From assembly GCF_020253525.1 (NCBI RefSeq), contig NZ_JADCBK010000130.1:1-36508 (forward strand): DNA of 36,508 nt, in the 5' to 3' direction. Shown piece by piece: positions 1 through 36,508 of the stretch (its first letter is position 1; every line of letters begins with the position of its first letter). The DNA comes from Aquidulcibacter sp. GTDB lineage: Bacteria > Pseudomonadota > Alphaproteobacteria > Caulobacterales > Aquidulcibacteraceae. The translations under genes were made by a program, and so were the position numbers. The notes below the pieces were generated by a model, which saw nothing but the letters and a program-made list of their open reading frames with translations, searched no databases and was not told the origin of the DNA.

Positions 1-878
1 CCTTGCAGCAAGCGCAACATCGGTGTTGCTGCGGCCATATCGGCCCCGATCTCAGCAAAGGCGCGGCTCTGTGCGCTTGTCGGCTGATAGGGCAAGGCAG
101 CTACAAGCGCGTCTGTATAGGCTCCTGTACCAAGAATGGCGCGGCCCGGTGTCCGTCGTCTGGCTGCCCCCGATAGCTGGAGGGCAATCTGGCGGGCAAA
201 TAGTTCGTCATAGGCCAGTCTGCGGCGTGCCGGTGTGCTAGGCAGGATTTCATCCTCGCCATCGGGGGCATGGGCGCGCATCAGGGCCGCGCCAAAGCTT
301 TGCCAGCCTTCGCGCGCCACCAGCGCTGGATCGGCCCATTCGGCAAGGCCCTCGGCCTTTTGGGCCGCAGCGGCACAAATGCGTGCTAAGGTGCGATGAG
401 AGAGGCCGGCAACGCTGCGATAAACGGGCTCAAACACCACGCTCAAATCGGGATCATCCAGATTGAGAATACGCGAGGGATGGATCATCTGCCGCTCGCC
501 ATAGCGCTCGCTGACTTCGCCCGACACCACACGCATCGCCCCTTCGGGCAAGCGCTCTGCCAAATAGCGCGCATTGGGCTTGAAAAAGAGGAGCGACAAA
601 AAGCCTGTATCGTCCGACACTTGGACTTTATAGGGCCGGCCCATGCCACCGGGTTGATGGCGCTCTACCATCACTTCTAACGTGCATAGCCGCCCTAATT
701 CAGCTTCGTGTATCTTTGGCCGATAGCGCCGGTCGACCAGCCCCGTCGGCAGATGAAACGCCAGATCACGGACCAACTCACCCCCCGCCGCTTTGGCCGC
801 CAAAGGCGCAATCTTCGGCCCTACGCCTGGTAGGGTCGTTAAAGGAGCAAAGAGGGCAAACAGGCTTTCAGGACGCAT
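1..878 (-). CDS. recG: ATP-dependent DNA helicase RecG, N-terminal part (cut by window edge)
   Basis: RecG remodels stalled replication forks and Holliday junctions by branch migration in the cytoplasm. The visible 292 codons begin at ATG 878 and stay open to the window edge. Residues 16-22 read LPGVGPK, typical of the RecG N-terminal wedge region, followed by the fork-binding OB fold (HLPTGLVDRRY). The last visible residues, PMLRLLQ, directly precede the Walker A motif in RecG proteins, so the helicase core lies outside the window. The gene starts 35 bp downstream of tesB on the same strand and is probably co-transcribed with it. Identification rests on motif order; only the truncation limits certainty. 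Confidence 0.93.
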   Translation of the reverse strand, partial: MRPESLFALFAPLTTLPGVGPKIAPLAAKAAGGELVRDLAFHLPTGLVDRRYRPKIHEAELGRLCTLEVMVERHQPGGMGRPYKVQVSDDTGFLSLLFFKPNARYLAERLPEGAMRVVSGEVSERYGERQMIHPSRILNLDDPDLSVVFEPVYRSVAGLSHRTLARICAAAAQKAEGLAEWADPALVAREGWQSFGAALMRAHAPDGEDEILPSTPARRRLAYDELFARQIALQLSGAARRRTPGRAILGTGAYTDALVAALPYQPTSAQSRAFAEIGADMAAATPMLRLLQ

Positions 879-913
879 GATGCCCTATGTTTAGCCGAGC
901 TTGGGTCGTCGCG

Positions 914-1810
914 TCACGCGCCACTTTTGGCTTTCATCACCCGGATCAAGCCTTCTTGCGCGACACTGGCTACTAAGCGCCCATCGCGGGTGAAGATTTT
1001 GCCGCGGTTCATGCCACGCCCGCGCCCAGCCCATGGGCTGTCGGTGCAGTAAAGCAGCCAGTCATCGGCACGGAAATCATCGTGAATCCAAACGGCATGA
1101 TCAAGGCTTGCCGTCATCAACTCGCCCCGCATCCAGCTAAGCCCGTGTGGGCGGGCGCAGGTGCCCAGAAGCTGCATGTCGGTCGCATAGGCCAGTACCG
1201 CCCGGTGTATCTGCGGATCATCGCCCATAGGGGCCACAGCCCGGAACCAGGAGTTTTGAACTGGCGGCAGTTTTTCCGCCTTAAGCCAAGCGGCGGGGTC
1301 GAGCGAGCGAAACTCAATCGGACGTGGCGTCATGAAGAAGGGGCGGAATTTCTCGGGCACCAGATCAATCGATTTCTGCCGCCATTCCATTTCAGACGGT
1401 AAAGAATCCGGGTCTGGCATGTCGGGCATTGTGTCTTGGTGGCTGAGACCGGGCTCCAGCTTGTGGAAAGACGCCGCCATATTCAAGATCGGCACGCCCT
1501 GCTGTTGGGCAATCACACGGCGGGTCGAGAAACTGCCACCATCATAATCACGCACAACGCGGTAAACCACAGGGAAATCCTCATTCCCCGGCCGCATGAA
1601 ATAGGCATGCAACGAGTGGGGCAAGCGGTCGGTATCGGTCGATTTACATGCCGCCATCAAAGCTTGGGCAATGACTTGGCCGCCAAACACACGACCCCGG
1701 CCGCCATCCTTGCGCGCGCCGCGATACAGGTCGGTGTCGAGCGTCTCAACATCCAACAAAGTGGTAAGGCCATGGATCAACTGTTCGGGGGAGGGATTTT
1801 GCTCAGTCAT
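914..1810 (-). CDS. tesB: Acyl-CoA thioesterase II
   Basis: Hydrolyses acyl-CoA to free fatty acid and CoA in the cytoplasm. The 298 residues match the family's usual length of about 290 and its double hot-dog layout. The first hot dog contains GRVFGGQVIAQAL (near residues 39-51). The second contains SLDHAVWIH, with the expected catalytic Asp at D237, and VASVAQEG with Q285. The third member of the E. coli TesB triad, a Thr, falls in the segment DSPWAG; by my alignment that position is Pro with Ser258 just before it, so a Ser may do the job. The gene lies upstream of recG in the same direction. It starts at ATG 1810, in a divergent intergenic region. Confidence 0.95.
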   Translation of the reverse strand: MTEQNPSPEQLIHGLTTLLDVETLDTDLYRGARKDGGRGRVFGGQVIAQALMAACKSTDTDRLPHSLHAYFMRPGNEDFPVVYRVVRDYDGGSFSTRRVIAQQQGVPILNMAASFHKLEPGLSHQDTMPDMPDPDSLPSEMEWRQKSIDLVPEKFRPFFMTPRPIEFRSLDPAAWLKAEKLPPVQNSWFRAVAPMGDDPQIHRAVLAYATDMQLLGTCARPHGLSWMRGELMTASLDHAVWIHDDFRADDWLLYCTDSPWAGRGRGMNRGKIFTRDGRLVASVAQEGLIRVMKAKSGA

Positions 1811-2029
1811 GCTGTCCAGTTAGGACAATTGCGCCCGTGGGGGAAGTTCGCAAGTGCAGGTGATGGGGGTTGCTTCTCGCCAAAGCCCCTCTTTCCAAAA
1901 GCGAGGGAGGCGGCCGATCTGGCAGTTTATGCGCAAGACGAATTGTTGATCGACTTTACGGCTAGCAAAGCTTGGCCTGAAGCCGTTCCAAGCTATCTTG
2001 GGCAAGCCACAGACCTACGATCACTTCCC

Positions 2030-2058
2030 TTGACCTAGCCGCCTTCCGACGATGGTAT
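2030..2058 (+). promoter_or_regulatory. Weak candidate promoter in the tesB / alkyltransferase-like intergenic region
   Basis: TTGACC (2030-2035) is followed after 17 bp by TGGTAT (2053-2058), a fair -35 and a poor -10. It points toward the small plus-strand gene starting at 2093 or 2123. The surrounding gap (1811-2092) shows no convincing coding potential on either strand and no strong hairpin. Low confidence. Confidence 0.22.
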
Positions 2059-2092
2059 TGGCGCTTTCAATAAGCCACCCAGAGCCCTTCCT

Positions 2093-2446
2093 TTGCCCAA
2101 GCCCTCCCCCGCCTTTCAAGCCATGAAGCGTGCCCTGTTAGAGCAGCTATCGGCCATTCCACGTGGTAAGATTGTCAAGCTCGACCAAATGGCGGTTGCG
2201 ATGAATATACCTGCGCGCCATGTCGCCTATATGGTGTCGCAATTGAGTGAAGCAGAGCGGGAAATGGTGCCATGGCATCGGCTGGTGCCCTCTGGCTGCA
2301 CATTTCCGGCCGAGGCCAAAAGGTCGCCCCGGCAAATTGAGCAGTTGCGGCTGTTAGCGCTGGAAGGGGTTAGCGACCTTCCTGCCCATATAATCCCACC
2401 ACCCTTTGACTATTCATCCGTCTTTTGGGCTGATGAGGGTTTGTAG
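2093..2446 (+). CDS. MGMT-fold alkyltransferase-like (ATL) DNA-binding protein
   Basis: Resembles the DNA-binding domain of O6-alkylguanine-DNA alkyltransferase. In true MGMT the active site is PCHR; here residues 60-63 are PWHR, with Trp in place of the alkyl-acceptor Cys, the hallmark of ATL proteins. ATL proteins bind alkylated guanine without repairing it and hand it to nucleotide excision repair. The helix-turn-helix-like part (KLDQMAVAMNIPARHVAYMVSQL) is near residues 29-51, and the wing starts at SG after HRLVP. At 117 residues it matches ATL size. The annotated start is TTG 2093; ATG 2123 is a plausible alternative that keeps the whole domain. The 3' end overlaps the convergent rarA gene by 33 bp. 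Confidence 0.8.
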   Translation: MPKPSPAFQAMKRALLEQLSAIPRGKIVKLDQMAVAMNIPARHVAYMVSQLSEAEREMVPWHRLVPSGCTFPAEAKRSPRQIEQLRLLALEGVSDLPAHIIPPPFDYSSVFWADEGL

Positions 2447-3733
2447 GCGCAGCGCGCGCCAGCCCTCAAGCTTCTCGACAATGCGCGCCTCTGCGCCATT
2501 GTCAGTCGGCTGGTAAAGGTCTTGCGGGCCCATGCGGTCTGGGAAGCCAGATAGGCCTGACACGCCGCCTGGCGCATCTGGATCATAGACATAGCCCGCC
2601 CCATAACCCTGTTCCTTCATCAGCGACGTGGGGGCATTCAAAAAGCGGGCTGGTGGGGGTTCAGAGCCTGTTTGAGCTGCCAAGGCTTGCGCCTTCTTGA
2701 AGGCGACATAGGCAGCATTGGATTTAGGCGCACATGCCAGATGCAAGGTGGCTTGGGCCAGCGCCAACTCCCCCTCGGGCGAGCCCAAAAACTCAAACGC
2801 GTCACGGGCAGCAATAGTGACTCGCAAGGCGGTGGGATCGGCAAGGCCAATATCTTCACTGGCCATGCGCACCAAGCGGCGGGCGATGAAGAGCGGGTTC
2901 TCGCCCCCATGCAGCATACGCGCCAACCAATAAAGCGCCGCATCGGGATCACTGGCGCGGACCGACTTATGCAAGGCCGAGATCAGATTATAATGCTCGT
3001 CCTTATTCTTGTCATAGGCCGGGGCGCGGCGCTGTAAAAATTGGCTGAGACCTGCGCGATCAAAGGGCTGGTCAAAGGCTGCTTGGAACACTTCTTCCAA
3101 TAGGGTCAAAAAATGACGGCCATCGCCGTCGGCAAAGTCCATCAGCGTCTGTCTCGCTTGAGCGTCCAACGGGGCCGGACGGCCATAATGGGCCTCTGCG
3201 CGGGCCAGCAATGTTTCAAGACCTGCATCTTCCAACCGCTTGAGCACAAAGACCCGGGCGCGAGACAAAAGCGCGCCATTGATCTCAAAGCTGGGGTTTT
3301 CGGTCGTAGCCCCGACCAAGGTCACGGTGCCAGCCTCCACATAGGGCAGAAAGCCATCTTGCTGGGCGCGGTTAAAGCGGTGGATCTCGTCGACAAATAG
3401 CAAAGTGCCACGCCCGGTGGCACGTAATTGGGCGGCAGCCTCAAAGGCTTTTCGCAAATCCGCAACGCCTGAAAAGACCGCTGAGATCGAGGTGAAGGCA
3501 AGGTCTGAGGCATCAGCCAATAGCCGCGCAAGGCTGGTTTTGCCGACACCGGGTGGCCCCCACAGGATCATGCTGGACAGCCGCTTTTGCGCCACCATAC
3601 GGCCAATCGCGCCATCTGGGGCCAACAAATGATCTTGGCCGACAATGTCGGCAAGGCTTGTCGGGCGCAGCACATCGGCCAGGGGCCGGTTTAAGCCTGC
3701 TTCCAGTCCCGAGGCCGCAAACAAATCACTCAC
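2414..3733 (-). CDS. rarA: Replication-associated recombination protein A (MgsA/WRNIP1 family AAA+ ATPase)
   Basis: A clamp-loader-like AAA+ ATPase acting at stalled forks and gaps. The 439 residues are the family's usual length. Residues 59-67 form the Walker A (GPPGVGKTS) and residues 111-118 the Walker B with DEIH. [10 protein letters not shown] is the sensor 1 region, and [12 protein letters not shown] is the Arg-finger stretch typical of RarA. The C-terminal half has the conserved [29 protein letters not shown]-like tetramerisation/lid segment. Its start codon overlaps the stop of the upstream protease gene by 4 bp (3730-3733), implying translational coupling. Confidence 0.97.
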   Translation of the reverse strand: [439 protein letters not shown]

Positions 3734-5196
3734 AAGAACAGAACCGCCGTGATTTGCTTATCGCCGCGCTGGATCGTGACCCTGCCCTGCTGCCCTCCAC
3801 GGAGGCGGTTTGCGAGGTCTTGCGTCGATTGGATCGGATCCTCATTGATTTGCAGGATGAGATCGCCGGGGCGAAGACCAGCCCGCGCCCCTTCCCTCGC
3901 CCCATCAACCGAGGTGACAATCGCGCCCTTGGTAAAGGGGTCAATCCCTTGTTCTTCGGCCAAGGCCGGCGTCAGGGTTGCCACGCTCACACCATCAAAG
4001 CTATGCCGCCCTGAAAGAAGGCGCGGGGTTTGGGCTTCGCCCGGAGGCGCAGACAGCCTGCCACGGCTGGTACGAACTTGGCCTTGACGTTGGAAGGTAA
4101 ACTCCACCATCTCGCCGGGTTTGCGGGTCGCAGCTTGATATTTAAGGCCGGAATCATCGGCCACTTGGGTGCCCGCAAAGGCTGTAATCACATCGCCACG
4201 GCGTAGGCCCGCCTCAGCCCCGGCAGAGCCTGGATAAACGTCGGTCACCAAAATGCCACCCGGGCGGCTTAGCCCCAGCGATCTGGCCACTTCAGCGTCG
4301 ACATTCTGCCCCTTAATGCCCGTCCACGCGCGAATGACCTTACCATCTGTCACAGCACCATCCACAACGCGCTTGACCATCTCGGCAGGAATGGCAAAGC
4401 CCACACCCGCTGACGTGCCCGAGCGGGAAAAAATCGCGGTGTTCACGCCAACCAAATCGCCATTCATATCCACCAGGGCACCGCCCGAATTTCCCGGATT
4501 GATCGAGGCATCGGTCTGGATGAAGAAACTATAGTCGGTAATGCCCACATCTGTGCGCGCAAGGGCTGAGATGATGCCGCCTGTCACCGTCTGGCCAACG
4601 CCAAATGGATTACCAATGGCCAAGACCTGATCGCCTACTTGGGCATTGCTGGTATCGGCAAAGCGCAGCGCCGTCAGTCGTTCGCCTTTGGTATCGATGC
4701 GCAGCACTGCAAGGTCGGTCCGGGGATCTGTGAGGACAATTTGGGCCGGAAACTCGCGCCGATCGCCCAATACGACAACCAATTCTGTTGCCCCTTCGAC
4801 CACGTGATTATTGGTGACGATGATGCCATCATCACGCACGACAACGCCCGAACCCTGGCTCTGGCTCGCCCGGTCTGGCATGCGGAAAGCGCCACCAAAG
4901 AAGTCAATGGCTACACGGCCCCTTTGAATGGAGCGCGCATAGACATTGACGACCGCTGAAGAAGAGCGCCGCACAATCGGTGCGTAAGAGGCAATGGCAT
5001 CGGCCCGCGTCGCAGGGACGATGCGCGGCTGTGCGGGTGCACTGGCGATGGGTTGGGCGGCAGCAGGGGCTGGGCTTTGGCTTCCCGCGACTTGGGCGAT
5101 CAAGGGCACGCCCGTAGCCAAGCCAGCGCCCAAAGCTGAAGCGGCGATTAATTTCAACATGCCGACCCGGCCTCCATTGGATGTCTGTTTGCTCAT
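3730..5196 (-). CDS. Do family periplasmic serine endoprotease (DegP/DegQ/MucD type)
   Basis: Envelope quality-control protease and chaperone. The 488 residues begin with a hydrophobic segment (about 13-35) that acts as a signal peptide or anchor, then an Ala/Pro-rich linker. The trypsin-like domain follows with the triad H131 (TNNHVV), D161 (RTDLAVL) and S237 (NPGNSGGA). Two PDZ domains come next: the first near residues 295-380 (GILVTDVYPGSAGAEAGL), the second near 400-485 (GAREGARAGLRPGDLIL). Two PDZ domains argue for DegP/DegQ/MucD rather than DegS. Stop and start overlap rarA by 4 bp. The exact paralogue name cannot be decided here. Confidence 0.95.
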   Translation of the reverse strand: MSKQTSNGGRVGMLKLIAASALGAGLATGVPLIAQVAGSQSPAPAAAQPIASAPAQPRIVPATRADAIASYAPIVRRSSSAVVNVYARSIQRGRVAIDFFGGAFRMPDRASQSQGSGVVVRDDGIIVTNNHVVEGATELVVVLGDRREFPAQIVLTDPRTDLAVLRIDTKGERLTALRFADTSNAQVGDQVLAIGNPFGVGQTVTGGIISALARTDVGITDYSFFIQTDASINPGNSGGALVDMNGDLVGVNTAIFSRSGTSAGVGFAIPAEMVKRVVDGAVTDGKVIRAWTGIKGQNVDAEVARSLGLSRPGGILVTDVYPGSAGAEAGLRRGDVITAFAGTQVADDSGLKYQAATRKPGEMVEFTFQRQGQVRTSRGRLSAPPGEAQTPRLLSGRHSFDGVSVATLTPALAEEQGIDPFTKGAIVTSVDGAREGARAGLRPGDLILQINEDPIQSTQDLANRLRGGQQGRVTIQRGDKQITAVLFL

Positions 5197-5281
5197 GGCT
5201 GTTATGAAGGCACCCTTACTATGAACCGCAAGTGGCTCAATTGTGACAAATCAGTCAGACAAGGCAAGGGCCACGCAGATG

Positions 5282-5821
5282 TTACATCGGCAAATCGCGC
5301 CATTGCCCCGGTGCAAGATCGCCCAAGGACCACGCGCCAATTTTCACGCGCACCAGACGCAGGGTGGGATGGCCAATCGCCGCCGTCATACGGCGCACCT
5401 GCCGATTACGCCCTTCGCGGATGGTAAGACGGATCCAGCTGTCAGGAATGCTTTTGCGGACGCGGATGGGTGGATTGCGCGGCCATAGACCTGGATCCTC
5501 AAGGCGCGCAACGTCTGCAGGCCGGGTTAGCCCATCATTCAACATCACCCCTTTGGTAAGGCTTGCCAAAGCTTCGTCTGACGGGATGCCCTCGACCTGC
5601 ACATAATAGGTCTTGGGCAGTTTGAACGCCGGATCAGCTATCCGTGCCTGCAGCTTGCCATCATCGGTCAAAAGTAAGAGGCCCTCACTATCGCGGTCGA
5701 GGCGGCCGGCGGGATAGACGCGCGGCACGTCCATAAAATCCGCCAAAGTCTGCCGCCCCTCCCCACCCGAAAACTGGCACAAGACGTCATAGGGTTTGTT
5801 GAACAGGATAAGGCGCGGCAT
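5282..5821 (-). CDS. rluE: RluE-type 23S rRNA pseudouridine synthase (RsuA family)
   Basis: Isomerises a uridine in 23S rRNA; E. coli RluE modifies U2457. The protein starts directly with the catalytic fold and lacks an S4 domain, as RluE does. Residues 37-47 ([12 protein letters not shown]) hold the catalytic Asp42 in GRLD, followed by LLLLTDDG. A second motif, GRNRQVRRM, lies in the C-terminal part. I chose ATG 5821 (179 residues), because the longer reading begins at TTG 5842 and adds seven residues that look unlike the family. A TATAAT box sits six bases upstream of this ATG. The downstream protease gene is 85 bp away. The RluE assignment within the family is likely but not proven. Confidence 0.88.
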
Positions 5822-5827
5822 AGCGGG

Positions 5828-5833
5828 ATTATA
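5828..5833 (-). promoter_or_regulatory. TATAAT box immediately upstream of the rluE ATG
   Basis: A perfect TATAAT ends six bases before ATG 5821, which would place the transcription start at or beside the A of the start codon (a leaderless message). No good -35 lies 16-18 bp upstream, so it may be weak or chance. Confidence 0.3.
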
Positions 5834-5898
5834 GGGTGGCAATACGCCGAAAGGATAGTGTCATGCGCTTATATGAATATCCTATTCCCAAGCCCCCA

Positions 5899-6525
5899 CT
5901 AAGCGGGTCTTCCCAAGGCCACCCACTCCTCCATCGCACTGATGAATTCAATAGTTGGATAGGATCTGATGTCTTCCTCTGAAGAGCCTCGTTGAAGCTC
6001 TCGCTCATAATACCATTGCTGAAAAGATGCATAATCCGCAATTATTCGAGCGGGGCCTTTTGGAGTGGCACGGGCGGCATGCACCATCCAATTTCGAACC
6101 TGCCTTATGGTCGTATCATAATTGCCGTCATGGGCTAAGACGTCCCAACCCGCAATGTCAGACAAGGCCTTCTTTGTATCATATGCCGTATGTTCGAGAA
6201 CGAGGATTGCCTTTGTTTTCAGGGGGCCATCGCCAAACCGACGCGCACCAAAATCCATGCCGAGTTCGAACGGCATGTTCATTCTGAAATACGCCTCAGG
6301 ATCACTAGTTTTGCATTTGCTTAGATCATGAATACCGAACTTAGAGCTGTTGATAAGCGTGGTTATTCGTTCCAGCCTCGGCGTTGAATGATCTGCGGTC
6401 TCGGGGGCAAGACGGGGATAGAAGCCAAGATCTACAACGCAGAACGCGATGGCGTGAAGGAGAGGAGAGAATTCTTGATCAAACGCACAATTAATGCAAA
6501 CGGATGTTTCAAAAGTTGCCGCCAT
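5899..6525 (-). CDS. Uncharacterised protein, possible TIR/nucleoside-deoxyribosyltransferase-like fold
   Basis: No named function is recognised. The 208 residues start with a beta strand and acidic turn (residues 9-18, VCINCAFDQE), then a helix and a second strand (DLGFYPRLA). A GIHDLS strand follows at 64-69, then NMPFELGMDFGAR at 83-95. The FELG glutamate (E87) sits where deoxyribosyltransferases and some TIR-like NADases carry a catalytic Glu, hence the inferred fold. The C-terminal third is helical and hydrophilic. It lies 2 bp downstream of the DUF2188 gene and is surely co-expressed with it. Base composition is unlike the neighbours: 6001-6060 has 26 G+C of 60 and 6301-6360 has 22 of 60, against 41 of 60 at 5041-5100. 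This suggests transfer. A defence or toxin role is inference only. Confidence 0.75.
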   Translation of the reverse strand: MAATFETSVCINCAFDQEFSPLLHAIAFCVVDLGFYPRLAPETADHSTPRLERITTLINSSKFGIHDLSKCKTSDPEAYFRMNMPFELGMDFGARRFGDGPLKTKAILVLEHTAYDTKKALSDIAGWDVLAHDGNYDTTIRQVRNWMVHAARATPKGPARIIADYASFQQWYYERELQRGSSEEDIRSYPTIEFISAMEEWVALGRPA

Positions 6526-6527
6526 GG

Positions 6528-6752
6528 TTAGCCTTTAGGCGGAACTGGATCATTACCGTAGGAATTCCGCTCTCGAATGCGCCCATCCTTGCCATGAATA
6601 TACAATTCGGACCTAAAGGACTTGGCCTTTGCCCTAGCGACTTTTATCGCTTCGTCTTGGGTTGAATGCGTGCTCGATGCCCGCGTCGATCCAGATCGAA
6701 TGACGCGCCATCCATCTTTGCCCGGCACCACATGCTGACTTTTCGTGGACAT
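6528..6752 (-). CDS. DUF2188 domain protein
   Basis: A 74-residue protein that is almost entirely one DUF2188 domain. It opens with QHVVPGKDGWRVIRSGSTRAS, continues with a helix rich in Ala/Lys (DEAIKVARAKAK), then ELYIHGKDGRIRERNSYG and a typical NDPVPPKG ending. The molecular function of DUF2188 is unknown to me. The start ATG 6752 has an excellent ribosome binding site (GGAGGTG, five bases upstream). It is the first gene of a two-gene unit with the possible TIR-like gene. Upstream, 6753-6864 contains a small GATT/AATC inverted repeat (6779-6791) but no clear -35/-10 pair. Confidence 0.85.
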   Translation of the reverse strand: MSTKSQHVVPGKDGWRVIRSGSTRASSTHSTQDEAIKVARAKAKSFRSELYIHGKDGRIRERNSYGNDPVPPKG

Positions 6753-6864
6753 ATCGCCACCTCCGTACCAAAGGTAACTCGATTAGTTAAATCCGTCGAG
6801 CGAGTCTTGCAATAGATGGATTTTGGTGGCCACAGCCAATGCACCGCGCCACTATCCAAAAACA

Positions 6865-6894
6865 AAAAAGCCGCCCCAAACAGGGCGGCTTTTT
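6865..6894. terminator. Intrinsic, probably bidirectional terminator after rplQ
   Basis: AAAAAGCCGCCC (6865-6876) pairs perfectly with GGGCGGCTTTTT (6883-6894) around a CAAACA loop. The seven GC pairs are flanked by A and T tracts, so it can end transcription both ways. Its natural job is ending the ribosomal operon 22 bp past the rplQ stop. It also shields the DUF2188 unit from read-through. Confidence 0.92.
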
Positions 6895-6916
6895 AATTCA
6901 GCAAGAAAGCTAGAGC

Positions 6917-7321
6917 TTATTCGTCGCCAGCAACAGGGCCAGAGTCTTTGCCCTTGGCGCTGACGTCGCGGTCAACAAACTCAATCACGGCGACGGCGGC
7001 ATTGTCACCATGGCGGAAGCCCGCCTTCATGATGCGCAAATAACCACCTGCGCGACCGGCATAGCGTGGGCCGATGACGTCAAACAGCTTCTTAGTTTGG
7101 GTCTCGTCGCGCATGCGCGAAGCAACCAAACGACGCGAAGCCAAGTCACCCTTTTTAGCCAAAGTGACCAAACGCTCCAATACAGGGCGCAATTCCTTTG
7201 CCTTTGGCAAGGTGGTCACGATTTGCTCGTGCTTCACCAAGCTGGCAGCCATGTTGGCGAACATGGCGGTGCGGTGTTCATGTGTCCGGTTCAGTTTCCG
7301 GTGTCCGTGACCGTGGCGCAT
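6917..7321 (-). CDS. rplQ: 50S ribosomal protein L17
   Basis: A 134-residue L17, a large-subunit protein. It opens with [12 protein letters not shown] and [11 protein letters not shown]-like sequence ([25 protein letters not shown]), the family signature, and ends in a short acidic/Gly tail beyond the E. coli length. It is the last gene of the alpha segment, 44 bp after rpoA, with a GGAGA-type ribosome binding site, and is followed by the terminator at 6865-6894. Confidence 0.98.
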
Positions 7322-7341
7322 TTCTATTTCTCCATCTGGCG

Positions 7342-7355
7342 ACGTCTCGCGACGT
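7342..7355 (-). other. GNRA-loop hairpin in the rpoA-rplQ spacer
   Basis: On the minus strand ACGTC pairs with GACGT around a GCGA tetraloop. Short (5 bp), with no T tract, so it is not a terminator. It may be a processing or protein-binding site. Confidence 0.35.
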
Positions 7356-7365
7356 TGCGTCTTGA

Positions 7366-8385
7366 TTACATTTGGTCTTCGAACTTCTTGGCGAGTTCGT
7401 CGATGTTTTCAGGGGGCCAGTTTGGCGCTTCCATACCCAAATGGAGACCCATTTGCGCGAGGACTTCCTTGATTTCGTTCAAGGACTTGCGGCCGAAGTT
7501 TGGCGTGCGCAACATTTCTGCTTCGGTCTTCTGGATCAGGTCGCCGATATAGATGATGTTGTCGTTCTTCAAGCAGTTTGCCGAACGCACCGACAATTCC
7601 AATTCTTCCACACGCTTCAACAAAGCTGGGTTGAATGGCAATTCTGGGCGGGTTTCTTCGACTTTCTTGGTCTTGGCTTCTTCGAAGTTGATGAAGACGT
7701 CCAATTGGTCCTGAATGATGCGCGCAGCATAAGCAATCGCATCTTCTGGCGTCATGGCACCATTGGTTTCAACTTCCATGACCAAACGATCATAGTCGAG
7801 CACTTGGCCTTCGCGGGTGTTTTCCACCTTATAGGCAACGCGCTTCACCGGGCTGTAGAGCGCGTCAACCGCGATCAGGCCGATTGGCGCATCTTCTGGA
7901 CGGTTTGCATCGGCCGTCACATAGCCCTTGCCGTTTTCAACGGTGAATTCCATGCGGATTTCAGCACCATCGTCCAGCGTGCACAGAACTTGCTCTGGGT
8001 TCAAGATTTCGATGTCGCTACCGGCTTGGATTTCGCCAGCGGTGACTTCACCTGGGCCTTGCGCGCGCAACGTCATGCGCTTTGGGCCGTCTGCGTGCAT
8101 GACCAACGCCACGCCTTTGATGTTCAACACGATGTCGGTCACGTCTTCACGTACACCGGCGATCGAGGAGAACTCATGGACGACGCCATCAATCTGCACC
8201 GAGGTGATGGCCGAACCGCGCAGCGAAGACAAAAGCACGCGACGCAGCGCATTGCCCAAAGTCATCCCGAAACCACGCTCTAATGGCTCTGCGATCAGCT
8301 TGGCTTTCCGCGCTGGATCAAAACCATGTTCAATGACCGTCTTATCTGGGCGGATCAACAGCTTCCAATTTTTTTCGAGCACCAT
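7366..8385 (-). CDS. rpoA: DNA-directed RNA polymerase alpha subunit
   Basis: Assembles RNA polymerase and contacts activators and UP elements. The 339 residues contain the N-terminal dimerisation domain (residues 1 to about 235, with [18 protein letters not shown], the family signature) and the helical C-terminal DNA-contact domain (about 255-325, with [16 protein letters not shown] and [10 protein letters not shown]). An acidic linker separates them. Its 91 bp leader after rpsK holds two hairpins and a TATATA box close to the ATG. Confidence 0.99.
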
Positions 8386-8412
8386 GTAATCCTCTATATA
8401 GTCGGGGGCGAA

Positions 8413-8465
8413 ACTTGGTTCGCCAAGTCAATAGTCAACCGAAAGCGGGCCGCGTGGGCCCGCTT
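8413..8465 (-). promoter_or_regulatory. Two hairpins in the rpsK-rpoA spacer
   Basis: Hairpin one (8443-8465) has a 9-bp stem, AAGCGGGCC with GGCCCGCTT, and a five-base loop; only three T follow it on the minus strand. Hairpin two (8413-8428) has a 6-bp stem, ACTTGG with CCAAGT. A weak terminator, an RNase processing site or a translational control site for rpoA are all possible. Confidence 0.5.
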
Positions 8466-8476
8466 GAACCGCGCGA

Positions 8477-8866
8477 TTAGACGCGGCGGCGCTTCGGTGG
8501 ACGGCAGCCGTTGTGCGGAATCGGGGTCACATCGCGGATCGAGCTGATGATGAAACCAACCGACTGCAAGGCGCGCAGCGCGCTCTCGCGACCAGAACCT
8601 GGGCCGGACACATTGACTTCGAGGTTACGCACACCGTGCTCAGCCGCTTTGCGGCCTGCATCTTCAGCTGCGACCTGAGCCGCATAAGGCGTGGACTTGC
8701 GTGAGCCTTTAAAGCCCATCATGCCAGAGGACGACCACGAAATCGCATTACCCTGAGGGTCTGCGATGGTGATCATCGTGTTGTTAAAGCTAGAGTTCAC
8801 ATGAGCCACCGCGTTTGCGATGTTCTTGCGCTCTTTACGACGGACGCGGGTGGTATCTTTTGCCAT
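8477..8866 (-). CDS. rpsK: 30S ribosomal protein S11
   Basis: A 129-residue small-subunit platform protein of standard length. The conserved core [12 protein letters not shown] and [20 protein letters not shown] is present, as is the C-terminal [18 protein letters not shown]. It lies between rpsM (54 bp upstream) and rpoA, the usual alpha operon order. There is no rpsD (S4) between them, as is common in Alphaproteobacteria. Confidence 0.98.
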
Positions 8867-8887
8867 TGTGTCGGTTCCAGACGAAAG

Positions 8888-8909
8888 CCAGCGGGCTCAC
8901 GCCCGTTGG
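8888..8909 (-). other. GNRA-loop hairpin in the rpsM-rpsK spacer
   Basis: On the minus strand CCA-A-CGGGC pairs with GCCCG-C-TGG around a GTGA tetraloop (8 bp with one A-C mismatch). It is compact, GC-rich and without a T tract, so a processing or regulatory element is likelier than a terminator. Confidence 0.4.
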
Positions 8910-8920
8910 GGAAAAATAAA

Positions 8921-9298
8921 TTAGCGCTTAACCTGCTTCTTGCCGGCGATCGGCTTAGCAGGGCCCTTGCGGGTGCGGGCGTTGGTGTGGGTACGTTGGC
9001 CACGAACGGGCAAGCCACGACGGTGACGGAGGCCACGGTAGCAACCAAGGTCCATCAAGCGCTTCACGTTCATCGACACTTCGCGACGCAGGTCGCCTTC
9101 GACAACATATTCACGGTCAATGGTTTCGCGGATCTGGAGGACTTCAGCGTCCGTCAATTGGTTCACGCGACGCTCAGCCGTGATTCCCACTTTTTCACAG
9201 ATCTCTTTGGCTTTGGCAGGGCCAACGCCATGAATATATTGCAGCGCGATCAAAACGCGCTTGTTCGTCGGTATGTTGACGCCAGCTATCCGGGCCAC
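8921..9298 (-). CDS. rpsM: 30S ribosomal protein S13
   Basis: A 125-residue small-subunit head protein that contacts tRNA and the 50S subunit. It begins [15 protein letters not shown] at a GTG codon (9298), preceded by GGAGAG. The open frame continues 19 codons upstream to 9355 but that part has no S13 similarity. The [13 protein letters not shown] helix and the basic C-terminus ([16 protein letters not shown]) are canonical. It is the first gene of the alpha segment, 262 bp after adk, with its own candidate promoter. Confidence 0.97.
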
Positions 9299-9471
9299 TT
9301 TGTCTCTCCATTCACAGCCCCACCCCCTTGCGGAGGATCTGCGCCGTGCGGTCAATCTGTTGTTTTAAGGCCTGTTTTTTAAGGAACAAACCATGAGATG
9401 CGCAAAACAACGCATAACCAACCATCCGGTAGTCCCGGTCGGCTGGCATGCGTCCTTTAACGGAAGTGCGC

Positions 9472-9500
9472 TTGTTAATGCGATGCCGCACGTAAGTCAA
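9472..9500 (-). promoter_or_regulatory. Candidate promoter and leader for rpsM-rpsK-rpoA-rplQ
   Basis: Reading the minus strand, TTGACT (9495-9500) and TAACAA (9472-9477) are 17 bp apart. The -35 is good and the -10 moderate. It would give a leader of about 165 bases to the rpsM start. That leader carries an imperfect hairpin around CCGG-GACTA-CCGG and two direct copies of CCTTAAAA near 9366-9382. An r-protein-controlled leader, as S4 controls in E. coli, is conceivable but not shown. Confidence 0.45.
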
Positions 9501-9560
9501 CGCTTGGCGCTGAAAACATTACCATTGTCTATGGCATATTTCGCGGGCACCTAGAGGTGA

Positions 9561-10127
9561 TTAGCCTGCCAAGGCCTTATCAATTGCCGCAGCAACTGCA
9601 TCCATGCTGGCCATGCCATCGACTTCCCGCAGCAAACCCCGGTCGCCATAAAACGGCAGGAGCGGTGCGGTTTGGGTATTATAGGCTGCCAAACGCTTCA
9701 CAAAAGTCTCTGGATTATCGTCCGACCGGCCTTGGTCTTCAAAGCGCTTGGTGATGCGGGCCAAAAGCTCCTGATCGTCGACCACCAAGCGGATAACCAA
9801 ATCAATGCGTTGACCGCGGGACGCCAAAAGACCATCCAATGCGATCGCTTGGGCCGTGGTGCGGGGGAAACCGTCATAGATAAAGCCGGCCACACCCGGA
9901 TTGCGGGTGATCTGGTCATCAATCAGTTCAATGACGATTTCATCTGAAACCAAGGACCCCGAATCCATCACGGCCGCAACCCGCTGGCCAAGATCGGAAC
10001 CCGACGCACGGGCAGCGCGCAACATGTCACCGGTTGAAAGCTGGACAAAGCCCCGCCCCTCGACCAAGCGCTTGGCCTGCGTGCCCTTGCCTGCCCCGGG
10101 GGGGCCGAACATGATCAAATTCATCAT
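9561..10127 (-). CDS. adk: Adenylate kinase
   Basis: Interconverts ATP + AMP and 2 ADP, keeping adenylate energy charge in the cytoplasm. Residues 8-16 form the P-loop (GPPGAGKGT). STGDMLR and DGFPRTTAQA are the AMP-binding motifs. The LID is the short form (RFEDQGRSDDNPETF), giving 188 residues instead of about 214, as usual in Alphaproteobacteria, so there are no zinc-binding cysteines. Two ATGs stand in tandem at the start; either may be used. It lies 40 bp downstream of secY. Confidence 0.98.
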   Translation of the reverse strand: MMNLIMFGPPGAGKGTQAKRLVEGRGFVQLSTGDMLRAARASGSDLGQRVAAVMDSGSLVSDEIVIELIDDQITRNPGVAGFIYDGFPRTTAQAIALDGLLASRGQRIDLVIRLVVDDQELLARITKRFEDQGRSDDNPETFVKRLAAYNTQTAPLLPFYGDRGLLREVDGMASMDAVAAAIDKALAG

Positions 10128-10167
10128 CCTAGTTTCCCCCTTTAGAGCCGCGCTTGGACTTTAGGAC

Positions 10168-11535
10168 TTAGCGTCCCCGCCCCTTTAGCTTCGACTTCTT
10201 GATCATGCCCTCATACTGGTGCGCCAGCATATGAGACTGGATTTGCGCCACCGTATCAATTGTTACCGAGACGACAATGAGCAAAGATGTCCCACCCAGA
10301 TAAAATTGCATACCCAAATTGGCGCTGATCGCCTCGGGGACAAGACACACAATAACCAGGTAAATTGCCCCGATCATCGTCAAGCGGCTCATCACCATAT
10401 CCAGATAGTCCGCCGTTTTCGCGCCTGGACGAATGCCGGGCAAGAAGCCGCCTTGCTTACGTAAATTGTCGGCAGTCTCCTCGGTGTTGAACACAACCGA
10501 CGTGTAGAAGAAGCTGAAGAACATGATCAGCACGCCGAATAGCGCAATGAATAAGGGCTGACCATGCGACAAAAGGCCCGCTGTTGTGCGAATTCCCTCT
10601 TGCATGACCACTTGCCAATCGGGGGCATTTTCCGGCAACTGACCGCTAGCCAAGAAGCCCGCCATGGTCGCTGGTAAAAGAAGCAGCGACGAAGCAAAGA
10701 TCGGCGGAATAACGCCCGCGGTATTAATCTTGAGCGGCAGGAAGGATTGCTCCCCCATCGTCATTTTATTGCCCACTTGGCGCTTGGGATATTGCACCAC
10801 AATGCGGCGCTGCGAGCGCTCGACAAACACGATCAGGATGATTGCCAAGGTCAGGATCAACACCAGCGCAACGATGGCCAAACCAGAGATCGAACCTTCT
10901 TGCGCCAAGGTCAAAGCGCGGAAGATTGACTTTGGTACTTCAGCCACGATCCCGGCAAAAATGATCAAGGATACGCCATTGCCGATGCCGCGAGCGGTAA
11001 TCTGCTCACCAATCCACATCAATAGCATGGTACCGCCGGTCAAGGTGATGACGGTAGACGCAATAAACATGGGGCCTGGATCAATCACAACGCCGGGCGA
11101 GCTGGCCAAGCCATTAGCAATGGTCAAGGACTGGGCGACCGCCAAAACGACCGTCAAATAACGTGTATATTGATTAAGTTGGGCGCGACCAGATTCACCT
11201 TCCTTCTTCAATTGCTCTAACCGCCCGGGGAAGGACGAGAGCAATTGGATGATGATGGAGGCCGAAATATAAGGCATCACGTTGAGGGCAAACACCGCCA
11301 AACGTTCCACCGCACCACCGGAGAACATGTTAGCCATGCCCAAAATGCCCTGCTGCGCTTGCGAAAAGGCGCGGGCAAAGGCTTCGATATCAATGCCCGG
11401 GATCGGGATGAATGTCCCGAGGCGGTAACAGATCAAAGCGATCACGGTGAAAATGATCCGCGCGTGCAGATCTTTGGCCTTCGCAAAGGATGCGAAGTTC
11501 AAATTACGGGCAAGTTGCTCGGCTGCTGAAGCCAT
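10168..11535 (-). CDS. secY: Protein translocase subunit SecY
   Basis: Channel subunit of the SecYEG translocon in the inner membrane. The 455 residues hold ten hydrophobic segments, the early signature YRLGTFIPIPGID, and the cytoplasmic loop QRRIVVQYPKRQVG. I set the start at ATG 11535 (MASAAEQLARNLNF), as in relatives. The frame extends 33 codons further upstream, but that stretch is the two hairpins between rplO and secY. A GGAAGG element lies about eleven bases before the ATG. Confidence 0.98.
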   Translation of the reverse strand: MASAAEQLARNLNFASFAKAKDLHARIIFTVIALICYRLGTFIPIPGIDIEAFARAFSQAQQGILGMANMFSGGAVERLAVFALNVMPYISASIIIQLLSSFPGRLEQLKKEGESGRAQLNQYTRYLTVVLAVAQSLTIANGLASSPGVVIDPGPMFIASTVITLTGGTMLLMWIGEQITARGIGNGVSLIIFAGIVAEVPKSIFRALTLAQEGSISGLAIVALVLILTLAIILIVFVERSQRRIVVQYPKRQVGNKMTMGEQSFLPLKINTAGVIPPIFASSLLLLPATMAGFLASGQLPENAPDWQVVMQEGIRTTAGLLSHGQPLFIALFGVLIMFFSFFYTSVVFNTEETADNLRKQGGFLPGIRPGAKTADYLDMVMSRLTMIGAIYLVIVCLVPEAISANLGMQFYLGGTSLLIVVSVTIDTVAQIQSHMLAHQYEGMIKKSKLKGRGR

Positions 11536-11552
11536 GGAACGTGGTGCCTTCC

Positions 11553-11594
11553 AAAATTGAAAAGCGCGCCTAAGCGGATATCCGCCTGGCGCGC
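11553..11594 (-). terminator. Second of two tandem terminator-like hairpins upstream of secY
   Basis: Reading the minus strand, GCGCGCC (11594-11588) pairs with GGCGCGC (11570-11564). Inside, a 12-base palindrome (11574-11585, GCGGATATCCGC) extends the stem, with one bulged base and one G-U pair. TTTT-CAA-TTTT follows. The total stem is about 13 bp. Either an attenuator or a strong partial terminator ahead of secY. Confidence 0.7.
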
Positions 11595-11595
11595 C

Positions 11596-11633
11596 AAAAA
11601 GAGGTGCGCAACCCCCATATCGGGGATTGCGCA
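11596..11633 (-). terminator. First of two tandem terminator-like hairpins upstream of secY
   Basis: Reading the minus strand, TGCGCAA (11633-11627), a T-G wobble pair, and CCCC with GGGG form a 12-bp stem around GATAT. CCTC and five T follow. It starts 15 bases after the rplO stop codon. This is a textbook intrinsic terminator, in the middle of what is usually one transcript. Confidence 0.75.
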
Positions 11634-11648
11634 TCAGACCTCAAGGGC

Positions 11649-12134
11649 TCAGGCTGCTTGCTTCTCAGCTTTGGCCTTGCCGGTTAGGGTGATTTTGCCA
11701 CCAGCGGCTTCAATTGCTGCGATTGCAGCCGCCGAAGCGCCAGTCACGATGAGTTCAACTTTACCGCCGATCTCACCCTTGTTCAGGATCCGGACGCCAT
11801 CGCGAACGCGACGAACCAAACCAGAAGCGACCAAAGCTGCTTCATCGATTGGCTTGCCAGCATCCAAACGGCCAGCTGCGATGGCTTTGGCCAGAAGGCC
11901 CAAGTTCACCCAAGCATGGTCCTTGGTGCAGCGGGCGTTAAAGCCACGCTTTGGCACGCGCATGTGGATTGGCATTTGACCGCCTTCGAAGCCATTGATC
12001 GAAACGCCGCGACGCGACTTTTGACCTTTGACACCGCGACCGGAGGTCTTGCCTTTACCCGAACCAACACCGCGACCAACCCGCATGCGGGCTTTGGTTG
12101 CGCCTTCGTTGTCGGACAATTCATTCAGTTTCAT
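11649..12134 (-). CDS. rplO: 50S ribosomal protein L15
   Basis: A 161-residue early-assembly protein of the large subunit. The N-terminal Gly/Arg-rich extension ([22 protein letters not shown]) threads into 23S rRNA, and [18 protein letters not shown] is the family signature. It starts 18 bp after rpmD and is the last spc gene before the tandem terminators, so it may mark a transcript end. Confidence 0.98.
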
Positions 12135-12152
12135 GGTGTTCCTAAAGCACGC

Positions 12153-12338
12153 TTACGCGCGCTCCTCCACGACTTGAACCAAATGCGAAACCTTGGCGAT
12201 CATCCCGCGGATAGCAGGTGTATCTTCAAGTTCACGAACCCGATTCAATTTGTTCAGGCCAAGCCCGACCAGTGTTTCACGCTGGTCGTAGCGACGACGA
12301 ATGGGCGAACCCGTTTGTTTAACAACAACAACAGCCAC
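12153..12338 (-). CDS. rpmD: 50S ribosomal protein L30
   Basis: A 61-residue bacterial-length L30 ([27 protein letters not shown]). It starts 2 bp past the rpsE stop and is followed by rplO after 18 bp, the standard spc order. Confidence 0.97.
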
Positions 12339-12340
12339 GA

Positions 12341-12907
12341 TTAGCCCTCCGAGCCTTCGACGCCGCTGGCACCGTCTTTACGACGAACCAGAACGTCAGC
12401 GACCTTCAAGTTGCGCTTGTTGGCGACCTGACGGGGCGAGATTTGCTCGCCCAAAGCGTCAAATGTTGCGCGCACCATGTTGTAAGGATTGGACGAACCC
12501 AAGGACTTGGAAACCACGTCCTTAATGCCCAACACTTCAAACACAGCCCGCATCGGACCACCCGCGATCAAGCCGGTCCCTGGAGGGGCCGAGCGGACGA
12601 TCACTTTACCCGCACCCCAACGCCCAGCGGCATTGTGATGCAAGGTGCGGCCTTCGCGCAGCGGGATACGCTGCATGCGGCGCTTTGCTTCTTCGGTTGC
12701 CTTACGGATTGCTTCAGGAACTTCGCGGGCTTTGCCCTTGCCGAACCCTGCACGACCCTTTTCGTCACCGACGACGACCAGAGCGGCAAAACCAAAGTTC
12801 TTACCACCCTTCACAACCTTCGCGACGCGGTTAATCGCGACGAGACGGTCTACGAATTCGCTATCACGCTCTTCGTTCTTTTGTTCACGTTCCGGCCTGC
12901 GAGCCAT
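12341..12907 (-). CDS. rpsE: 30S ribosomal protein S5
   Basis: A 188-residue small-subunit protein at the mRNA entry and decoding region. The double-stranded RNA-binding N-domain carries the conserved [17 protein letters not shown]-type start and [14 protein letters not shown]; the C-domain carries [14 protein letters not shown]. Both ends extend some 10 residues beyond the E. coli protein, as in related bacteria. It starts 12 bp after the rplR stop. Confidence 0.98.
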
Positions 12908-12919
12908 CAGATCTACTCC

Positions 12920-13276
12920 TTAGAACTCAAGGCCGGCTTCACGCGCGGCGTCGGCGAGCGCTTTAACGCGCCCATGATACAAATAACCACCACGGTCGAA
13001 AACCACTTGCTTCACGCCCTTTTCAATGGCGCGCTCTGCCAGCAATTTACCGACGGCAATCGCATCGTCCAGCTTTGGACCTTCAGAAGCGCGCAAAGCT
13101 GCCTCCAAAGACGAAGCCGAAACCAGCGTAACCCCTTTGGAGTCGTCGATGATTTGTGCGGAAATATTTTTTGACGAGCGATGCACCGAAAGCCGCAAAC
13201 GGCCGTTGGCCAAAGCCCGAAGACGGGAGCGCGTGCGAAGCGTGCGCTTGGTCTTTAATGCTAATGAAGATGGCAT
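12920..13276 (-). CDS. rplR: 50S ribosomal protein L18
   Basis: A 118-residue 5S rRNA-binding protein. [20 protein letters not shown] and the C-terminal [26 protein letters not shown]-like block are canonical. Its ATG shares one base with the rplF stop codon (TAATG at 13276), so the two are likely translationally coupled. Confidence 0.98.
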
Positions 13277-13806
13277 TATTTCTTCTTGCCTTCCTTGCGA
13301 CGGACGGTTTCGCCAGCATAGCGGACACCTTTGCCCTTATAGGGCTCGGGCGGACGATATTTGCGAATTTCCGAGCAAATTTGACCCAGCTCTTGCTTGT
13401 CTTTGCCGGTGATTTTGATTTCGGTTGGCTTAGGCACCGCAAACGTCACACCGGTTGGTGCTTTGTAGATGATTGGGTGCGAATAGCCGAGCGACAATTC
13501 AAGATCCTTGCCCGCCATCGCTGCACGATAGCCGACGCCGACCAGCTCGAGCGTACGCTCAAAGCCCTTGGTGACGCCTTCAACCATGTTTGCGATCATC
13601 GAGCGCGACATGCCCCACAAAGAGCGAGCCAGTTTCGAGTCATTCTTAGGGGAAACCACAATGACACCGCCTTCAATCGTGACCGAGACTTGCTCGTGCA
13701 GCTTGAAGGACAATTCGCCTTGTGGGCCTTTTGCCTTGATGATGTCGCCGTCAATCGTGACGGTGGCACCAGCCAAAGCGACAGGTTGTTTGCCGATACG
13801 TGACAT
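13276..13806 (-). CDS. rplF: 50S ribosomal protein L6
   Basis: A 176-residue protein near the sarcin-ricin loop, built of two duplicated domains. It starts MSRIGKQPV, and the C-terminal signature [14 protein letters not shown] is present. It lies 11 bp after rpsH and shares one base with rplR. Confidence 0.98.
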
Positions 13807-13817
13807 TCTCGGCTCCC

Positions 13818-14213
13818 TTAGTAGACGTGCGCGAGGATCTCGCCGCCGACGTTGTTAGCCCGGGCAGCTGCGTCCGACATCACACCCTTAGGCGTGGAGA
13901 GGATCGCAATACCCAGACCGTTACGCACGAGCGGAAGGTCCTTCACAGAGGAATAAACACGACGGCCAGGCTTCGAAATGCGCTTGATCGTATCGATCAC
14001 GGGCGCACCGTCGAAATATTTGAGCTGGATTTCCAACTCAATCTTGCCGTTCACTTCGATATCCCCATAGCCACGGATGTAACCTTCGCCAACGAGAACA
14101 TCGAGGACGCGGGCACGCAGGGTGGACTTTGGGGTGGTGACAGTCGAACGGTTCCGCATTTGAGCATTGCGGATCCGAGTGAGCATGTCGCCGACGGGAT
14201 CGTTCACTTGCAT
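13818..14213 (-). CDS. rpsH: 30S ribosomal protein S8
   Basis: A 131-residue 16S rRNA-binding protein. It starts [18 protein letters not shown] and ends with the family signature [22 protein letters not shown]. In E. coli S8 represses the spc operon by binding near rplE; whether that holds here cannot be seen. It lies 12 bp after rpsN. Confidence 0.98.
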
Positions 14214-14225
14214 GACAACCCTCCC

Positions 14226-14531
14226 TTACCAGCTAGCTTTTGTCATGCCGGGGATCATGCCGGAGGACGCGAGGTCCCGCAGCGCAATCCGCGACATGCG
14301 GAGCTTACGATAGAAAGCGCGGGGACGACCTGTCACCTCGCAGCGATTGCGAACGCGGTTTTCGGCCGAGTTACGCGGAAGCTCCGCCAGCTTCAAACGA
14401 GCCGCAAAGCGCTCTTCCAGTGGCAGATTTTCATCGGTCGCGATTGCCTTGAGGCGCGCGCGCTTAGCCGAGAATTTCTTCACCAGGGCCTTACGGTTGT
14501 CATTGCGGTTGATAGCACTTTTCTTCGCCAT
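14226..14531 (-). CDS. rpsN: 30S ribosomal protein S14 (long, zinc-free form)
   Basis: A 101-residue S14 of the C-minus type: the CxxC pairs of the zinc form are absent and the only Cys is in [16 protein letters not shown] chose ATG 14531 ([11 protein letters not shown]); the frame is open for 60 more codons, but that part overlaps rplE and has no S14 similarity. It begins 4 bp past the rplE stop. Confidence 0.97.
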
Positions 14532-14535
14532 GATA

Positions 14536-15096
14536 TCAGTTCCGGAATGGGAAGTTGAACTCAGAAAGAAGGGCTTTCGCTTCTTCATTCGTGCGAGCCG
14601 TCGTACAGACGATGATGTCCATGCCCCAGATCTGGTCGACCTGATCATAGTTGATTTCAGGGAACACGAGGTGCTCCTTGAGGCCCATGGCGTAATTCCC
14701 ACGGCCGTCAAACGACTTGCCGTTGAGACCGCGGAAATCCTTCACGCGCGGCAGCGCGATCGTGATCAGACGGTCGAGGAATTCATACATGCGTTCTGCG
14801 CGCAAAGTTACCTTCGCGCCGACTGCCATGCCTTCACGCAACTTGAAACCTGCGATCGACTTGCGGGCTTTGGTGGTGACTGGCTTTTGACCAGCAATCG
14901 CACTCAAAGCAGCTAAAGCCGACTGCATCTTCTTGCTGTCTGCAACGGATTCACCGACGCCCATATTGATCACGATCTTATCGAGACGTGGAATCTGCAT
15001 GGCGTTGGTATAGTTGAATTTCTCTTGCATAGCGGCGCGGATGCGCTCGTTATACTCGGTCTTCAAACGGGCTTGATAAGTTTGGGTCTCAGACAT
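14536..15096 (-). CDS. rplE: 50S ribosomal protein L5
   Basis: A 186-residue 5S rRNA and P-site tRNA contact protein. It has [15 protein letters not shown] near residue 34 and the C-terminal [24 protein letters not shown]. Its start overlaps the end of rplX by 8 bp, giving tight coupling. Confidence 0.98.
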
Positions 15097-15409
15097 CGCC
15101 GATCACCTCCCCAGAACGCTTGGCAAAACGGACTTTACGACCGTCGTCCAAGGTTTTGAAACCGACCCGGGTTGGCTTGCCATCCGTAGGGTCCATGTAA
15201 GCAACGTTGCTGATTTGAAGCGGAGCCTCAAACGCACGAATGCCAGCTTCTTGGGCTTGGGTCTGCTTCTGGTGCTTTTTGACCATGTTCACGCCCTGGA
15301 CCACCAAACCGTTTTCCTTGGGGAGAACTTTGACCACTTCACCAGTCTTGCCCTTGTCCTTACCGGTCAAGACAACGACCTTGTCACCTTTTTTAAGTTT
15401 CGCAGCCAT
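15089..15409 (-). CDS. rplX: 50S ribosomal protein L24
   Basis: A 106-residue assembly-initiating protein with a KOW motif near the N-terminus ([19 protein letters not shown]) and the [14 protein letters not shown] signature. It overlaps rplE by 8 bp and follows rplN by one base. Confidence 0.98.
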
Positions 15410-15410
15410 C

Positions 15411-15779
15411 CTAGAGTACCTCCGGAGCCAACGAAATGATCTTCATATGGTTCTTTGCGCGGAGTTCGCGCGGAACCGGTCCAAAGATCCGGGTGCCAAT
15501 AGGCTCATGCGAGTTATTCACGAGTACAGCCGCACTCCGGTCGAACCGGATGGTGGAGCCGTCTTTACGCTTGATGTCCTTTGCGACGCGAACGACAACG
15601 GCCTTACGGACGTCACCCTTCTTCACGCGGCCACGTGGAATTGCCTCTTTGATGGAGACAACAATCACGTCGCCGACGGACGCATAACGACGCTTCGAAC
15701 CGCCAAGTACTTTAATGCACATGACGCGACGAGCACCGGAATTGTCCGCGACATCCAGATTTGTTTGCATCTGAATCAT
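15411..15779 (-). CDS. rplN: 50S ribosomal protein L14
   Basis: A 122-residue protein at the subunit interface (bridge B8). It starts [21 protein letters not shown] and has [24 protein letters not shown], both canonical. It lies 36 bp after rpsQ and one base before rplX. Confidence 0.98.
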
Positions 15780-15815
15780 AATCGATCCTCTTCTATTAGC
15801 CCGTATCGGACAGCC

Positions 15816-16055
15816 CTAGCTGCCGACGCGACCAATCACTTCCCACCGCTTCAGTTTGGACTTAGGCGGGCATTCCTGGATCTGCACGACCTCACCCGTT
15901 TTGTACGCATTCGCGTCATCATGGGCATGGTAGCGCTTCGAGCGGCGCACCGTCTTTTTAAGGACTGGGTGGAGGAAGGTACGTTCAACCTTCACGACGA
16001 TGGATTTATCGCCTTTGTCGCTCACCACGACGCCCTGCATCATACGCTTTGGCAT
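15816..16055 (-). CDS. rpsQ: 30S ribosomal protein S17
   Basis: A 79-residue 16S rRNA-binding protein. [22 protein letters not shown] opens it and [21 protein letters not shown] closes the OB-fold core. It begins 10 bp after rpmC. Confidence 0.98.
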
Positions 16056-16065
16056 CGATTACTCC

Positions 16066-16266
16066 TTAAACAGCCGTTGCTGTGGTCTTCTCGCGCATCA
16101 TCGTCTTGACGAGCGCGATGTCCTTGCGGACCTGGTTGATGCGATGGGTCTTTTCAAGTTGACCTGTCGCACGTTGGAAACGCAAGTTGAATTGCTCTTT
16201 TTTCAGCTTGAGCAGCTCTTCTTGCAATTGGTCGGGCGTCAAAGCCCGCGCGTTAGCGGCTTTCAT
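16066..16266 (-). CDS. rpmC: 50S ribosomal protein L29
   Basis: A 66-residue helical-hairpin protein beside the exit tunnel, which helps bind trigger factor and SRP in E. coli. [23 protein letters not shown] is the family signature. I set the start at ATG 16266 ([11 protein letters not shown]); the upstream part of the frame overlaps rplP and is not L29. Confidence 0.97.
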
Positions 16267-16279
16267 AGTGGACGCTCCC

Positions 16280-16702
16280 TTACGCCAGACCGAAGTCGGC
16301 ACGTGAAATGATCTTGCACGCGATAGGCAGTTTCGCAGCGCCGAGGCGCAATGCTTCTTCTGCAATCTCTTGTGCAACACCGTCGATTTCGAACATGATC
16401 CGACCAGGCTTTACCCGTGCGGCCCAAAATTCTGGTGAACCTTTGCCCTTACCCATCCGAACTTCGTTTGGCTTCTTGGACACTGGCACGTCTGGATAAA
16501 TACGGATCCAAACTTTGCCTTGACGCTTCATTTGACGCGTGATGGCACGGCGGCAAGCTTCGATCTGACGCGCGGTGACGCGCTCAGGTGCCAAAGCCTT
16601 CAAACCATACATGCCGAACGACAGGGTAGCCCCGCCGGTCGCAGCACCATGGATGCGGCCTTTGAACTGCTTGCGGAAGCGGGTACGTTTAGGTGACAAC
16701 AT
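16280..16702 (-). CDS. rplP: 50S ribosomal protein L16
   Basis: A 140-residue late-assembly protein near the peptidyl transferase and A site. It starts [16 protein letters not shown] and has [20 protein letters not shown]. It lies 15 bp after rpsC, with rpmC following at 13 bp. Confidence 0.98.
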
Positions 16703-16717
16703 GTTTCAGTTCCTCCC

Positions 16718-17509
16718 TTACGCGCCAGCTTGAGCCGCGTCGCCACGACCACGGCCACGGCCACGGTTGTCACGATCGTTGCGATCATTGCGTGGACGAC
16801 GATCTTCACGATCATTGTCGCGGCGGGGACGTGCGTCACCCACTTCAGCAGCACGCTTGTCTTGAGCCATTGGGTCGCGCTCAAAGATTTCGCCTTTGAA
16901 GACCCAGCATTTGATGCCGATGATGCCATAAGCGGTGGTGGCTTCTGCGACGCCATAATCCACATCCGCCCGCAGGGTATGCAAAGGCACGCGGCCTTCA
17001 CGATACCATTCGGTCCGTGCGATTTCAGCACCGCCCAAACGACCAGCAACCGTGATGCGGATCCCGCCAGCGCCCATGCGCATGGAAGATTGCATCGCGC
17101 GCTTCATCGCACGGCGGAAAGCCACGCGACGCTCGAGCTGTTGGGCAACGCTTTCAGCAACCAAGGTTGCATCCAGCTCTGGCTTGCGGATTTCGACCAA
17201 GTTCAAAAACACTTCCGCGTCCTTGACGATCCCGGTCAGATCCTTACGAAGCTTTTGAATGTCTTCGCCTTTTTTGCCGATAACAATACCTGGACGCGCG
17301 GTATAAACCGTCACGCGGCACTTCTTGTGTGGGCGCTCGATCACGATGCGCGACACACCAGCTTGCTTCAGCTTCTTTTTCAAGAAGGCGCGAACCGCGA
17401 TGTCTTCATGCAGAAGCTTCGCATATTCGCCCGTGTTCGCATACCAGCGGCTGTCCCACGTCCGGTTAATGCCCAGACGCATGCTGATTGGATTGACCTT
17501 CTGACCCAT
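16718..17509 (-). CDS. rpsC: 30S ribosomal protein S3 with long charged C-terminal tail
   Basis: Small-subunit protein at the mRNA entry tunnel with helicase activity. The KH domain ([12 protein letters not shown] near residue 77) and the C-terminal domain ([23 protein letters not shown]) are standard. The 263 residues exceed the E. coli length of 233. The extra part is a low-complexity tail (about 225-263) alternating Arg, Asp and Asn, with an RGRGRG run near the end. The start codon shares a base with the rplV stop (TGATG at 17509). Confidence 0.98.
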
Positions 17510-17889
17510 CAGGCCGCTCCTTCCATCTCACGCACAACGATGGTGATGTGCGAGAAGGGCTTTTCAATACGAGCGCCGCGACCGCGAGCCCGGGTGTTCA
17601 TACGCTTCATAACCAGACCTTTGCCGACATAGGCTTGGGCAACGACCAGAGCATCGATGTCGAGGCCATGGTTGTTTTCGGCGTTTGCGATGGCCGATTG
17701 CAGGCACTTGCGAACGTCGATGGCAATGCGCTTTGGCGAAAACTGAAGTTCAGCCAAGGCCTTGTCCACTTTCAAGCCACGAATGCTTTGTGCCACCAAG
17801 TTCAGCTTTTGACCGCTGGTCCGCAGGTTGCGGGCTTGGGCCAAAGCTTCCTTGTCAGACAAGGCGCGAGGGGTTTTTGCTTTTGACAT
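17509..17889 (-). CDS. rplV: 50S ribosomal protein L22
   Basis: A 126-residue protein whose loop lines the exit tunnel. It ends with [27 protein letters not shown], the beta-hairpin signature. I chose ATG 17889 ([10 protein letters not shown]). The open frame continues 34 codons upstream into rpsS without L22 similarity. Confidence 0.97.
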
Positions 17890-17893
17890 GCGC

Positions 17894-18172
17894 CTACCTC
17901 CGCTTCGACTTCTTGTCCGCGCCGTGACCGAAATAGGTACGGGTTGGAGCGAATTCGCCGAGCTTATGGCCAACCATTTCTTCCGAAACATTCACAGGCA
18001 CAAACTTGTGACCATTGTGAACCTGGAAGGTCAGGCCAATGAACTGAGGCATGATGGTGGAGCGACGCGACCAAGTTTTGATCGCTTCACGACGGGGGGA
18101 TTCCGCCGCCTTCTCCGCCTTGGCGAGGAGGTAACCGTCCACAAACGGACCTTTCCATACCGAACGAGGCAT
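17894..18172 (-). CDS. rpsS: 30S ribosomal protein S19
   Basis: A 92-residue small-subunit head protein that forms a complex with S13. It has [16 protein letters not shown] and the signature [17 protein letters not shown]. It lies 4 bp from both rplB and rplV. Confidence 0.98.
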
Positions 18173-18176
18173 AGTC

Positions 18177-19010
18177 TTAAGCCTTCTTTTCGTGACGACG
18201 ACGGATAATCAACCGGTCAGTCGTCGTGTTGCTGCGGGTTTTAGGACCGCGGGTTTTCTTACCCCAAGGGGTTACGGGGTGGCGACCGCCAGAGGTACGG
18301 CCTTCGCCGCCGCCATGTGGGTGGTCAACCGGGTTCATGGCAACACCACGAACCGAAGGACGAATGCCCAACCAACGCGAACGACCGGCCTTACCCGAGT
18401 TTTCGTTCATATTGTCTGGGTTGGAGACTGCACCAATGGTGGCGATGCAGCTATCTGGAACCATGCGCAATTCGCCCGAGGACAAGCGGATTTGAGCATA
18501 ACCGGTGTCGCGGCCAACCAATTGCACGTAGCAACCAGCCGAACGTGCGATCTGAGCGCCCTTCAAAGGCTTCATTTCGACGTTGTGAATGATCGTGCCC
18601 ACGGGGATCGACTTCAACAACATGGCGTTGCCTGGCTTCACATCGACCTTTTCGCCGGCGACAATGGTGTCACCAACAGCGAGGCGCTGAGGGGCCACGA
18701 TGTAGGACAGCTCACCATCTTCGTACTTGATCAGTGCGATGAAGGCGGTGCGGTTTGGATCATATTCCAAACGCTCAACCGTTGCTGGCATATCCCACTT
18801 ACGACGCTTGAAGTCGATGATGCGATAGGTGCGCTTGTGACCACCGCCCGAACGGAACGAGGTTACGCGGCCGGTGTTGTTGCGACCACCCGTTTTGGTC
18901 AAGCCTTCGGTCAACGCTTTAACCGGCTTGCCCTTGTACAAGGACTTACGGTCAACGATCACCAGCTGGCGACGACCTTCAGAGGTCGGCTTGAATGTCT
19001 TGAGTGCCAT
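18177..19010 (-). CDS. rplB: 50S ribosomal protein L2
   Basis: A 277-residue core protein next to the peptidyl transferase centre. It has [16 protein letters not shown] at the start, [18 protein letters not shown], and the catalytic-region [13 protein letters not shown] with the conserved His. Standard length. It begins 3 bp after rplW. Confidence 0.99.
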
Positions 19011-19013
19011 TCC

Positions 19014-19310
19014 TTAGAGCCCCGTCGTCACATCAATCGTCTCGCCTTCGACCAGCGTGATGATTGCTTTCTTGAAGTCGTTCCGCTTGCCCATCACGCC
19101 CTTGAAGCGCTTGGTCTTGCCTTGAACGCGAATGGTATTGACGGCTTTCACCTTCACCTTGAAGAGCGCTTCAACAGCTTCTTTAATGGCGGGCTTGGTT
19201 GCCGTCAGCGGTACCTGGAAGATCACTTGGTTCACTTCGGAGAGCAAAGTGCCCTTTTCCGTGATCCAAGGGGCCAGGATGGTATCGTAGTGGCGTTCGG
19301 AAAGTGCCAT
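19014..19310 (-). CDS. rplW: 50S ribosomal protein L23
   Basis: A 98-residue exit-tunnel protein, the docking site for trigger factor and [21 protein letters not shown] and [15 protein letters not shown] are canonical. Its ATG shares one base with the rplD stop at 19310. Confidence 0.98.
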
Positions 19311-19948
19311 TATGCAGCCTCCCCTTTGCTTGCAAAGCGTGCCGAGATGGCTTCAATCGCATCACGCGACAAAACCAGCTTGTGGCGACGCAGGACGTCG
19401 TAAACATTGAGGCCTGCAGCTGGCAGAACGTCCACATTCGGAACGTTACGGGCTGCGAGTTGGAAATTGGTGTCGACTTGTGCGCCGCCAATGACCAACG
19501 CATTGGTCAGGCCGAGCTTGCCGAAGTTTTCCAACAAGACTTTCGTCTTTGGCGCGTCGAGGGCGGCTTGATCAAGAATGATCAGCGAACCTTCGGCAGC
19601 CTTAGCCGAGAGAGCCATTTTCATACCCAAAGCGCGAACTTTTTTGTTCAAGCTATGTGCGTGCGAACGTGGGTGTGGGCCATGCGCCACGCCACCGCCC
19701 CGGAAGATCGGCGCGTTGCGGGAACCGTGACGTGCGCCGCCAGAACCCTTTTGCTTGCCGAACTTGGAGTGCGAGCGCGAAACTTCGCCACGATTTTGGG
19801 TGTCATGCGTACCAGCGCGGCGCTTGGCCAACTGATAGCGCACCACGCGGTGCAAGATGTCGGCACGGGGTGCCACACCAAAGATGGCGTCGTCCAGCTC
19901 TACCGAGCCAGCCTTGCTGCCATCTAATTTCAGGACGTCGAGTTTCAT
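19310..19948 (-). CDS. rplD: 50S ribosomal protein L4
   Basis: A 212-residue protein whose extended loop lines the exit tunnel ([23 protein letters not shown]). In E. coli L4 also represses its own S10 operon through the leader RNA; the structured leader upstream of rpsJ here makes a similar loop possible but unproven. It shares single bases with rplC (19948) and rplW (19310). Confidence 0.98.
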
Positions 19949-20694
19949 TATTCGGCTCCCTCTTGAGTTTCGACAGGAGCCGCGACTTCCGCGTCAGCTT
20001 GAACGATTTTCAGATCGCCGGGCTTACGGAAAGCGGCTGGCTTTGGCAGGTTCGCAGGTGCTGCGGACTTCACCGCGTCACGGATTTCAACCCAAGAACC
20101 TTCAGCGCCTGGAACGGCACCACGGATCAGGATCAAGCCACGCTCAACATCGGTACGGACGATGACGAGGTTTTGGGTGGTGACGCGCTCAACACCATAG
20201 TGTCCAGCCATCTTCTTGCCCTTGAAAACCTTGCCTGGGTCTTGGCGTTGACCGGTCGAACCGTGCGAACGGTGCGACAGAGACACACCGTGCGTTGCGC
20301 GCAAACCACCGAAGTTCCAGCGCTTCATGGCACCAGAGAAACCACGACCGATGGTGATGCCAGAGACATCAACCTTTTGGCCGGGCACGAAATGGTCAGC
20401 GGTCAATTCCATACCAACGTCGACCAAATTGTCGGCGGTGACGCGGAACTCACGCAGTTTCGCCTTAGGCTCAACGCTGGCTTTCGCATAATGCCCACGC
20501 ATGGGCTGGGTAACGTTCTTGGCCTTGCGGGCACCTGCGCCCACTTGCAAGGCGGTGTAGCCGTCTTTGTCATCGGTCTTTTGGGCTACCACTTGGCAGC
20601 CTTCGAGAGCCAGGACAGTGACTGGCACGTGTGCGCCATCGGCAGCAAACACGCGGGTCATGCCCATTTTCTTTGCGATCAATCCTGTACGCAT
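19948..20694 (-). CDS. rplC: 50S ribosomal protein L3
   Basis: A 248-residue early-assembly protein. The signature [25 protein letters not shown] is intact, with the long loop reaching toward the A site. About 25 Ala/Glu-rich residues at the C-terminus extend beyond the usual core. It begins 11 bp after rpsJ. Confidence 0.98.
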
Positions 20695-20705
20695 AGCCGG
20701 CGCCC

Positions 20706-21014
20706 TTACAGACTAATTTGGACGTCAACACCGGCAGCGAGGTCGAGCTTCATCAGCGCGTCCACCGTTTGTGGTGTTGGGTCTACGATGTCGAGCACGC
20801 GCTTGTGCGTGCGGATTTCAAACTGCTCGCGCGACTTCTTATCGACGTGTGGCGAGCGGTTTACGGTGAAACGTTCAATGCGCGTTGGCAAAGGCACAGG
20901 GCCTCGCACCATTGCGCCAGTGCGCTTTGCCGTGGAGACGATCTCCTTGGCGGACTGATCCAGCGCCCGGTGGTCGAAGGCTTTGAGCCTGATCCGGATG
21001 GTCTGTTGAGCCAT
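20706..21014 (-). CDS. rpsJ: 30S ribosomal protein S10
   Basis: A 102-residue small-subunit protein, also the partner of NusB in antitermination. It starts [16 protein letters not shown] at ATG 21014 with GAGGGTAA upstream, and has [21 protein letters not shown]. It is the first gene of the cluster: no tuf, fusA, rpsG or rpsL lies upstream, only a long leader. Confidence 0.98.
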
Positions 21015-21289
21015 ATTTACCCTCGCGAAGCGGTCATCCAAACGATAGGACCGCATGTCAAACATCGAACGAAGCCCGCTACGACGCCATTTTGACCGGC
21101 GACGCATCAGGCTGCGCAAACTTAATTTTAGCTGGAAAAGCCATCTGACGGGGTCGAAGAAGCAAAGACGCGTATGACCGCGCCATCAGAGGCGACATAC
21201 CCTTTTCGGCGGTATGAACCCTGCGCTTTTATCGTCCCGCGTCTGGAGAACATAAGCGTTCTCCACAGCCGGTCCAAGCAAGAGCGGCG
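21015..21289 (-). promoter_or_regulatory. Structured leader of the S10 operon
   Basis: About 270 bases before rpsJ contain no gene but several perfect hairpins. GGAGAAC/GTTCTCC (21245-21264) has a 7-bp stem and six-base loop. CATACC/GGTATG (21196-21216) has a 6-bp stem and nine-base loop. A CGCC/GGCG pair lies at 21181-21194. None has a following T tract on the minus strand. The layout suits an r-protein-binding leader such as the L4-controlled one of gammaproteobacteria, but similarity to it is not evident. Confidence 0.45.
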
Positions 21290-21318
21290 TTACTAGCTAG
21301 GTGAGTCTGTTTTGTAAA
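21290..21318 (-). promoter_or_regulatory. Candidate promoter of the S10-spc operon
   Basis: On the minus strand TTTACA (21313-21318, five of six to the -35 consensus) is 17 bp from TAGTAA (21290-21295, weak), with GCTAGTAAC context. A competing pair, TTGGAC and TATGTT 17 bp apart, lies just downstream and overlaps the first leader hairpin. I cannot choose with certainty. Confidence 0.4.
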
Positions 21319-21433
21319 GGGTATCTATCAGACGCGGTGCAGTGGGGGTGGGTGGGTGCTTAAGCCTATGCCAAATTATTCGGCAGCCCTAGGTATCTCA
21401 AATTGACGGCTCTCATAATCTATCAAAGCCGAG

Positions 21434-21586
21434 TTACTTCTTCTTTTGATCTGATCCAGAAGACGGCTTTTGAGGCTGTGGTTGCTGCCGAGCCTTTTGC
21501 GCCCCGTCGCCCCGACTCTTGACACTTGCACTTTCATTTGAGGGCTTAACTTTGTTTTCGGTAATCTTGTCATCTTCGGGGGGCAT
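21434..21586 (-). CDS. Small hydrophilic, probably disordered protein (50 residues)
   Basis: Starting at ATG 21586, seven bases after a GAGG ribosome binding site, a 50-codon frame reads MPPEDDKITENKVKPSNES, continues Gln/Pro/Ser-rich, and ends in QKKK before TAA at 21434. It has no hydrophobic core, is rich in Lys, Asp, Glu, Ser, Pro and Gln, and looks like an intrinsically disordered polypeptide. It lies 419 bp upstream of rpsJ on the same strand and is divergent from the DUF3297 gene. No family is recognised. A different frame over the same DNA is longer (about 100 codons) but has odd composition and no good ribosome binding site. Confidence 0.45.
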   Translation of the reverse strand: MPPEDDKITENKVKPSNESASVKSRGDGAQKARQQPQPQKPSSGSDQKKK

Positions 21587-21787
21587 GATAAGACCTCAAG
21601 GTTTGGCGATTTTAGGGTGTTAAGACATGAAAAATAACCAAAATGATTCGAATTGATTGAGGCCGATATCCAAGACATAAAGTCATCGTGGCATTGACCG
21701 CACGGGATACATCCTAACAGAAGCTATCCCCCACCCCACTACACCGCCCCCTTGAGGTTCGCGCCCGCATTAGGCTAAGCAGCGCCT

Positions 21788-22051
21788 ATGACCGATGAAA
21801 CCAGCCCCACCGCCCTGCCCGACCGCTTAAGCGTCAATCCCCGCAGCCCTTATTATAATGAAGAGATCTTGGCCAAAGGTGTCGGGATCCGCTTCAAGGG
21901 CGAGGAAAAGACCAATGTGGAGGAATATTGCATTTCCGAAGGTTGGGTCCGCTTGGCTTTAGGCAATAAGGTTGACCGCAAGGGCAATCCGTTGACGATC
22001 CTGCAAAAGGGCCCGGTTGAGGCTTGGATCAAAGGCGCTGAAACAAACTAA
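21788..22051 (+). CDS. DUF3297 family protein
   Basis: A small (87-residue) protein of unknown function, common in proteobacteria. The family pattern is clear: DRLSVNPRSPYYNEEILAKG, then GIRFKGEEKTNVEEYCISEGWVR and DRKGNPLTI. It is predicted cytoplasmic, without signal or membrane segments. The last 23 bp overlap the convergent acetyltransferase gene. Confidence 0.9.
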   Translation: MTDETSPTALPDRLSVNPRSPYYNEEILAKGVGIRFKGEEKTNVEEYCISEGWVRLALGNKVDRKGNPLTILQKGPVEAWIKGAETN

Positions 22052-22553
22052 CAGGCCCCGCTGCCATCGTGGTTTCGGCAAAGCGCTCATAACCCAATTT
22101 TTCCGCAACTCGGATCGAGGGTGCGTGCACCGACTCGATCATGCACACCGTGCGGCCGCGGCCATAAGTGGCTTCATACCAGTCGAGGGTTGCTTGCATG
22201 GCTTCGGTCGCAAGCCCCCTGCCCGCCATGGGCGGAATGATGACCCAACCTGCTTCTGGCGTCGCCTCAAAGTCTGGATGCATCCCGCGCTTATGATCGG
22301 CAAGGCCAACATCGCCAATATAAAGGCCTGTTTCCTTGTCACATACTGCCCAATAGCCATAGCCTAAGGCGGGCCAGTGCCCGATATAGCGCAATAAGCG
22401 AAACCAAGCTTCTTGCGGCGTGGATGCCCGCGCCCCGATATGTTTCACGACCAACGGGTCGGACCACATGGCAGCGAGGCGATCAAAATCCTCCACATTA
22501 TGGCCGCGGAGAATGAGGTTTGGGGTCTGAAGAAACGGCGCGGATGTGATCAT
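22029..22553 (-). CDS. GNAT family N-acetyltransferase (RimJ/RimL-like)
   Basis: Transfers an acetyl group from acetyl-CoA; the substrate is unknown. The 174 residues follow the RimJ/RimL plan: TPNLILRGHNVEDFDRLAAM at the start, IGDVGLADHKRG as the central strand, GWVIIPPMAGRGLATEAMQATLDW as motif A (the CoA pyrophosphate loop is the RGLATEA part), and SIRVAEKLGYERF as motif B. It converges on and overlaps DUF3297 by 23 bp. Confidence 0.92.
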   Translation of the reverse strand: MITSAPFLQTPNLILRGHNVEDFDRLAAMWSDPLVVKHIGARASTPQEAWFRLLRYIGHWPALGYGYWAVCDKETGLYIGDVGLADHKRGMHPDFEATPEAGWVIIPPMAGRGLATEAMQATLDWYEATYGRGRTVCMIESVHAPSIRVAEKLGYERFAETTMAAGPVSLFQRL

Positions 22554-22620
22554 GCGCCTGAGCCTAATTCATCCTGTTCCGTCTGCAAACCCTCATGAGG
22601 GTCACGAAACCGCAATTACC

Positions 22621-23451
22621 CTATTGCCCTTTCACCTGTTTTACCGCCGCATTGACGGCGGCTTGCGACGGCACTGGGGCACAGCCGCCCAGCCCCTTGG
22701 CTTCACAAATTTCTTGCGGGGAGCGCACGCGCGAAGGCGTATTCCCAAACCGCACACAGGCCCCCATGCCGGTCATTTTGACCTTTTGCCCATCTTCCAA
22801 ACAAGGTGGGGGAATATCACGCCAGCGTACTTCATTGCGCGAGAATCCTTCCGCATTTTCTGGGCGATATTTGGGCCCACGCGCGACTTGCAACAGGCGC
22901 TTTAGCTCAGCATTCGGCGGGCAATCGGGCGGGCGGTCTTTGGGGTCAAGCTGGGCGCAAGCTTGTGCTTTGATGATCGCCTGACTTTGCGGGGTGAGGC
23001 TGTGCATAGCCGACCCATTGGCTGTGGCACCCGTTCCGGCAAGGGCTGGTTGTGCGGGGACGATACCACTGGCTGTCGTTGCTGGCTGGCGGCCAACAGG
23101 GCTTGCAGCACTTTGCCCGTCGCGCACCGGCGTTGGACTTGTACGCATGGGGGCAATGGCGCCCGCCGAAGCCGTCACGCCCTTTACCGTCTGGGTTGCG
23201 GGTGGCTTTGTTTTGGCGACAGGGGCAATAGAGGCCGCCATATCTGCCTTGGGTGCACGCACCAAGGGCTCAAGCCGGACTGCCGCAACCCCTGCAGGCT
23301 CAATCGAGGGCAGCATAGGGGGGTGCGTCGACAAAAGGCCATAGCCAAGCACAAGCCAAACCGCGATCGCGGCTAAACGCGTCATCAGTCGCGTCTGCGC
23401 TGATATCCCCCCAGGTCCCGATTGCGGGGGAACACCCCAGTCCATGACCAT
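22621..23451 (-). CDS. Membrane-anchored protein with six-cysteine C-terminal domain, function unknown
   Basis: Not recognised. The 276 residues have a short N-terminal cytoplasmic part, one hydrophobic segment (about 24-41), then a Pro/Ala/Thr-rich linker (about 43-150), likely disordered and periplasmic. The C-terminal third holds all six Cys (165, 177, 217, 232, 249, 257), an even number that suggests three disulfides. It includes the motifs PDCPPNAEL, WRDIPPPCLEDGQK, GMGACVRFG and EICEAKGLGGC. The compact motifs argue for a conserved extracytoplasmic domain rather than noise. It lies 82 bp past the phoX stop, same strand. ATG 23451 is used; a second ATG two codons later is equally possible. 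Confidence 0.8.
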   Translation of the reverse strand: MVMDWGVPPQSGPGGISAQTRLMTRLAAIAVWLVLGYGLLSTHPPMLPSIEPAGVAAVRLEPLVRAPKADMAASIAPVAKTKPPATQTVKGVTASAGAIAPMRTSPTPVRDGQSAASPVGRQPATTASGIVPAQPALAGTGATANGSAMHSLTPQSQAIIKAQACAQLDPKDRPPDCPPNAELKRLLQVARGPKYRPENAEGFSRNEVRWRDIPPPCLEDGQKVKMTGMGACVRFGNTPSRVRSPQEICEAKGLGGCAPVPSQAAVNAAVKQVKGQ

Positions 23452-23533
23452 GGCTTATGTCGTGGACGATTGTTTCCTGTCTGGCACGTTAAATTGTGGT
23501 TAGAAAACCGGAAATGACAGACGCGGCACCGCC

Positions 23534-25597
23534 TTACGTGCCAACGGTTCCGCCATCTTGTCGGCGAACATAAATCACGGCGTCGCGCGGCCAGCCGCCA
23601 TTGGGGAAGGTGGAATAAGGCCCAGCCGCTTCTCCGCGATAATTCTGGCCTTTAACATTTTCTGCGCCCACATGCTGTACGCCACAGAAGAAGGTCTTTT
23701 GGTCCCACGCCAGAAGGGGTCCGCAGCATTCCGCCCCAATTGGCACCGTCAAAAAGCGCTTCACCGGACGTGGCCCCTTGCCAACCATGGGCAGCACATA
23801 GACCCCGTCATTACAGGGGAAAGTCTCTGGCGTACCGTCCGTCGTAATCCAGCAGAATTTGCGATTGTCGAAAGTGATATTGTCGGGCATGGCAAAGCGA
23901 TCCCCAGTCGTGGTGGGCTTACCATTCAGCCAAGAAGACGCATTGACGACTTTGCCCTCAAGATTGGTCACAGGCGCAACCTCTGCAGAGGGATCGCCCG
24001 CCACCGCAAAAATGTCCCAGGTAAAGGTTAGAGCCGCTGGGTCTTGGCGCGCCTCTTCAATGCGCACAATATGGCCTTGATAATTGCGCTCGAGCCCGTC
24101 GCCAGCGATGGTTTTGCGGCGCGGATTAGCGACATTTCCCGCCCGACCTGAGTCGGAAAGATTGCCGGTACACATTACAAAGACGGTGCCCGTGCCGCGG
24201 AACGAACCATCAGTTGGGCTTTCTACATCCTCTGGCCGGTCCATTTTGGTCGCACCCAGCCGAAGCGCGGCTTCGCGGCACCGCACCATCACATCGCCAT
24301 CATCGGCAAAGGGCGTCTCGTCGGGGCCACGCGGAACCCGGTTGGCCGCCGCTGCCGTCAAGGCGATCCAACGGCCCGTCCCATCGGCTTCAAGGCGGGC
24401 CGCATAGAGCGTACCATGGGTCAAAAGCGTGCGATTGGCGATCCGGTTGGTAGGGTCAAATCTATCGCGCGAGACGAACTTATAGACGAACTGATTAGCG
24501 CTATCATCGCCGGTATAGACCACGGCCTTATTGGTTTTGGACAGAACCGTGGTAGCGCATTCATTGCATTTGCGGCCAAGGGCAGTGTGCTTATGGGGCC
24601 GCCAGTCGGGATCATAGGGATCAATCTCGACGATCCAGCCATACAAGGATGGCCCATGTGGATTGCGGCTCAAATCAAACTGGGCAGGCCCGCCCATACG
24701 CCAAACATTGTCATAGCGAAAAATGGATTGATCCACGCCAAAGGCTGTGTCGGCTTGGGCTTCGGTTAAGGCGGGGCTTGCCTTGTCCGAGGTGAAGAAC
24801 TGATTGTTGAAATTCTCTTCCGCCGTCAGATACGTACCCCAAGGCGTAAAGCCACCGGCACAATTCTGGAACGTTCCGGCCTTAATCGCACCATCGAGTG
24901 TAGGGGGGCCAGAGCGGGCACTTTCAACCTCATTGACGATGGCACCAGCCTTGGCGATCCAGGGATGGTTGGCGGCAGACCCGTCAAAAACGACTTCGCT
25001 ATAAGGCGTCACGCGGCGGTTACGACCGACGCCGACAGCCGGGCCCTTCACTACCGACCAAGCCCCGCTTGCAAGATCATGGGCCACATCAAAAACGCTG
25101 ACGCCCATACAGGCATAGAGCGCCTCTAAAGCCACTTCGCTCGTATCAATCGGCTGACCATTCGCGCCGGGGGCGGCCATAAAGGGGCTAACCGCCTCAT
25201 GGTTCACACACATAATCGCCCGCGTTACGGGGCCTTCCGGCCAAGGATAGGCCCAATTGGCCGGAAATAGGGCCAACATATCATTATGGGTGCCGAAACG
25301 GTTTTCCTGCTCCGCCCGCGTAAAGGCAAAAGGCGCGCCGCGCTTGGTCAGGTCTAGGGGTGCCATGCCCTCAAACAAAGGATCGCCCCAGGAAATCAAG
25401 GGCTGCCAAGCATAGCCGTCTGGCACCACCACCGTATCCAAGCGATTTTCTGCGACAGACTTGAAACCTGCCGTGGCGGCTTGGGCTTCAGAAGTCATCA
25501 GGCTTAAGGCTGGCAAGGCGGCCGTGGCCGTCAAAAACCCGCGCCGCGACAGCGATTCACAAGCAAGGTCGGCGAAATGATTGGAACGTTGAGGCAT
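23534..25597 (-). CDS. PhoX family alkaline phosphatase (DUF839), Tat-exported
   Basis: Calcium/iron-dependent phosphatase that releases phosphate from organic esters in the periplasm or outside the cell. The 687 residues start with a twin-arginine signal (SRRGFL at 17-22, hydrophobic stretch, AQA-A cleavage near 40). Family blocks include FGTHNDMLALFP, MCVNHEAVSPF, GGFTPWGTYLTAEENFN, NPHGPSLYGWIVEIDPYDP and YTGDDSANQFVYKFVS, with Glu and Asp ligands in the conserved positions. It stands apart from phosphate regulon genes. No pho box was identified in the 81 bp before its start. Confidence 0.94.
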   Translation of the reverse strand: MPQRSNHFADLACESLSRRGFLTATAALPALSLMTSEAQAATAGFKSVAENRLDTVVVPDGYAWQPLISWGDPLFEGMAPLDLTKRGAPFAFTRAEQENRFGTHNDMLALFPANWAYPWPEGPVTRAIMCVNHEAVSPFMAAPGANGQPIDTSEVALEALYACMGVSVFDVAHDLASGAWSVVKGPAVGVGRNRRVTPYSEVVFDGSAANHPWIAKAGAIVNEVESARSGPPTLDGAIKAGTFQNCAGGFTPWGTYLTAEENFNNQFFTSDKASPALTEAQADTAFGVDQSIFRYDNVWRMGGPAQFDLSRNPHGPSLYGWIVEIDPYDPDWRPHKHTALGRKCNECATTVLSKTNKAVVYTGDDSANQFVYKFVSRDRFDPTNRIANRTLLTHGTLYAARLEADGTGRWIALTAAAANRVPRGPDETPFADDGDVMVRCREAALRLGATKMDRPEDVESPTDGSFRGTGTVFVMCTGNLSDSGRAGNVANPRRKTIAGDGLERNYQGHIVRIEEARQDPAALTFTWDIFAVAGDPSAEVAPVTNLEGKVVNASSWLNGKPTTTGDRFAMPDNITFDNRKFCWITTDGTPETFPCNDGVYVLPMVGKGPRPVKRFLTVPIGAECCGPLLAWDQKTFFCGVQHVGAENVKGQNYRGEAAGPYSTFPNGGWPRDAVIYVRRQDGGTVGT

Positions 25598-25678
25598 GGG
25601 GAGCGGTGGCCTTTGGAAAAGAGTTTAGGCCGAGACATAGCGCGGCAATGCGAATGGTTTACGACAAATCGCAGTCAA

Positions 25679-28117
<2,439 letters not shown>

Positions 28118-28152
28118 TTAGCTGAAGGGTGTCCACACCCGATTTCAGGCTT

Positions 28153-29844
28153 TTAGTCCTGACTGGCCGCAACCAAGGCCCGGGCGGCGGCGCGGGCTTC
28201 GGCGGTGATCTCTGCCCCAGACAACATGCGCGCCAATTCTTCTTCGCGTGCGGCATCAGGCAACGTCGTCACGCCCGTGCGCGTGATGCCATTTTCCACC
28301 CGCTTTTCGATGCGCCAATGACGACGCGCGCGGGCGGCAACTTGGGGGCTGTGGGTTACACACAGGATTTGCGCGGTCTCAGACAGGCGCGCCAAGCGGC
28401 GACCGACCGCATCGGCTGTTGCCCCGCCAATGCCCTGATCCACTTCATCAAACACCAAGGCCAAGGTGCCGCCATCGGTCGACAACACAAGCTTGAGCGC
28501 AAGTGATAGGCGCGAGAGTTCGCCCCCAGAAGCAATTTCCGACAAAGCGCCAAAGCCTGCCCCCGGATTGGCGGCAATCTCAAAAGTCACCCGATCAATA
28601 CCGTCCTTGGTTGGGCGTGCCGCGTCGCTATCAACCCGGCTCCTGAAGCGCGCTTTTTCCAGTTTCAGCGGGGGCAGCTCAAGCTCCACTGCTTTATCGA
28701 GTGCGGCAGCAGCCGCCTGACGGCGCTCTGACAGCGTGGCGGCAGCCTGATCATACGCCACTTGCGCCTTGGCCAAAGCGGCCTTGGCCGCTTGAATGGC
28801 CTCATCAGCATGATCAATATTGGCAAGATTTCGCTCAGCCCGGGCCAAAACGTCGGGTAAAGCCTCCACCGTAACGCCATGTTTGCGGGCAGCCGCACGC
28901 AGGGCAAACAAGCGCTCTTCCAACTGATCGAGGCGGCCTGGATCGCCATCAAGGGCATCGCCTGCACGCGCCATCCAACCTTGCGCATCGCCCAATTCAC
29001 TCAAGGCCCGCTCTAGCGCGGCGGCGGCTTGATCGACGGCTTTCGACAGGGCATCGGCCCCCTCACCCTCGGGCTTGCCCACGCGCGACAAGGCCCGCGC
29101 GGCCGCCGCCATGCGTTGCTCTGCTTTGCCATCCGCCAAAGCATCGGTTGCGTCTTTAAGGGCCGTGGCAGCCTTTTCAGATCCCATTAAGGCGCGCCGC
29201 TCTGCATCAAGGGCTGCCTCTTCGCCAGCCTTTGGGGCGAGCTTTTGTAACTCGGCCAGCACATGGGCGAGGTAGTCGCGATCGGTGGAAGCGCGCCGGG
29301 CGCGGGTTTCAGCCTCTTCCAACTCTGACCGCGCAGCTTCCAACGTGCGCCACGCCTCACCGACTTGCGCCTTGAGGGGCCCAGCTTTGGCAAAGACATC
29401 CAATAGGTCGCGGTGGGTCGACGGGTCCATCAGGCCAACCGAGGCGTGTTGACCGTGGATTTCGAGGAGACAGGCCCCCAATCGGCGCAGCGCACTGACC
29501 GAAGCTGGCCCATCATTCACATAAGCCCGGCTTTTGCCATCGAGACTGATCGAGCGCCGTAGTACAATCCGGCCATCCTCGGCTTCGGGTAGATCCAATT
29601 CTTCCAGAAGTGCAATCGCGGGGTGATGGTCGCCAACTTCAAAAATCGCACTGGCTTGCGCGCGTTCTGCCCCGTGGCGAACCAGACCGCGATCTGCGCG
29701 CTCGCCCAAAGCAAGGCCCAAAGCATCCAACAGGATGGACTTCCCAGCCCCCGTCTCCCCCGTCAGTGCGGTAAAACCAGGCTCAATCTCCAAGTCCAAG
29801 GTTTCGATCAGGACCACGTCGCGGATCGACAAGCCAATCAGCAT
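28153..29844 (-). CDS. recN: DNA repair protein RecN
   Basis: SMC-like ATPase that tethers DNA ends during double-strand break repair. The 563 residues have Walker A at 29-36 (GETGAGKS), a long Ala/Glu-rich coiled coil (about 160-360) and C-terminal ABC motifs: the signature ASGGELSRLSLALK, Walker B LVFDEVDQGIGG and ILCVTHSPQVA. It lies between bamD (64 bp upstream) and ligA (62 bp downstream), an arrangement widely seen in Alphaproteobacteria after lpxC. Confidence 0.98.
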   Translation of the reverse strand: MLIGLSIRDVVLIETLDLEIEPGFTALTGETGAGKSILLDALGLALGERADRGLVRHGAERAQASAIFEVGDHHPAIALLEELDLPEAEDGRIVLRRSISLDGKSRAYVNDGPASVSALRRLGACLLEIHGQHASVGLMDPSTHRDLLDVFAKAGPLKAQVGEAWRTLEAARSELEEAETRARRASTDRDYLAHVLAELQKLAPKAGEEAALDAERRALMGSEKAATALKDATDALADGKAEQRMAAAARALSRVGKPEGEGADALSKAVDQAAAALERALSELGDAQGWMARAGDALDGDPGRLDQLEERLFALRAAARKHGVTVEALPDVLARAERNLANIDHADEAIQAAKAALAKAQVAYDQAAATLSERRQAAAAALDKAVELELPPLKLEKARFRSRVDSDAARPTKDGIDRVTFEIAANPGAGFGALSEIASGGELSRLSLALKLVLSTDGGTLALVFDEVDQGIGGATADAVGRRLARLSETAQILCVTHSPQVAARARRHWRIEKRVENGITRTGVTTLPDAAREEELARMLSGAEITAEARAAARALVAASQD

Positions 29845-29908
29845 CGGCCACCCCGTCGGACAAGCCTCCCCCCGCGCGCAGCGGACGTTGAACGAGGGAA
29901 AATGGCGC

Positions 29909-30802
29909 TCATTTGCTCGCTTGCGGGGCCGAAGCTTCAGGCGGCTCTGGCGCGCGCTCTAACCCGCGCTTTGGCCGCACAATCCGTTGGAACAGACCAC
30001 GCCGCTCTGGCTTACCTTCGGGCGTAAAGCCGCGGGCGGTCAGCAGCTTATAGCTGGCCTCATACCATTCAGAGCCCGGATAATTATAACCCAAGACCGC
30101 GCCGACCTTGGTTGCTTCATCAATCAAGCCCATCGACAAATTGGTCTCGACCAAGCGGTGCAGCGCTTCGGGGACGTGGGTTGTGGTCTGATAAAGGTCT
30201 ACCACCCGACGGAAGCGGCCAAGGGCTGCCAAATGTTGGCCATCACGCAGATAATAGCGCCCGATTTCCATTTCCTTGCCAGCCAACTGGTCTTGGGTCA
30301 TGTCAATCTTCAGGCGCGCATCGCGGGCATATTCGCTTTGAGGATAACGCTGCACGACATCATTGAGGGCGGCCAATGCCAATTCGGTCATGCGCTGGTC
30401 ACGACCTACGTCCACAATCTGCTCAAAATAGCAGATAGCGATCAGATAATAAGCATAAACCGCGCTCTCATTGCCGGGATAGAGCGAGGTGAAACGCTGG
30501 GCCCCCGCAATCGCCTCTTCATATTTGTTCTGTTGATAATTGGCATAGGCCGTCATCAACAAAGCGCGCCGCGCCCATTCCGAATAGGGGTGCTGGCGGT
30601 CCACTTCTTCAAAGCCTGTTACCGCTTCGGCGTAATTCTTCTTGCTAAGCTCATCGCGCGCATTGTTGTACAACAGGTCCACGGGACGCTCGACATAGGC
30701 CGGTGCCTTTTTGGTATTGCTGCCGGGCATGGATTGGCAGGCAGCCACGGCCACAAGCAAGGTTGGCACAACAAGCAGAATTCGAAATGGCGAGTGCTTC
30801 AC
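29909..30802 (-). CDS. bamD: Outer membrane assembly lipoprotein BamD
   Basis: Essential BAM-complex lipoprotein that helps fold outer membrane beta-barrels. I chose GTG 30802, which has GGAG eight bases upstream and gives 297 residues. The longer reading from TTG 30835 adds 11 residues in front of the signal. A hydrophobic stretch ends in the lipobox VAAC with Cys22. TPR-like repeats follow (LYNNARDELSKKNYAEAV, FEEVDRQHPYSEWARRALLM, YLIAICYFEQIVDVGRDQ). The C-terminal 40 residues are basic then Pro/Ala-rich. lpxC, its frequent upstream neighbour, is not here; 30803-31060 holds no gene. Confidence 0.96.
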   Translation of the reverse strand: MKHSPFRILLVVPTLLVAVAACQSMPGSNTKKAPAYVERPVDLLYNNARDELSKKNYAEAVTGFEEVDRQHPYSEWARRALLMTAYANYQQNKYEEAIAGAQRFTSLYPGNESAVYAYYLIAICYFEQIVDVGRDQRMTELALAALNDVVQRYPQSEYARDARLKIDMTQDQLAGKEMEIGRYYLRDGQHLAALGRFRRVVDLYQTTTHVPEALHRLVETNLSMGLIDEATKVGAVLGYNYPGSEWYEASYKLLTARGFTPEGKPERRGLFQRIVRPKRGLERAPEPPEASAPQASK

Positions 30803-31060
30803 GATGTAAACTCCGGGCCGTATGCCCTTCCCCAACCCATCTTTAACCAGCTTCCGCGCGCACGGGAAGCCGCTAAAGGCGGTTGGACGGGTTCTGCTTC
30901 ATGTGGGCACAGTTTGCGTCAATTTAAGGACAGGTGTGAAATCCTGTGCAGGCCTCAAACCAAAGGCCCTCACCCAGCTTGACCCCCTGTTCTGGCGCGG
31001 CACTATGGCACGGCTTACGGGGCAATTGCCCGGCACGATGCGCGAGGGGCGGAATTGACC

Positions 31061-31627
31061 ATGCAACGATGCGGCTGGGTTCTCGAATCAGACCCGCTCT
31101 ATGTCGCCTATCATGACGAGGAGTGGGGCGTGCCGGTCCATGATGCGCGCCAGCTGTGGGAGCTATTATGTCTAGAGGGCTTTCAAGCCGGCCTGTCGTG
31201 GATCACGATTTTGCGTAAGCGCGACGCATTTCGCGAAGCCTTTTGTGGCTTTGACCCTGACCGCGTAGCCGCCTTTGGCCCAGATGATATTGAGCGCTTG
31301 ATGGCCAATCCCGGCATCGTTCGGGCGCGCGCCAAAATTATTGCCACGATTGAGTCTGCGCGGCTTTTCCAGACCATTGAGACCGAAGAAGGCGGTTTTC
31401 ACGATTTCATCTGGTCGGTCGTCGGCGGAAAGCCTATCCATAATCACCCCGTCTCGTTTCGCGATGCACCGACAAAGTCGGCAGAATCAGAAGAGCTGGC
31501 GCGCAAGCTTAAAGCCCGTGGCTTCAAATTCTGCGGGCCGGTCATTTGCTACGCTTATATGCAGGCTGTAGGCTTAGTGGTCGATCATGAAACCTCCTGC
31601 CACCGCTATCGGCCGCACTTAGAGTGA
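31061..31627 (+). CDS. tag: DNA-3-methyladenine glycosylase I
   Basis: Removes 3-methyladenine from DNA to start base excision repair. From ATG 31061 the 188 residues begin MQRCGWV as in the E. coli protein; TTG 31055 in frame is less likely. Zinc ligands are visible as C4, H18 (YHDEEWG), H176 and C180 (DHETSCHRY). The catalytic-pocket region EGFQAGLSWITIL and the helix-hairpin-helix-like NPGIVRARAKI are present. A GAGGGGCGGA ribosome binding site precedes it. It diverges from bamD. Confidence 0.97.
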   Translation: MQRCGWVLESDPLYVAYHDEEWGVPVHDARQLWELLCLEGFQAGLSWITILRKRDAFREAFCGFDPDRVAAFGPDDIERLMANPGIVRARAKIIATIESARLFQTIETEEGGFHDFIWSVVGGKPIHNHPVSFRDAPTKSAESEELARKLKARGFKFCGPVICYAYMQAVGLVVDHETSCHRYRPHLE

Positions 31628-31695
31628 CGGGCAGACAGAGGGATTGCGCATCAGGTCAAAGGCTTTAACGTGGCGCAAAAACAAGGGAGTGCGCC

Positions 31696-32673
31696 ATGAG
31701 CTTAAGAACACCAATTTGCGATCTTTTGGGGATTGAACATCCCATCATGCTGGCGGGCATGGGTGGGGTTTCCTATGCCGAAGTCTGTGCGGCCGTCTCG
31801 GAGGCTGGCGGGTACGGCTGTCTTGGCATGGCCGGGCGCACACCGGCTGAAATCCGCGATGAAATGCGCAAGGTCCGCGCTTTGACGGATCGGCCCTTTG
31901 GTGTCGACCTTTTGGCCGCCGTGCCAGGCAGCCTTGAAGCCTCTGTCGATATCATCATAGCCGAAGGTGCGACCGCCTTTATCGCGGGCCTTGGGGTTCC
32001 CTCCGCCATTATCGAAAAGCTCCATGCCGCTGGGCTCAAAGCCATGGTGGTGGGCGGGGCTGTCAGCCATGCCGAAAAAGCCCAAGCCGCTGGCTGTGAT
32101 GCGGTCATCTGCCAAGGCTCAGAAGGCGGCGGCCACACGGGCCTTGTTGGCACCCTGCCCTTGGTTGCCCAAGCGGTTGAGCGGGTGACGATTCCGGTTG
32201 TTGCTGCAGGTGGGCTCTATGACGGACGCGGGCTTGCAGCCGCACTGGCCCTTGGCGCACAAGCGGTTTGGATGGGCACGCGCTTTATCGCCTCGAAAGA
32301 GGCTCATGCCGGGCAAATGTATAAGGAGGCTGTCGTCGCAGCCAAGGATACCGACACGGTCCGTACCCGTTCCTATTCCGGCAAGCCCATGCGCGTGAAA
32401 GATAATGCTTGGGTACAGGATTGGGAAAGCCGCCCCGCCGACATCCAGCCTTTCCCCCAGCAAGCCATGATCAGCATGCAGGCAGGAGCTATGGGCGGCA
32501 TTGGCGGCCAGATTGAAGGCCTTGAAGCCGACAAATCTTGCTTTGCTATGGGCCAGTCCGCTGGCGGGGTTCATGAAATCCTGTCGTGCAAGGAAATCAT
32601 CGAGTCCATCATGGCCGAGGCCCATGAAGCGATTGGCCGGGTTGCCCGCTTACAAGCAAGCTCTCCAGCTTGA
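31696..32673 (+). CDS. Nitronate monooxygenase / 2-nitropropane dioxygenase-like flavoprotein
   Basis: FMN-dependent TIM-barrel enzyme of the NMO/FabK superfamily, oxidising nitronates or acting as an NAD(P)H-dependent flavin oxidoreductase; the substrate is unknown. Motifs: PIMLAGMGGVSYAEV at the start, VICQGSEGGGHTG (residues 138-149, probable catalytic His147), IPVVAAGGLYDGRGLAAAL and QAVWMGTRF for the FMN phosphate. It has the normal length for the family (325). It lies 68 bp after tag, same direction, with AAGGGAG before the ATG. Confidence 0.9.
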   Translation: MSLRTPICDLLGIEHPIMLAGMGGVSYAEVCAAVSEAGGYGCLGMAGRTPAEIRDEMRKVRALTDRPFGVDLLAAVPGSLEASVDIIIAEGATAFIAGLGVPSAIIEKLHAAGLKAMVVGGAVSHAEKAQAAGCDAVICQGSEGGGHTGLVGTLPLVAQAVERVTIPVVAAGGLYDGRGLAAALALGAQAVWMGTRFIASKEAHAGQMYKEAVVAAKDTDTVRTRSYSGKPMRVKDNAWVQDWESRPADIQPFPQQAMISMQAGAMGGIGGQIEGLEADKSCFAMGQSAGGVHEILSCKEIIESIMAEAHEAIGRVARLQASSPA

Positions 32674-32705
32674 CCTAACGCCCGAAACAGGCGCGTTTAG
32701 GGGGT

Positions 32706-33470
32706 ATGAAATCACGTGTTTGGATGGTCAGTGCGGTCGTGCTCATCGCAGCCTCTGGGGCTGCGTTGAGTGTCGCCCAACCCATTAGCCAAGACCCGCA
32801 AAATCGTGGCCCGACCCCCACGCTGGAGACCTATGTGGTTTCAGGTGCCCCTGTGGAGGCAGATCGGCGCATCCCCGACGCGCCGATTGAGGATGGCCCA
32901 GTCGATATCCCCCAAGACGCGCCAATGGAATGGACCCCAGAAGCCAGTCCAGAAACAGCCGCAGAAGTGCCCTATCGCCCGGCCCGCCAAAAGGCCCGAA
33001 AAGTCCTGCGCGATGTTGAAGGCCTAAATGCAGACTATAGCGCCTATGGCGATCCCGCCGCAGAGGCCCAAGGCGCGGTTGCAGATAATCAACGGCGCGC
33101 GCGCGCGATTGATCCCATCAAACGGGCGAATTTGACCCGCTTGGCGCGTGTCTTGGGCTCGCTCCACGCTCTACGGGTCTCGTGTTCAGGTCGGGAAGAT
33201 CAGACCTATCGGTCACGCATGGCCACCCTCTTAGACCTCGAAGCCCCAGACAATAGTGCCTTGCGCGACCCGCTGGTGGATTCATTCAATGCGGGCTTTC
33301 AAGCCTATGGCCAAGGTACTGCCACCTGCCCGGCAGATCGCAGCGCGCAGGAAGCCCGCTTGGCAAAAGATGGTTTTGGTCTCGCCAAACAGATGGCCGC
33401 CCTTTATAGACCTGCCGCTGCACCATCGGCAGATCAAACCAAACAACCAGATTCAAAGCTTTCAAAGTAA
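32706..33470 (+). CDS. TIGR02301 family exported protein
   Basis: Function unknown; the family is largely alphaproteobacterial. The 254 residues start with a Sec-type signal (about 1-25, cleavage near LSVAQP), then a Pro/Glu-rich stretch (about 30-100). The family core follows (about 135-235): LARVLGSLHALRVSCSGREDQTYRSRMATLLDLEAP-type sequence, then DSFNAGFQAYGQGTATCP with the paired Cys, and a helical end. The C-terminal tail is Gln/Lys-rich. It follows the NMO-like gene by 32 bp and may be co-transcribed. Confidence 0.85.
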   Translation: MKSRVWMVSAVVLIAASGAALSVAQPISQDPQNRGPTPTLETYVVSGAPVEADRRIPDAPIEDGPVDIPQDAPMEWTPEASPETAAEVPYRPARQKARKVLRDVEGLNADYSAYGDPAAEAQGAVADNQRRARAIDPIKRANLTRLARVLGSLHALRVSCSGREDQTYRSRMATLLDLEAPDNSALRDPLVDSFNAGFQAYGQGTATCPADRSAQEARLAKDGFGLAKQMAALYRPAAAPSADQTKQPDSKLSK

Positions 33471-33482
33471 TCGATCATACCA

Positions 33483-33504
33483 ATTTACCACTTTTCAGGT
33501 AAAT
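33483..33504. promoter_or_regulatory. Perfect inverted repeat upstream of the tandem-receiver gene
   Basis: ATTTACC (33483-33489) pairs with GGTAAAT (33498-33504) around ACTTTTCA. It lies 67 bp before the TTG start. There is no T tract, so an operator-like dyad is more plausible than a terminator. The binding factor is unknown. Confidence 0.4.
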
Positions 33505-33570
33505 ATCACCATTTGCACTACGTTAACGGATCGCGCCTAGACATAAACCAATCAAGCTAAGGGGTGGCTT

Positions 33571-34374
33571 TTGTCGAACTACACCTGCCTGTTGATCGAA
33601 GACAGCATGATACAGGCGCGCGTGATCTCACAAATGATCCTGCGTACTGGGTGGGTTGCGCTTGTGGCTTTAGATCTTCGCTCTGGCCTCGCCATCATGG
33701 AAGAAGAACCGTTAGAGCTTGTTATTTCTGACCTTATGCTGCCGGATTCAACCGATGGCAGCACCATCGCCAAAATCCGCGAAGCTGCACCCCATGTGAC
33801 CATTGCTGCTATCAGCGCAGGCGGGGGCCGAAATTCAGCCTCTGCCCTGTTAGAGCGCGCAAAAGCCGATGGCGCGGAATTTCTGTTGCAAAAGCCTTTC
33901 TCGCAAGAACGCCTGCAGGCCTTATTAAGCGAAGTCTCCGAGCGCCTGCAATCGGGCACCCGCCGCCCGCATGTGCTGGTGATTGAGCCGAGCCGGACCT
34001 TGCGCAAAATCTGTGAGACGGGCCTTAAGGAACATGATTTCCGCGTGACCTGTGGCGCGACCTTGGACGAAGCCCTCGACCAGATTGATATTCTCGACCT
34101 CGATGCGGTTGTCACCCAAGTCGATGTCACCTCTGACGATGGCGCAGAACTTGTGCGCATGATGCGCGAAGCATTCCCCGGCGTCGCCATTGTGGCGGTC
34201 TCTGACAAGGGCGAGAGTGAAATTGCCAAGCGGGCTTGGTTGAAAACCTTAGAAGCTGGTGCGGATGTGGCGCTCGCCAAACCCTTCACGCCAGAAGAAC
34301 TTGTCAGCTCTGTTCGCAATGGCATGGTGCTGGCGGCTTCGGCTTTCTTGGAAGCTGCCCGCCGGTCGGCTTAA
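33571..34374 (+). CDS. Response regulator with tandem receiver domains, second one degenerate
   Basis: Two CheY-like domains and no output domain, 267 residues. Domain one (about 4-125) has the full set: E10/D11, phospho-acceptor D54 (ISDLMLPD), S82 and K108 (QKPF). Domain two (about 133-255) keeps E139 and K237 (AKPF) but has Pro140 in place of the second acid and Gln183 where the acceptor Asp should be (VVTQVDV). It should therefore not be phosphorylated and may serve as a protein-binding or dimerisation unit. The start is TTG with AAGGGG ten bases upstream. No histidine kinase is nearby. Its stop overlaps the convergent transporter gene by 4 bp (TTAA). Confidence 0.9.
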   Translation: MSNYTCLLIEDSMIQARVISQMILRTGWVALVALDLRSGLAIMEEEPLELVISDLMLPDSTDGSTIAKIREAAPHVTIAAISAGGGRNSASALLERAKADGAEFLLQKPFSQERLQALLSEVSERLQSGTRRPHVLVIEPSRTLRKICETGLKEHDFRVTCGATLDEALDQIDILDLDAVVTQVDVTSDDGAELVRMMREAFPGVAIVAVSDKGESEIAKRAWLKTLEAGADVALAKPFTPEELVSSVRNGMVLAASAFLEAARRSA

Positions 34375-35282
34375 ACGGCGTGCAATTGGCCTAAGACCGA
34401 GACGACTACGCCTGCCACAATCAGGGCAGAGCCGAGGCCACGCCGCACATCGATTGTCTCCTTAAACCGAAGCCAGCCCAAAAGCGTCGCGGTTGGCGCT
34501 TCGACCAAGGCATTAAGCGCCCGCACCAAAGCTGCAGGGGCCAATGTCAAAGCGGCAAACCAACAGGCTGAGGCTGCTGCCCCGGTAAAGCCCGCTGACC
34601 AGGACGCCTTCCCATCGGCGGCTAATGCCGCCAAAGCCCGCCGATCCACCACCAAAAGGATACCGCCCAAAACAACACTCTGCATGGCTTGCACGCAGAC
34701 GAGCGTGAAGGTCGCCGAAAAGATAGGCGCGGCAGGATCTATCGCCAGCCCACAAAGCCGGTAGCAATTGGCCGAGACGGCAAAGCACGCCCCAGAGGCC
34801 AGCCCAAAAAATCCGGCCTTAAACCCCCCAATTCCCCCGGCAATGCCTTTGTTGGGCCAAGAGGCAAGCAATAGACCCGCTGTCGCGCCCCAAATACCCA
34901 ACCAGCCCCAAACCCCCAATTGGTCGCCGAGGAAGAGCGCACCAACCAGAGCCGCCAAGGGTAGGCTCATATGTTGAAAGGTCGAGCCAAGCCCAAAGCT
35001 TGACGCGCGCATGGCTTGGATCAAGGCCGCCGTTGCACATACTTGCGCCGTTGCCCCAAGCGGGGCGGCGACCCAAAAATCAGGCCCAATGGTGAAATGG
35101 GCTGGTGGGGCCAGCCACCACACAAGGCCTAAAAACAAACAGGCAAAGGGCAGGCCGTACAAAAAGCGCACCAAAGTGGCCCCCCACGGCCCTGCTTGGT
35201 CAGAAAGCCCTCGTTGGGCGGCATTGCGCAAGATTTGTAAAAGGCCCGCAACCAAGGCCAAGGGCACCCACATCCCGTTCAT
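34371..35282 (-). CDS. DMT superfamily (EamA-type) transporter
   Basis: Inner membrane transporter of the drug/metabolite family; substrate unknown. The 303 residues show ten hydrophobic segments in two EamA halves. Conserved Pro/Gly-rich bits are visible (LPLAALVGALFLGDQLGVWGWLGIWG in half one; LNALVEAPTATLLGWLRFKETIDVRRGLGSALIVAGVVV in half two). The repeat of a basic loop after segment 4 of each half is typical. It is divergent from the SIMPL gene (175 bp gap) and converges on the tandem-receiver gene. Confidence 0.9.
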   Translation of the reverse strand: MNGMWVPLALVAGLLQILRNAAQRGLSDQAGPWGATLVRFLYGLPFACLFLGLVWWLAPPAHFTIGPDFWVAAPLGATAQVCATAALIQAMRASSFGLGSTFQHMSLPLAALVGALFLGDQLGVWGWLGIWGATAGLLLASWPNKGIAGGIGGFKAGFFGLASGACFAVSANCYRLCGLAIDPAAPIFSATFTLVCVQAMQSVVLGGILLVVDRRALAALAADGKASWSAGFTGAAASACWFAALTLAPAALVRALNALVEAPTATLLGWLRFKETIDVRRGLGSALIVAGVVVSVLGQLHAV

Positions 35283-35457
35283 TTAACAAGCCTTGCAAGA
35301 AGAAAAATCGGGGCCAGCATAAACGGCGCTATTGGCCCGTTTCCTCCGTGGTTCCGCCCTAAACGTGCCATAAACCAAGCCCACAGCGGACTTGAGGGAC
35401 GCGATGTTGCACCCAAGGCAGTTAAGTGGCCTAGTGAGGGGTGTGGAGGGCTTAATC

Positions 35458-36189
35458 ATGACAGAACGGACTAATCTTTTGGCTGCAGCGGCTATAGTGG
35501 CGGGCGGGATCGCCTTTGCCGGCTTCTCGGCCGGCCAATCCCTCGTGCACTCACGTTTGGGCTTTCGAACGGTCACAGTCAAAGGTCTTTCAGAGCGCCC
35601 CGTCAAGGCAGACCTCGGCTTTTGGTCGATCAGCTTTGTCGCGACTGGCGATTCTTTGGAAGAAGCGCGTCAGGCACTGACAACCTCAGAGACTGCCGTG
35701 AAAGCGTTTCTGACCGCCCGCGGCTTTCCCGCCACCGCCTATCAGGTGCAAAATATTCGCGTGGAAGACAAGCTGGCCAATGCCTATTCCAACGGCGGCT
35801 TAAACGGGCCACGCTATATTCTGACTGAAAACCTGATGGTCAAAACCACCGAGGTCGACAAGCTGGCAGAAGCCTCGCGCAATAGTGGTGATTTGCTGAA
35901 AGAGGGCGTGGTTTTTGCCAATGATGGCTCTTCCTCGGGTCCTTCCTTTCAATTCACCGGTTTGAATGAACTGAAGGGGACACTGCTTACCGAGGCGACC
36001 CAGCGCGCCCGGGAAGCTGCCGACAAATTCGCCAAGGAATCAGGTGCCAAAGTCGGGGCCATTCAAAATGCCAATCAGGGCGTGATTGAAGTCAATCCAG
36101 CCGTCGAAATCCCAGACAGCCCCCCTGACCGCCAAATTGACAAAAAGGTCCGCGTGGTAACGACAATCACCTATTTCTTGAAGGATTAA
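35458..36189 (+). CDS. SIMPL domain (DUF541) protein
   Basis: A 243-residue envelope protein of the BP26/SIMPL family; the precise role is unknown. I chose ATG 35458, seven bases after GGAGGG; the open frame reaches 35392 without support. Residues 7-27 are a hydrophobic anchor or signal. The domain follows: VTVKGLSERPVKADLGFWSI, then LTARGFPATAYQVQNIRVED, and a C-terminal QRAREAADKFAKESGAKVG before a final beta strand (VRVVTTITYFL). It stands alone, in a divergent pair with the transporter. Confidence 0.9.
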   Translation: MTERTNLLAAAAIVAGGIAFAGFSAGQSLVHSRLGFRTVTVKGLSERPVKADLGFWSISFVATGDSLEEARQALTTSETAVKAFLTARGFPATAYQVQNIRVEDKLANAYSNGGLNGPRYILTENLMVKTTEVDKLAEASRNSGDLLKEGVVFANDGSSSGPSFQFTGLNELKGTLLTEATQRAREAADKFAKESGAKVGAIQNANQGVIEVNPAVEIPDSPPDRQIDKKVRVVTTITYFLKD

Positions 36190-36335
36190 TGGGCAAAGGC
36201 CTCTGTCTCATGAGGTCGTTATTCCCCAAGGCGTCGGCCGAGTCCCGGACCTTGGGCCGCAAACGCGCTGAGGTCCCCGCTCTCCACTGCGTTCCGGTGG
36301 GGATGACATCGCTTTGCATGGATTTCTACCTGGAA

Positions 36336-36369
36336 GCGCTTTGGTGATCCTTCCGGCCCACCAAACCGC
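36336..36369. repeat. Inverted repeat (10 bp with one mismatch)
   Basis: GCG-C-TTTGGTG (36336-36346) pairs with CACCAAA-C-CGC (36359-36369), with one C-C mismatch and a 12-base loop. It lies 25 bases before the cloverleaf. Confidence 0.6.
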
Positions 36370-36394
36370 AAGCGAAATTGTTTCTGCGACCTCG

Positions 36395-36467
36395 GGGTAG
36401 TCAAGTGCGCAGCTTCGCTGCGTCGCGACGCGATCCGTTTTCGAAGAAAACGGACACTTGACGACCC
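36395..36467. repeat. 73-nt cloverleaf-forming palindromic element
   Basis: Closing stem GGGT-A-GTCAAGTG (36395-36407) pairs with CACTTGAC-G-ACCC (36455-36467): 12 pairs with one A-G mismatch. Inside, three perfect hairpins fill all remaining bases: CGCAG/CTGCG (36408-36422), TCGC/GCGA (36423-36433) and TCCGTTTTC/GAAAACGGA (36434-36454). No base is left between arms. It is seen directly in the sequence; whether it acts as DNA or RNA is unknown. Confidence 0.8.
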
Positions 36468-36508
36468 AGATGTCGCGGCCATCCTTGATGATCCATTTTG
36501 GTGAAACA

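Follow-up and report, generated by a model that had tools for sequence, protein, structure and literature searches.

A two-gene unit between the ribosomal gene rplQ and an rsuA-like gene of an Aquidulcibacter sp. genome probably forms a compact, horizontally moving immune module, in which a TIR enzyme predicted to cleave NAD is paired with a small DUF2188 protein that would act as its gate. The enzyme is a CAP12/Pycsar-type TIR, judged by homology and by its active site. The module is most likely immune and probably a phage-defence system. The window, by which we mean the whole 36,508-nucleotide stretch of DNA analysed here, carries the pair among degP, rsuA, rplQ and rpoA (names assigned by eye), and the features of the locus are collected in Table 1.

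Table 1. Features of the gene pair and its insertion spot, in positions of the window.
Feature	Position	Strand	Basis
rsuA-like pseudouridine synthase gene (name by eye), downstream flank of the insertion spot	5282..5821	minus	ORF; conserved neighbour
DNA missing where the rplQ-rsuA gap of relatives is empty, approximate (edges good to ~20 bp)	5840..6857		six-genome junction alignment
TIR-like enzyme gene, 208 aa	5899..6525	minus	ORF; no Pfam/NCBIfam name
E87 codon of the TIR-like gene	6265-6267	minus	
DUF2188 gene, 74 aa, directly upstream partner	6528..6752	minus	ORF; PF09954
GGAGGT resembling a Shine-Dalgarno element, 6 nt ahead of the start codon of DUF2188	6759..6764	minus	read from sequence
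rplQ intrinsic terminator (GC stem and T run), upstream edge of the inserted DNA	6864..6889	minus	sequence
rplQ, upstream flank of the insertion spot	6917..7321	minus	ORF

The initial annotation had described a DUF2188 gene followed closely by a longer one, on DNA poorer in GC than its flanks and behind a strong ribosome binding site, and all of this was borne out: both ORFs lie at the positions given, 2 bp apart with DUF2188 transcribed first, the GGAGGT element precedes the DUF2188 start, and the GC content is 0.500 for the pair vs 0.571 for the window. GC3 is lower as well, at 0.48 and 0.52 compared with 0.63-0.66 in rplQ, rsuA, degP and rpoA. Among 1427 overlapping 854-bp windows, 13 have a GC content as low as that of the pair, and values <0.515 are confined to windows starting at 5651-6251 and 21101-21276. 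By itself the low GC is a weak sign of insertion, because several 500-bp windows of the adjoining ribosomal DNA also fall to 0.52-0.55; relatives with an empty site provide stronger evidence. The dN/dS values across three species are 0.06-0.12 for the TIR-like gene and 0.05-0.06 for the DUF2188 gene, and this purifying selection indicates that both ORFs are real genes. The synonymous divergence of the pair (0.98-1.96, near saturation in places) is above that of rplQ (0.16-0.86) and mostly above that of rsuA (0.86-1.03).

The rplQ-rsuA gap is an insertion spot. rplQ was found in nine of the ten genomes searched, and the pair occupies the gap in 3/9 genomes of the genus (G000, which is the genome of the window, G002 and G003). 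Four of the nine gaps are gene-free, with matched gene ends 89 (G001), 89 (G005), 159 (G008) and 213 bp (G006) apart. The gap of G007 (L099:1427-2263) holds an opposite-strand gene for a 279-aa protein that weakly matches an Imm11 domain (E 4.2e-7), and that of G004 (L098:525-2745) holds a 455-aa defence-type AAA ATPase (AAA_15, E 1.2e-19; PADLOC NsnB, E 2.2e-42) beside a 148-aa gene without a family, with the beginning of rsuA partly duplicated at the flank (31 residues, 90% identity). When three flanking proteins were used to build a tree, the three genomes with the pair were spread over it, and three changes were needed to explain their distribution. The proposal that the pair was inserted beside the ribosomal cluster is thus upheld, an invariant core position not being seen in the genus. 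The terminator that had been thought to shield the upstream side is present as a stem and T run, but it belongs to rplQ, since it is kept in the empty-gap relatives that have no pair.

Such a pattern might also come from a gene pair that works in stress or regulation rather than in immunity and is mobile by chance. The DUF2188 family includes a general-stress protein of Bacillus subtilis, and the chromosomal pairs that we viewed have ordinary genes on either side (aspS, parE-, era/recO- and hemN-like by eye); most stand alone, without a recognisable defence island, so that the defence-island location raised by the initial annotation does not hold for most pairs. We nevertheless consider this explanation unlikely, because the active-site set of the enzyme is invariant, the same spot is used by the Imm11 gene and the defence-type ATPase operon, and relatives occur in Thoeris and CBASS contexts (both described below).

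The 208-aa protein had been left without a family name, and it remained so: its best Pfam match has an E of 0.048, and neither NCBIfam nor PADLOC yielded a family. Searched with PF10137 (gathering cut-off 24.7 bits), it gave no match at E <= 10, and the window genome as a whole gave none either. Relatives were found in 11/61 close genomes, 30/299 genomes of the order and 8/398 of the phylum (overlapping sets), as well as on 16 plasmid records and in three viral contigs. From 38 loci first fetched we aligned 35 (alignment A1), excluding L008 (at a contig end), L037 (a fragment with stops) and L038 (on the same contig as L003); a second match in G537 has no locus and was not counted, and alignment A3 excludes L021, a copy of L020. 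Compared by hhalign, the A1 profile matched 18 CAP12/Pycsar TIR domains with a probability of 93.9% (E 1.5e-7), while the best of 100 column permutations of A1 reached 4.2% and A1 in reverse 0.6%. The 12-sequence DUF2188 branch alone gave only 38.9%, and the other 23 sequences 94.6%. Against 19 TIR_2 domains the A1 profile scored 0.4%, with CAP12 vs TIR_2 at 96.0% as the positive control. These results suggest that the protein is a distant relative, and not a member, of the CAP12/Pycsar TIR family (PF10137). Two further TIR_2 domain matches are present in the window genome, at C79:24541-24855 and C57:25585-25878.

The initial annotation had named nucleoside deoxyribosyltransferases (NDTs) and TIR enzymes together as possible kin. 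The AlphaFold2 model (pLDDT 90) has a predicted fold common to both, so the fold is not unrelated to them, and the fold comparison ended in a tie; the profiles favour TIR, since A1 scored 3.1% against ten NDT sequences (PF05014; 10/18 matches used) and A2 0.2%. A nucleoside or nucleotide N-glycosidase of the deoxyribosyltransferase/DNPH1/MilB kind, serving nucleotide salvage or damage repair and not immunity, is therefore improbable in our view, and salvage would also be ill suited to the patchy presence and the immune neighbours of the family.

The active site agrees with the TIR assignment. Nine residues (N12, R50, H66, M84, E87, G89, S122, D123 and D128) are invariant in the 35 aligned sequences. 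In passages of PMC9402430, SfSTING uses R78, N80, the catalytic E84 and D110 from the dimer mate, and its sequence is printed with RDNVVFE and PTDLDG; these four residues correspond to R81 (conserved in 34/35), N83 (34/35), E87 (35/35) and D123 (35/35) of our protein. The family thus has both the CAP12 R-x-N-x-x-x-E motif and, in the DD loop, the trans aspartate. E87 of the FELG motif aligns with the catalytic glutamate of SfSTING, as the initial annotation had supposed from its placement, but the case does not depend on the acidic first-strand loop cited alongside it; what makes it are the R-x-N-x-x-x-E and S-D-x-x-G motifs. According to the excerpted text of a preprint, TIR proteins of this class become active NADases through oligomerisation (PMC13142454). 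Five C-terminal residues, W171, G180, E183, M198 and P207, never vary within the DUF2188 branch, and only there; they may mark a docking surface.

The small partner is a DUF2188 protein by PF09954 (E 2e-24; 85.9 bits, gathering cut-off 22 bits), and it matches the PADLOC phage-defence candidate PDC-S16 over residues 1-74 on model positions 1-75 (E 4.2e-34). The name PDC-S16 was not found in the literature searched, and the titles and abstract openings of papers on DUF2188 do not deal with phage defence. The pairing recurs in other genomes, as had been anticipated. In one clade among the 35 (support 100/99), each of the 12 members has DUF2188 immediately upstream, and one change on the tree explains this distribution, whereas 0/500 shuffles gave a number as low. 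DUF2188 also precedes the TIR-like gene in the contig-end copy L008, on a Sphingobium plasmid (L169) and on the viral contigs L172 and L174. In a second tree that included the added pairs and left out the long branches L011, L035 and L036, the 15 DUF2188-paired sequences formed one clade (98/93). The sequence sister to this clade, L173, is preceded by a divergent DUF2188 (E 3.3e-9 within the ORFs of that locus). On a Sinorhizobium sojae plasmid (L170:1984-3560) DUF2188 is intact, the TIR-like gene is in separated pieces and transposase genes lie on both sides. The pair at L172:3774-6947, on a 22-kb viral contig, is near a phage portal gene (E 2.7e-71), and its surroundings are perhaps a gene-transfer-agent cluster.

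Members without DUF2188 also have a small gene in front. We scanned for same-strand ORFs of 50-135 codons ending between -30 and +25 of the start, and found one in 34/35 family members vs 33/207 control genes of 150-260 aa (Fisher p 1e-21, which is too small a value because the relatives are not independent). Among the 23 members lacking DUF2188, 22 pass; the only miss, L019, has an ORF that runs on upstream and was counted as a miss. The upstream ORFs of these 23 loci have K+R > D+E in every case, and a model built without the close kin of each locus ranked the right ORF first in 14/23 (E 1.9e-5 to 0.086, L032 being nearly tied) and failed in nine. Fourteen of these ORFs look mutually related and distinct from DUF2188, and profile comparison with DUF2188 gave 0.1-0.3%, with no kinship seen. 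Small basic proteins with a TGRFV-like motif lie directly upstream of the TIR-like genes in L006, L016, L024-L030 and others.

A small gene that comes first and is tightly linked to, or overlaps, the enzyme gene in nearly every relative is also the layout of a classical toxin-antitoxin system, with DUF2188 as the antitoxin. The TIR-like protein would then be a toxin that depletes NAD and either stabilises DNA or brings about dormancy, and any defence against phage would be incidental. The interrupted TIR-like gene beside an intact DUF2188 on the plasmid L170 fits this explanation, and we regard it as a serious possibility, if somewhat short of an even chance. What speaks against it is that DUF2188 also occurs alone or before a CBASS cyclase or other genes, unlike a dedicated antitoxin.

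In the phylum sample, DUF2188 gave 34 matches in 29/200 genomes. Among the 15 strongest (>= 68 bits), four precede a TIR-like gene, six adjoin an XRE and M78 peptidase pair, and five have none of these contexts. Five of the six genes beside XRE/M78 precede an unnamed protein of 386-478 aa (one cut by a contig end), and the sixth precedes a CBASS cyclase. The recurring four-gene cassette, seen in L159, L160, L162, L163 and L164, consists of capP-like and capH-like genes, a divergent DUF2188 and the 386-478-aa protein, which has 395 aa in L160 and is cut by the contig end in L163; two of these proteins (386 and 478 aa) were searched and had no Pfam or PADLOC family. PADLOC assigned the M78 protein to capP in L073, L075 and L166 and the XRE protein to capH in L160 and L166. 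Several such loci also hold recombinase-like genes (by eye), so an ImmR/ImmA-type phage pair is a possible alternative reading of these genes. A complete CBASS operon at L166:6375-10540 (cyclase, E 1.9e-172; E2, 8.2e-53; SAVED-HNH, 4e-148) has DUF2188 as its first gene and divergent capHP-like genes. Passages of PMC13373217 state that CapH and CapP regulate neighbouring immune operons when DNA is damaged.

The most direct tie of the pair to a known antiphage system is L174:389-6370, on a viral contig of 27% GC. Here DUF4062, ThsA_Macro (2e-55) and ThsB_TIR (4.8e-17) are followed after 863 bp by DUF2188 (6.5e-16), which overlaps the TIR-like gene by 4 bp; a second ThsA_Macro (1.5e-46) follows after 56 bp and a TIR_2 gene (1.8e-6) after a further 31 bp. 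In Thoeris, according to passages of PMC11204291, phage is sensed by the ThsB TIR proteins, with ThsA TM-macro proteins acting as effectors. With such genes so close in L174, the TIR-like protein could be a ThsB-like signal maker whose effector is encoded elsewhere, leaving the window pair as an incomplete Thoeris-type system. This seems doubtful to us, as no effector adjoins the window pair. Searches with ThsA_Macro (PF20016) gave a match in 0/13 genomes with the pair, the control genomes being silent too, and the same was true of PF18185 in the paired genomes and their controls.

We therefore return to the reading of a gated TIR enzyme. In this model, the enzyme most likely cleaves NAD+ with E87 as the catalytic glutamate, R81 and N83 being supplied by the same chain and D123 by the dimer mate, as in SfSTING. 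The DUF2188 protein would be made in step with the enzyme and most likely gates it, either holding it inactive or assembling it, until infection by a phage or damage to DNA brings about a change in the complex; the active enzyme would then deplete NAD+, resulting in abortive infection. Where a ThsA-type effector adjoins, the enzyme may instead make an ADP-ribose signal. More tentatively, and with rather less confidence than in the module itself, we suggest a new type of immune system: a small TIR family with an obligate upstream partner that was exchanged once, between a branch with basic TGRFV-type proteins and a DUF2188 branch, and in which DUF2188 is a portable gate or sensor serving several immune enzymes of unrelated kinds, namely TIR, the CBASS cyclase, those of Thoeris clusters and the unnamed 386-478-aa protein behind capHP-like genes. 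The question touched is how stand-alone TIR enzymes stay silent and get switched on, for which a ~208-residue enzyme with a separate 74-residue protein is a minimal case. The different partners on the branches of one enzyme family provide a natural experiment, and DUF2188, a widespread domain of unknown function, gains a testable role in immune operons.

Among known systems, the CAP12/Pycsar TIR effectors (PF10137; SfSTING, PycTIR) share with our family the TIR-core profile similarity, the R-x-N-x-x-x-E and S/T-D-x-x-G motifs and an invariant catalytic glutamate. The protein differs from them in falling below the Pfam threshold, in its length of ~208 aa, in having no fused STING, SAVED or cyclic-nucleotide domain, and in that any regulation would come from a small protein encoded separately; unlike in CBASS and Pycsar, no cyclase gene lies beside the window pair. 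The L174 pair, inside a ThsA_Macro/ThsB_TIR/TIR_2 cluster, resembles Thoeris, whereas the window pair has no adjoining ThsA and its TIR-like protein falls outside the ThsB_TIR family. The PDC-S16 model describes a candidate of a single protein and does not include the TIR-like partner. SPARTA TIR-APAZ and AbTir differ as well, with a sequence identity of 10-16% and, on our side, no Argonaute or APAZ part, and the profile probability separates the family from nucleoside deoxyribosyltransferase, DNPH1 and MilB (PF05014 and kin). The closest known kinds are thus the TIR effectors and Thoeris, and what is new is the separate, exchangeable small partner.
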